Shown piece after piece: positions 1 to 48,139 of a stretch of 48,139 nt of DNA. Numbering within the stretch: the first letter of the stretch is position 1; every line of letters starts with the position of its first letter. The stretch comes from Gloeocapsopsis crepidinum LEGE 06123 (GTDB lineage: Bacteria; Cyanobacteriota; Cyanobacteriia; Cyanobacteriales; Chroococcidiopsidaceae): contig NZ_JADEWN010000050.1 of assembly GCF_015207655.1 (NCBI RefSeq), positions 1 to 48,139 on the forward strand, read 5' to 3'. A model generated the notes under the pieces. The model did not search any database. It was not told the DNA's origin and worked only from the letters and a program-made list of their open reading frames with translations. A program made the position numbers and the translations under genes.

Positions 1-2
1 CC

Positions 3-110
3 CCAACTACTGCATTCAGGGTTGATCTTCTCATTGCCACTGCACTCGATTTAATTAATCCCGTGCATTTGAAAAACTGGTTTACTCACTGTTGCTACTG
101 TGCCTCATAA
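3..110 (+). mobile_element. C-terminal fragment of a probable IS630-type transposase (cut by the window edge)
   Basis: An open frame enters from the left edge and stops with TAA at 108-110. It encodes 35 residues ending NWFTHCCYCAS. The ending W-F-x-H-C-x-Y resembles the C-terminus of many IS630-family transposases (pattern WFxHCGY), and the preceding alternation of a helix and L-K-N-W fits. This is remembered family resemblance on a short fragment; the catalytic DDE region and the inverted repeats are outside the window or not identifiable. It could instead be the end of an unrelated gene. Confidence 0.5.
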
Positions 111-126
111 AACTGCAATAGGCTGT

Positions 127-870
127 ATGTTGAAAAAAATCATGGTAGCTACTGCTTCTCTAGTAGCACTATTTTATCCAAATTCTGTTTTAGCAAGACA
201 ATGGGTAATGATAAATTCTGAACCTTATCTTGCTGTAGATGTTGATAGTATCAAAGGCACAGGAGATGCTAGAACTTTTTGGAGTAGATTAATATACGAT
301 CAAAACTTAAGATCTAGCTCGTACATTTCATTGAGTAGCTCAACACCTCAATCCATAATGTCCTTAACTTATGTTGATTGTGTAAGCAACAAAATAGGTG
401 TACTCAGACAGATTGAATATAATTCAAATGGAAAGGTATTAGACAATTACGACCGAAGTTATCTTACAATACCACCTAATTTGCATTCGCCCGTACCTGA
501 TAGTCTTGGGGAAGCAGAATTACTTTATGTTTGTAGCTTAAGAACTGCTAATGGAGGAAGACAACCGACAAATTCTCGCACAATTAGTAACTCAGTAGTC
601 ACGAGAAATAGTTCATTTCCCCGCAGCTCTTGTGGAGATCCCTTCCAGAGGCAAGGAACTTATTGGCCAGTATTTATCGATGGTGGTAATCTTAGTAACA
701 TTAGAACCAATTTATGTAATGATGCCTTTTCAATTGTTAGAGAACGGGGAATTAGATCAGTTCAATTAGCATCTTTCACTTCCTACGAACGAGCGTCGTC
801 TTTCGCTAAACAAGTAGGTGGAACAGTAGGTGAAGCGACACACTATGTTAATGGACGGATTGTAAATTAG
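127..870 (+). CDS. Exported surface-adhesin-E-like protein with SPOR-like C-terminus
   Basis: Secreted or periplasmic protein of unknown function, 247 residues. It opens with a signal peptide (MLKKIM, then a hydrophobic stretch ending S-V-L-A), which favours the ATG at 127 over an upstream GTG at 100 that lies inside the preceding frame. Residues about 20-135 (W-V-x-I, then V-D-x-D-S-I-K, then a Cys in Y-V-D-C and another in Y-V-C) resemble the surface-adhesin protein E domain common in cyanobacterial exported proteins. The C-terminal part (about 165-240, with V-Q-L-A-S-F followed by Y-E-R-A-S-S-F-A) looks like a SPOR peptidoglycan-binding repeat, but this is tentative. Four cysteines could form disulfides. 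It stands alone, with a strong terminator just downstream. Confidence 0.7.
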   Translation: MLKKIMVATASLVALFYPNSVLARQWVMINSEPYLAVDVDSIKGTGDARTFWSRLIYDQNLRSSSYISLSSSTPQSIMSLTYVDCVSNKIGVLRQIEYNSNGKVLDNYDRSYLTIPPNLHSPVPDSLGEAELLYVCSLRTANGGRQPTNSRTISNSVVTRNSSFPRSSCGDPFQRQGTYWPVFIDGGNLSNIRTNLCNDAFSIVRERGIRSVQLASFTSYERASSFAKQVGGTVGEATHYVNGRIVN

Positions 871-885
871 TTTGTTTTGCTAAAC

Positions 886-919
886 AAAAGCAGTTGTATC
901 GAATCATACAACTGCTTTT
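886..919. terminator. Bidirectional hairpin terminator between convergent genes
   Basis: A perfect 14-bp inverted repeat (886-899 with 906-919) has a 6-base loop. The ends of the stem are AAAA/TTTT, so either strand gives a T tract. It lies between the stop of the adhesin-like gene (870) and the stop of moeA (927), so it probably terminates both. Confidence 0.85.
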
Positions 920-926
920 GATGATG

Positions 927-2216
927 TTAATTTTGTTTACTATGAGCTAGCGGAATTAAGGGTGTACCGACTTGTAAAACTCGGATTATTTCACCTTTGG
1001 CGATCGCCGGTTGACCGATCGGAATGACTGCTAAACCGTTGGTTTGGGCTAGATTAATTAAGTTTCCTGAACTGTGGCTACCATCAGCTAAGTGAAACTC
1101 ATAGCAACCCTCAATGAGATGCAGTTGTCCCCAAAGATAAGTTTCGCGCTGACCATCAGATTTAAGATCGTGCTGCGATCGTGCTTGGACAAACATTGGT
1201 CCCCAACTATGCGCTAGTCCAGAAAGCTTGCGTAATGCTGGTTGTACAAACCGCCAAAAACTGACTAAAGCAGATACTGGATTACCTGGTAATCCAAAAT
1301 ACAGCACTGGTTTATGTTTAGAAGCTACAGATGCAGAAAACGTAGCAAATGTCAAGGGCTTACCTGGTTTAACTGCTACAGCACGAATATGAATTGTCGC
1401 TCCTAGATCTGCCAGAATTTGCTCTACATAGTCATAATCACCAACAGAAACTCCACCAGAGGAGAGAACAACATCAGCGGTGGCGATCGCCTGTGAAATT
1501 GCTCTTCTTAAGATGTGGGGTTTATCAGGGAAAATTCCCAAATGCAAAGGTTCTGCTCCTGTCTGGGCGACAAGTGCGGCTAAAGCATATTGATTGGAAT
1601 CAACAATTTGACCAAGTTGTAAAGGCTGATCGGGAGTAATTAATTCGTCGCCAGTAGACAAAATTGCGACTCTCGGTCTGCGATAAACTTTAATTTGCGT
1701 ACATTGTGCCGCTGCTAGTACTGCTAATTCTGGAGGTTGTAACGCAATTCCAGGCAATAAAAGTGGCGCTCCTGCTTGATAAAACGATGCTCCCTCGCGG
1801 ACAAAAGCTTTTTCTTCTGGTGGTGCTGTAAAAATAAAGACGTGATTGCCTTCGCGTTTTGTGTGTTCTTGTATCACTACAGTATCGGTTCCTGACGGCA
1901 TAACTCCGCCTGTGAAAATGCGTGCTGCTTGTCCTGATTTGATTTCCCGCTTCGGTGCTTGTCCTGCGCGGATTTCTTCGACAATCTCTAAAGCTACAGG
2001 TTGCTCAGCATGACTAGTTCTGACATCTTCATAACGTACAGCATAACCATCCATTGCTGAATTATCCCAATGAGGAAAATCCAACTGACTCACAACTGGT
2101 GCTGCCAGGATGCGGTCAATTGCTGTTAAAAGTGTTACAACCTCACCATTGCGCTTTCCGTCTAGGGGTTGCACCAAATCTAAAATCATTGCCTCTGCTT
2201 GGCTTGCTGGCAGCAT
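927..2216 (-). CDS. moeA: Molybdopterin molybdotransferase MoeA
   Basis: Inserts molybdate into adenylylated molybdopterin in the last step of molybdenum cofactor synthesis, in the cytoplasm; needed for Mo-enzymes such as nitrate reductase. The 429 residues have the normal MoeA layout: N-terminal region with DNSAMDGYA (51-59) and FTGGVMPSGTD (101-111), the MoCF-binding domain with STGDEL (187-192), SGGVSVGDYD (253-262) and GLPGNPVSA (308-316), and a C-terminal beta-barrel. Length and motifs are complete. No other cofactor gene is beside it; it is a single minus-strand transcription unit with a shared terminator downstream. A 14-bp tandem duplication lies upstream of its start. Confidence 0.97.
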   Translation of the reverse strand: MLPASQAEAMILDLVQPLDGKRNGEVVTLLTAIDRILAAPVVSQLDFPHWDNSAMDGYAVRYEDVRTSHAEQPVALEIVEEIRAGQAPKREIKSGQAARIFTGGVMPSGTDTVVIQEHTKREGNHVFIFTAPPEEKAFVREGASFYQAGAPLLLPGIALQPPELAVLAAAQCTQIKVYRRPRVAILSTGDELITPDQPLQLGQIVDSNQYALAALVAQTGAEPLHLGIFPDKPHILRRAISQAIATADVVLSSGGVSVGDYDYVEQILADLGATIHIRAVAVKPGKPLTFATFSASVASKHKPVLYFGLPGNPVSALVSFWRFVQPALRKLSGLAHSWGPMFVQARSQHDLKSDGQRETYLWGQLHLIEGCYEFHLADGSHSSGNLINLAQTNGLAVIPIGQPAIAKGEIIRVLQVGTPLIPLAHSKQN

Positions 2217-2704
2217 ACAAATTAACTCTGAATTCTGTATTCCTAGCTTAGTAACAGCAATTAGCTGTTAGCAATTAGCTGTTGGTCATAATTCCTAAAA
2301 ATTAATTTAGGAGTTGTCACTAGACTTGTGCAACATGTTTTATGAATCACAAACAACTCATTGCTTTCTCAAAACGTTCCCAATTACCCATGCCTTAATA
2401 CAACACTTATAACAGGCTGTGTAGCAAGGCGTCAGGTATCTGCCGTTGTATTGTTGTGCTGCACCGAGTCACACGCTCTCAAGCTCTTGGGCATGAAATG
2501 GCTAAAAGCACAACTACATACAAACTTTCCGCAACAAAGTGTGATGAACGCACATACTGTATTAGTTAAGACCGCCGAGATCGAAAGAGTTTGTCTAGTA
2601 GCGAACTTATTCTCCCAGCATTCGTGCAAAAGGTCTAGTTAAATGTCACCAATATGGTAGCTATCAGCATAGGATATGAAAGTAGCCAATTACTATTTTT
2701 TGCT
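2217..2704. other. Intergenic region between moeA and the RDD gene
   Basis: No convincing gene here. It holds a perfect tandem duplication of a 14-base unit at 2256-2283 (unit AGCAATTAGCTGTT). Open frames of 60-90 codons exist on both strands around 2361-2642 but lack ribosome binding sites and recognisable protein character. Promoters for the divergent moeA and RDD/ribosomal protein units should lie here, but I could not pick a clear -35/-10 pair. A small RNA cannot be excluded. Confidence 0.5.
2256..2283. repeat. Tandem duplication, 14 bp x 2
   Basis: The 14-base unit AGCAATTAGCTGTT occurs twice head to tail, perfectly, about 40 bases upstream of moeA. It is the same style of short intergenic repeat seen elsewhere in the window. 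Confidence 0.8.
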
Positions 2705-3244
2705 ATGAATACTTCGCCAGACTATACCCGCTTTCCTCGGGTGCAAATGGGAAGACGCGCTGTAGCTTTTGGAATAGATTTTTTGGGAGTTTGGCTACTC
2801 AGTTCTTTGTTGGGTGGACGTCCTAGGTTTTCATGGGCGCAGGTTTTTGTATTTTTATTAGCTTGGTGTGGTATGCGAGTATTGCTCGTGTATCGAAATC
2901 AGGGACAAAGCTTTGGTCACTGGACTTTGGACATGAAATTGCTGGATGTGGAGGCGGGCACAGTTCCAGATCTACTCACTTTGGTGAAGCGCGAAAGCGT
3001 TGCTGGTTCGTGTACCATGCTAGCAGCGATCGCCTTGAGCAATTTCTTGATGAATGCAGGTAGTATATTGTTGCTAGTGCCTTTAGCACTTGACTGTGGC
3101 ATTGCGTTAGCAGATAGTACCCGACATCAAGCAGGACACGACTTGATTGCTCGGACGATTATTGCTAGTTCATTGCGAGGATACTCACTTGATATTAAAG
3201 TGAGCCGTTTTCTTGCCCAAGTTCGCCAGCGTGTCGTAAAATAA
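2705..3244 (+). CDS. RDD-family membrane protein
   Basis: Small inner-membrane protein of unknown molecular role, 179 residues from the chosen start. The RDD signature is present: R-R-A-V-A-F-G-I-D-F-L near residues 14-24, followed by hydrophobic segments around 18-40, 47-65, 105-122 and 126-148. An ATG at 2654 in the same frame would add 17 residues; the start at 2705 (MNTSPDYTRFP) is preferred because it places the RDD segment at the usual distance from the N-terminus, but neither start has a strong Shine-Dalgarno. It precedes rpmG by about 40 bases on the same strand and may be co-transcribed with the ribosomal protein genes. Members have been linked to ion transport in some bacteria; nothing here specifies a substrate. 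Confidence 0.8.
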   Translation: MNTSPDYTRFPRVQMGRRAVAFGIDFLGVWLLSSLLGGRPRFSWAQVFVFLLAWCGMRVLLVYRNQGQSFGHWTLDMKLLDVEAGTVPDLLTLVKRESVAGSCTMLAAIALSNFLMNAGSILLLVPLALDCGIALADSTRHQAGHDLIARTIIASSLRGYSLDIKVSRFLAQVRQRVVK

Positions 3245-3285
3245 TAGATTGTGTTTAATTTGTTTAAACTTGAGTAAGTAGCAAT

Positions 3286-3480
3286 ATGGCTAAAAGTAAA
3301 GGTGTCCGGATCACTGTGACACTAGAATGTACTGAATGTCGCACTAATCCAGATAAGCGATCGCCTGGAGTTTCGCGTTACACCACAATGAAAAATCGGC
3401 GTAACACAACTGCAAGATTAGAACTAAAGAAGTTTTGCCCGCACTGCAACCGCCACACTGTTCACAAGGAAATTAAGTAA
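3286..3480 (+). CDS. rpmG: 50S ribosomal protein L33
   Basis: Large-subunit protein bL33, 64 residues. It has two CxxC pairs (C-T-E-C near 15-18 and C-P-H-C near 51-54), the zinc-binding form of L33, and the conserved Y-x-T-x-K-N-R-R-N segment. The stop codon is 2 bases before rpsR, the standard rpmG-rpsR pair of cyanobacteria, implying a shared mRNA. Confidence 0.98.
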
Positions 3481-3482
3481 CA

Positions 3483-3698
3483 ATGAGTTATTTTCGTCGT
3501 CGTCTGTCACCAATTAAACCGCAAGATCCCATAGATTACAAAGATATCGAATTGCTGCGCAAGTTTGTCACCGAGCGAGGCAAAATTCTTCCTCGGCGAA
3601 TTACAGGATTAACCGCCAAGCAACAACGCGATCTCACAGTGGCGATTAAACGAGCGCGGATTTTGGCTATGCTGCCGTTTATTAATCAAGAAGGGTAG
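3483..3698 (+). CDS. rpsR: 30S ribosomal protein S18
   Basis: Small-subunit protein bS18, 71 residues, which binds next to S6 on 16S rRNA. Typical S18 features are the I-D-Y-K-D motif, then [19 protein letters not shown], then Q-R-D-L-T-x-A-I-K-R-A-R. It follows rpmG directly, and a weak terminator-like hairpin follows it. Confidence 0.98.
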
Positions 3699-3751
3699 AT
3701 AAGAGCTAGGAGCGAGGAGCTAGTGCGGTGCATAGGTGTCCGCAACCTGTA

Positions 3752-3784
3752 GCAACCAGCGTCAAGAAATGCGGTTGTTTTTTG
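3752..3784 (+). terminator. Probable rho-independent terminator after rpsR
   Basis: GCAACC at 3752-3757 pairs with GGTTGT at 3773-3778; a further GC/GC pair inside is separated by one bulged base. The stem is followed by a run of T (3778-3783). The hairpin is short, so some read-through into the exoribonuclease gene is likely. Confidence 0.55.
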
Positions 3785-3853
3785 ATGACTTGCCCTCAAC
3801 CCTACTTTCAACACCTAAATTGAACATTAACTTAACTGCTGAGTGCGCTTGTT

Positions 3854-5908
3854 GTGGAAAAGGGAAAGCTAGTCGAATTTAGAGTGCAGGGCGATCGCCG
3901 ACTTGGTGTTGTTGATCGTCCTGATGGCAAATCACGCTGGATCGCAATCGATGAGCGCGGTCTAACGCACAGTCTAGCTCCGCGACAAATTACCTATGAA
4001 TCCGAACAAACTTGCAAACCGTCAGAAATTCCGCATTTTTTGGAGGAAGTACAAACATACCTTGACCCTTCAAGCTTAGAAGTTGCTTGGGAATTGTTGG
4101 TCGAAAGCGGCGAAACCGTTGATCCAGCACAAATGGCAATGTTGTTATTTTCAGAGCAGAACCCGTCACAATGCTATGCTGCTCACTGCTTACTCTCAGA
4201 AGATAAACTGTATTTTAAGCAAAAAGGAAACACCTACGAGCCACGGAGTGCGGCGCAAGTTGCAGAACGAAAACATCAAATCGAAGTCGAAGCAAATCGA
4301 CAACGCGAACAACAGGATTTTCTAACACGAGTTTCTCAAGCGATTAATGGTGAGACAGTTGAATGGAGTCGCCAAGATCGCCAGCGAATCGAAGCTATAG
4401 AAAAGTATGCGACACTACTAGCAGAATGTGTGCGTTCGGGTTTAACTCCAGACTCGCTAGCGCGTACTTATTCTCCACCAGTTTCCGTCGTAGAAACAAT
4501 GAATACTTTGGGACGTTCTGCCACACCGCAAGCGGCTTTTGAGTTGCTCGTTGATTTGGGTGTTTGGAGCGTTCATGAAAATTTGTTTTTGCGGCGCAGC
4601 CAAATTTCGGTTCAGTTCCCTACTAAGGTGTTAGAAGTGGCTCAACAGCGCATGGATTCTCCACCACCTGACCCAGATCGTCGCCTGGATCTGACTCATC
4701 TTAAAGTTTACACAATTGACGATCAAAGCACGAGCGAAATTGATGATGGTGTAAGTTGGGAACTACTCGCCGATGGACGTCAAAAGCTGTGGATTCATAT
4801 TGCCGATCCTACACGGTGGTTAGTTCCAGAAGATGAGCTTGATTTAGATGCACGAAAACGAGGGACGACAGTCTATTTACCAACAGGAATGATTCCCATG
4901 TTCCCTTCTGCGTTGGCAACAGGACCAATGAGTCTATTGCAGGGAAAAGTTTGTTGTGCTTTGAGTTTCGGTGTTGTTTTAGATGAATCAGGAGCCGTAC
5001 AAGAGTACAGTATCCATGCAAGTTCGATTAAACCTACTTACCGTCTAACATATGAAGATGTAGACGAAATGTTGGAATTGGGTTTAGAAGGCGAACCAGA
5101 AATTACGGCGATCGCTGCTTTAGCCCGCCGTCGTCAAATGTGGCGACAGTCGCAAGGAGCAGTTAGCATTAACTTGCCAGAAGCAATTATTAAAGTTCAA
5201 GATGACGAGATTACGATCAAAGTTTTAAATGATTCGCTGTCACGTCACTTAGTGGCAGAAATGATGATTTTAGCAGGAGAAGTTGCTGGTCATTACGGTC
5301 AAGTTCATAAAATTGCTTTACCATTTCGCGGTCAACCTCAACCAGAATTACCCTCTGACGAAGAGTTAATTCAACTACCCGCAGGATTTGCTCGCGCTTG
5401 TGCGATGCGCCGCTGTATGCCTAAAAGTGAAATGAGTACTACACCTACACGTCATGCAGGCTTAGGTTTATCAACTTATACACAAGCCACTTCACCAATT
5501 CGCCGCTATACAGACTTACTCACTCATTTTCAATTAAAAGCTCACCTCCGTGGCGAAACGCCTCCATTTTCTGGAGAACAGATCCAAGAAGTCATGTTGA
5601 GTGTGACGACAGTGACTCAAGAAGCGACATTGGTAGAACGTCAAACAAACCGCTACTGGGGCTTAGAATATTTACGCCGTCATCCTAATCAAGTTTGGCA
5701 AGCTTTGGTGTTGATGTGGCTGCGAGAGGATAGCCGCTTGGCATTGATTTTGATTGAAGACTTGGGATTGCAGTTACCAATGGTTTTCAAACGCGGTGTC
5801 GGTTTGGGCGAACAGGTGTCAGTTAAAGTCAGCTACGTCGATCCGCGTCAAGACGTATTGCAGTTTCAGGAAGTGACTTATTCCGAAGCGCAGCAAGCAG
5901 CTACTTAA
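3854..5908 (+). CDS. RNase II/RNase R-family 3'-5' exoribonuclease
   Basis: Processive RNA-degrading enzyme of the RNB superfamily, 684 residues, starting at GTG. The catalytic RNB domain is intact: the metal-binding aspartates are in TIDDQSTSEIDDGVSW (about 287-302), G-T-T-V-Y-L-P lies near 337-343, and SPIRRYTDL (547-555) is conserved. A basic N-terminal region precedes it and an OB/S1-like C-terminal stretch closes it. It is shorter than E. coli RNase R, as usual for the single cyanobacterial homologue. Its position after rpmG-rpsR is conserved in cyanobacteria and suggests a link to ribosome or mRNA turnover. Whether it behaves as RNase II or R cannot be told from sequence. Confidence 0.93.
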   Translation: MEKGKLVEFRVQGDRRLGVVDRPDGKSRWIAIDERGLTHSLAPRQITYESEQTCKPSEIPHFLEEVQTYLDPSSLEVAWELLVESGETVDPAQMAMLLFSEQNPSQCYAAHCLLSEDKLYFKQKGNTYEPRSAAQVAERKHQIEVEANRQREQQDFLTRVSQAINGETVEWSRQDRQRIEAIEKYATLLAECVRSGLTPDSLARTYSPPVSVVETMNTLGRSATPQAAFELLVDLGVWSVHENLFLRRSQISVQFPTKVLEVAQQRMDSPPPDPDRRLDLTHLKVYTIDDQSTSEIDDGVSWELLADGRQKLWIHIADPTRWLVPEDELDLDARKRGTTVYLPTGMIPMFPSALATGPMSLLQGKVCCALSFGVVLDESGAVQEYSIHASSIKPTYRLTYEDVDEMLELGLEGEPEITAIAALARRRQMWRQSQGAVSINLPEAIIKVQDDEITIKVLNDSLSRHLVAEMMILAGEVAGHYGQVHKIALPFRGQPQPELPSDEELIQLPAGFARACAMRRCMPKSEMSTTPTRHAGLGLSTYTQATSPIRRYTDLLTHFQLKAHLRGETPPFSGEQIQEVMLSVTTVTQEATLVERQTNRYWGLEYLRRHPNQVWQALVLMWLREDSRLALILIEDLGLQLPMVFKRGVGLGEQVSVKVSYVDPRQDVLQFQEVTYSEAQQAAT

Positions 5909-6085
5909 GGCTATTACAATTAAATAAGTTTTGAATTCTAAGTTTTGTTAGCGTAGCGGTGCCTTAGCACGTTTTGAATTAAAGATTTTTCTCAACTCAC
6001 TTAAACTCATTACTCAACGCTTACAACTCCCCTGACCCTTACTACACTAATTACCATTATTCACATATTAATTTCAATTGCCAAA

Positions 6086-7297
6086 TTACTCCAGTACGGC
6101 TAAGACAGATTTAGGTTGTAACTTATCTTTAAACCACACAATTCTTGCAGGACAATCATTAAGTTTCACGCCAACTTTTTCTAAATTCAAGCGTTCGGAA
6201 ATTGCTAATATTAAATTATCACAATTGGCTTTGCGCACTTGAGAAAACTTCTTTTGTAAGTATTCGGGTCGCCAATAACCGACAATTTCTAGTAAGAATA
6301 TTCTGCCATCAGGATGTACCAACCGAAAGTCAGGAATCATCACACTACCAGGAATTGGAATTAAATCAACTTCGCGTTCTAAAACCCACTTTGTTTTCAA
6401 CGACTCCCAGCGATCGACGAATGAGGCTTCAAGCATACTATCGTAGGTTTTACCTGGTGGATAGTGCGATATTAAACCGCATTCGGAATCAAGATTAAAA
6501 CGACCAGTTTTCCAATTATTTGTATAAAAGTCGCGAAGTTGTAGCGCAGCGCTGAGACTCCACTTAGTAACGTGTAAGAGGGCAGGAATCAGTTTTGCGA
6601 TCGCTAGTCCATAGCGAGTACTTGGGCTAAATAAACTTGTAGGACCATCAATTGTAATTGTAAATCCATGCTCTGCGTCACCCTCGATATAAGCCATTAA
6701 TTGAAATAATTTTAGATAACGAAATAACAACTTATATTGACCAGGAACATTGCGATGTGCATTAATAATTAAATGACTCGCCTTATAAAAAATTCCTTGA
6801 ACTTGAGATAAGTTATATCGATGTAATAATTCCTCTGGTGTAGGCGCGTCAAAAGAAGTTAAAATTCTATTTTCAGCAAGGTCGGCATACAACCCCATCC
6901 GAATTTCCTCAGCAATAACTTCTCGTTGTAACTCGTGACTTAGTTGTAAAGCTAAATTCTTGAGAGTTTGCTGACTATTAAAACTACTAGGAACTGTTTG
7001 CGCTGCAACTTTAAATACTCGTTCTCGCAAAACTTGAGGTTCCAGTGGACTAATCACTTCAAATTCACACAAACCTTTTAATAGATGCGCCAAGCCGCGC
7101 TTAATGCGATAATCAGGGCTATCTCCCTCAAAATCTTGCAAGCGCTCATTTAATTCGCCCTGAGAGTTACCAATTGATTCTTGGAAACAAGCAATTAATT
7201 CTGCTGCTAACTCCAAATTTTTAGTATCAATTGCTAATCGTTTCGGAACAATCGTTTCTCCATTCAAGCGATGTGTTAGTAAATCAGTTGGTAACAT
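6086..7297 (-). CDS. DUF790 / Bax1-like endonuclease
   Basis: A 403-residue DUF790 protein, the family of archaeal Bax1, a nuclease that binds XPB helicase and cuts DNA bubble structures. The C-terminal part has a PD-(D/E)XK-type nuclease signature: I-P-D-F-R-L near 321-326, then L-E-I-V-G-Y-W near 335-341, then a downstream lysine helix (Q-K-K-F-S-Q-V-R-K). The N-terminal two thirds are helical with no other recognised motif. The gene immediately upstream on the same strand is an XPB-like helicase, 122 bases away, which supports a helicase-nuclease repair pair. Function is inferred from the archaeal family; no substrate is visible. Confidence 0.85.
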   Translation of the reverse strand: MLPTDLLTHRLNGETIVPKRLAIDTKNLELAAELIACFQESIGNSQGELNERLQDFEGDSPDYRIKRGLAHLLKGLCEFEVISPLEPQVLRERVFKVAAQTVPSSFNSQQTLKNLALQLSHELQREVIAEEIRMGLYADLAENRILTSFDAPTPEELLHRYNLSQVQGIFYKASHLIINAHRNVPGQYKLLFRYLKLFQLMAYIEGDAEHGFTITIDGPTSLFSPSTRYGLAIAKLIPALLHVTKWSLSAALQLRDFYTNNWKTGRFNLDSECGLISHYPPGKTYDSMLEASFVDRWESLKTKWVLEREVDLIPIPGSVMIPDFRLVHPDGRIFLLEIVGYWRPEYLQKKFSQVRKANCDNLILAISERLNLEKVGVKLNDCPARIVWFKDKLQPKSVLAVLE

Positions 7298-7330
7298 TTC
7301 AAACTTGAATTAAGTAAGTGGGTAAATAGT

Positions 7331-7360
7331 AGTTGGTAATTGGTAACTGGTAATTGGTGG
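7331..7360. repeat. Short imperfect tandem repeat, GGTAATT-type
   Basis: Three to four copies of the heptamer GGTAATT or GGTAACT stand head to tail between the helicase and the Bax1-like gene. Such heptamer tracts are common between cyanobacterial genes. Confidence 0.7.
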
Positions 7361-7419
7361 CACAAACAACATTTATCCACAATTAGCTAACAAAGAAAGG
7401 GTGTGATATCTGATCATTC

Positions 7420-8940
7420 CTACCTATCCTCTTGATTATCAATATCAACTTTATACATATCTTGAGACTCAGCAGCTCTGCGTGTAATATGATTCACACC
7501 GTAAGTCGTTTGAGAAGGCAAAATCTCTAACTGCTGTATTTCCCCCTCGCCTCGCTTCGCTAACGCCCCGCGTCCCGCGCCCCTTCTTCTCACTGAAGTT
7601 CCCTCTTCCGAAGTATCCTCCGCTACCACTTCATACAACACAGCCAACTTGTCTTTATCTGTACCGCGTCGCAACACCCGCCCTAAGCGTTGAATATACT
7701 CCCGCGCCGAACCCGTACCCGAAAGAATAATCGCCACACTCGCTGCGGGAACATCAACACCTTCATTTAAAACGTGCGAAGCGACTAAAGCACGGTACTC
7801 TCCTTCCCGAAATCGCAAAAGAATCTCATGACGTTCCTTAATCGGAGTTTGATGCGTAATCGCCGGAATCAAAAACTCTTGTGAAATGCGATACACCGTT
7901 GCGTTGTCTGCAGTAAAAATTAACGTACGCTCGGGATAATGTTGTGCAAGTAAATTACTTAATACCCGTAACTTACCATCCGTACCTAATGCGATCGCCT
8001 TTGCTGTACGGTGCGCTAACATTGCTTTACGTCCTGCTGTCGAACGCGCACTTGCTTGAACAAATAATTGCCAACCTTTCAAGTTCCCTAACTTGATATT
8101 TGCTTGCTGTAAAAATGCATTGCGTAACTCGATTGATTCGTTGTAGCGATCGCGTTCGTGTTGCGACAGTTTTACTTTAATTTGAACAACTTCGTGTTTT
8201 GCTAAAGCTTTACCGGCGAGTTCTTCCGCAGTTTGGCGATAAACTTCGGTTCCAATTAAGTAATTTAAATCTGAGTGCTTCCCATCGCTGCGTTCTGGGG
8301 TTGCAGTAAGTCCTAATCGATAGGGTGCGATCGCATATTCCGCGATCGCGCGATTAAAATCGGTAGGTAAATGATGACATTCATCAAAAATCAGTAGTGC
8401 ATAACGGTTTCCCAAAGCTTCTGCATGAATTGCAGCACTATCATACGTCGCAACTAACAGAGGAGATTTATCTCGCGAACCTCCACCTAGTAACCCTACT
8501 TCTGCATCTGGAAACGCTGCTAATAGTTGAGCATACCACTGATGCATTAAATCTAAAGTGGGAACTACGATGAGTGTACTACGAGGAGTAGAAGCGATCG
8601 CCAGTTGAGCTAAATACGTTTTTCCAGCAGCGGTAGGTAATACAACTACACCTTGACGCCCTGCTTGTTTCCATGCAGTTAAAGCTTGGGTTTGATGAGG
8701 ATACGGTTCCATTGCCAAACTTGAGACAAGTTCCAACGCAATAAACGCTTTGGCTTCATCAATAAAATTAATGTTCTCGTTTTGTAAGGCTTCTACAAGC
8801 TGACGATAATCAATTGCTTTGATGCGGAATTTTTCTACTCTGTCATCCCAAGTAGCGTAATCTACCCAAGCCTTACCCTTGGGCGGAGGATGCAAAATTA
8901 AAGTACCGCGATCAAAAGATAGTGTAGGAATACGTACCAT
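7420..8940 (-). CDS. XPB-like superfamily 2 DNA helicase
   Basis: ATP-dependent DNA helicase of the XPB/RAD25 type, 506 residues from the ATG at 8940 (a TTG three bases upstream is less likely). Motifs appear in order: Q-T-Q-A-L-T-A-W then LPTAAGKT (Walker A, about 101-108), FDECHH (DEAH box, about 185-190), LGLTATPERSDG (motif III, about 209-220), and Q-R-L-G-R-V-L-R-R-G (motif VI) in the second RecA lobe. It is followed by a DUF790 nuclease, matching the archaeal XPB-Bax1 pairing used in nucleotide excision repair. Near the C-terminus an arginine/glycine-rich stretch is encoded by a GC-rich intergenic-type repeat, apparently inserted in frame after motif VI. Confidence 0.9.
   Translation of the reverse strand: MVRIPTLSFDRGTLILHPPPKGKAWVDYATWDDRVEKFRIKAIDYRQLVEALQNENINFIDEAKAFIALELVSSLAMEPYPHQTQALTAWKQAGRQGVVVLPTAAGKTYLAQLAIASTPRSTLIVVPTLDLMHQWYAQLLAAFPDAEVGLLGGGSRDKSPLLVATYDSAAIHAEALGNRYALLIFDECHHLPTDFNRAIAEYAIAPYRLGLTATPERSDGKHSDLNYLIGTEVYRQTAEELAGKALAKHEVVQIKVKLSQHERDRYNESIELRNAFLQQANIKLGNLKGWQLFVQASARSTAGRKAMLAHRTAKAIALGTDGKLRVLSNLLAQHYPERTLIFTADNATVYRISQEFLIPAITHQTPIKERHEILLRFREGEYRALVASHVLNEGVDVPAASVAIILSGTGSAREYIQRLGRVLRRGTDKDKLAVLYEVVAEDTSEEGTSVRRRGAGRGALAKRGEGEIQQLEILPSQTTYGVNHITRRAAESQDMYKVDIDNQEDR
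7541..7592. repeat. GC-rich dispersed repeat inserted in the helicase reading frame
   Basis: A C-rich block (reading CCCCTCGCCTCGCTTCGC, then CCCCGCGTCCCGCGCC) is compositionally unlike the surrounding gene and resembles the GC-rich short repeats found between genes in many cyanobacteria. On the coding strand it supplies residues R-R-R-G-A-G-R-G-A-L-A-K-R-G-E-G without breaking the frame. Confidence 0.6.
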
Positions 8941-9204
8941 CAACTTATTACTGATCTATTTCCGCTTATTTTAGAAGATGGATAAAGTTGGGGAAATTCA
9001 CAATGAAACTACTCGGATTAGTTTACTGTGATGTCAGTAATTAACTCAAAATATATAGAGATTCAGAACCACTACTACGGGAAAGCAATCCCTCGCCCCT
9101 CTGATACCCTACTATAAATAATTCTGCAAAGCGATCGCACTCATTACACTTTTCGGGGCAAAATCATTTCATAATGACGTAAACCGAGTCAGTGCAAATT
9201 ATCC

Positions 9205-10014
9205 ATGTTGCAGAAACAGGAAACGGTTATTGAATTCCGTGATGTCAGTTATAGCCCACAACACCGCGCGATCGTGTCGAATCTCAATTTCTCCATCCGT
9301 CGAGGTGAAGCACTGATTTTGCTAGGACGCAGTGGTAGCGGTAAAACAACGACGATGAAGTTAATTAATCGGTTACTCACGCCTACTCAAGGGGAAGTCC
9401 TATTCGATGGTATTCCAACAAATCAGTGGGATGAAATTAAACTACGCCGCAAAATTGGTTATGTGATTCAAGAAACTGGCTTGTTTCCTCATTTTACTGT
9501 GGAACGCAATGTCGGTTTAATTCCTGCTTTAGAAGGCTGGAAACCTAAACAAATCAAAACGCGGGTGTTTGAACTATTAAACTTAGTCGGTTTAGAACCC
9601 GAACAATTTGCGAAACGCTATCCGCATGAATTATCTGGCGGACAACGACAGCGGATTGGTGTTGCAAGAGCTTTAGCCGCAGATCCTCCAGTATTATTAA
9701 TGGATGAACCTTTCGGTGCATTAGATCCAATTACCCGTTTAGAAATTCAAAGCGAATTTCGCCGCCTACAACAAGAATTAGGTAAAACAGTTGTTTTTGT
9801 AACTCACGATATTCAAGAAGCATTCGTCTTAGCATCCCGTATTGGTTTAATGGATACTGGGCGGTTGGTAGTCTTGGGTACGCCAGAAGATTTTTTAGGT
9901 TCGCAAGAACCTGAAGCACTCGCTTTTAAGCAATGTTTGCGGGGAATCGCATCCTCAGAAGCATCATTTCCACAATTTTCAGATGGAGATAGCAATAACG
10001 GGAAATGGATTTAA
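9205..10014 (+). CDS. OpuC/ProV-type osmoprotectant ABC transporter, ATP-binding protein
   Basis: ATPase subunit of a compatible-solute (glycine betaine, choline or carnitine class) importer, 269 residues. Walker A is GRSGSGKT (about 41-48), the Q-loop is V-I-Q-E-T-G, the signature is LSGGQRQR (about 147-154), Walker B is LLMDEPFGALD, and the switch histidine is in V-T-H-D-I-Q-E-A. Unlike Bacillus OpuCA (about 380 residues) it has no C-terminal CBS domains. Its stop overlaps the permease start by 10 bases, indicating translational coupling. The matching binding protein gene lies 3 kb downstream, beyond an inserted block of opposite-strand genes. Substrate is inferred from family only. Confidence 0.9.
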   Translation: MLQKQETVIEFRDVSYSPQHRAIVSNLNFSIRRGEALILLGRSGSGKTTTMKLINRLLTPTQGEVLFDGIPTNQWDEIKLRRKIGYVIQETGLFPHFTVERNVGLIPALEGWKPKQIKTRVFELLNLVGLEPEQFAKRYPHELSGGQRQRIGVARALAADPPVLLMDEPFGALDPITRLEIQSEFRRLQQELGKTVVFVTHDIQEAFVLASRIGLMDTGRLVVLGTPEDFLGSQEPEALAFKQCLRGIASSEASFPQFSDGDSNNGKWI

Positions 10015-10667
10015 GTGAATTTTTCCTTGTCAGATACGCCCCAGAAATTTTGCAAGAAACTGGTACGCACTTATTCATTGTTGCAATTGCAGTTGGTGTT
10101 GCAACTTTAATTGGTATTCCTTTAGGAATTCTCATCACGCGCCAAGTCCGCTGGCGAAAACCGATTCTTGGCATTGCAAACATCTTGCAAACAATTCCGA
10201 GTTTGGCGCTTTTCGGGTTTTTAATTTCTGTACCCGTTATTGGTGGGATTGGAGCGCAAACGGCAATTATTGCTTTAACTTTATACTCTTTTCTGCCAAT
10301 TATCCGCAATACTTACACGGGAATTACGAGTGTCGATCCGGCAATCCGAGAAGCTGGACGTGGTATGGGTATGACTGATCGCCAACTGCTCTTACAAGTA
10401 GAAATTCCCTTAGCATTAAGCTTTATTTTAGCAGGAGTGCGAGTCGCTACCGTGATTGCGATCGGTATTGCAACAATCGCCGCTGCGATCGGTGCTGGCG
10501 GTTTAGGTGTCTTTGTCTTTCGCGGTATTGCTATGGTAAACAATCAACTTATTCTCGCAGGCGCAATTCCCGCAGCAATATTAGCAATTTTAGCCGACTG
10601 GGGTATTAGTCTATTAGAGCGACGCTTGCTAAAAAAAGGTTCGCAAGCAACGACTAAGGGGTTTTAA
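10005..10667 (+). CDS. OpuC/ProW-type osmoprotectant ABC transporter, permease
   Basis: Inner-membrane subunit of the same importer, 220 residues with about five or six transmembrane segments. The family hallmarks are visible: L-Q-T-I-P-S-L-A-L-F-G-F near residues 64-75, I-I-R-N-T-Y-T-G-I near 99-107, and the EAA-type coupling loop G-x-x-x-x-x-x-x-L (R-E-A-G-R-G-M-G-M-T-D) near 115-125. It begins inside the ATPase gene. Transcription probably once continued into the binding-protein gene at 13679, as these three genes are normally one operon. Confidence 0.93.
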   Translation: MDLSEFFLVRYAPEILQETGTHLFIVAIAVGVATLIGIPLGILITRQVRWRKPILGIANILQTIPSLALFGFLISVPVIGGIGAQTAIIALTLYSFLPIIRNTYTGITSVDPAIREAGRGMGMTDRQLLLQVEIPLALSFILAGVRVATVIAIGIATIAAAIGAGGLGVFVFRGIAMVNNQLILAGAIPAAILAILADWGISLLERRLLKKGSQATTKGF

Positions 10668-10757
10668 ATGAGCGCAAGCTCACTAAATCTTACCATGTTT
10701 TTCCACACTACCTACCCCTTCGAAAAGCCAACAAGTATGGCGAGTTAGCTGTATTCA

Positions 10758-11255
10758 CTAAAATATAAGTAAATTCAACTGTTCACCCAACCGATTCTCT
10801 TGCATTAGTTCATTTCTTCCCTTGTTAAGTGCATCAAGCCACTCAGCCTGAACATACCAATTCTTACGCCAGTTGATTGTAGCTTGTGGCGGTACAAAAC
10901 CAGAACAAAGTTTTTGTATTTGTTTTAGAGGCAATGCAGGAAAGGAAAAGCTCTGACGTATTAAAGTGCCATATGCAAATTCACAGTTCTCGAAATAAAT
11001 GTCATAGAATTCTTTGTCTACTCCCATAATATGATGATACTGATTCCACATCCTAGGAGGAGATAAGGATATAGTTTTATCAGCTATAAAGCCTCCTCTT
11101 ATAACAGAATCAGGATTAGTTTCATATAGAAGAATAAGATCGCCTAGTTCGATACCAATTGGGCGCTTTCTTAACTCAATTTTCTTAGTACCAGCAATAA
11201 TACGTTCAGCATAGATCTGCTTGATGCTGAGAGCCTTAATATGCTTAACCTGCAT
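10758..11255 (-). CDS. Small ASCH-domain protein
   Basis: Cytoplasmic protein of 165 residues with an ASCH domain at the N-terminus: A-L-S-I-K-Q-I-Y-A, then I-I-A-G-T-K-K-I-E-L-R-K-R, the GxKxxExR signature of the fold. ASCH proteins bind nucleic acid or nucleosides, and E. coli YqfB, of this fold, hydrolyses N4-acetylcytidine using an equivalent lysine. The start is the ATG at 11255 because GGAGG lies 5 bases upstream; a TTG at 11273 overlaps the preceding stop and is less likely. The gene follows the GNAT/ASCH gene by 14 bases and is surely co-transcribed. Biochemical role here is not known. Confidence 0.8.
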   Translation of the reverse strand: MQVKHIKALSIKQIYAERIIAGTKKIELRKRPIGIELGDLILLYETNPDSVIRGGFIADKTISLSPPRMWNQYHHIMGVDKEFYDIYFENCEFAYGTLIRQSFSFPALPLKQIQKLCSGFVPPQATINWRKNWYVQAEWLDALNKGRNELMQENRLGEQLNLLIF

Positions 11256-11269
11256 AAACACCTCCAAGT

Positions 11270-11920
11270 TCAACTGCTCTTCATATAACGCTCTAAGGAA
11301 ATACTATGCATGGTTTGAGGTGTTCCATTTAGGATACCATTACTTAATAAGTCACTTCGACTGATCGCTTGACGAAGTGGCATTAGGAAATCGTACTCAA
11401 CAGCTTGTCGAATTTGTCCTTCCCCGCCGATTTGTTCTAGAGTAAGAACACCTCTTATACCCAAATCATTGTAGAGTTGAGCAGGTGTTCCAATATATCG
11501 ATTGACGATTCTAGCAATCGCTACAACACCAGATATAGGACGGCTAGCATAAAACAATACCGATGCCCCTCTCATATCATCTTGAGTACAAGTGGGTTTA
11601 CCGTAATAAACCGTTTTGCCAGCTTGAAATATTTGAATTAGAAACTGAGGACGAATTGGTATAATATAAGCCGTCCGAGGATCATAGATCGACTCTGCGG
11701 GATATATCAGATTGAGCCAGGAATGGAAAGAACAACGATGAACCGAATTTCCATCAGAGTCCAGTAAATTAATAGTTGCATCGTTGTATTGAATCTGTGT
11801 GACTTCCTTTCTACCTTCAGGATTATAAGAAGACCCAATAATTGATGGAAATAGATGTTTTGCCTTATTTATAACATCCAGTTTACTCGTATCAGGGTCA
11901 TAAAATAGTAGCTTTGTCAA
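11270..11920 (-). CDS. C-terminal half of a GIY-YIG/GNAT/ASCH protein, separated by an amber codon
   Basis: A 216-residue frame from a TTG with no Shine-Dalgarno. It is in the same frame as the upstream GIY-YIG/GNAT gene, and the ten codons between them are open, interrupted only by TAG at 11951-11953. The first residues after the amber (E-R-E-G-H-Q-P-E-W-F-L-T-K-L) look like the final strand of the GNAT fold, so the two pieces were one gene. The middle (about 90-165: I-I-P-I-R-P-Q-F, then F-Q-A-G-K-T-V-Y-Y-G, then G-V-V-A-I-A-R-I-V) resembles a degenerate ASCH/PUA-like domain. Either this is the 3' half of a recent pseudogene or it is made by read-through. Confidence 0.7.
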   Translation of the reverse strand: MTKLLFYDPDTSKLDVINKAKHLFPSIIGSSYNPEGRKEVTQIQYNDATINLLDSDGNSVHRCSFHSWLNLIYPAESIYDPRTAYIIPIRPQFLIQIFQAGKTVYYGKPTCTQDDMRGASVLFYASRPISGVVAIARIVNRYIGTPAQLYNDLGIRGVLTLEQIGGEGQIRQAVEYDFLMPLRQAISRSDLLSNGILNGTPQTMHSISLERYMKSS

Positions 11921-11950
11921 GAACCATTCCGGTTGATGACCTTCACGTTC

Positions 11951-12763
11951 CTATATCTCACGCCCTATACCTTCTACCCAAAAGCCGTAGCGTTCAAAGA
12001 ATGGAATAAGCTCAACTCTAGCTGTTGTAACAAAAGTTCTTCTAATTCTCTCTGATTTCCACTGTTCAAAGCAGGTTAAAATCAGGTTTCTCCCAATACC
12101 ACTACGTCGAAAATCCTGATAAACATAGAGAGTTGATAATTTAGCGATTCCACGACTTTTAGGTTTCCAAATTGCAACTCCAATAGCTTGTTTATCTCTG
12201 TAAGCCACATTGAACACAGTTTTTGAATCCCTCATTGTTCTATCTAGCCATTGAGGGAAACCAGGATAGAGGGGAGATAGTTCATTATCAAGCATCCTGA
12301 CCAACTCAATCTCACGTCTAAATTCGCTACCGCTTAACTTTCTCACTCCAAATGCATCAACAACAGACTCGAACGAGTCTCCCTCAATATCTGTTCGTCC
12401 ACCGACTAGTTCTGAGAAATCATCAAAAATTACAGCACGATAAAGTTTATTTACAAAATCTTGTAATTCTTGTTGATTAGGGAACCTAAACCACTCAATA
12501 CCAGGTGCTTCTGAGACATGATATCCCTTTGCTGTCAACTGAGAATGAATAATTGACTCTACACGCTCGTCTGAAATTTTAATTGCGCCCAATAAATGAG
12601 GTTCTTCTGGATGCGAGGTTCTAATCTGTGCGCGTATGCGCTGCCATGCTAATTGCATAGGATCAGCATCAATACTTCCAGAGGTTCTACCAATTTTTAC
12701 CCTTGGTTGCTCTCTTAGATATGAAGGAAATGAATATATGTAAAGAACAACCTGGGTTTCCAT
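11951..12763 (-). CDS. GIY-YIG (T5orf172-like) plus GNAT acetyltransferase fusion, ended by an in-frame amber codon
   Basis: Two domains in 270 residues. Residues about 5-95 look like the T5orf172/MUG113 branch of GIY-YIG nucleases: L-Y-I-Y-S-F (7-12), V-K-I-G-R-T (22-27), a helix with R-I-R, an E-S-I-I-H segment near 69-73 and E-W-F at 90-92. Residues about 145-270 are a GNAT acetyltransferase with acetyl-CoA loop R-R-S-G-I-G-R-N-L-I (209-218) and the closing F-F-E-R-Y-G-F. The TAG at 11951-11953 falls before the last GNAT strand, and reading continues in frame for 226 codons. The substrate is unknown. The domain mix (nuclease-like, acetyltransferase, ASCH) suggests action on nucleic acid or nucleosides. 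Confidence 0.78.
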   Translation of the reverse strand: METQVVLYIYSFPSYLREQPRVKIGRTSGSIDADPMQLAWQRIRAQIRTSHPEEPHLLGAIKISDERVESIIHSQLTAKGYHVSEAPGIEWFRFPNQQELQDFVNKLYRAVIFDDFSELVGGRTDIEGDSFESVVDAFGVRKLSGSEFRREIELVRMLDNELSPLYPGFPQWLDRTMRDSKTVFNVAYRDKQAIGVAIWKPKSRGIAKLSTLYVYQDFRRSGIGRNLILTCFEQWKSERIRRTFVTTARVELIPFFERYGFWVEGIGREI

Positions 12764-12898
12764 AAATTATTCAACTAATTACAAGCTACCTCAGCCTACT
12801 AGGTAGGAATAAGCAAAGGGTTTAGTGGGGTTATTATAACTAACTAAGAAGCTTTAGATGTAGTCGCCAGCATCTAAGGTCATCTTACAAGATGAGTA

Positions 12899-13597
12899 TC
12901 ACTCCTCTTCAATCTCAACTCCCAATTCACGCAACTTTTGCTGTAATGCTTCTACTTTGGCTTCCGCCGCATTAGCTCTTTGACGTTCGATTTCAGTTCG
13001 TTGACGTTCTTCTGCTTCTGCTTCCTCTGGAGTCGGAACTAATTTTCCATCTGGCGTAAAAAACCGCAATTGTTCGCCCACAATTCCCAAATACAATTGT
13101 AATTCGTCACTCCATAGCCATCCTTGCTCATTAGGGATGAGTGCTTCATAGATGCGGTAATTAAGTTTAAAACCCGCAAATTCTAAGGTATAAGGGTCAA
13201 ACCAGAAGTAATTTGGCGTGCGAAACACATCCTGATACAATTGCTTTTTTAAACCTCGATCATTTTTAGCAGTAGACTCAGAAAGAATCTCTAAAATAAA
13301 GTTAGGATACTTCCCTTCTTCTTCCCAAACTGTCCAGCTTTTTCGCTCTTTGCGTTCAGTATTTAAAACAACAAAAAAATCTGGTCCTTTAATATCTTCA
13401 GATTTTATCTGACGGATACTGTAGTAAATGCTTAAGTTACCTCCAGCAAAAAAATCTTGCCGATGCCATAAGCGTTCTAAAGAAGTTAAGAGTAAGATGA
13501 GTTGTCTAAGATGGCGATAGGTTTCTAACGGCGGTTCATTACTTAGTAAGTCAGTAGGAGGATATGTTGGAGAATGTGTTTGACTGCTTTGTACCAT
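12899..13597 (-). CDS. Uma2-family (DUF820) PD-(D/E)XK endonuclease-like protein
   Basis: One of the large Uma2 families of cyanobacteria; the biological role is unknown and the nuclease activity is predicted by fold. The 232 residues from the ATG at 13597 contain the expected core: G-P-D-F-F-V-V-L, then N-F-I-L-E-I-L-S-E-S-T, then a lysine-bearing helix (G-L-K-K-Q-L-Y-Q), then Y-F-W-F-D-P. The last 45 residues are charged heptads (E-A-E-A-E-E-R-Q-R, then L-Q-Q-K-L-R-E-L) that should form a coiled coil, common in this family. A TTG at 13624 in frame is a less likely start. It lies in the opposite-strand block that divides the osmoprotectant transporter genes. Confidence 0.85.
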   Translation of the reverse strand: MVQSSQTHSPTYPPTDLLSNEPPLETYRHLRQLILLLTSLERLWHRQDFFAGGNLSIYYSIRQIKSEDIKGPDFFVVLNTERKERKSWTVWEEEGKYPNFILEILSESTAKNDRGLKKQLYQDVFRTPNYFWFDPYTLEFAGFKLNYRIYEALIPNEQGWLWSDELQLYLGIVGEQLRFFTPDGKLVPTPEEAEAEERQRTEIERQRANAAEAKVEALQQKLRELGVEIEEE

Positions 13598-13678
13598 ATT
13601 ACTTAAGCTGAATTTCGCGGGCAAGGCGAATCAAGTTTATTTCTAGTTTAATTCATGAAATTTTTCCTATTAGTAGGC

Positions 13679-14596
13679 ATGAAAAAATTTATTCTTCTTT
13701 GCTTTGTTACTTTTAGTTTGATTTTGGCGATCGCAAGTTGTAACCCCAGCACAACAACGGGTGGTAGTGGGGATATTATTGTTGCTTCTAAAGATTTCAC
13801 TGAGCAAGATATTCTTGGCGAAATGTTGGCTCAACATATCGAAAACACAACCGGATTAAGAGTCGATCGCCGCTTACATTTGGGTGGAACTTTCGTCTGT
13901 CACCAAGCCTTACTTGCAGGACAAATTGATACTTATATTGAATACACTGGAACTGCTTTTACTGGTATTTTGAAACAAAAGCCAATTGGCGATCCTCAAG
14001 CTGTTTATCAACAAGTGCGATCGTCGTATGCAGAACAATTTAATCTAGAAGTCACTCCACCTTTGGGCTTTGAAAATACTTTCGCTATAATTGTGCGCGG
14101 TGAAGATGCAAGAGCCTATAATTTACAAACAATTTCCCAAGCTGCTCAATACACTCCACAATGGCAAGCAGGCTTTGGTTACGAATTTATTCAACGCGAA
14201 GATGGATTTCCAGGACTCGCTCAAACCTATGGTTTAGAGTTTGCGCGATCGCCCCGAGTGATGGATTTAGGCTTAATGTATCGTGCCTTAGTTGATAAGC
14301 AAGTTGATCTAGTTGCCGGTAACTCTACTGATGGACAAATTGCCCGTTTGGATTTAGCAATTCTGGAAGATGATAAAAGCTATTTTCCCCCTTATGAAGC
14401 TGCGCCAATTATTCGCCAAGCAACTTTGCAAAAATATCCTCAGCTACTACCTGCTATTCAACAACTTGGTGGGTTAATTACTGAAGATGAAATGCGTAGT
14501 TTGAATTATCAAGTTGAAGGGGAATTACGCGATATTCAAGAAGTCGTGCGCGAGTTTTTACAAGCTAAAATTCCAACAAAAAATGTGAAGAAGTAG
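13679..14596 (+). CDS. OpuC/ProX-type osmoprotectant-binding lipoprotein
   Basis: Substrate-binding subunit of the importer whose ATPase and permease are at 9.2-10.7 kb. The 305 residues begin with MKKFILLCF and a lipobox L-A-I-A-S-C, so the mature protein is a membrane-anchored lipoprotein. The family's core is present: I-V-A-S-K-D-F-T-E-Q after the lipobox, then T-Y-I-E-Y-T-G-T-A, and V-A-G-N-S-T-D-G-Q. The ATG at 13679 is chosen over one at 13655 because it gives a normal signal peptide. The distance from its partners is unusual; the intervening genes run the other way, so it probably has its own promoter now. Confidence 0.9.
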   Translation: MKKFILLCFVTFSLILAIASCNPSTTTGGSGDIIVASKDFTEQDILGEMLAQHIENTTGLRVDRRLHLGGTFVCHQALLAGQIDTYIEYTGTAFTGILKQKPIGDPQAVYQQVRSSYAEQFNLEVTPPLGFENTFAIIVRGEDARAYNLQTISQAAQYTPQWQAGFGYEFIQREDGFPGLAQTYGLEFARSPRVMDLGLMYRALVDKQVDLVAGNSTDGQIARLDLAILEDDKSYFPPYEAAPIIRQATLQKYPQLLPAIQQLGGLITEDEMRSLNYQVEGELRDIQEVVREFLQAKIPTKNVKK

Positions 14597-14809
14597 GTAA
14601 TGATGGTTGAAGTTTACAGCTCTGTCTGATAGAATTTATACTATAATGGGCATCTGTCTAAAAATTTTATTGGAGATTAGATCTTTATTATGAAGAAAAA
14701 CATATTAAAATAATACAATAAATTCATGCAGTTGTATACTACCGATTTTTTGAGAAATATTCTTAATATTCAAGTTTAAAATCATTTCCAACCACCAACG
14801 ACCAGAGAG

Positions 14810-15649
14810 ATGACATATATTTATTACATCAATGGGAAATATACTACTGCCGATGAATCTTGTTTACCAATCAACGACTTAGGAATTGTTCGAGGATACG
14901 GCGTCTTTGACTTTTTACGTACTTACAATGGAATTCCTTTCAAACTTAGCGAACACGTACAAAGGCTGCAAAAATCGGCGGAGTTAATTGGTTTAAATTT
15001 GCCGTGGTCAACGCCCGAAATTGAGGCGATCGCTCAAGAGACATTCAACCGCAATCATCTGCCTGACGCCAACATTCGTATCATTGCTACAGGTGGGATG
15101 TCAACCGACTTTATTACCCCTTCCGGTGAACCTAGCTTGATAGTCATTGTGACTCCTGTAACTGAATATCCTGAAACATATTACACACAAGGAGTCAAAG
15201 TTATTACAGTCCAAGCTGAGCGATTTATCCCAGGAGCCAAAAGCCTAAACTATATCTCTGCAATTATGGCATTACAACAAGCAAAACAAGTGAATGCAAT
15301 TGAAGCACTATATATAAATCAGCAGAGACACGTTCTAGAAGGAACAACCACAAATTTATTCATATTTCGCGACAATAAACTCATTACCCCAAAAGAAAAC
15401 ATTCTCCAAGGTATTACTAGAGAAGTTGTTTTAGAACTTGCAAAAATTGAATTTGAGATCGTCGAACAGCCAATTCACTACAGTGACTTAAACAATTGTG
15501 ACGAAGCATTCATTACAGCCACAAACAAAGAGATTATGCCAATAACGCAAATCGACGATCTCCAAATCTCAAGCGGCAAATCAGGGAAAAACACCCAAAA
15601 TCTTATACATTTATTTCGCAACTATACGAGATTTGGTCATGGGTTATAA
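14810..15649 (+). CDS. Class IV PLP-dependent aminotransferase
   Basis: Fold-type IV pyridoxal phosphate enzyme of 279 residues, in the group that includes branched-chain amino acid aminotransferase, D-alanine aminotransferase and aminodeoxychorismate lyase. The catalytic lysine is K144 in P-G-A-K-S-L-N-Y-I, and the cofactor-phosphate glutamate region is H-V-L-E-G-T-T-T-N-L-F. The N-terminal Y-Y-I-N-G-K, then R-G-Y-G-V-F-D-F-L-R-T is typical. The K-S-L-N-Y variant is closer to D-amino acid transaminases and lyases than to classical IlvE (K-T-G-G-N-Y), so the substrate is left open. No pathway partner is adjacent. Confidence 0.88.
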   Translation: MTYIYYINGKYTTADESCLPINDLGIVRGYGVFDFLRTYNGIPFKLSEHVQRLQKSAELIGLNLPWSTPEIEAIAQETFNRNHLPDANIRIIATGGMSTDFITPSGEPSLIVIVTPVTEYPETYYTQGVKVITVQAERFIPGAKSLNYISAIMALQQAKQVNAIEALYINQQRHVLEGTTTNLFIFRDNKLITPKENILQGITREVVLELAKIEFEIVEQPIHYSDLNNCDEAFITATNKEIMPITQIDDLQISSGKSGKNTQNLIHLFRNYTRFGHGL

Positions 15650-15721
15650 GTAATAGGTGAAAAAAGTCATTACAATTACCAATTACCACTTTTTATCCAT
15701 AAGAACACAATTATATTAAAG

Positions 15722-15748
15722 TTCAGGTGTAGCTTGTAAAAACCTGAA
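15722..15748. promoter_or_regulatory. Inverted repeat abutting the start codon of gamma-glutamyltransferase
   Basis: TTCAGGT at 15722-15728 pairs with ACCTGAA at 15742-15748, leaving a 13-base loop; the ATG starts at the next base. The stem could be an operator or an mRNA hairpin limiting translation initiation. Purely inferred. Confidence 0.4.
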
Positions 15749-17476
15749 ATGTGGATAGCTTCTAAGTGCAAGCAAGTGACGCTTGTCACCATTTTTCTAT
15801 ACTTTATTACTCCTGCCAAACCTGCAACCTCTGCTTATGTTCAACCACTCCGCACCAAACAAGCAATGGTTGTTTCCGCACATCCTTTAGCTAGCGAAGC
15901 AGGAGTAGAAATATTACGCAAAGGAGGTAATGCAGTCGATGCCGCAGTTGCAACAACGTTTGCGATCTCTGTTGTTGAACCATTTTCAGCGGGTATCGGA
16001 GGGGGTGGTTTTCTTTTACTCCACCAACCAGGGAAAGAAATCAAAGCTTTAGATTTTCGCGAACGCGCACCCCTAAAAGCAACGCGGAATATGTATTTAG
16101 ACGCGCAAGGCAAAGTGCGCCCCAATGTCAGTATTGATGGTTATTTATCAGTAGCAGTTCCTGGTACTGTGGCAGGAATGTACGAAGTGCATCGCCAGTA
16201 TGGAAAGTTACCGTGGGCGACATTAATTGCACCAGCAATGCGCTATGCTCGTGATGGCTTTGTGGTATCACCAAGGTATACTAACGCTGCTGAAAGTCGT
16301 CAGGAAGCTATTCTAGCAAATCCAGCAGCACGACAAATTTTTACACGCGATGGCAGAATGTACCAGCCAGGCGAGAGATTAATCCAGCGAGATTTAGCAG
16401 CAACGTTACAATCAATTGCCAAGAATCCTCAAAGTTTTTATACCGGAAATATTGCGCGGGCGATCGCCTCCAACATGGCAAGAAACGGTGGTTTAGTTTC
16501 TCTTGAAGACCTTAGAACCTATAAACCGATTTGGCGTACTCCTGTTTGTGGCAACTTCCGTACATACCGCATCTGTTCAATGCCACCGCCGTCTTCTGGA
16601 GGGGTACACTTATTACAGATTTTGAATATCATCGGCAATACTGACTTGAGATCGCTAGGATGGCGTAACCCTGATGCACTGCATCTGATGGTAGAAGCCA
16701 TGCGAATTGCCTATGCAGATCGTTCCGAATATCTCGGCGATCCTGACTTTGTGAAAGTTCCTGTGGCGCAACTTACTAGTCGTGACTATGCTACTCAAAG
16801 ACGTCAGGAAATCCGTATGGACACTGTACGACGTTCAAGCGAAGTCAAACCCGTAGACAGACAAACGCTACTGCGCTACATCAAAGGCAAGGAATCATCC
16901 GAAACAAGTCATCTAACAGTCATTGATCCGCAGCGTAATGCTGTAAGCCTCACCTTTACAATCAACTACGGTTTTGGTTCTGGTGTTGTAACGCCAGGAA
17001 CAGGAATTCTCCTCAACGACGAAATGGATGACTTTGCTGCCGCACCAGGTGTTCCTAATGCTTATGGACTTGTTGGCGGAGATGCCAATGCGATCGCACC
17101 GCGTAAAACTCCTTTATCGAGTATGACACCTACCATCGTTACTGAAAATAGTCGCTTGCGGATGGCAGTTGGCGCACCTGGCGGTAGCACGATTATCACT
17201 ACAGTATTACAAACAATCCTCAATGCCCTAGAATACAGCATGGATGTCGGCTCTGCAGTAGCTGCACCTCGAATTCATCACCAATGGCTACCCGATGAGT
17301 TACGAATAGAACCTTTCGGTTTAGACTATGCCACAATTGTCGAACTGTGTCGTCGGGGACATAAAATTGAGGAACGCTCCACTTGGGGTAATGCAAATGC
17401 GATCGTTGTGACTCCTGATAATATGCTAGAAGGTGCTGCCGATCCTCGTGGAGAAGGTTCTCCGAGGGGATTTTGA
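15749..17476 (+). CDS. ggt: Gamma-glutamyltransferase (glutathione hydrolase precursor)
   Basis: Periplasmic N-terminal-nucleophile hydrolase that removes the gamma-glutamyl group from glutathione and related peptides. The 575 residues begin with a signal peptide (hydrophobic 8-20, cleavage probably after A-T-S-A). The precursor is expected to self-cleave before Thr386 in E-T-S-H-L-T-V-I-D, making the small subunit N-terminus. Other family motifs are G-G-N-A-V-D-A-A-V-A (59-68), G-I-G-G-G-G-F-L near 82-89, F-R-E-R-A-P and L-S-S-M-T-P-T-I. All active-site elements look intact. A hairpin-forming repeat sits immediately before the ATG. Confidence 0.95.
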   Translation: MWIASKCKQVTLVTIFLYFITPAKPATSAYVQPLRTKQAMVVSAHPLASEAGVEILRKGGNAVDAAVATTFAISVVEPFSAGIGGGGFLLLHQPGKEIKALDFRERAPLKATRNMYLDAQGKVRPNVSIDGYLSVAVPGTVAGMYEVHRQYGKLPWATLIAPAMRYARDGFVVSPRYTNAAESRQEAILANPAARQIFTRDGRMYQPGERLIQRDLAATLQSIAKNPQSFYTGNIARAIASNMARNGGLVSLEDLRTYKPIWRTPVCGNFRTYRICSMPPPSSGGVHLLQILNIIGNTDLRSLGWRNPDALHLMVEAMRIAYADRSEYLGDPDFVKVPVAQLTSRDYATQRRQEIRMDTVRRSSEVKPVDRQTLLRYIKGKESSETSHLTVIDPQRNAVSLTFTINYGFGSGVVTPGTGILLNDEMDDFAAAPGVPNAYGLVGGDANAIAPRKTPLSSMTPTIVTENSRLRMAVGAPGGSTIITTVLQTILNALEYSMDVGSAVAAPRIHHQWLPDELRIEPFGLDYATIVELCRRGHKIEERSTWGNANAIVVTPDNMLEGAADPRGEGSPRGF

Positions 17477-17499
17477 CTCAAGAGTTATAAGCGATCGGG

Positions 17500-17632
17500 G
17501 TTGAGTGTTGAGTTTAGGAGAGTTATGAGTCGTGAAGTGCTGAGTTATGAGTTATGAGAATTCTGTTAATTTAAAATTCAAAACTCAAGACTAATCACTA
17601 GCCACTAGTGACTATTCACTCACTCCTCGCCC
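17500..17632. repeat. Dispersed intergenic repeat tract (GAGTTATGAG / CACTAG type)
   Basis: Low-complexity tract with several copies of GTTATGAGT and GTTGAG-like words, then TCAAAACTCAAGACTAATCACTAG. It has the flanking parts of the dispersed family found at 18.2, 26.5, 34.8, 38.9 and 47.7 kb but lacks the TGCCTCCGGCACC core. Confidence 0.65.
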
Positions 17633-17890
17633 TTAGTATAAAATTTCTGCTTCTGTGGCAACCTTACCAAACTCTGTAGCGCGGGCACTAGGCACTAAAA
17701 TCCAACCCTGCTTGATCAGTTTTTGGTAAGTCGCCCAACCTTTAGAACCTCCAGGAATTTGGTAATCGGGTATCGCATACTGCGGAAAATGCGTGTAAGG
17801 TTTCCACGGTTCATTGGGTGCAGTTCGCAAATACAAGACTTTCTCGCCATCTGTACCGGATTTTGATAGCCAGCACAATTGTCGAGGCAT
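17633..17890 (-). CDS. Hypothetical protein, small and aromatic-rich
   Basis: An 85-residue cytoplasmic protein I do not recognise. It is rich in Trp, Tyr and Pro (N-E-P-W-K-P-Y-T-H-F-P, then I-P-G-G-S-K-G-W-A-T-Y) and has a single cysteine near the N-terminus. No signal peptide or membrane segment is seen. The ATG at 17890 is chosen because AAGGAG lies 5 bases upstream; a TTG at 17908 in frame would place the ribosome site inside the gene. The good ribosome binding site and non-repetitive composition support a real gene. It stands alone between repeat tracts. Confidence 0.65.
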   Translation of the reverse strand: MPRQLCWLSKSGTDGEKVLYLRTAPNEPWKPYTHFPQYAIPDYQIPGGSKGWATYQKLIKQGWILVPSARATEFGKVATEAEILY

Positions 17891-18243
17891 AGGCACTCCT
17901 TGTCTCAAATAACGGCATAAAACGCAATGTGCTAATTCGCATTTAGCAAAAGCTTGTACTTAGGCTGATAACTTTGAAGAATTATGTTGCCTCAAGCTTA
18001 TAAATGTTTAAGCATACTATTTTACCTTTGTCAAGAGTGTTGACTTGCAGTCAAGATACTTTTTTCTTTAAGTTTTGTATATCTATCTAGGGTAAGAGTT
18101 CATACCGATCGCTCAGTACTAATGCAGGGGATCGCCATATATTAAGGTTTTGCAATATAGAAAGATCAGGTGCAGGGGAATTAAAAAATTCTAATGCCTC
18201 CGGCAGCTTTGTTCGCGAACAATTCAAAGCTCAAAACTAATCA
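17891..18243. other. Intergenic region with an inverted repeat and a dispersed repeat copy
   Basis: No gene seen. It contains a perfect inverted repeat TTGACT-TGC-AGTCAA at 18040-18054, with two more TCAAGA words around it, about 150 bases upstream of the small minus-strand gene, and a copy of the dispersed repeat from about 18190. Confidence 0.5.
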
Positions 18244-18262
18244 CTAATCACTAGTCACTAGC
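18190..18262. repeat. Dispersed repeat copy, TGCCTCCGGCA core
   Basis: The core TGCCTCCGGCAGCTTTGTTC starts at 18195 and is followed by CAAAGCTCAAAACTAATC and a CACTAATCACTAGTCACTAG tail. This copy is diverged from those at 26531, 34801 and 38909 (AGC for ACC; CGAACAATT for CTTTCC). Confidence 0.75.
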
Positions 18263-18837
18263 CCCTGCAAGACATAACTCATTGTCTGACGAATTTCTGC
18301 CACTTTGTGAGCATAAGCTGCGTCGGATAAAACAGGTTGGAAGTTTGCTACAGAAATTGTTTGTGCTATGTCAATCCAAGACTTACAACCGCCATATTCT
18401 GCACGGTAGGAAATATGCACCTGAGGAAAGATGTAAACTCGTAGCAGCAATACGTATAAAGGCTGACGTGATTTCCACTTCAGGCGATCGCTAATAAATT
18501 TTTCATTCCAGATATGAAATGGCAACAATGCCTCTATTGCTTGCAGATCGCTAACAGGCAAAATATCAGTAATTTCTGCCCAACTACCGATACGCACAGT
18601 TTCAGGATGCCAACCAGAAGTGACAGGAATTACGGTGTCAGCATATTCCGGTTTTAACAATGCAGGTTGCTGATGCTCGTAGGTAGGGTAAAGCAAAACT
18701 TGGTTGTAAGCAACCCGAAAGCGCCCGCTTTGTTCGTGAATACCACCTTTGCGTAGCAGCATAATTGTTTTTGCTTGCTCTAGCGCTTCAACTGCTACAG
18801 CCCATTCTTTGAGTGCATGAGAAGTATGTAATTGCAT
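18244..18837 (-). CDS. DUF1802 family protein
   Basis: A 197-residue protein matching the DUF1802 family common in cyanobacteria: A-L-K-E-W-A-V-A-V-E-A-L near the start, then I-M-L-L-R-K-G-G-I-H-E, F-x-L-Y-P-T-Y-E-H-Q near residues 47-56, and R-V-Y-x-F-P near 132-137. Function is unknown; the pattern is of a soluble enzyme-like protein. The last codons overlap the tail of a dispersed repeat, so the final residues (L-V-T-S-D) may be repeat-derived. Confidence 0.85.
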   Translation of the reverse strand: MQLHTSHALKEWAVAVEALEQAKTIMLLRKGGIHEQSGRFRVAYNQVLLYPTYEHQQPALLKPEYADTVIPVTSGWHPETVRIGSWAEITDILPVSDLQAIEALLPFHIWNEKFISDRLKWKSRQPLYVLLLRVYIFPQVHISYRAEYGGCKSWIDIAQTISVANFQPVLSDAAYAHKVAEIRQTMSYVLQGLVTSD

Positions 18838-19088
18838 ATGGATTTCAGTAGAGGGGGCAGAGGACGCAATTTTCTCAGACCTACGGTTCAGGGATTAGGG
18901 ATAGTTTCTGATTTTAAATGATGGCTAAATATTATTTTAGTTAATTTGTCTAATGAAAGCTTTGGATATCAGCGATCGCAAAATTCATACGATCTCTTGC
19001 CAGTAAAAAACAGGTGGAGATCAAATATTATCCCCACCTACTTTGTTACTAAATTACAATTAGTTTAATGACGAAAAACGAATACTAC
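18838..19088. other. Intergenic region
   Basis: It holds a short dispersed word CAGACCTACGGTTCAG at 18876-18891, whose near-copy lies after pncB at 21129-21144, and the terminator of the 50-residue gene at 19006-19039. No further gene is seen. Confidence 0.5.
19006..19039 (-). terminator. Rho-independent terminator for the 50-residue gene
   Basis: AGGTGG (19012-19017) pairs with CCACCT (19034-19039), with two more inner pairs (GA/TC) after one mismatch and a 10-base loop. Read on the minus strand the stem is followed by G and six T. It lies 50 bases past the stop of the small minus-strand gene. Confidence 0.8.
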
Positions 19089-19241
19089 TTACCACTCAGC
19101 ATTACGTTGAGGTTTAAAAGGTTCTCCGGTAAACGGTTGAACTCCCGTCATTGGATAAGCATCATCGCTTGGTCCAAAAATTCGCGTGACAGCTTCAGAA
19201 ATATAGCGAGCCATGCTGTCGATTGTGCGATAAATACTCAT
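19089..19241 (-). CDS. Conserved small cyanobacterial-type protein, 50 residues
   Basis: A short gene beginning MSIYRTIDSMARYISEAV and ending with G-E-P-F-K and E-W. AGGAGA lies 9 bases upstream of the ATG and a rho-independent terminator follows, so it is a complete transcription unit despite its size. The N-terminal half is a predicted amphipathic helix (residues 4-22) and the C-terminal half (F-G-P-S-D-D-A-Y-P, then G-V-Q-P-F-T-G-E-P) is extended and acidic. From memory, similar proteins of about 50 residues occur in many cyanobacteria without assigned function. No membrane segment is seen. Confidence 0.8.
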   Translation of the reverse strand: MSIYRTIDSMARYISEAVTRIFGPSDDAYPMTGVQPFTGEPFKPQRNAEW

Positions 19242-19713
19242 AGGATCATTCTCCTAATGATGATTATGAGGAAGTCAGTTTTTAATGTGTGTAGTTTAAT
19301 TCCCTTCTGCTTCAATTATGATACTTGCTTAATTCTTTGCACGTATTTGTAATGCTTATTCGTTTATGTTTGCAATACTTTATTGGGAGTTAGAGGTTAG
19401 GGATCAGAAGTTAAACATTCTTAGTTTATATTAGGTTCAGTTTTGTTGAGTCATGTGTATCAACTCAATTCTATATGAAATATTAGGTGTGGGTTAGGCA
19501 TCTTGAGCTACTTACCAACCAATAAGTTGACTTACTTAGAGGGGAAAATATAGTAAATTTGACTACAAACGAATATAAATTAAGTGAGTATTTTATGTAA
19601 CAATTGCCGAGCTTTAAGCTAAAAGTCCGGTATCTGGCAAATAATTACAGCTTAGCTTGACAACATTTTGGTGAATTACACTATAATTAAACAAACTACA
19701 CAATTGCTGTGCA
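19242..19713. other. Intergenic region upstream of pncB
   Basis: AT-rich, with no gene recognised. It should contain the promoter of the 50-residue gene (minus) near 19250-19330 and contains the pncB promoter (19657-19687). Confidence 0.5.
19657..19687 (+). promoter_or_regulatory. Promoter of the NAD gene cluster
   Basis: TTGACA (19657-19662) and TATAAT (19682-19687) match the sigma-70 consensus, with a 19-base spacer. Transcription would start near 19694, about 20 bases before the pncB ATG. A small palindrome ATTGC-TGT-GCAAT (19703-19715) overlaps the start codon and would sit just after the transcription start. Confidence 0.65.
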
Positions 19714-21126
19714 ATGACACCCTCCCTGGATTGCGTACCAACTCAGGAACTTACGTTGAGTGCAGAAGATTATAGTCTACTGACAGACCTTTATCAGCTG
19801 ACAATGGCAGCTTGCTATACAGGTGAAGGGCTAGAGCAAAAATGGGCAAGTTTTGAACTATTTACCCGCCGCTTACCTGATGATTTCGGTTACTTGATCG
19901 CAATGGGGTTAGCCCAAGCATTGGAGTATCTCGAAAATTTACACTTTAGTGCAGCGCAGATATCCGCTTTAAAAGCAACCAAAATTTTTAATAACGCACC
20001 AGAAAGCTTTTGGACGCTGCTAGAATCAGGACACTTTACCGGAGATGTTTGGGCAGTACCCGAAGGAACCGCCGTTTTTGCGAATGAACCACTTTTGCGA
20101 GTCGAAGCGCCGCTATGGCAAGCACAGCTAGTGGAAACCTATTTACTCAACACACTTAATTTTCAAACACTAGTTGCAACACGGGCAGCGCGACTGCGAG
20201 ATATTGCTGGATCGTCTGCAACACTTCTGGAATTTGGGACGCGACGGGCTTTTAGTCCGCAATCTTCATTATGGGCAGCAAGGGCAGCGCTAGCTGCTGG
20301 ATTAGATTCTACCTCAAATGTGTTAGCTGCACTGCGGCTTGGTAGTCAACCGAGTGGGACAATGGCACATTCTTTAGTCATGGCGATCGCTGCAATGGAA
20401 GGTACGGAAGATCAAGCTTTTACAGCGTTTCATCGTTATTTTCCAGGCGCACCCTTGTTGATTGACACTTACGATACTGTCGCAGCTGCCCAACGTTTAT
20501 CCGAAAAAGTCAAAGCAGGAGAAATGAAACTTACAGGAGTGCGGTTGGATTCGGGAGACTTGGTCTCGCTGTCGAAACAAGTGCGATCGCTTTTACCCGA
20601 AGTCAGTATTTTTGCTAGCGGCGATCTTGATGAATGGGAAATTGCCAACCTGAAAGCAAATGGTGCAGAAATTGATGGTTATGGTTTGGGAACGCGCTTA
20701 GTCACAGGTACCCCTGTCAATGGAGTCTACAAAATTGTTGAAATTGCCGGCATCCCTGTTATGAAACAATCGAGTGGTAAAGCAACTTATCCAGGATGCA
20801 AACAAATTTTTCGGAGTTTTGAGGGCGATCAAGCAATCAAAGACTGTTTGGGCTTAGTGACAGAAACAGATGCACAACCATTATTGCAACTAGTCATGCA
20901 GCAAGGCAAACGAATTCAACCGCCAGAGTCAATCACACAAATTCGCGATCGCACCGCTAAATCAGTTGCCAGTTTACCTGATTGTGTCAAGCAACTTGAT
21001 AATCCGACACCTTTTCCTGTAGAAATATCTCCCGCCTTGCAGCAATTGACTGAGAAAACTCGGCTAGCTGAGACAACCGTAACCGCTTATAGCAGGGTTC
21101 AGGGGTCAGGGGTCAGGGGACACTAA
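19714..21126 (+). CDS. pncB: Nicotinate phosphoribosyltransferase
   Basis: Makes nicotinate mononucleotide from nicotinic acid, PRPP and ATP, the entry to NAD salvage, in the cytoplasm. The 470 residues carry D-L-Y-Q-L-T-M-A near 26-33, F-E-L-F-T-R-R-L-P near 47-55, E-F-G-T-R-R-A-F near 172-179, G-T-M-A-H-S near 214-219 (catalytic His), and G-V-R-L-D-S-G-D-L near 274-282 (PRPP site). The last twelve or so residues (S-R-V-Q-G-S-G-V-R-G-H) are encoded by an AGGGGTC tandem repeat and are probably a late addition. It heads the cluster pncB, nadD, nrtR-like, nadE. Confidence 0.95.
   Translation: MTPSLDCVPTQELTLSAEDYSLLTDLYQLTMAACYTGEGLEQKWASFELFTRRLPDDFGYLIAMGLAQALEYLENLHFSAAQISALKATKIFNNAPESFWTLLESGHFTGDVWAVPEGTAVFANEPLLRVEAPLWQAQLVETYLLNTLNFQTLVATRAARLRDIAGSSATLLEFGTRRAFSPQSSLWAARAALAAGLDSTSNVLAALRLGSQPSGTMAHSLVMAIAAMEGTEDQAFTAFHRYFPGAPLLIDTYDTVAAAQRLSEKVKAGEMKLTGVRLDSGDLVSLSKQVRSLLPEVSIFASGDLDEWEIANLKANGAEIDGYGLGTRLVTGTPVNGVYKIVEIAGIPVMKQSSGKATYPGCKQIFRSFEGDQAIKDCLGLVTETDAQPLLQLVMQQGKRIQPPESITQIRDRTAKSVASLPDCVKQLDNPTPFPVEISPALQQLTEKTRLAETTVTAYSRVQGSGVRGH
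21094..21120. repeat. AGGGGTC tandem repeat forming the end of pncB
   Basis: The heptamer CAGGGGT occurs about three times in a row. The same heptamer repeats at 34714-34732 upstream of the YajQ gene. Here it is translated as the last residues of pncB. Confidence 0.7.
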
Positions 21127-21188
21127 GGCAGACCTCCGGTTCAGAGTTAACACAGGTTCGATTGCCAATAATAAATCTAAAATTTAAA

Positions 21189-21788
21189 ATGCTCAAAATT
21201 GCGTTATTTGGTACAAGTGCTGATCCTCCTACCGCCGGACATCAAGCAATTATTAGCTGGTTATCACAATGCTACGATTGGGTGGCAGTATGGGCAGCAG
21301 ATAATCCCTTTAAGTCTCACGGTTCACCTCTAGAACATCGCGCTGCTATGCTGCGGTTGCTGATTGAGGATATTAATCCTCCTCGATCCAATATCGGCTT
21401 ACATCAAGAATTAAGTAGTCATCGCACGCTAGAGACAGTCTATAAAGCAAAACAACACTGGGGTAAGAACACAGTCTTTACACTTGTTATTGGTTCTGAT
21501 TTGATCGATCAGTTACAACAATGGTACGCCATTGAAGAATTGTTGCAACAAGTTCAGTTATTAGTTGTACCACGACCAGGATATGAAGTAGAAGACAGTG
21601 ATTTGCAACCGCTAAGACAGTTGGGCGCGAAGGTGGCGATCGCCAATCTAACTGCCCCTAATGTTTCCTCAACAGCGTATCGTGAAAGTGGAGATGCCGA
21701 AGCGTTAACACCTCCTGTAGAAGCATATATTCATCAACAGCATTTGTACGAATGCCAACACGCAGCCAAAGAAAAATTGCCGATGTAG
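21189..21788 (+). CDS. nadD: Nicotinate-nucleotide adenylyltransferase
   Basis: Adenylates nicotinate mononucleotide to deamido-NAD, between pncB and nadE in the pathway. The 199 residues from the ATG at 21189 begin M-L-K-I-A-L-F-G-T-S-A-D-P-P-T-A-G-H; the T-x-G-H at 15-18 is the (H/T)xGH nucleotidyltransferase site, as in other cyanobacterial NadD. N-V-S-S-T-A-Y-R near 157-164 is the conserved C-terminal ISSTxxR site. An upstream TTG at 21162 is less likely because it is not followed by the expected Rossmann strand. The 3' end overlaps the next gene by 37 bases. Confidence 0.93.
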   Translation: MLKIALFGTSADPPTAGHQAIISWLSQCYDWVAVWAADNPFKSHGSPLEHRAAMLRLLIEDINPPRSNIGLHQELSSHRTLETVYKAKQHWGKNTVFTLVIGSDLIDQLQQWYAIEELLQQVQLLVVPRPGYEVEDSDLQPLRQLGAKVAIANLTAPNVSSTAYRESGDAEALTPPVEAYIHQQHLYECQHAAKEKLPM

Positions 21789-22489
21789 TTAAGCCACAGC
21801 CCTTAGCAGATTTTAAGGTTGGGGTAGACAACGCGATCTTTTCCGTTGACACTGCCCAGAATCGGCTTTTAGTCCTACTAGTGATGCGGCAGCAACAACC
21901 TTTTTTAGGTCAATGGTGTTTACCTGGAACCTTGGTACGCCAAGGCGAATCGCTAGAAGACGCAGCGTATCGTATTTTAGCAGAGAAAATTCGAGTCAAA
22001 AATTTATACTTGGAGCAACTGTACACCTTTGGCGGACCCTACCGCGATCCTCGTGAGGAAACAGACAAAGTGCGCTATCTTTCGGTCAGTTACTTTGCGT
22101 TAGTGCGCTATGAAGATGCGGAACTGATTGCCGATGGAGTGAGTGGAATCGCTTGGTATCCGGTAAAACAAGTTCCACAACTAGCATTCGATCATAATGA
22201 AATTTTAGCTTATGGACATCGCCGACTCAAAAATAAATTGGAATACAGCCCTGTCGCGTTTGATGTCTTACCCGAAGTTTTTACGCTCAACGATCTATAT
22301 CAATTTTATACTACAGTATTAGGTGAATTTTCTGATTATTCAAATTTTCGTGCCCGACTTTTGAAGCTAGGTTTCTTGTGCGATACAGGTTTGAAAGTCT
22401 CACGCGGTGCAGGACGTCCCGCAAGTTTATACCGCTTTAATGCTACAGCCTTTGCTCCCTTTAAAGATAAACCTTTAGTATTTATTTAG
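21752..22489 (+). CDS. nrtR: NrtR-like Nudix-domain transcriptional regulator
   Basis: A 245-residue protein with a Nudix-like domain (about 20-145) and a C-terminal winged helix (about 165-235: F-T-L-N-D-L-Y-Q-F-Y, then N-F-R-A-R-L-L-K-L-G, then G-R-P-A-S-L-Y-R-F). This is the architecture of NrtR, the ADP-ribose-responsive repressor of NAD genes. The Nudix box around residues 59-81 reads G-T-L-V-R-Q-G-E but then Y-R-I-L-A-E-K in place of REUXEE, so hydrolase activity is probably lost while ligand sensing may remain. It overlaps nadD and precedes nadE, which supports a role in controlling this NAD cluster. Confidence 0.88.
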   Translation: MPTRSQRKIADVVKPQPLADFKVGVDNAIFSVDTAQNRLLVLLVMRQQQPFLGQWCLPGTLVRQGESLEDAAYRILAEKIRVKNLYLEQLYTFGGPYRDPREETDKVRYLSVSYFALVRYEDAELIADGVSGIAWYPVKQVPQLAFDHNEILAYGHRRLKNKLEYSPVAFDVLPEVFTLNDLYQFYTTVLGEFSDYSNFRARLLKLGFLCDTGLKVSRGAGRPASLYRFNATAFAPFKDKPLVFI

Positions 22490-22539
22490 CGATTAGCAGA
22501 ACTAACGACTCCAACACAACTGTTACTTCCTTTATCTTC

Positions 22540-22570
22540 ATTTACTAGTCACTAGCCACTAACCACTTAG
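22540..22570. repeat. CACTAG repeat tract before nadE
   Basis: Three tandem CACTAGC/CACTAAC-like units, the tail element of the dispersed repeat family, lie a few bases before the nadE start. Confidence 0.6.
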
Positions 22571-22571
22571 T

Positions 22572-24296
22572 ATGAAAATTGCGATCGCTCAAATTAATCC
22601 TACTGTTGGTGATTTAGCAGGTAATGCGCAAAAAATTCTCACAGCTGCCCAAGATGCAGCGGCACAAAGTGCAGACTTATTATTAACACCTGAACTTTCG
22701 CTATGTGGCTACCCACCTAGAGATTTATTACTCGATCCGAGTTTTATTACGGCGATCGCATCAACCCTACAACAACTCGCACAAGACTTACCACTTCAGT
22801 TAGCAGTCTTAGTTGGTTGTGTCGAACCTAACGCCCAAGCATACATTTCTGGTGGTAAACCTTTATTCAACAGCGTTGCTTTACTTCATCAAGGAATTCA
22901 GTATTTTCACAAACGCCTCCTTCCTACCTACGATGTTTTCGACGAAAATCGCTACTTTGAACCTGGGCAAGAAACTAAATTTTTTACACTTAATTCCTCG
23001 CCTCAGAAAATCGGTGTTACCATCTGCGAAGATTTGTGGAATGATGAAGAGTTTTGGGGAAAACGTCACTATGCAGTCAGTCCAATTACTGACTTAATTG
23101 AGGCAGGCGTTGACTTAATTGTCAATTTATCAGCTTCTCCTTACAGTGTCGCTAAACAACAACTACGCGAAGCTATGCTGAGTCATGCTGCTAGCCGTTA
23201 TCGTTGCCCAATTCTGTACGCCAACCAAATCGCTGCTAATGATGACTTGATTTTTGATGGTTGTAGTGTCGGATTTAACCGTAATGGTGAAATGGTATGC
23301 CGCGCTGCTGCATTTGAGCCAGATTTACTTTTTGTTGAATTTGATGAAAAAAAGCAAGACTTACAACCTAGTATAATTGCCTCGATGCCAGAAAATAATG
23401 ATGCCCAAATCTGGCAAGCTTTAGTTTTGGGCGTAAAAGATTATACCCGTAAATGTGGCTTTTCTAAAGTTGTCATTGGTTTAAGTGGGGGTGTTGATTC
23501 TGCATTAGTAGCTGCGATCGCCACAGCAGCCCTAGGTAAAGAAAATGTTTTAGGCGTATTGATGCCTTCGCCCTATAGTTCCGAACATTCAATTAAAGAT
23601 GCATTGCAACTTGCCGCAAATTTAGGAATCCAAACACAAACCTTACCTATTGAAGAGTTAATGCAAGGCTATGACAGAACTTTAGCATCTTTATTTGCTG
23701 ATACGGAGTTTGGACTTGCTGAAGAAAATATTCAGTCGCGGATTCGCGGTAATTTGTTAATGGCGATTTCCAATAAATTTGGACATCTACTACTATCTAC
23801 AGGAAATAAATCAGAAATGGCAGTCGGCTATTGCACCCTGTATGGTGATATGAATGGTGGCTTAGCCGTTATTGCTGACGTTCCTAAAACCCGCGTTTAC
23901 TCTTTGTGTCGCTGGTTAAATCAAGACTTAGAGATTATTCCAGGAAACATCCTCACTAAAGCCCCTAGCGCCGAATTAAAACCTGGTCAAGTCGATCAAG
24001 ATTCCTTACCATCATATGATGTACTTGATGATATTTTAGAGCGCTTTATTTGCAATCATGAATCTGCTAGTCAAATTGTAGAGGCAGGTCACGATCCAAT
24101 AATAGTAGATCGCGTCATTAAAATGGTGGTACGGGCTGAATTTAAGCGCCGTCAAGCACCACCAGGGCTAAAAGTTACCGATCGCGCCTTTGGTACAGGC
24201 TGGCGAATGCCAATTGCCAACAAATGGGTATCCACAAGTAACTGCCAAACGAATACTCTTGAGCAAACCAGCCTTACCTCACAAACCTCAGCCTAA
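22572..24296 (+). CDS. nadE: Glutamine-dependent NAD+ synthetase
   Basis: Last step of NAD synthesis, amidating deamido-NAD with glutamine-derived ammonia. The 574 residues have two domains. Residues 1-260 are a nitrilase-type glutaminase with triad E41 (T-P-E-L-S), K114 (H-K-R-L-L-P) and C152 (T-I-C-E-D-L-W). Residues 280-550 are an ATP-pyrophosphatase synthetase with P-loop S-G-G-V-D-S (305-310) and S-T-G-N-K-S-E near 415-421. The gene closes the pncB-nadD-nrtR-nadE cluster. Its last 23 bases overlap the end of a convergent secreted-protein gene. Confidence 0.96.
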   Translation: MKIAIAQINPTVGDLAGNAQKILTAAQDAAAQSADLLLTPELSLCGYPPRDLLLDPSFITAIASTLQQLAQDLPLQLAVLVGCVEPNAQAYISGGKPLFNSVALLHQGIQYFHKRLLPTYDVFDENRYFEPGQETKFFTLNSSPQKIGVTICEDLWNDEEFWGKRHYAVSPITDLIEAGVDLIVNLSASPYSVAKQQLREAMLSHAASRYRCPILYANQIAANDDLIFDGCSVGFNRNGEMVCRAAAFEPDLLFVEFDEKKQDLQPSIIASMPENNDAQIWQALVLGVKDYTRKCGFSKVVIGLSGGVDSALVAAIATAALGKENVLGVLMPSPYSSEHSIKDALQLAANLGIQTQTLPIEELMQGYDRTLASLFADTEFGLAEENIQSRIRGNLLMAISNKFGHLLLSTGNKSEMAVGYCTLYGDMNGGLAVIADVPKTRVYSLCRWLNQDLEIIPGNILTKAPSAELKPGQVDQDSLPSYDVLDDILERFICNHESASQIVEAGHDPIIVDRVIKMVVRAEFKRRQAPPGLKVTDRAFGTGWRMPIANKWVSTSNCQTNTLEQTSLTSQTSA

Positions 24297-24636
24297 TTTC
24301 TGGTCTAAAGCCGCCAATTCTTCTGCGCATGGGATAGCGGTTATTATGGATGCGGCGACGGTGGAAACTACCAGTATACAAATGATAGAAAGGATCGGCA
24401 CGGTAAGCAGTATTGACACGCTGTCGATAGAATCTACGCGATCGCGGCAATCCATGCAGGCGACCAAAATCTGATGTGTAGACTCTACCGCGATACCCAG
24501 CACTATTATCGTAAGACTGTTGTGCTATAAATGTTGAAGTATCTGCTAGCAAGGGCATAGCTGGGACAGGACAGGATATTCCATTGACTAGGGCAATAAT
24601 TCCTAAGGTAGCGATGACTCTACAAATGAGTAGCAT
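24274..24636 (-). CDS. Hypothetical exported basic protein
   Basis: A 120-residue protein with a signal peptide (hydrophobic residues 2-20, then P-V-P-A-M-P-L-L-A). The predicted mature part is short, strongly basic and aromatic (R-F-Y-R-Q-R, then F-H-R-R-R-I-H-N-N, then M-R-R-R-I-G-G). No known family is recognised. A purine-rich GAAAGGG lies just upstream of the ATG at 24636. The gene is convergent with nadE and overlaps its end by 23 bases. It could be a surface or extracellular matrix protein; the composition alone does not say. Confidence 0.6.
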   Translation of the reverse strand: MLLICRVIATLGIIALVNGISCPVPAMPLLADTSTFIAQQSYDNSAGYRGRVYTSDFGRLHGLPRSRRFYRQRVNTAYRADPFYHLYTGSFHRRRIHNNRYPMRRRIGGFRPEIRLRFVR

Positions 24637-24771
24637 GACCCTTTCTTAGCTATCTATCTCCTAATATATCAAGACTAAAATACTACTTCGCCAAAGCGAT
24701 GAACTTCACATATATCTAAATATTCAAGCGATTAGCACTAAGTCATTGATGATTGGCAAACTACTTATATC

Positions 24772-25218
24772 TTAATAAAGATAAACAGCTCCTGTTCTGC
24801 TAATGTTAACAACACGATATCCTTCTTCTTTTGTTGGCTGAACAAGGACTGTTAGTATATTATTTCTGACAGAAACAGCATAAGTAAGATTAACTTCATC
24901 TCCCGCTCCTGCCTTTGGTGAGGGATCGTAAACCGCTATGTTCATTGGTAAAATAGCTTTGTTGAGCTGAACTTGGTCGCCAACAATCAAATTTGCTTCG
25001 GCACGGTCATCTAAAAAGTTATACTTGAGCGGCATCTCAGTTTGATTTTCTAAAATAACTGTAACAGGCATTTTTGGATTGACCCGCGCTCGTGGTTGCC
25101 AGTATCCAGGTTGATAAGTGCGTGCAGGTGGAGTCTGGGCAATTACAGGTACAAATGAGTTAACCAATAACGCAGTTCCAGCAAGGCACAACAACTGTGC
25201 CCAAGCTTGTGATCGCAT
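24772..25218 (-). CDS. Hypothetical exported protein
   Basis: A 148-residue protein with a clear signal peptide (hydrophobic about 8-25, cleavage probably after V-I-A). The mature part starts with a Pro/Tyr/Gln-rich stretch (P-A-R-T-Y-Q-P-G-Y-W-Q-P) and then a probable beta-sandwich (V-T-V-I-L-E-N-Q-T, then L-K-Y-N-F-L-D). The alternating beta pattern and absence of cysteines fit a small periplasmic or surface protein. I cannot assign a family. It has the same orientation as the exported protein 135 bases downstream, so the two could be coexpressed. Confidence 0.65.
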   Translation of the reverse strand: MRSQAWAQLLCLAGTALLVNSFVPVIAQTPPARTYQPGYWQPRARVNPKMPVTVILENQTEMPLKYNFLDDRAEANLIVGDQVQLNKAILPMNIAVYDPSPKAGAGDEVNLTYAVSVRNNILTVLVQPTKEEGYRVVNISRTGAVYLY

Positions 25219-25502
25219 ATATTTACCTACCTTGGTAGAATTAAATCTTATACTTCAGACAAATTATTATCTCAGACTGCTTCAGCACGAAATGGAAAAT
25301 TTTAGACTAAATTTATTTCCTTCGTTACTCTATTCTCTTTCCATCAAAAGAATGCTGCGACTACCAGCGAATTGATTTTTGTCTTGCAAGTCGGGTTGTG
25401 TAACTACCGTCGCACACTAGTGATGCTCTTGCAACCAGCGCGTAGCGAAACCTAGGTGATAATTTAAGTATGAATAGATTTAATGAACTAACGTAAATAT
25501 TG

Positions 25503-26363
25503 ATGTCTGCTGTCTTGCTGCAAAACGTTCACAAGTTTTACAACAACATTCCTGTTGTTAATGACCTGTCTTTTACAATTCAACCTGGAGAAATGTTTGG
25601 TTTGCTAGGACCAAACGGCGCTGGTAAATCAACAACAATTCGGATGCTGACAACTTTAACGAAACCATCTCAAGGGCGGATTGAAGTCGCAGGGTTTAAT
25701 GTCATGCGTCAATCACTGCAAGTCAAGCAGTGCATTGGAGTAGTTTTACAGCAAACAAGTGTTGATGGCGATTTATCTGTGTGGGAAAATATGGAGTTGC
25801 ATGGCAGACTACATCACATTGATAATCCTCAGCGTCAGCGACTCATTAGCCAATGGCTGGAGTACGTAGAACTTGCAGATCGGCGAGATGCTCTTGTGAA
25901 AACATTGTCTGGTGGTATGAAGCGCCGCTTACAAATTGCTAGAGCATTGTTACATCAACCCCAAATTTTATTTTTAGATGAACCAACAGTAGGACTTGAT
26001 CCGCAAACTCGGCGACGTTTGTGGGAAATCATTCTTGATTTAAATAAGCAGGGAATGACAATGTTACTGACAACGCACTATATGGAAGAAGTCGAGTACT
26101 TATGCGATCGCATCGGCATTATGGATAATGGCAAACTGATTTCCCTAGGAACGCTACAACAGTTACGTGCCAAACACGGAGAAGGATTAGCGATCAAACA
26201 AACAGATACGAAGGACGCAGGGCGCTGGGAATATCAATTTTTCCCCACCCTAGAACAAGCCAACGCCTACCTTAACCAGCAAAAAGATAAAACTGGCATT
26301 ATGGTACGTCCCTCAAACCTTGAAGATATTTTTGTCGAACTCACCGGACGCCAACTCGATTAG
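25503..26363 (+). CDS. ABC transporter ATP-binding protein, DrrA/CcmA-like
   Basis: ATPase of an exporter-type ABC system, 286 residues from the ATG at 25503 (a TTG three bases upstream also fits). Walker A is GPNGAGKST near 39-47, the Q-loop is V-L-Q-Q-T-S-V-D, the signature is LSGGMKRRL near 138-146, Walker B is I-L-F-L-D-E-P-T-V-G-L-D and the switch His is in T-T-H-Y-M-E-E. The C-terminal 60 residues carry the DrrA-type extension ending D-I-F-V-E-L-T-G-R. No permease gene follows within the window; a repeat tract does. The substrate cannot be inferred; the partner may be encoded elsewhere. Confidence 0.9.
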   Translation: MSAVLLQNVHKFYNNIPVVNDLSFTIQPGEMFGLLGPNGAGKSTTIRMLTTLTKPSQGRIEVAGFNVMRQSLQVKQCIGVVLQQTSVDGDLSVWENMELHGRLHHIDNPQRQRLISQWLEYVELADRRDALVKTLSGGMKRRLQIARALLHQPQILFLDEPTVGLDPQTRRRLWEIILDLNKQGMTMLLTTHYMEEVEYLCDRIGIMDNGKLISLGTLQQLRAKHGEGLAIKQTDTKDAGRWEYQFFPTLEQANAYLNQQKDKTGIMVRPSNLEDIFVELTGRQLD

Positions 26364-26399
26364 TTATAAAGTTGAGGGAGACTTCCCATACAGCAGAGA

Positions 26400-26600
26400 C
26401 GGAGAGTCTTGAAGTGTTGAGTGTTGAGTTATGAGAGTTATGAATGTTGAGTTATGAGTTTAAGAGAAGTTTGAAATTTCTTTTAATTAATTCAAAACTC
26501 ACGCATTCACAACTCAAAACTTAAAATAAATGCCTCCGGCACCTTTGTTTGCTTTCCAAAACTCAAAACTAAAAATTCAAAACTCACGCACTAGCCAAAG
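26400..26600. repeat. Dispersed intergenic repeat, long copy
   Basis: It contains GTTGAGTGTTGAGTTATGAG at 26417 onward, several ATTCAAAACTC words, and the core TGCCTCCGGCACCTTTG starting at 26531, then AAAACTCAAAACTAAAAATTC. It shares near-identical blocks with copies at 34.8, 38.9 and 47.7 kb. Confidence 0.8.
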
Positions 26601-26622
26601 CGCCACTAATCCCTAATTTCTC

Positions 26623-27567
26623 TTAAAGCCGTGACGGAAGAGGACGATTTAGATGATTGCTACCTGGTTGATTGAGCAGCATATCATTCATTGCTTTTTG
26701 GGCTTCTGCTAAATCTGGCTGCAACGCCAAAGCACGTTTGTATGCGTCTATTGCACCTTGAACATCGTTTTGAACTCTGAGAATGTCCCCCATTTGAAGT
26801 AATGCTTTGACATTTTGTGGGTCTATTTGAATAGCTTGTCTCAAAGTCATTAACGCTGCAGTGATATTGCCTTGAGTCGCCCAAGCAGTAGCTAGATTGA
26901 CTAAAACGTTAGCGTTGTTAGGGTCAATTGTCGCTGATCTTTGCAAGGTAGCGATCGCATCGCGAAACTGATCTTGTTGCAGTTGAATTGCACCCATTAA
27001 TTCATAAGCACTCGCATTATTTGGATCGCGGTTGATTGCCTGCCGTGCTGCCCACTCTGCACCTTTATAATTCCTTTGGCGCAATAGCACTACACCTAAT
27101 CCAAGATAAGCATTAATATTGTTCTGGTCTAGCTCTGTTGTTCTCCTATACGCACTTGCAGCCTCTGCATACTGTCCCGTCCTTGCTAGCGTATAGCCAA
27201 GAGCGTAGTGAAAGTCTGCATGGGTTGGCGCTGCGTCAATAGCTTGCCGATATGCTGTTGTTGCTGCTGCAAAGTTTCCTAGACGGGCGTACAAAAAGCC
27301 AATTGTTGAAAAAATCCGCGCATTTTTCGGTGATAACTTCGCTGCTTGTTGGTAGCGAGCGATCGCTGCAGCTGATTTTCCTGCATCCATCAATCTACGT
27401 CCTTCTTGCAGCAATTTTTGCAATTGCTGACTTCTTTGGTAAGGACTACTTGGTACCGCGCCTTTATTTTGTGCTGCTACTACCTGAGCCTCAGCAGTTG
27501 GCGGTACAATAACACCAATTCCTCCTAGCAGCAAGATACTGATAGCTAATAAACTTTGCTTTTGCAC
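26623..27567 (-). CDS. Exported tetratricopeptide-repeat protein
   Basis: A 314-residue protein with a signal peptide (hydrophobic 7-22, then P-P-T-A-E-A) followed by about seven TPR units from residue 45 to 290. The repeats show the A-x-x-x-Y-x-x-A pattern, with N-N-A/D-P-N-N at most turns (A-I-A-R-Y-Q-Q-A, A-A-S-A-Y-R-R-T, A-I-D-A-Y-K-R-A). It should act as a protein-binding scaffold in the periplasm or at a membrane. No partner is visible next to it. It is divergent from the YbjQ-family gene. Confidence 0.88.
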   Translation of the reverse strand: MQKQSLLAISILLLGGIGVIVPPTAEAQVVAAQNKGAVPSSPYQRSQQLQKLLQEGRRLMDAGKSAAAIARYQQAAKLSPKNARIFSTIGFLYARLGNFAAATTAYRQAIDAAPTHADFHYALGYTLARTGQYAEAASAYRRTTELDQNNINAYLGLGVVLLRQRNYKGAEWAARQAINRDPNNASAYELMGAIQLQQDQFRDAIATLQRSATIDPNNANVLVNLATAWATQGNITAALMTLRQAIQIDPQNVKALLQMGDILRVQNDVQGAIDAYKRALALQPDLAEAQKAMNDMLLNQPGSNHLNRPLPSRL

Positions 27568-27769
27568 GACTAATTTTCTGCTATACTTTTGCGATTTTTG
27601 CCAAGGTTCTACTAATGCTCTACATTAAACCAGGAAACCCTAGATTTGGAAACTTTTTTTCTTACTTTCTAGTTCGCTGCTTTTAGCTCCTCTCTGCTCA
27701 ATTTAGCTTTTACGCTTCTTCAGAAGAGTTTACTTTTCTCAAGCAAATTTTGTTTTTCTAGGTTGCCCT

Positions 27770-28096
27770 ATGCTTTTAACGACTACAGATGTTATTCAAG
27801 GCTCTACGATTGAAGCTTACTTAGGCATTGTGACTGCTGAAGTTGTTTACGGTAGTAATGCACTACGTGATTTTTTTGCTGGAATTCGAGATGTCATCGG
27901 CGGGCGAACTGGCAGTTACGAACGTTTGTTCGAGAGGGGTCAGCGAGATGCACTTCAGGAATTAGAGAAACGCGCACTTAAACTAGGTGCCAATGGAATC
28001 GTTGGCATTGAGATAGATACTGGCACAATTAACATTGATCAATCAGGGGCTTTACTGCTCATCACAGCAACGGGAACTGCTGTTAAGCTTCTTTAA
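27770..28096 (+). CDS. YbjQ (UPF0145) family protein
   Basis: A 108-residue protein of the YbjQ/DUF74 'heavy-metal-binding' family: T-T-D-V-I-Q-G near the start, then G-I-V-T-A-E-V-V-Y-G, R-D-F-F-A-G-I-R-D, G-R-T-G-S-Y-E near 45-51, and A-N-G-I-V-G-I near 77-83. Family members assemble as a pentameric ring in known structures. Metal binding is a family label rather than a proven role. No signal peptide. Two AT-rich hairpins follow it. Confidence 0.85.
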   Translation: MLLTTTDVIQGSTIEAYLGIVTAEVVYGSNALRDFFAGIRDVIGGRTGSYERLFERGQRDALQELEKRALKLGANGIVGIEIDTGTINIDQSGALLLITATGTAVKLL

Positions 28097-28434
28097 ATAC
28101 CCTTGAAAATTAGTTTGAGCCAAGCTAGAAATCAAGATATGTTGAGATTTGACTCTTTCACTTCTTATTTGATAAGTTAATCAAACTTATAAATACTGAC
28201 AATTCCTATTATTCATTAAGTTTTAGTAACTTAATAGAGTACCGATAAATTAATAAAAAAATAAATTTTTATTAGCTAATTGAACATCCGTATCTGATTG
28301 AATTCACTTTACTCCCAAAGGTAGATTTCGGAACTATTTCTACTGATAGATAGTTAAAATGAAATTCCAATTTAAACTTATAGGCTCAAGTAGAAATATA
28401 ACAAAGTAGAACAGGGAAGGGGGGCAAGTTACCC
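28097..28434. other. AT-rich intergenic region with three inverted repeats
   Basis: No gene seen. Three inverted repeats stand in a row: ATAAGTT-aatca-AACTTAT (28172-28190), ATTAAGTT-ttagt-AACTTAAT (28215-28235) and a purely A/T stem of 9 bp (28251-28274). The first two share the same arms (AAGTT/AACTT) and loop length. They may terminate the YbjQ transcript or act as operators for the membrane-protein gene downstream. Confidence 0.55.
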
Positions 28435-29088
28435 ATGTCATATGTAAACAGACCGGCAGATGATGTCATTTCAGAGCCTGCCGTTGCGACTAGAGCAGCT
28501 GTCGTCGATTATCACGATCGCGTTCGCTGGGGTCCTATTATTTCAGGTTTAGTTGTTGCTTTAGCAACTCAATTACTCCTCAGTGCGCTATTTGGTGCAA
28601 TTGGTGCAACGACAATTTCAGGTTCCGGTGCTCCAAGAACAAACGCACCAGATGTTGCCGGTAACGTAGGTATTTGGTCAACTATTGGTTTATTGATTTC
28701 CTTATTTGTTGGTGGCTGGGTAACAGCCCGTGCTTGCGGACCAATGAATCGTAGCACAGCTCTTTTAAACGGAGCGATTCTTTGGGCAACAACATTAGCA
28801 CTTGGTTCTTGGTTACTCGCAAGTGGAGTAACAGGTGCCTTTGGTTTAGCAACTCAGGCAGCTGCTAATGTAGCAGGAGGTGCTATTGGTCAGGTGCCAT
28901 CTCCTAACGTTAACGTAACTCCACCGAATGTAACTGCTCAAGATACTCGTAATATCGCAAGCAATCTCTCTCAAGGATTGTGGTGGTTCTTCTTTGGTTC
29001 CCTATTAGGTTTAATCGCTTCAATGATTGGTGCAGCTGCTGGCGCACGTAGCCCAAGAACAAATGTCACTACTACCAGCACTTACTAA
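28435..29088 (+). CDS. Hypothetical multi-pass membrane protein
   Basis: A 217-residue membrane protein with four hydrophobic segments: about 32-56, 78-98, 106-130 and 183-203. A short N-terminal cytoplasmic region has D-Y-H-D-R-V-R-W just before the first segment. The second and third segments are Gly/Ala-rich (F-V-G-G-W-V-T-A-R). The predicted loop 140-175 is Pro/Asn/Val-rich. Similar proteins occur in cyanobacteria near stress genes, but I know no function. A polypurine stretch GGGAAGGGGGG just upstream serves as ribosome binding site. A clear terminator follows. Confidence 0.75.
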   Translation: MSYVNRPADDVISEPAVATRAAVVDYHDRVRWGPIISGLVVALATQLLLSALFGAIGATTISGSGAPRTNAPDVAGNVGIWSTIGLLISLFVGGWVTARACGPMNRSTALLNGAILWATTLALGSWLLASGVTGAFGLATQAAANVAGGAIGQVPSPNVNVTPPNVTAQDTRNIASNLSQGLWWFFFGSLLGLIASMIGAAAGARSPRTNVTTTSTY

Positions 29089-29128
29089 TTAACAGTACCA
29101 CTTAGAAACAAATCACAATGATATTTTT

Positions 29129-29156
29129 TAGCACCTAGTCCTAGGTGCTATTTTTG
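29129..29156 (+). terminator. Rho-independent terminator
   Basis: A 10-bp inverted repeat TAGCACCTAG-TC-CTAGGTGCTA (29129-29150) is followed by five T. It lies 40 bases after the stop of the membrane-protein gene. Confidence 0.9.
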
Positions 29157-29241
29157 TCTTCTCAGGGGTTAGCAACTGCGTGAAAAACGATTAACTGATT
29201 GACCACTGAGTAAAAAGATGGAGTAGGGCAATCCCTCTCGA

Positions 29242-29364
29242 ATGGAGAGATCTACCAGCTTGGTGCAACAACTGCAAACAAACACAACACCAACTATTCT
29301 CGACCGAGATAGCGATGGTCAACCAATAGCAGACAACACCAAACAATTGTGGTATCCAGTTTAG
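29242..29364 (+). pseudogene. Remnant of a Uma2-family gene (internal deletion)
   Basis: A 40-codon frame contains S-D-G-Q-P-I-A-D-N-T-K-Q, a motif seen near the N-terminus of many cyanobacterial Uma2 proteins (S-D-G-x-P-M-A-x-N-T-x-Q), followed at once by L-W-Y-P-V, which in those proteins occurs some 40 residues later (D-L-L-W-Y-P-V). The join suggests an internal deletion and loss of the rest of the gene. Family resemblance is from memory; a short real peptide is possible but less likely. Confidence 0.5.
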
Positions 29365-29379
29365 GGAGACAATTACACA

Positions 29380-32300
29380 CTACGCACTAAAATATTTTGC
29401 TACAGGGTGATAGGCAATAATTGCCGTAGTTGATTGTTCAGGATAAAGTTGTTCGCTTTCATCCATGTAGAGATTGATGCGATCGCTTTCCAATAACTCC
29501 AACAATTTATATTGATCCTGAATATTCGGACACGCAGGATAACCAAAACTATAGCGCGAACCGCGATAGCGCTGCGCCAAAACATCCCGAATATTATCCG
29601 GTTCCTCAGCCACAAAGCCCAACTCGCACCGAATTCGTGCGTGAACCCACTCTGCCAAAGCTTCCGCCATCTGCACCGCCAAGCCGTGGAAATAGAGATA
29701 GTCAGTGTATTGATTCGCAGCAAACAATTCCTGCGCAAATTCCGTTGCAATATTTCCCATCGTCACCGCCTGCATCGGAAACACATCAATCACACCCGAC
29801 TCTTGCGATGCAAAGAAATCAGCAATACAAAGCCTCCTCAAAGACTTTTGTCTAGGAAACTCAAACCTTGCCACTTCCTGTGTATCTTTATGGTTTGGAG
29901 CGTAAACTATCAATGAATTTCCCATAGCCTGACATGGAAAATACCCATAACTCACCTGTGGATGCAACAACTTTTCGGCAACAATCCGCTGCTTCCAATG
30001 CTCTAAAATCGGATATACCTTCTGTGTTAAGAACGCCTGATATTCCTCCTTTGATTGCTCTTTTGGTTTACGAAACTGCCACTGTCCTGCAATCAAAGCT
30101 TGTAAATCCAAGTACCAAAATAACTCATCCCAAGCAATATCTTCTGGTTGCAAGATCTTCATTCCCCAAAAAGGCGGCTTAGGACGCTCAATATCGACTG
30201 CTACAGCTTCAGAACGACGTGTATCAACAGGGAGAGGTGAGGAGTTAGGGGTGAGGGGTGAGGGATTTTCTGCAGGGGGTTCTTGATGCCCATTTTGTGA
30301 TGTTTGAGGATCTTTCGCCAATCCATTTAAAAAGCCTTGGAGATTGTCCCAGTTACCTTGCGACTTAGCGGGCATTAACTTATCCATAAAATGCAAGTCA
30401 GAGAAGGCATCTTTACCATAAACTACGTGTCCTTTGTACGTTTGCTGGCAATCTTCATAAACAAATTTAGGGGTCAACGCTGCACCGCCCAAAATCACCG
30501 GAACCGTAATTCCTCGCTGGTTGAATACTTCTAAATTTTCCTTCATGAAAGCAGTGGACTTCACTAACAACCCACTCATCGCAATGCAGTCAGCTTTATG
30601 CGCTTCATAGGCATCAATAATGTTTTCCACTGGCTGCTTGATACCAAGGTTAACGACTTTGTAGCCATTATTCGACAAAATGATATCAACAAGGTTTTTA
30701 CCAATGTCATGAACGTCACCCTTAACCGTCGCAATCACTACCGTACCTTTAGAGTTATTACCGCTTTCTTGTTTTTCCATCAATGGCTCAAGATAAGCCA
30801 CTGCAGCTTTCATTGTCTCCGCAGATTGCAACACGAAAGGTAGCTGCATTTGTCCAGAACCGAACAGTTCTCCAACAACTTTCATGCCATCGAGTAAGAA
30901 GCTATTGATAATATCTAATGGTGCATATTTTTCCAAAGCTTTTTGCAGTTGTTCTTCTAAGCCAATACGTTCGCCGTCGATGATGTGACGCTTGAGACGT
31001 TCTTCGATCGGAATACTTTCGTCAATTGTGCGATCGCGTTTAGTTGTTGCGCCTTCAAACAAGGTTGTCAACTTTGCCAAGGGATCGTAAACACAAATAT
31101 CTCCATCAAATTGCCGGTCATCATAAATCAACTTGCGACAGAGTTCCTGGTGTTCTGGTTCAATCTTAGCTAACGGCAAAATCTTGCTAGCACTAACAAT
31201 TGCTGCATCCATTCCTGCCATCATTGCTTCGTGGAGAAACATCGAATTAAGTACCACACGCGCAGCGGGATTTAAGCCAAACGAAACATTGGAAACCCCC
31301 AAAACCACATGACAGCCTGGTAGTTCTTCGCGAATGCGACGAATTGCTTCAATCGTTGCTTTACCATTAGCGCGATCTTCTTCAATTCCTGTCGAAATCG
31401 GTAGCGCTAAGGTATCAAAAAAGATCTCTTCTGGTGGAATACCGTATTCTACAGCTTGATTGTAAGCACGTTGGGCAATTTCAAATTTCTTTTCGGCAGT
31501 TCGCGCCATTCCATCTTCATCAATCGTGCCCACAACGACACCAGCACCATATTGTTTTGCTAACTCCAATACCTTAAAAAATCGTGGCTCTCCATCCTCG
31601 TAGTTCGTCGAGTTGAGCAAACATTTACCACCAGCTACCTTTAACCCTGCCTCCATCTTTTCCCATTCAGTGGAGTCGAGCATTAACGGCAGTGTCACAT
31701 TCGTTACTAATCGAGATACCAGTTCATGCATATCCCGTTCGCCATCACGCCCTACATAGTCTACGTTGACATCGAGAATATGTGCGCCTTCTCTTACCTG
31801 TCCTTTAGCCATCGACACGAGTCCATCCCAATCTTCCGCATTAAGCAATTCGCGGCATTTTTTGGAACCACTCGCATTTAATCGTTCGCCGATAATCAAA
31901 AATGAATTATCTTGGTCATAGGGTTGCGCACTGTAAATTGATGCTGCTGCTGGCTCATAGCTAGGATGCCGTTCTTTAGGCTTCAGTGTCGTGGCAATTT
32001 CCGCTAATTGTTGAATGTGATCGGGACGCGTACCGCAACAGCCACCAATCACCTGCACTCCCAAATCTTCAATGAAATGCATCAACGCCATGCGCAATTC
32101 CATCGGTGTGAGTCGATAGTGCGCTTGACCGCCTACGTTTTCTGGTAGCCCTGCATTAGGAATACAAGAAACGACAAACGGCGAATGCTGCGAAAGATAT
32201 TTAATATGTTCTGCCATCCGGTCTGGACCCGTAGCGCAGTTTAGACCGAGAATATCAATTGGGTATGGCTCTAAAATTGTCAACGCAGCACCAATATCGG

Positions 32301-32919
32301 AGCCTACCAGCATCGTACCAGTTGTTTCCATTGTCACCGATACCATCAGGGGACGTCGTTCTCCCTTGCGATGAAACACTGATTCGACTGCATTTAATGC
32401 TGCTTTGATTTGCAGCACATCCTGACAAGTTTCAACAATGAATAAATCAACCCCACCGTCATATAACCCTTCAGCTTGTTCGGCAAAAGCCGCTTGCATC
32501 GTATCAAAGTCGATGTGTCCCAATGTTGGTAATTTGGTTGTGGGTCCCATTGAACCAGCAACAAAGCGGGGTTTTTCTGGAGTAGAAAATTCTGCGGCAA
32601 CTTGAAGCGCGAGTTCTGCTGCTTTTTTGTTTAAATAGTAAGCTTGGTCTGCTAAGTCGTACTCTGCTAGGACAATTGATGCAGCACCAAATGTATCTGT
32701 CTCGATAACATCCGCACCTGCCATTAAAAAGTCACGATGTACCTTGGCAACAGCTTCGGGTTTTGTATGAACTAAATACTCGTTACATCCTTCGTATTGC
32801 GCTCCTCCAAAGTCCTCTGCGCTGAGATTTTGGGTTTGCAAATTTGTTCCCATTGCGCCATCAAAGACGATGACAGGGCGATCGGGACTGTGAAGGCGAG
32901 TCAGAAAAGGGCTGTTCAT
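29380..32919 (-). CDS. metH: Cobalamin-dependent methionine synthase
   Basis: Transfers a methyl group from methyltetrahydrofolate to homocysteine through B12. The 1179 residues contain the full set of modules: the homocysteine/zinc domain (1-320, ligands C228 in L-N-C-A-T and C294-C295 in G-G-C-C-G-T), the pterin-binding domain (about 340-600), the B12 cap and B12-binding domain (about 640-860, with DVHDIG at 735-740 supplying the cobalt-ligand His), and the reactivation domain (about 920-1179, AdoMet-binding). The linker at about 870-915 includes [11 protein letters not shown], encoded by a G-rich intergenic-type repeat (30229-30267). No cobalamin riboswitch was seen upstream. Confidence 0.98.
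30229..30267. repeat. GGTGAGG tandem repeat within metH
   Basis: Repeats of GGGGTGAG/GGTGAGG heptamers, of the same kind as tracts between genes, occur inside the metH linker and are translated as a Pro/Ser/Leu-rich stretch. Confidence 0.65.
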
Positions 32920-33077
32920 ATATAAATATCGCTAGCAAATGGGACGAACTGTCTGATTGCTGAGAATTAAGTTAAGAATATTCAACTTCTATATATTTTG
33001 CAAAATTTCTGCGCAAGAGGGGGCGATCGCATCGAAATAATTACCTTTTATTACCTAATGTCCTACAAAAACCCATC

Positions 33078-33859
33078 ATGCCTATCTATGATGCGATCGG
33101 TCAATTCTATACTTGCTCTCGCCTTCCAGATGTTCGGATAGTCGATTCGCTAGTACAGTTACTTGCGTTGCATCCAGGAAGTGTTATTGCTGACATTGGT
33201 GCAGGAACAGGTAGCTATAGTAGGATGCTTGCTGAACGCGGATTTAATCTTTATGCGGTCGAACCTTCAGCCGTGATGCGATGTCAATCACTGGCGACAC
33301 CACATCCACAAGTGCAATGGCTGAACAATTACGCTGAAGCAATTCATTTACCTGACGATGCAGTAGATGCTGTTATTTGTCTTCTGGCAATTCACCACTT
33401 CTTTGATCTCAAAAAAGCCTTTTGCGAGATGAACCGGATTGCTAAAAGAAAGTTATTATTCTTACTTTTGACGCGATCGCAGGTGAAAAATTCTGGTTGT
33501 ATGATTATTTCCCTTGTATTCGAGAGTATGACAAACAAGTCTTTTCATCTTTAAAAGACGTCGTATCTCTCCTTAAACAAATGACCCAAGGAATCGTTGA
33601 TGTTTATCCTTTTATGCTGCCACCAGATTTATCAGATGTGTTCTTAGCCGCAGGCTGGAGACGACCTGAAATCTATTTAAATCCTCAAGTTAGAGCAAGT
33701 ATGTCAGCTTTTGCGCTAGCTAATCCTGATGCAGTTCAAACCGGAATAAATCTTCTTCAAGCCGATTTAAATAATGGTCAATGGAATGCAAAATATGGGC
33801 AATTTAAGCAACTTAATCAGTTGGATGTGGGCTATAGATTCTTATGCGCGAAAAAATGA
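33078..33859 (+). pseudogene. Class I SAM-dependent methyltransferase, frameshifted
   Basis: Two overlapping frames together make one methyltransferase of about 260 residues. The first (33078-33554) has the SAM-binding motif D-I-G-A-G-T-G (39-45), V-E-P-S near 64-67 and a motif IV region ending at M-N-R-I-A-K. The second frame then continues V-I-I-L-T-F-D-A-I-A-G-E-K-F-W and on to the stop at 33859. Adding one A to the AAAA at 33444-33447 restores a continuous reading. So a one-base deletion in an A run, or a sequence error there, splits it. No slippery heptamer for programmed shifting was found. The substrate is unknown. Confidence 0.82.
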
Positions 33860-33886
33860 ATTAGAAGTTAATTTCATAACAACAAA

Positions 33887-33915
33887 GGAGTAGGAACATT
33901 TTTCTCTCCTACTCC
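33887..33915 (-). terminator. Terminator for smtA
   Basis: A perfect 9-bp stem GGAGTAGGA (33887-33895) / TCCTACTCC (33907-33915) has an 11-base loop. On the minus strand it is followed by TTTGTTGTT, fitting termination of the metallothionein gene. Confidence 0.65.
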
Positions 33916-33951
33916 CTGTTACTCTACAATGCTTTAGGAACAACTTGAGTC

Positions 33952-34116
33952 TTAGCTGCATCCACAACCACTGTGACCGCAACCTGAACCACTTGTATGA
34001 CCATTAGCACAAGCTTCGCTGCAATAAGGCTTACCGTCTTTCTGGATAGCGTCTTCTAGCGAAACAATACACAAACAATTTTCGCACGCACACTTCATTT
34101 GGGTTACAGTTGTCAT
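33952..34116 (-). CDS. smtA: SmtA-type bacterial metallothionein
   Basis: A 54-residue zinc/cadmium-binding protein. It has nine cysteines (positions 9, 11, 14, 16, 32, 36, 46, 51, 53) in the SmtA order C-x-C-x-x-C-x-C, then Y-C-S-E-A-C, then G-C-G-H-S-G-C-G-C-S, plus two histidines, matching the Synechococcus metallothionein that holds a four-zinc cluster. AGGAG lies upstream of the ATG. A 12-2-12 inverted repeat of the SmtB operator type is 32 bases farther upstream, so expression is probably induced by excess zinc. No smtB repressor gene is next to it in the window. Confidence 0.95.
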   Translation of the reverse strand: MTTVTQMKCACENCLCIVSLEDAIQKDGKPYCSEACANGHTSGSGCGHSGCGCS

Positions 34117-34145
34117 TTTTTTCTCCTAGCTCTGAATATTAATAT

Positions 34146-34171
34146 AACATATGAACAGATATTCATGTATT
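34146..34171 (-). promoter_or_regulatory. Probable SmtB/ArsR-type zinc operator for smtA
   Basis: ATGAACA (34151-34157), GA, TATTCAT (34160-34166) form an imperfect 12-2-12 inverted repeat that agrees at 9 of 12 positions when the outer bases are included. The words ATGAACA and TATTCA match the S1/S2 operator of the Synechococcus smt locus. It lies 35-50 bases before the smtA start. Confidence 0.75.
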
Positions 34172-34217
34172 TTTTAAAAAATTTACAGCAAAAATCTTTG
34201 GTGAACTAGCGATCGCT

Positions 34218-34709
34218 CTAGCGGTAGTTAGTAAACTGCAAAGCTACCGGAAAATCTTCTTGCTTCAGACGTTGCATGACAGCTTGCAAGTCATCCTTTG
34301 TTTTACTCGAAACTCGCACTGCATCGCCCTGAATCGAAGCTTGTACCTTCTTAAATTCATCGCGAATCAGCTTCGAGATTTGCTTACCAATTTCTTGACT
34401 GATGCCTTTTTTTAACTTAATTTCTTGGCGAACACGGTTTCCACTTGCTGATTCAACTTTGCCAAAATCAAAAATCTTCATCGACAATTGACGCTTCGCA
34501 GCTTTCTCTCGCAAGACAGTGTGTACTGACTCTAGAGTAAATTCGCTATCAGTGTTCACTGTGATAACTTCATCGCCAAGTTCCACAGTAGTTTGGGTAT
34601 CTTTTAAGTCATAGCGACTTTTAATGTCCCGTACAGTTTGATCTACCGCATTGACTAACTCTTGACGATCAAAATCACTAACGATATCAAAAGAGTATGT
34701 AGCAGCCAT
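34218..34709 (-). CDS. yajQ: YajQ family nucleotide-binding protein
   Basis: A 163-residue protein of the YajQ (UPF0234) family, two-domain nucleotide or RNA-binding proteins; some members bind cyclic di-GMP. Typical segments are S-F-D-I-V-S-D-F-D near the start, [27 protein letters not shown], and [17 protein letters not shown]. The ATG at 34709 is used; an in-frame TTG six bases upstream is less likely. A tandem AGGGGTC repeat and a dispersed repeat precede it. Confidence 0.93.
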
Positions 34710-34713
34710 AAGC

Positions 34714-34732
34714 AAGGGGTCAGGGGTCAGGG
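34714..34732. repeat. AGGGGTC tandem repeat
   Basis: Nearly three head-to-tail AGGGGTC units lie just upstream of the YajQ start; the same unit forms the end of pncB at 21094-21120. Confidence 0.65.
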
Positions 34733-34744
34733 TTTGTTGAAGCT

Positions 34745-34887
34745 GGGGGAGACTAGAAGTGTTGAGTGTTGAGTTATGAGTTAAGAAAATTCAAAATAAT
34801 TGCCTCCGGCACCTTTGTTCGCTTTCCAAAACTCAAAACTAAAAATTCAAAACTTTTCACTAACTACTAATCACTATTCACTCGCTC
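34745..34887. repeat. Dispersed intergenic repeat copy
   Basis: It contains GTTGAGTGTTGAGTTATGAG, then the core TGCCTCCGGCACCTTTGTTC starting exactly at 34801, then CTTTCCAAAACTCAAAACTA and an ACTAATCACTATTCACTC tail. This is one of the most complete copies. Confidence 0.8.
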
Positions 34888-35304
34888 CTAATTAGTTTGC
34901 AAAAGACTTAGGACAAATAGAGTACCAGAACAGAGGGAACCGATCGCGAACATGAACGATCGCCCAATAGGAATGTCGGCAACATAAAATACCGAGTACA
35001 GGAAACGAACAATCACGAATGCGATCGCTGCGCCGACGGCTAAGTTAGAATTCACCCCTGTGACATAAGCCATCAAAGCTGCGGCAGCAAAAATCATAAA
35101 GGCTTCAAAAGAATTTTGATGTGCCCACGTTGCCCGTTGTGCATAGGGTGGCAACTTATCAAACATAGCGCGAGGAGCGGCAATATCATAGCCAACTTTT
35201 ACCCGCGCATAACCGACGACTAAGAACGGCAGATAAATTAAGATGACTGCCGCAACAATGCAATATAAAAAGACTACAGAAGCTGGTAGTTGTGAGAAAT
35301 CCAT
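34888..35304 (-). CDS. MAPEG-family membrane protein
   Basis: A 138-residue membrane protein with four predicted transmembrane helices (about 10-32, 64-84, 88-108, 115-135). The MAPEG signature R-A-x-x-A-H-x-N-x-x-E is present as R-A-T-W-A-H-Q-N-S-F-E near 57-67. Eukaryotic MAPEG proteins handle glutathione or eicosanoids; cyanobacterial ones have no assigned substrate. It is the same strand as the DprA-like gene 36 bases upstream, so probably co-transcribed with it. Confidence 0.88.
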   Translation of the reverse strand: MDFSQLPASVVFLYCIVAAVILIYLPFLVVGYARVKVGYDIAAPRAMFDKLPPYAQRATWAHQNSFEAFMIFAAAALMAYVTGVNSNLAVGAAIAFVIVRFLYSVFYVADIPIGRSFMFAIGSLCSGTLFVLSLLQTN

Positions 35305-35340
35305 ATTTTACCAGTTGAAAAGAGCGAATAACTAACAGCC

Positions 35341-35868
35341 TTAGTCTAAATAAAATAGCGTCACTACCTTGCGCTGATCCTCTGCCTCTTGGCAAGTTTG
35401 TAGCAAAGTACGGCTATCGTGAAACGCAAAGCAAATCAACTGCTGACAGCGCGAGATAATTTCTTGGTTACAGATAGCACTAGCTTCTGCCAAAGACAAA
35501 TTGTCATTGCTGGGGTTTTCTACTAAGTGCATTACTTGCTCAAGCTGTTGTCGTGACTCCAGTGGTTGGCGTTCTAGACTTTGAGGAAGAATGACCGTTA
35601 ATAAATTAGCATCAGCCCGCATTGCACCTCGGATCGCAGCAGAGTTCGTTCCAGTTGCGCCAGAGGTGATCAATCGATTGCCAGATAAAACGAGGGCATA
35701 ACTCATCATTTCGATCAGATGCTGATGAGTAAGGGGAACATGACGAGAACCTAATAAGGCGATTCGCTTAGCACCTGTTTGCTGAATCGTTGCTAGTTCT
35801 TGCGCTAAGGTGTCAACGTTGTTGACGAGATCTATAGACTGACTCAAAGACGGAATCAGATTAAACAA
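35341..35868 (-). CDS. DprA-like Rossmann-fold protein (DNA recombination-mediator-like)
   Basis: A 175-residue protein with the DprA/LOG-type Rossmann core: I-A-L-L-G-S-R near 36-42, then L-I-T-S-G-A-T-G-T-N-S-A-A-I-R-G near 66-81, and the C-terminal strand I-C-F-A-F-H-D. It is much shorter than full DprA and lacks the winged helix, so only the fold and nucleotide/ssDNA-type binding are implied. The start appears to be TTG, since in-frame stops lie just upstream and no ATG or GTG precedes the conserved region. Confidence 0.75.
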   Translation of the reverse strand: MFNLIPSLSQSIDLVNNVDTLAQELATIQQTGAKRIALLGSRHVPLTHQHLIEMMSYALVLSGNRLITSGATGTNSAAIRGAMRADANLLTVILPQSLERQPLESRQQLEQVMHLVENPSNDNLSLAEASAICNQEIISRCQQLICFAFHDSRTLLQTCQEAEDQRKVVTLFYLD

Positions 35869-35910
35869 CCTAGCTATTCTAGCAGACAGCGCGATCGCAG
35901 TTATTTACGA

Positions 35911-36441
35911 TTAACGAAGTATTTCAATTGCGCGATCGCACCAAGCCACCCAGTCGGTTTCATAACTAATACCTTTAAGCAGCGTTAGATAATGAAACTT
36001 CTCGGCTAAAGACAGCGTTTGTAGATTTTGGAAGTACCGCTGTTCTAGAGTTTTGTATATCGATAACTTCTCTAAATGCGCTTGGCGATGCTGCTGTAAC
36101 TCATCCAAAATTATTTTTGGGGAAGCTATATAACCTGCAAAGATTTTTACTAAAAGATCGTCTTTAATTGCTGCTGGCTCACAAGGTTGAGCGATCCACG
36201 CTTGCAGTTCTTGTTTCCCTGCTTCGGTAATGTAGTACAGCTTTTTATCAGGACGTCCTTCTTGCGGAATGATTTCACCACTCAGCCAACCTTGCTTTTC
36301 GAGTTTCGATAACTCCCGATAAATTTGTTGATGACTGGCTGCCCAAAAGAACCCTACAGAACCATCGAATTGCTTTGCTAAGTCGTAACCACTATTGGGG
36401 CAATCAACCAGAACTGCCAAAATTGCGTGTGCTAAAGCCAT
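35911..36441 (-). CDS. PadR-family transcriptional regulator
   Basis: A 176-residue DNA-binding regulator. The N-terminal winged helix spans about 1-85, with A-I-L-A-V-L, then S-G-Y-D-L-A-K, then H-Q-Q-I-Y-R-E-L-S-K-L-E-K-Q-G-W-L and G-R-P-D-K-K-L-Y-Y-I-T-E-A-G-K, all hallmarks of PadR. The C-terminal helical half is for dimerisation and ligand binding. The ATG at 36441 is chosen with AAGGAA upstream; a longer frame begins at 36501 but would read through the operator. It is divergent from the DUF4188 gene, and a palindrome between them overlaps the latter's promoter, suggesting repression of both. Confidence 0.9.
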   Translation of the reverse strand: MALAHAILAVLVDCPNSGYDLAKQFDGSVGFFWAASHQQIYRELSKLEKQGWLSGEIIPQEGRPDKKLYYITEAGKQELQAWIAQPCEPAAIKDDLLVKIFAGYIASPKIILDELQQHRQAHLEKLSIYKTLEQRYFQNLQTLSLAEKFHYLTLLKGISYETDWVAWCDRAIEILR

Positions 36442-36453
36442 GAAATTATTTCC

Positions 36454-36481
36454 TTGACATATGCAAACAGTTGCATATAAT
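36454..36481 (+). promoter_or_regulatory. Promoter of the DUF4188 gene with embedded PadR-type operator
   Basis: TTGACA (36454-36459) and TATAAT (36476-36481) match sigma-70, spacing 16. A perfect palindrome ATATGCAA-ACAG-TTGCATAT (36459-36478) fills the spacer, and a third half-site ATATGCAA lies at 36486-36493. PadR proteins bind such sites; binding here would block polymerase. Confidence 0.8.
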
Positions 36482-36622
36482 TTATATATGCAACTAAACA
36501 CATATTAAATTAATTGCACAAAAAATCTCCAGTTGGGTATGATTTGCGTTCATATACGTTATCAGCACCTGACGAGTTAAGCGAATTGTTTGTAAAACCT
36601 TGCAATACAACGGAAGATAGTC

Positions 36623-37120
36623 ATGGTTCAAATCATGCCAGGGCGCTTTACAGCGCAAGTTGACGAACCCTTTGTCGTATTTCTGATTGGAATGCGAATT
36701 AATCAATTCTTCGCTTTTTCCAAATGGATTCCCACAGCACGGGCAATGGCACCAATGCTGAATACGCTTTACCAACATCCAGAAAAAGGATTTTTAGGCG
36801 GAGAAAACTTTTTCTATTGGCGGGGTGCTGGGCTAATTCAATACTGGCGCTCGTTTGAGGATTTAGAGCGTTTTGCCAGGAATCCTGCTGATCCTCATCT
36901 AGCGGCATGGCAACATTTTAGTCGCGCCATAGGGAACGATGGCAGTGTAGGAATTTGGCACGAAACTTACCTGATTGAACCTGGTAACTATAAAGCCATT
37001 TATGGCAATATGCCAATATTTGGCTTAGCCAGTGCAACTAAGCATGTTCCAATTACAGGACGCAGAGAAAATGCACGGCAACAGTTAAAAACCGATCAAT
37101 CTACTTCCACTACTTCATGA
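36623..37120 (+). CDS. DUF4188 domain protein (monooxygenase-like fold)
   Basis: A 165-residue cytoplasmic protein of the DUF4188 family: M-P-G-R-F-T-A at the start, F-V-V-F-L-I-G-M-R-I-N near 18-28, Y-W-R near 65-67, Y-W-R-S-F-E-D-L near 74-81, A-W-Q-H-F near 94-98, and H-E-T-Y near 112-115. The family is related to small dimeric heme or aldoxime-dehydratase-like folds; no reaction is known. It is divergent from PadR and carries a PadR-type operator, so it is probably induced by a small aromatic or stress ligand. The 3' end overlaps the convergent gene by 11 bases. Confidence 0.8.
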   Translation: MVQIMPGRFTAQVDEPFVVFLIGMRINQFFAFSKWIPTARAMAPMLNTLYQHPEKGFLGGENFFYWRGAGLIQYWRSFEDLERFARNPADPHLAAWQHFSRAIGNDGSVGIWHETYLIEPGNYKAIYGNMPIFGLASATKHVPITGRRENARQQLKTDQSTSTTS

Positions 37121-38234
37121 GATTCTGAGGCAATGCCACTGCAGGCTTTAAGTCTAATTGCGACAACAAGCGCTCGATATCAAAATGCTCCTGCATCAAC
37201 TCGCGGATACATTGTACTTTAATCGGTTCATGCAGACGGACTTGTCCAAAAGTGCGATCAATAATTTCTACTGTCGAGAGTGTATCGAGATCGACCGACA
37301 AAATGGGAATTTCTAGTTCCTCAGCTTTGGAAAGAATAAATGGTGGTGGTGGTAGTTGTCCCGTTAAAATTAAACATTGCGTCGAACTTTCCAAAGCAGC
37401 AAGTTGAATTTCGACGCGATCGCCACCTGTTACCACTGCCAGGTTCTGCCGTCTGCGGAAATATTTTAGTGCCGCATTGACATTCATAGCGCCAATTGCC
37501 AGACTTTCTACCATTAAATCCAGGCGATCGGGACGACACAATACTTCTGCACCTAAGTGCTGAACAAGTTCAGCGACGCTGACGCTCCGCAATAAATTAT
37601 TTTTTGGTAGTGTTCCCAAGACTGGAACACCTTGTTTTTCCAAAAATGAGCGGACTTCTGTATTAACAGTCTCCATCTGTTCTGGAGCAATATCATTGAT
37701 TAAGAGACCAATTAAGCGATCGCCCAAGCGCTGCTTCGCCGATAAAAGTGCCTCTACTAAAAACACTGGTTTGTATCGTGCGACAAGCAGTACTTTCGCA
37801 TCAACAACTTCAGCAATCTCTAGTAAGCTTAAACCAAATAAGCTGCCTTCTTCTAAAGTACCTGGACCTTCAAGTAGCACCAAATCTCCCTTTGACTGCA
37901 GATATTGTGTTGCAGCCGATTGGTAATCATTTGTATCTTCACCGCGCAGGCGCTTTTGAATGTTTGCTTCATTTAAAGTCAGGAGCGATGGTAACAGTTT
38001 GTTTTCTGGTAGCTGAAGTATTTGGTTAATAAACTGAACATCTGCGTCAATCAGCGATTCATCAGAGTCATTCATCCAATTACCCAAAGGTTTGCCATAG
38101 GCAATATCGAGTTTTGAATCCTTTAGCTGATCGGATAACCCCAGCACTGTTGCCGACTTACCGCTGTAAGCTTCCATTGATCCAATCAGCAAGTACTTAG
38201 CATTCGGCACGTCCCCACTCCCTAAACTCAACAT
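37110..38234 (-). CDS. BioD-like/DRTGG-domain protein (phosphotransacetylase N-terminal type)
   Basis: A 374-residue protein. The N-terminal part is a P-loop dethiobiotin-synthetase-like domain (about 10-210): M-E-A-Y-S-G-K-S-A-T near 19-28 as Walker A, L-V-L-L-E-G-P-G-T near 117-125, and V-L-L-V-A-R-Y near 148-154. The C-terminal 150 residues match the DRTGG region (N-A-A-L-K-Y-F-R-R-R, then A-V-V-T-G-G-D-R near 264-271). This pair occurs at the N-terminus of Pta in some bacteria and as a stand-alone protein in cyanobacteria. Catalysis is not established; a sensory role is possible. Confidence 0.8.
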   Translation of the reverse strand: MLSLGSGDVPNAKYLLIGSMEAYSGKSATVLGLSDQLKDSKLDIAYGKPLGNWMNDSDESLIDADVQFINQILQLPENKLLPSLLTLNEANIQKRLRGEDTNDYQSAATQYLQSKGDLVLLEGPGTLEEGSLFGLSLLEIAEVVDAKVLLVARYKPVFLVEALLSAKQRLGDRLIGLLINDIAPEQMETVNTEVRSFLEKQGVPVLGTLPKNNLLRSVSVAELVQHLGAEVLCRPDRLDLMVESLAIGAMNVNAALKYFRRRQNLAVVTGGDRVEIQLAALESSTQCLILTGQLPPPPFILSKAEELEIPILSVDLDTLSTVEIIDRTFGQVRLHEPIKVQCIRELMQEHFDIERLLSQLDLKPAVALPQNLMK

Positions 38235-38377
38235 TTTGCCGCACGCGACTTTTATTATTTATATATTCTAGGTTGAACATGCTATTTGATAAGACTCATC
38301 AGCAGTTCTTGTAGTTTGAGGGTAGACGGCTAACAGATTGGAAGTTTAAGTTACAAAATGAAGTAAGATTTTCTGAT

Positions 38378-38752
38378 CTAATCGTCGAAGCGGAGTAGTT
38401 TTCGGTAAAAACCCTTAGAGAAATCAACTGTATTAGTCCGTTTGAAATGTAAAATCGTCTCGATCAGAAAGTCTACGAGTTCCGAACTAGACATCATCAC
38501 CTCATAACTGAGATCTGCCTTACCGTCGAACTGCATTCGATAGCGAGTTAAATCGGCAGGTAGAGTAGAAACGTTCCAAGTCGCAACAAAAGGAATATCA
38601 TCACCACCTTCTATATTGCGCTGTCCTTGAAGCACTCCTTGTTTGTAAAGACTAATTGCTAAGGGGAGTGTATTGCGTTTATTGCCCTGAAAATACGGTT
38701 GATAAACTCTGACTTCTTGCAAAACAGCAGGTTGTAGTTGCTCAATTGACAT
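38378..38752 (-). CDS. EbsA-like protein (type IV pilus / biofilm self-suppression)
   Basis: A 124-residue cytoplasmic protein starting M-S-I-E-Q-L-Q-P-A. Recognisable features are Y-x-P-Y-F-Q-G-N-K-R-N-T-L-P-L-A-I-S-L-Y, then I-P-F-V-A-T-W-N-V-S-T-L-P-A-D-L-T, then F-L-I-E-T-I-L-H-F-K-R-T. From memory this matches EbsA, a cyanobacteria-specific partner of the type IV pilus machinery that restrains biofilm formation in Synechococcus. The ATG at 38752 is chosen on similarity; a longer frame from 38800 adds hydrophobic residues. There are no pilus genes adjacent in this window. Confidence 0.65.
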   Translation of the reverse strand: MSIEQLQPAVLQEVRVYQPYFQGNKRNTLPLAISLYKQGVLQGQRNIEGGDDIPFVATWNVSTLPADLTRYRMQFDGKADLSYEVMMSSSELVDFLIETILHFKRTNTVDFSKGFYRKLLRFDD

Positions 38753-39265
38753 ATTGGGATTGTGAAAATATTTATACGTGGCAATAAGGAGTAAAAACAA
38801 TAAAATTAGCTCCTACGCCTAGTATTCCCAAATATTGAGCTTCTGTAGCACGGGTGTGTGGAGTAATAAGTTATGAGTTTAAGAGGGTTGATAAAATTTT
38901 TCAATAAATGCCTCCGGCACCTTTCTTCGCTTTCCAAAACTCGCGCATTCAAAACTCAACATTAACCAAAGCACCACTAACACTTCCCCCTTGCTCCTCT
39001 CAATGTCGGGTACAATAGGGCTGCACTTGCTTTTATTGGAGCTAAGAAAAATTGCATTGAAATTCGTGCTTCAGCGGTTGTTGCAGCAATCGCGATTTTT
39101 CCTGACAACAAAATCTGTTTCTGATGCTAGCGCTACCATACTCGGTCTGAGACAATTAGGTAACGCAAGACAAAGTTACGTTGAGACGTCAGTATGCATG
39201 ATATTAAGGCAATCCTAGCTTCTTTAAAGTGTGTAAATAAATTCTGGTGGTTGATCAAGTAAATT
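38753..39265. other. Intergenic region upstream of mgdA
   Basis: Contains a dispersed repeat copy (38868-38985). The remaining 280 bases carry no recognisable gene; a 75-codon frame at 38991-39218 lacks a ribosome site. A -10-like TACAAT is at 39011-39016, with no good -35. Confidence 0.5.
38868..38985. repeat. Dispersed intergenic repeat copy
   Basis: GTTATGAGTTTAAGAGG, then the core TGCCTCCGGCACCTTTCTTC starting at 38909, then CTTTCCAAAACTCGCGCATTC and CAAAGCACCACTAACACT. Close to the copy at 26531, including the CCAAAGC(G/A)CCACTAA tail. Confidence 0.8.
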
Positions 39266-40663
39266 ATGCCAGCGAATTCCTGGCCGGAAAACGATTCTTA
39301 CAGTGAGCTTGATGCTCTTGGCTCCTTGTTATCTGAATTATCAGAGGACGAGTCACAAACGTTGCAAACAACGTCTCTCAAGTCTTGTGGCGAGAATCGC
39401 AGGCGTAAAGCGGCTGTTGTGTTAGTCGTAGTTTGGAGTGGCACAATTGCCCTTCATTTAATTTCTTTTGGATTTTGGCTAGTACTAGGTTTAACGACTT
39501 TGTGGGGAATTCATACCCTACGGTTGGTTTTTGCTCGTCCTCGTACGCGAAATGCGCCAGCTGATTATTTACCTTCGGTTTCTTTGCTAGTTGCAGCTAA
39601 AAATGAAGAAGCAGTCATTGGTAATTTAGTCAAGACTCTTTGTAGCCTCGATTATCCAGTAGACCGCTACGAGGTTTGGGTGATTGATGACAATAGTTCC
39701 GACCAAACACCAGCACTTCTAGAAAAATTACAGCAAACTTACCATAAGTTAAAAGTGTTACGACGGGGTACAGGTGCTGGTGGTGGTAAGTCAGGCGCAT
39801 TGAACCAAGTTTTACCACTCACTAAGGGTGAGATTTTGGCAGTATTTGATGCGGATGCACAGGTAACGCCTGATTTGCTGCAGCGTGTATTGCCAATATT
39901 TCACAGACGCGCTGTCGGAGCCGTACAAGTACGCAAAGCGATCGCCAACTCTTGCGAGAACTTCTGGACTCGCGGACAAATGGCAGAAATGGCTGTAGAT
40001 AGCTACGTTCAGCAGCAGCGCGTAGCTGTTGGTGGAATCGGTGAGTTGCGCGGAAATGGTCAATTCGTACGCCGTCAAGCGCTTGAGCGTTGTGGTGGTT
40101 GGAACGAAGAAACAATTACTGACGATCTCGATCTCACTTTACGCTTGCACTTAGACAATTGGGAAATTGAATTTGTCAGCTACCCAGATGTCGAAGAAGA
40201 AGGCGTAACAAATGCGATCGCCTTATGGCATCAACGTAATCGCTGGTCAGAAGGTGGCTATCAAAGATATTTAGATTATTGGCGGTTAATTGTCAAAAGC
40301 CGCATCGGTGCTGGTAAAAAATTCGACTTGTTGATGTTTTTGCTGATTCAGTACATTGTCCCGATCGCTCAAGTTCCTGATCTACTGATGGCGATCGCCC
40401 GCAACCGATTACCTGTGCTCACGCCGCTAACAAGCTTTACTGTCACCATATTTATGCTCTGGATGTTCCTTGGTTTAAAGCGCATTCGCACGCTTGAAGA
40501 TAAGCTCACTTGGTCAGCATTGTTTGTTATCTTTCTACAAACGCTGCGCGGTACTTTGTACATGTGCCATTGGATGGTGGTGATGGCAAGTACCACTGCA
40601 CGAATGTCAGTGCGACCAAAGCGGCTAAAATGGGTGAAAACCGTCCATCAAGGCAATAATTAG
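39266..40663 (+). CDS. mgdA: Beta-monoglucosyldiacylglycerol synthase
   Basis: Membrane glycosyltransferase (GT2) that transfers glucose from UDP-glucose to diacylglycerol, the first step of galactolipid synthesis for thylakoids in cyanobacteria. The 465 residues begin M-P-A-N-S-W-P-E-N-D as in known homologues. Two transmembrane helices (about 48-90) precede the catalytic domain, which has F-D-A-D-A-Q (194-199), T-D-D-L-D-L (285-290) and the acceptor motif Q-R-N-R-W (323-327); two or three more helices follow (about 352-440). The end R-P-K-R-L-K-W-V-K-T-V-H is also family-typical. The 3' end overlaps dnaX by 4 bases. Confidence 0.93.
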   Translation: MPANSWPENDSYSELDALGSLLSELSEDESQTLQTTSLKSCGENRRRKAAVVLVVVWSGTIALHLISFGFWLVLGLTTLWGIHTLRLVFARPRTRNAPADYLPSVSLLVAAKNEEAVIGNLVKTLCSLDYPVDRYEVWVIDDNSSDQTPALLEKLQQTYHKLKVLRRGTGAGGGKSGALNQVLPLTKGEILAVFDADAQVTPDLLQRVLPIFHRRAVGAVQVRKAIANSCENFWTRGQMAEMAVDSYVQQQRVAVGGIGELRGNGQFVRRQALERCGGWNEETITDDLDLTLRLHLDNWEIEFVSYPDVEEEGVTNAIALWHQRNRWSEGGYQRYLDYWRLIVKSRIGAGKKFDLLMFLLIQYIVPIAQVPDLLMAIARNRLPVLTPLTSFTVTIFMLWMFLGLKRIRTLEDKLTWSALFVIFLQTLRGTLYMCHWMVVMASTTARMSVRPKRLKWVKTVHQGNN

Positions 40664-42618
40664 AAATCAAAATCGGTATCTTCAGCATCATCCCAATCTA
40701 AGGCAGCCTGCGGTGGTAGGCTGCTTGTTGTCATTGGTTGAGTAAATAGCGAACCATCATTGAGTTGCAGAATCTCACCCTTGAAAAAATCAGCTAAACG
40801 TTGAGCGGCGATCGCTACTTCATCTGTGGCATCAGCAGATTCAAAAGCTGAGAGTGGTTCGCTAATTGGTGTTTCCGGAACAGCTTCAAGTCCGATCGTC
40901 TCTGGTGCTGCACTCTGGGTAATCGCGCCTTGTGTGACTAACGTAGACGTAGTGGTGGGTGCTGATGCAGTTGCTTGGGGAGAAGAGACGGTACTTACCG
41001 CAGAATTTCTTGTAGGCTGTGGTACTGCTTGAGGAGCAGATTTTGATTGATGAGTTGCTGCAACTTCTAGCTGTACTTTTATCTTGCGATCGGATATTTT
41101 TCCTAATGCCGCTTCCAAATCTGTTACTTTAGTTTGAGCAATTTTGAGTAATTTCGGCGAACGAATCCCAATGACAGCTTGTTGCTCATAAATTGCGACG
41201 AGGCTGCCATGTTCTTTAAACAGTGCTTTACTTGGCAATGGTAGGTTTTGTAGTATCTGTTGCCAAACTTGTTCTAAATCAACAGAGTGATTTGCTACAA
41301 CTTCTTCAGTCTGAATTTCAAGTTCATCTTCTTCACTGCTGGACTCTAGATTATTTTGATGAACTGGCGCTGGAGGTAATGGTTCAACGACTTCTTGTTG
41401 TACGGCTTGTACAGGCGCAGCAATGACTGTTGATGAAGAAGGTGTTTGGGGCTGTGGAGTGTCTTTGACGGGTAATGCGTTGGCGTTACTGATATTACGA
41501 TTGATGCTCACCGGAGATATCTGATGCGTACTTGTTATAGGTAATAATCCAAGTAGTGTGACCTCTAACCACAGTCGCGGTTGCGTAGAAGTTTTAATTT
41601 GTACTTCACTCGTTTTGAGATTTTTTTGTCCTTCGAGAATTGTTGCTATTTCCCACTGCTGCACTAAGTGACACATTGCTTGCCATGTTGTTGGAGTACA
41701 AGCAACTAAATCGTTACGGTGAGGGGCGGTTTTGGCAATGAGTAAATCGCGATAGCAACTTGCGAGATTTTGCAAGATTGTTAGAGGTTCTCTACCGCGT
41801 TCTAACAATTGACGCGTACGGTCTAAAAGTTGTTCAGCGTTATTATGAGCGATCGCCTCTAGTAATGCGAGTAAATCTGGTTCAGCAACAGCACCGACTA
41901 AGTCCCAAACGCTCTCTACTGTGACACTGCCTGATAACAAACTCAGTTGATCTAAAAGGCTTTCGGCATCTCGCAATCCTCCTTGAGATAGTTGTGCAAC
42001 TAGTGTTATGGCTTCACTGGTAATGTGGATTTGTTCTTGTGCCGCGATCGCTTGGAGATGCTGCACCATCGCTTCTAAGGGAATTCTGCGAAAATCAAAC
42101 CGCTGGCAGCGGGAAATAATTGTTGGTAAAACTCGCTGGGGATCAGTTGTTGCTAATACAAAAACAACGTGTGGTGGTGGCTCTTCGAGCGTTTTCAGTA
42201 AAGCGTTAAAGGCTGCGGTACTCAGCATATGGCATTCGTCGATCGCATATACTTTGTAGCGACACTGCACTGGAGCAAACTGCGATCGCTCGATAATTTC
42301 CCGAATGTTGTCTACCCCTGTATTACTCGCAGCATCAATTTCAATTACATCCAACGCGGAACCATTTGCAATTCCTCGACACACCTCGCACACTCCACAA
42401 GGATCTGCGGTAGGCATGTTGCTTGTTAAACAATTAAGCGATTTTGCCAAAATGCGAGCGCTAGATGTTTTTCCTGTCCCTCGCGGACCTGTAAACAAGT
42501 ACGCAGGAGCTATTCTGCTGGTACGAACAGCATTACTCAACGTTGTGGCGATCGCCTCTTGTCCCACCAGTTGTGCAAAATTTTGGGGTCGATACTTGTG
42601 ATGTAGTGGCTCGTACAT
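40660..42618 (-). CDS. dnaX: DNA polymerase III subunits gamma and tau
   Basis: Clamp-loader ATPase of the replicase, 652 residues from the ATG at 42618 (M-Y-E-P-L-H-H-K-Y-R-P); an upstream frame to 42717 is not coding. The AAA+ region contains G-P-R-G-T-G-K-T (44-51), a zinc module C-G-V-C-E-V-C, D-E-C-H-M-L and the sensor region R-D-A-E-S-L-L-D-Q-L. The C-terminal third is low-complexity and variable, as usual for tau. No intein is present, although dnaX hosts one in some cyanobacteria, and no A6G slippery site was seen. Confidence 0.96.
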   Translation of the reverse strand: MYEPLHHKYRPQNFAQLVGQEAIATTLSNAVRTSRIAPAYLFTGPRGTGKTSSARILAKSLNCLTSNMPTADPCGVCEVCRGIANGSALDVIEIDAASNTGVDNIREIIERSQFAPVQCRYKVYAIDECHMLSTAAFNALLKTLEEPPPHVVFVLATTDPQRVLPTIISRCQRFDFRRIPLEAMVQHLQAIAAQEQIHITSEAITLVAQLSQGGLRDAESLLDQLSLLSGSVTVESVWDLVGAVAEPDLLALLEAIAHNNAEQLLDRTRQLLERGREPLTILQNLASCYRDLLIAKTAPHRNDLVACTPTTWQAMCHLVQQWEIATILEGQKNLKTSEVQIKTSTQPRLWLEVTLLGLLPITSTHQISPVSINRNISNANALPVKDTPQPQTPSSSTVIAAPVQAVQQEVVEPLPPAPVHQNNLESSSEEDELEIQTEEVVANHSVDLEQVWQQILQNLPLPSKALFKEHGSLVAIYEQQAVIGIRSPKLLKIAQTKVTDLEAALGKISDRKIKVQLEVAATHQSKSAPQAVPQPTRNSAVSTVSSPQATASAPTTTSTLVTQGAITQSAAPETIGLEAVPETPISEPLSAFESADATDEVAIAAQRLADFFKGEILQLNDGSLFTQPMTTSSLPPQAALDWDDAEDTDFDF

Positions 42619-42872
42619 GCAAAAAGGTTTAAAGGTGATACATTTGAGCGAGTGTTGTCTTTGAAGGTCAAAAGAAGCGTGGTTTATTCGAGTGAGATCT
42701 GTTGCAAAGTAGAACAAATATACTAATAAGGTAACTTGCTAGCAAAAATTTAGGTAGAACCAAACGCAATTATGCTAGCCTTAATAGTCCTTCACCTTTT
42801 TGTTATCAAGACTTAGCAGTATTGTCTTTAGGCGAAGTTATTTTTGAGGCGTGTATAGCAGTCAATTTTCAT

Positions 42873-43772
42873 ATGCCTTCTAACTCCACAATCAAAAGCA
42901 TATACACTGATGGAGCCTGCACTGGCAACCCTGGTCCTGGTGGTTGGGCTGTTGTTGCTTACCTGGCTGATGGCTCAGTTCACGAACTCGGTGGTTACGA
43001 ATCACAAACCACTAACAATCGCATGGAAATGCAAGCTGCGATCGCCGCGCTAGAATTGCTCGCAACCGTACCGACTCATGAACCCATTACGCTGTTCACC
43101 GATAGTGAATACCTAATTAAAGGCATCACACAATGGGTAAAAGGTTGGAAAAAGAAAGGTTGGAAAACTGCCCAAGGAAAACCAGTACTTAACCAAGATC
43201 TCTGGCAAATTCTGGATGAAAGAAATAACCAAGGCGTGCAATGGCAGTATGTGCGAGGTCATGCAGGTAATGTGGGTAACGAGCGCTGTGACAAAATTGC
43301 GCGGGCATTTGCCATTGGTAAAAACCCAACGCTGCAACAACTCACATCAAATTCTGTACTGGTAACAGAAGTATCTGATTGCGTACCACACTCTACGATA
43401 ACTTACGAAAAGACTACAACTTCTAGCCACCTTGTCTCAGATATGACCATGATGGAATCTACCACACCAAACTCCGTTGTCGCTAGTGAAGAAATGCCCC
43501 GCGAGACGAGAGTGGCACTGCTACGTAGCTTAGTAGAAACTTTACGGATTGCTGACGAAATCGCAGCAAAAGGTTACTTAATTACAAGCTCTGAATTAGC
43601 CGATTTGATGGACGTACACGCCAGCGCAGTAACTAGTCGTGGTGACGAGTGGCGCTGGCGCAACTGGATTGTGTCACGCGTCCGACGCGAAGGAAACCAA
43701 ATTCTTTGGGAATTAGAACGCGCAGATCAAGTTAACTCGGACGATCGTAGTGGCGACCCCGCCACTGAGTAG
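42873..43772 (+). CDS. rnhA: Ribonuclease HI with extra C-terminal domain
   Basis: Cuts RNA in RNA-DNA hybrids. 299 residues from the ATG at 42873; the family norm is about 155. The RNase HI domain (about 8-150) has all catalytic residues: [11 protein letters not shown] (first Asp), N-N-R-M-E-M-Q (Glu), F-T-D-S-E-Y (Asp), R-G-H-A-G (His) and N-E-R-C-D (Asp). After a Ser/Thr-rich linker (about 165-205) comes a second module of about 80 residues ([10 protein letters not shown], then [12 protein letters not shown], then [13 protein letters not shown]), which looks like a winged-helix DNA-binding fold. The gene converges on cruG, overlapping by 41 bases. Confidence 0.9.
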
Positions 43773-44937
43773 GAGTGTGAAAAGCAGATAAGAAAATCCG
43801 TAACACTGCTAAAGGATCGGCGAAAGGTGAAAACCAGAATAACCAACCTCCTTGTGCTTGAGAGCGATCGTAGGAAGGCGCGATCGCAAATAATAAAGCA
43901 AAGCGGATGATTAGCACAAAGACATTGAGTCCCAGCAATGATAGTAAAAAAGGTGTAGGTGTAGACGGTAAAAACAGCAAGTAGCTCAAGACAATGGGCA
44001 AAGGTAAAGCTTGAGCTGCAAATAGCAGCCACAAATCCCACCATAAAGCCGCAGACGAGGAGGCATCTTTTAAATCAAGCGATCGCCCCCATTCTTGCCA
44101 TGTTTGGATTGCTCCTTCATACATCCTTACCTTAAAAACCTTTGCACCATCCAAAAACCCTACGCGGAAGCCCTGAGATGAAATATTTCGTGCCAATGTT
44201 ACATCATCACAAAAAGAGCTTTTAGCGCTACTATAGCCACCCACTTGAGCCAATACCGCACGACGGCACAAAAAGCACTGTCCATTCGCCATGACTCTTT
44301 CGGCAACTGCAGCATCGACACCAGCACTGTCAAATCTATACAGCAGGGTCATTAATAACGCAGGTTGTAACCAGCATTCGCCAGGAGACTTGAGAATGAA
44401 TTGCGGTGATAAAGAGACCAAGTCATAGCCTTCATCTTGTGCAGTTTTCACCAAGCTAGCAACTAAACCAGGATGAGGTTGAGTATCCGCGTCCATCCCT
44501 AAAAACCATTCACTATCTTCCGAACTATGTAAAAACCCATTATGTAATGCCCACGGACGACCTACCCAACCGGAAGGTAAAGGGTCATCTGTCATCAAAT
44601 GAAAGCGCGGGTCGTGTTTTTGTGCCGCCTTTACTAAATCTGGTGTCCCATCCTGAGAGTTGCTGTCTACAACAATAACTTCTCGAACTTCGTAACTTTG
44701 CCGACTCAACCCAGCTAAACAGGGACTAATGCGGTCAGCCTCATTTAAAGTGGGAACCACAACACTCACACTACCTACAAGTTCTGGTGTAGCCAAGGTA
44801 GGTTCTAAGGGAGGATGGCGACGAGGACCTTTGAGTAAGCGCGATAGCAAAACTGCTGTTGCTGGAATTTGAATCAGTAGCAACAATGCGATAGCGCCTT
44901 GAAATATTAACCAGCTGACCACATCAACTCCCTGCAC
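43732..44937 (-). CDS. cruG: Glycosyltransferase CruG (myxol 2'-O-glycosyltransferase)
   Basis: A 401-residue family 2 glycosyltransferase that attaches the sugar to myxol in myxoxanthophyll synthesis. It has an N-terminal membrane anchor (about 6-28), the nucleotide-sugar domain with V-V-V-P-T-L-N-E-A near 54-62, G-M-D-A-D-T-Q-P near 147-154 (DxD), a C-D-D-V-T-L site near 240-245, and three hydrophobic C-terminal segments. Assignment rests on direct co-location with cruF, 3 bases downstream on the same strand. The GTG at 44937 is used; a GTG at 44922 with GGAG upstream is an alternative. Its 3' end overlaps rnhA by 41 bases. Confidence 0.82.
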
Positions 44938-44940
44938 GGT

Positions 44941-45861
44941 TTACTTTAAAGCAACTTTGACAGAAGGGTTGTTAACAACACCTGTCGTTGCTTCTGTGAC
45001 AGGAGTATTTTCTGTACTGGGTTGTGCCATCCACCATAGAAAAATAACTGGAATGACACCCAAGATTAAACCTATAGCTACTGGAATCCAAAATCCAGAA
45101 GCTAAGCTAATAGCAGCAGCAAACGCAACGTTACTTAAATAAACAATCAATGGCACAACTAGCTGCGAGCGGTTTAAGTTTAATGGGGGATTTTTCCATA
45201 ACAATGCAGCCACACTCATAAATAAGGCACTCGTGCCATACCAGCCCAAATAATTACGATAGGGTGTACCAAAGAAAGCTCCTGGTTCTGCCCAATACCA
45301 AAAAGGAAAAGTTGTTTGACTCATTGCTGGTTCCAGTGCAAAATCCCAAGCTGTAAACAGCATTGCACCTAGCAGCACAGCACCCAATTGGCGCAACCAA
45401 CTAGACTTAGCAGTATTCAAAGCAACATTAGCAATTAAATAGGAAGAAAAACCCATATAGAACCAAGACAAAGGGATAGTAAAAGGCACTAGCCCTGCAA
45501 TCTTGTAACCCAATCCACTAAGGTAGCTGTAATCTCCAAACGGAAACCCAGTACCTGTTCCTAATAATTCACTCGCCAAAGATATAAAAATGGCTGGCAG
45601 CATAAATGCTAATGTTAGTCGTACTCCAACCGTGCGGTAGGCAAAAATTGAGACAGCGACTAATCCTAACAGGATGTCAGTTACACCACCTCCAGCCATA
45701 GACTTTTCTACACTCCACTGAAATAAAGTGCTTCCCTCTGGCAGTAAATGTAAGATGGCGTCAGCATGCGGTACGACTAGGATCAACCCTGCAAGTCCAA
45801 AAGTCTTTGCCAAAATATGACCAATCAAGCAGTAGCGTTCAGCAATAACAAGTTGCTTCAT
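44941..45861 (-). CDS. cruF: Gamma-carotene 1'-hydroxylase CruF
   Basis: An integral membrane enzyme of 306 residues (DUF422/CruF family), with about seven or eight hydrophobic segments. It hydrates the psi-end of gamma-carotene, on the path to myxol. Family motifs are E-L-L-G-T-G-T-G-F-P-F-G-D-Y near 98-111, P-L-S-W-F-Y-M-G near 131-138, A-W-D-F-A-L-E-P near 171-178 and N-Y-L-G-W-Y-G near 204-210. The ATG at 45861 has AAGGAA six bases upstream. With cruG it forms a two-gene myxoxanthophyll operon. Confidence 0.92.
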   Translation of the reverse strand: MKQLVIAERYCLIGHILAKTFGLAGLILVVPHADAILHLLPEGSTLFQWSVEKSMAGGGVTDILLGLVAVSIFAYRTVGVRLTLAFMLPAIFISLASELLGTGTGFPFGDYSYLSGLGYKIAGLVPFTIPLSWFYMGFSSYLIANVALNTAKSSWLRQLGAVLLGAMLFTAWDFALEPAMSQTTFPFWYWAEPGAFFGTPYRNYLGWYGTSALFMSVAALLWKNPPLNLNRSQLVVPLIVYLSNVAFAAAISLASGFWIPVAIGLILGVIPVIFLWWMAQPSTENTPVTEATTGVVNNPSVKVALK

Positions 45862-46289
45862 GAGAGTTCCTTGAGACAATCTGACACTGGATAAATGTCA
45901 CTCATAATAGTTTACAAATGTTTACGAATACAGCGAATAAGTTTTTTGTTCATAAGGAAGATAGTTAACTGACTTGCTAAAAGGCTAAGTATAAAGCGCA
46001 GAGTGTAGAAGATAAAGATATCTCATACTGGTTCTGCTGGTGTAAGCCTCAATCATAAAGTCTTTGTGAAGGTGTAAAACTCCTAAGACAGGTAGTGCAG
46101 TACGAGTAAAGCTATAGCCGAGTTACAATACGACTGCTTAAGTAGGAATTTGGCATAAAACTACAGCTAGATAGAAGTTTTATCCAATTTGTTGCACATA
46201 AAGACAATTATGAACAGAGCTGTTAAGCAAATTTTGTTGTTACCTCTACTACCCTCACCGACGTGTTAAATGAGTAACTTACCAGTTCA
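45862..46289. other. Intergenic region upstream of cruF and the membrane-protein gene
   Basis: No gene recognised in 428 bases. It should hold the divergent promoters of the cruF-cruG operon and the 46.3 kb gene, but no unambiguous -35/-10 pair was found. Confidence 0.5.
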
Positions 46290-46724
46290 ATGCTAAGTTT
46301 CAAAATTCCTTGGCTATCTTTCACCTTACTGCTATTAACGTACATTTCCTTAGGCTGGTTGTTAGAAGCATTCGACGATCCCATAGCAGCTTGGGTAGTT
46401 GCGATCGCGTGTATTGTCTTCCTCTCCACCCTCCTGGCTTCTCCGTGGTCTCAATTAAAAAATGATCTAGGACTTTTATTTAAGTCTGACACCAGAGCTT
46501 TTTTTGTCGCTGTCGTCGGAGCTTTTTTAACCGTCCTGATTATCTCCTGGTTTCATATATTTGCACATGGATTAGTTGCTGTGTCTTCTGCTACATTATT
46601 TCGCTTGGATGCACAAAGAGCCGGATGGAGTGAAATGCAAATATTTTGGATATTAACTGCTGTTTCGATTGTTGGTTTGGTGATAGGTGGAGTAGCACAA
46701 ACTTGGATTTACTGGTGGCTGTAA
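46290..46724 (+). CDS. Hypothetical membrane protein
   Basis: A 144-residue membrane protein with four hydrophobic segments: about 8-26, 33-50, 68-92 and 116-142. Between segments 2 and 3 is a short charged loop (W-S-Q-L-K-N-D-L-G-L-L-F-K-S-D-T-R). A-Q-R-A-G-W-S-E near 109-116 is polar and may face the cytoplasm. I recognise it only as a protein of cyanobacterial type with no assigned function. No partner genes adjoin it; it converges on rpmA. Confidence 0.75.
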   Translation: MLSFKIPWLSFTLLLLTYISLGWLLEAFDDPIAAWVVAIACIVFLSTLLASPWSQLKNDLGLLFKSDTRAFFVAVVGAFLTVLIISWFHIFAHGLVAVSSATLFRLDAQRAGWSEMQIFWILTAVSIVGLVIGGVAQTWIYWWL

Positions 46725-46745
46725 TTGAGTGAATAAGCAAATTAA

Positions 46746-46773
46746 AAGGCTACCGCCTTAAGCAAGTAGCCTT
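46746..46773 (-). terminator. Terminator for the rplU-rpmA operon
   Basis: AAGGCTAC (46746-46753) pairs with GTAGCCTT (46766-46773), 12-base loop. On the minus strand the stem is followed by TTTTAATTT. It lies just after the rpmA stop; the plus side lacks a T run. Confidence 0.75.
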
Positions 46774-46794
46774 CCTGACCTAGAAGATCGCCTG

Positions 46795-47082
46795 TTACGA
46801 TCCTGTTGCTGCCACAGCTTCTTGTACGGCAGCCGGATATATACTAACTTTTTTGCGGGTTCTGTCCTTTCTTTCAAAAGTCACCACCCCATCAATTAAA
46901 GCGAATAAGGTGTCGTCGCTGCCAATGCCTACATTATTGCCAGGGTGAAATTTAGTACCGCGCTGGCGCACTATTATGTTACCAGCACGAACTTTTTCGC
47001 CACCGAAGCGTTTTACACCTAGGCGTTGGGCATTTGAATCACGACCGTTGCGGGTACTACCAGTTCCTTTTTTGTGAGCCAT
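46795..47082 (-). CDS. rpmA: 50S ribosomal protein L27
   Basis: Large-subunit protein bL27, 95 residues, placed near the peptidyl-transferase centre. It has the invariant start [16 protein letters not shown] and the core [16 protein letters not shown]. No N-terminal extension of the Firmicutes type is present. It is 23 bases after rplU on the same mRNA. Confidence 0.98.
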
Positions 47083-47105
47083 AATTTCCTCTGATCTCTG
47101 TCTTT

Positions 47106-47528
47106 CTATTGTGCTTCATCAGCAGTTTCAGCAGAGGATTCTACCTCAGGTTTGTCAGATGAAGCAGCTGCGCTCGCATTTGGTTGTGCTGCGTCGGAAG
47201 TAAACACCGAACCATTCAAGCTGATGGAATTAATCATCAACCGCGTGATTTCCTGACGATGTCCCCGCTTTTTGCGTGTTTTCTTCTTGGGTTTCATTTT
47301 GTACACAAGAATTTTGCGATCGCGTAGATGACGTAACACTGTGCCTTCTACTGTCGCTCCATCCACAAACGGCTGTCCAATCGCAATGCCGTCGTCGTGT
47401 TGTACAAATAAAACTGAGTCCAAAGTAACTTTTTCATCTTGTTCAACGCTCAAGCGTTCAATATCGTAAAAGCGACCAGGCTCTACTCTTAATTGCTTGC
47501 CGCCAGTTTCAATAATTGCGTAAGTCAT
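47106..47528 (-). CDS. rplU: 50S ribosomal protein L21
   Basis: Large-subunit protein bL21, 140 residues. Residues 1-103 are standard ([10 protein letters not shown], then [14 protein letters not shown]). The last 30 or so residues are an Ala/Ser/Glu-rich acidic tail (about 111-140), longer than E. coli L21 (103). The gene starts an rplU-rpmA operon with its own strong promoter and an untranslated leader of about 105 bases containing a hairpin, which may be an autoregulatory site. Confidence 0.98.
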
Positions 47529-47554
47529 GGGATATTTTGTAACTTTGCCGTACA

Positions 47555-47585
47555 GGTAGCTGGTAAGCTTTGCTGATAAGCTACC
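47555..47585 (-). promoter_or_regulatory. Leader hairpin of rplU
   Basis: GGTAGC (47555-47560) pairs with GCTACC (47580-47585) in the 5' untranslated region of rplU, about 27 bases before the ATG. Bacterial L21 operons often carry leader structures controlled by ribosomal proteins; this one is a candidate. Confidence 0.5.
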
Positions 47586-47640
47586 AACTTTTGCTAATCA
47601 TTCACCTGATCCGAGCAGGGTTTAGACAGCACAATCTACT

Positions 47641-47670
47641 ATTGTAGTAGAGTTGTTAAGGATTTGTCAA
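47641..47670 (-). promoter_or_regulatory. Promoter of the rplU-rpmA operon
   Basis: Read on the minus strand, TTGACA (47670-47665) and TACAAT (47646-47641) are separated by 18 bases. It is one of the clearest sigma-70-type promoters in the window; transcription would begin near 47634. Confidence 0.8.
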
Positions 47671-47689
47671 AAAGTGAAGAGCGAGTAAT

Positions 47690-47805
47690 CAGTGGCTAGT
47701 GGAAGAGTGATTAGTTTTGGAAAGCGAACAAAGGTGCCGGAGGCATTAGAATTTTCTTAACTCAAAACTCTCTTTAACTCATAACTCAACACTCTTAACG
47801 AGTAA
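47690..47805. repeat. Dispersed intergenic repeat copy, inverted
   Basis: The core is in opposite orientation at 47713-47745 (AGTTTTGGAAAGCGAACA, then AAGGTGCCGGAGGCA), flanked by ACTCATAACTCAACACTC. Identical over 33 bases to the reverse complement of the 34801 copy. Confidence 0.8.
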
Positions 47806-47898
47806 CTTTTTAACTGCTAATCGCTAATTCCCAATACACAAAAACATCGCCGTCAGTGATAATGAAGACAACGCTACAAAACTTAAACTTGCTGCTCT

Positions 47899-48139
47899 AT
47901 GCCAAGAATTGAAACGAGAACGGAACCTATGGTGCTGAACATGGGTCCGCACCATCCTTCGATGCATGGCGTACTACGACTCATCGTCACCTTGGATGGC
48001 GAAGATGTAGTAGATTGCGAGCCAGTCATTGGCTATCTGCACCGTGGAATGGAAAAAATCGCGGAAAACCGCACCAATATCATGTACGTTCCTTATGTTA
48101 GTCGCTGGGACTACGCTGCCGGAATGTTCAATGAAGCCG
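47899..48139 (+). CDS. ndhH: NAD(P)H-quinone oxidoreductase subunit H (partial, runs off the right edge)
   Basis: A 49-kDa-type subunit of the photosynthetic complex I (NDH-1), in the thylakoid hydrophilic arm at the quinone site. Only the first 80 of about 394 residues are present. The start [21 protein letters not shown] and the later Y-L-H-R-G-M-E-K and Y-V-S-R-W-D-Y match the family closely. The reading frame continues past the window edge. Confidence 0.97.

Follow-up and report, generated by a model that had tools for sequence, protein, structure and literature searches.

A GIY-YIG–GNAT–ASCH-like gene of Gloeocapsopsis crepidinum LEGE 06123, very probably acquired horizontally and recently inactivated by an amber codon and an extra base

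RESULTS

A long gene is interrupted by a single amber codon and carries a second lesion at its 3' end

The window (the whole stretch of 48,139 nucleotides from Gloeocapsopsis crepidinum LEGE 06123 that we analysed) carries on its minus strand a long gene interrupted by a TAG codon and, as the next ORF, an intact gene for an ASCH protein (Table 1). The initial annotation had described two minus-strand frames in one phase, separated by this TAG only, and a 497-codon protein if the TAG were absent. Indeed, the minus strand from 12763 to 11270 translates as 497 codons in one frame, with the TAG as its sole internal stop. The upstream ORF begins with ATG and encodes 270 amino acids, and the downstream ORF (11270-11920) begins with TTG (11918-11920) and encodes 216 amino acids; the frame stays open for 226 codons after the TAG. 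The downstream TTG had been described as lacking a ribosome site, and we likewise saw no Shine-Dalgarno-like run ahead of it when the sequence was read by eye. The near intact relatives of this gene encode a product of 505 amino acids.

The extra base at 11283, like the ASCH gene, was overlooked in the initial annotation. It replaces a conserved C-terminus, which reads GGIYAG or GGFYAG in near relatives. Thus, the gene bears two disabling lesions relative to intact orthologues, which is the mark of a pseudogene.

We scanned the whole window from stop to stop for open stretches in the same frame, each of at least 100 codons, that meet at one stop, and found two such junctions, at 11951 and 44941. 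The split at 11951 is not due to chance, since homologues span the stop, and it is the sole within-gene split in the window by this test. The junction at 44941 was ruled out as a split gene: a gene for a carotenoid synthesis protein (Caroten_synth) and a glycosyltransferase gene, which are unrelated and ordinary neighbours, meet there in the same frame at a TAA (44941-44943). TAG terminates 14 of the 35 ORFs of at least 150 codons in the window (uncurated ORFs).

Table 1. Positions of the features of the locus in the window
Feature	Position	Strand	Basis or remark
Broken GIY-YIG-GNAT-ASCH-like gene	11270..12763	-	5' piece 11951-12763, 3' piece 11270-11950; homologues run across the stop uninterrupted
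In-frame amber TAG, codon 271	11951..11953	-	Tyr in 12/12 relatives that cover the position
Extra base relative to 8/8 aligned relatives	11283..11283	-	Puts about the last dozen codons out of frame; frame then ends at TGA 11270-11272
Predicted GIY-YIG (T5orf172) nuclease domain, residues 7-105	12449..12745	-	Pfam PF10544, E 1.4e-5, 26 bits, cut-off 20
GNAT acetyltransferase domain, Pfam residues about 171-262	11978..12253	-	PF13508/PF13673/PF00583, E 4e-10 to 9e-10
Divergent ASCH/PUA-like C-terminal domain, residues about 365-493, 3' of the TAG	11285..11671	-	Profile, low-confidence model, PADLOC (PDC-M11A and PDC-M11B)
Intact partner ASCH (DUF3850-like) gene, 165 amino acids, ATG at 11255	10758..11255	-	Pfam DUF3850, 23.4 bits, cut-off 22.9
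GGAGG, likely ribosome-binding site of the ASCH gene	11261..11265	-	Read from the sequence
AAA_17 gene remnant, first few codons	10697..10706	-	Relatives have AAA_17 after ASCH; the remainder is gone here
Probable acquired cassette (broken gene and ASCH gene)	10669..12898, ends approximate	.	Flanks adjoin without the cassette in G001, G004 and G010
Transporter permease gene, cassette flank	10005-10667	+	
Uma2 gene, cassette flank	12899-13624	-	

Relatives have tyrosine at the amber position and are frequently broken in other ways

Relatives were collected from 60 genomes (that of G. crepidinum included), 386 genomes of the phylum, 388 genomes of the order and one pattern-based scan of contigs (9 loci), which are overlapping sets and a non-exhaustive sample. 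These contained 14 distinct loci of the GIY-YIG type, counting the window and counting as single loci both L066 and G192 (100% identity) and the trio L074, L087 and G461. No second copy of the gene was found in the genome of G. crepidinum itself.

The check suggested by the initial annotation, a search for uninterrupted homologues and for the residue opposite the TAG, gave the result that a nonsense mutation predicts. Intact copies of 504-505 amino acids are present in 8 of the 14 loci (L066-L071, G049 and L074). The relatives with tyrosine at codon 271 are L066-L073, G007, G049, L074 and the variant G145/L062, and the codon is TAT or TAC in all eight relatives that were aligned as DNA. A conserved TAG was also sought, and none of the 12 relatives covering the position has one, even at 93% protein identity.

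In the remaining six loci the copy is broken or reduced to a remnant, in a different way each time. Besides the window, these are G007, in which the GIY-YIG and GNAT parts are separated by an insertion of 1.3 kb that carries an OrfB_IS605/TnpB gene (394 amino acids; L019 9111-10443), so that 371 amino acids of GNAT-ASCH-like sequence remain as an open frame of their own; L072, with a one-base deletion at codon 417; L073, with a TGA at codon 231; G074 (L085 2818-4226), in which the large gene is reduced to its last 75 codons while ASCH and AAA_17 both have open frames; and G286, in which the first 42 codons are left. Since the lesions of this gene differ from one relative's assembly to another, decay appears to be common in the gene family.

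To measure constraint, we used a home-made codon model with nine sequences, codons 1-493 and lesion codons masked. Omega on the window branch was 0.121, compared to 0.134 elsewhere on the tree, and omega = 1 was rejected (2dlnL 25.7); this held both before the TAG (omega 0.091, 2dlnL 14.7) and after it (omega 0.148, 2dlnL 11.6). No relaxation of constraint after the lesion was found on the window branch, as is expected if the lesions are recent. In this model the low omega speaks against long-standing decay, and read-through would give the same value. L073, whose own stop at codon 231 precedes every codon after 271, has an omega of 0.030 over that stretch, and therefore lesions in this gene family can be too recent to leave a trace in omega. 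The corresponding value for L072 (0.056) is a weaker comparison, because most of its stretch after codon 271 precedes the lesion at codon 417. For the ASCH gene, omega on the window branch was not significantly raised (0.441 versus 0.124, 2dlnL 3.3).

The large protein combines a predicted nuclease, an acetyltransferase and a divergent ASCH domain

The three domains proposed in the initial annotation, a T5orf172-type GIY-YIG domain, an acetyltransferase and a degenerate ASCH domain, were all recovered, by different kinds of evidence. The GIY-YIG assignment holds as a Pfam-only prediction, because no solved GIY-YIG structure was among the matches listed for a profile of relatives or by Foldseek. 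The 50 Foldseek matches listed for the full-length structure model, which is itself poor (pLDDT 61.5), are GNATs and ZmASCH, and none is a GIY-YIG protein by its description. The acetyltransferase was identified by the Pfam GNAT families. NCBIfam GNAT scores were far under their cut-offs, and the 3' piece had no NCBIfam match. When the profile of relatives was compared to solved GNATs, some matches extended to residues 272-286, which places the TAG either at the end of the GNAT fold or just within it; the initial annotation had put the last GNAT strand after the TAG.

The 3' piece has no Pfam match, and the Pfam EVE family was unmatched for the window protein and its relatives alike. A profile built from seven intact relatives and compared to solved structures matched ZmASCH (5GUS/5GUQ, E 1.7e-5, residues 365-499), and when the C-terminal domain was modelled, at low confidence (pLDDT 55), ZmASCH was the top structural match, with THYN1, an EVE protein (PMC7641849), further down. 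ZmASCH is a single-strand RNase of Zymomonas mobilis (PMC5615036, which also names the GxKxxxxR motif). By eye, this motif is kept in the partner ASCH protein (GTKKIELR) and absent from the C-terminal domain, which is thus a divergent ASCH domain to judge from its sequence. The profile of the partner also matched ZmASCH (E 4e-10). The C-terminal domain and the partner did not match each other significantly in hhalign, though ZmASCH matches both.

The ASCH gene is retained in an operon, which probably arrived recently at this site

The large gene and the ASCH gene form an operon. In relatives (L066-L072 and G074), the order is the large gene or its remnant, ASCH and then AAA_17. The ASCH gene is present in 13 of the 14 loci and open in all nine that were aligned. 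Of the 14 loci, 9 have AAA_17 within the stretches fetched; in the window only its first codons are left. In L073, the locus with a stop at codon 231, a gene for an HNH_5 endonuclease lies between ASCH and AAA_17 (8064-8855). Five broken loci keep ASCH, and their six lesions are all in the large gene; given the lengths of the two genes, this bias is not significant (0.753^6, or ∼0.18, by our own arithmetic).

The permease and Uma2 genes that flank the cassette adjoin each other in another genome of the same genus (G001, with flanks 92-95% identical) and in two genomes of the same family (G004 and G010). This absence of the cassette from the site in one congener and two members of the family indicates that it was probably acquired recently. 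Its nearest copies, at 86-92% DNA identity, are in Nodosilinea, Leptolyngbyaceae, Cyanobacteria bacterium RU_5_0 and Stenomitos, a distribution that is consistent with horizontal transfer. The ends of the cassette showed no conspicuous terminal repeats. In a further genome of the genus (G002), a different insert of 3.8 kb lies between permease and Uma2 (L101 3077-6906); as the window and G002 hold unrelated inserts there, this interval is possibly an insertion hotspot.

The cassette resembles candidate defence modules described with a different nuclease

In its passages on GNAT-EVE proteins, PMC7641849 (2020) treats these proteins, which often have an N-terminal PIN domain, as parts of putative toxin-antitoxin or defence modules that also include an ASCH gene and in many cases AAA_17. 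According to these passages, PIN is frequent and not in every member, AAA_17 is frequent and not obligatory, and none of the GNAT-EVE modules had been experimentally characterised at that time; the first description of the PIN-GNAT-EVE group is credited to Iyer et al. The cassette in the window resembles this group in its N-terminal nuclease domain, its central GNAT, the downstream ASCH gene, which in relatives is often accompanied by AAA_17, and a C-terminal domain with a PUA/ASCH-superfamily fold, for which the model is of low confidence. It differs in that a GIY-YIG (T5orf172) domain replaces PIN, in that the C-terminal domain is nearest to ZmASCH with EVE proteins next, and in that the window copy is broken and its AAA_17 gone. 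GIY-YIG is listed in the same passages as a fusion partner of EVE, not together with GNAT, and a GIY-YIG-GNAT combination is not reported in the titles, abstract openings and passages of the literature searched.

Similarly, PADLOC matched the large protein to PDC-M11A (E 2.4e-16 for the intact copy L059, and 8.6e-9 and 8.1e-8 for the two halves in the window) and the partner in the window to PDC-M11B (E 9.2e-21). The best-scoring stretch of the large protein begins at the GNAT part and leaves the GIY-YIG part outside, and the defence role of this family is putative; no paper naming PDC-M11 was found in the literature searched. Two other ASCH proteins are further points of comparison. ZmASCH is a stand-alone protein, unlike the C-terminal domain. 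YqfB, an ac4C amidohydrolase with Thr24 as its nucleophile in the account of PMC6972931, shares the ASCH superfamily with the partner, which differs in having Glu at the place of Thr24 (K-x-x-E-x-R, by eye and unaligned), and we predict no such activity for it.

The locus is best explained as a decaying remnant

We conclude that the locus is very probably a horizontally acquired two-gene remnant of a candidate defence or toxin-antitoxin cassette of the PIN-GNAT-EVE/ASCH type, in a version with GIY-YIG, and that in it the large gene has very probably become a pseudogene only recently, through an amber codon at a conserved tyrosine, where the GNAT domain ends, and through the extra base. The initial annotation had left the choice between a recent nonsense mutation and deliberate read-through, and of these the former is favoured by the conserved tyrosine and by the intact copies. 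Programmed read-through, in which the TAG would be a controlled switch that allows a low level of full-length protein, could account for the open and constrained frame after the TAG. We nevertheless consider it extremely improbable, given that the TAG is shared with none of the 12 relatives covering the position and that the decoding machinery gives no sign of it: release factor RF1 is present (522 bits, cut-off 423), PylS reaches only 24.7 bits (cut-off 178), no tRNA with a CTA anticodon is among 38 tRNAs read, an incomplete list (150 of 361 first-look candidates scored) that is without tRNA-Ile and Leu-UAA, and the window has no Rfam match at gathering scores. Moreover, the extra base would still change the conserved C-terminus of a read-through product, and two lesions in the same gene are hard to reconcile with this explanation.

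Sequencing or assembly errors, with an intact gene behind the TAG, the extra base or both, would fit the low omega on the window branch, and the assembly is a draft of 150 contigs, of which the window is one. This explanation is nonetheless very unlikely: it needs two independent errors in one gene, in a family in which the other assemblies carry lesions of their own, and AAA_17 is missing here too. The least probable explanation is that the gene has undergone a functional fission into two proteins, the second made by re-initiation at the TTG. The 3' piece does retain most of the ASCH-like domain, and the IS-split copy in G007 also keeps its separate GNAT-ASCH-like frame; against this, the TTG has no visible ribosome site, the break coincides with the end of the GNAT fold or lies just within it, the 3' piece has a frameshifted end, and this split occurs in no relative found.

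If the large gene is a pseudogene, translation would stop after codon 270 and would release a product with the GIY-YIG domain and a nearly complete GNAT domain, without the C-terminal domain that may read nucleic acid. The large gene would thereby have lost its function, while the ASCH gene appears to retain its own ribosome site and its frame. In the intact relatives, by analogy, the ASCH/EVE-like domain might place the GIY-YIG nuclease and the acetyltransferase on modified nucleic acid or tRNA, and the ASCH partner might regulate or counteract the large protein, as would follow from the published proposal for PIN-GNAT-EVE modules.

A suspected recoding event is thus most likely a case of ordinary decay. 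Its wider interest lies in the GIY-YIG variant, a modest novelty that adds a version armed with GIY-YIG to the candidate defence genes of the PIN-GNAT-EVE/ASCH group, and in how often the gene has been broken independently (6 of 14 loci). Tentatively, and with rather less than even confidence, we suggest that GIY-YIG-GNAT-ASCH, ASCH and AAA_17 together may be a mobile cyanobacterial defence or toxin-antitoxin cassette, with an exchangeable nuclease (PIN in the published cases) and a costly effector that is repeatedly switched off while ASCH is kept. The intact and naturally broken cyanobacterial copies are a ready set with which to test the toxicity or protection conferred by the large protein and the control role of ASCH.

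A variant locus and collections of mobile elements

The variant G145 (L065/L062) has an N-terminus that appears PIN-like by eye, with neither a T5orf172 nor a Pfam PIN match. Its ASCH gene is convergent, on the opposite strand, and AAA_17 was unmatched within the stretch fetched. Phage and plasmid collections had no match at E 1e-5 to the one query used, the distant intact copy L003, which is 45% identical to the 5' half in the window. In the viral_contigs collection, 42 stretches fit the pattern, and one of these is a relative, with a weak match in the GIY-YIG part only.
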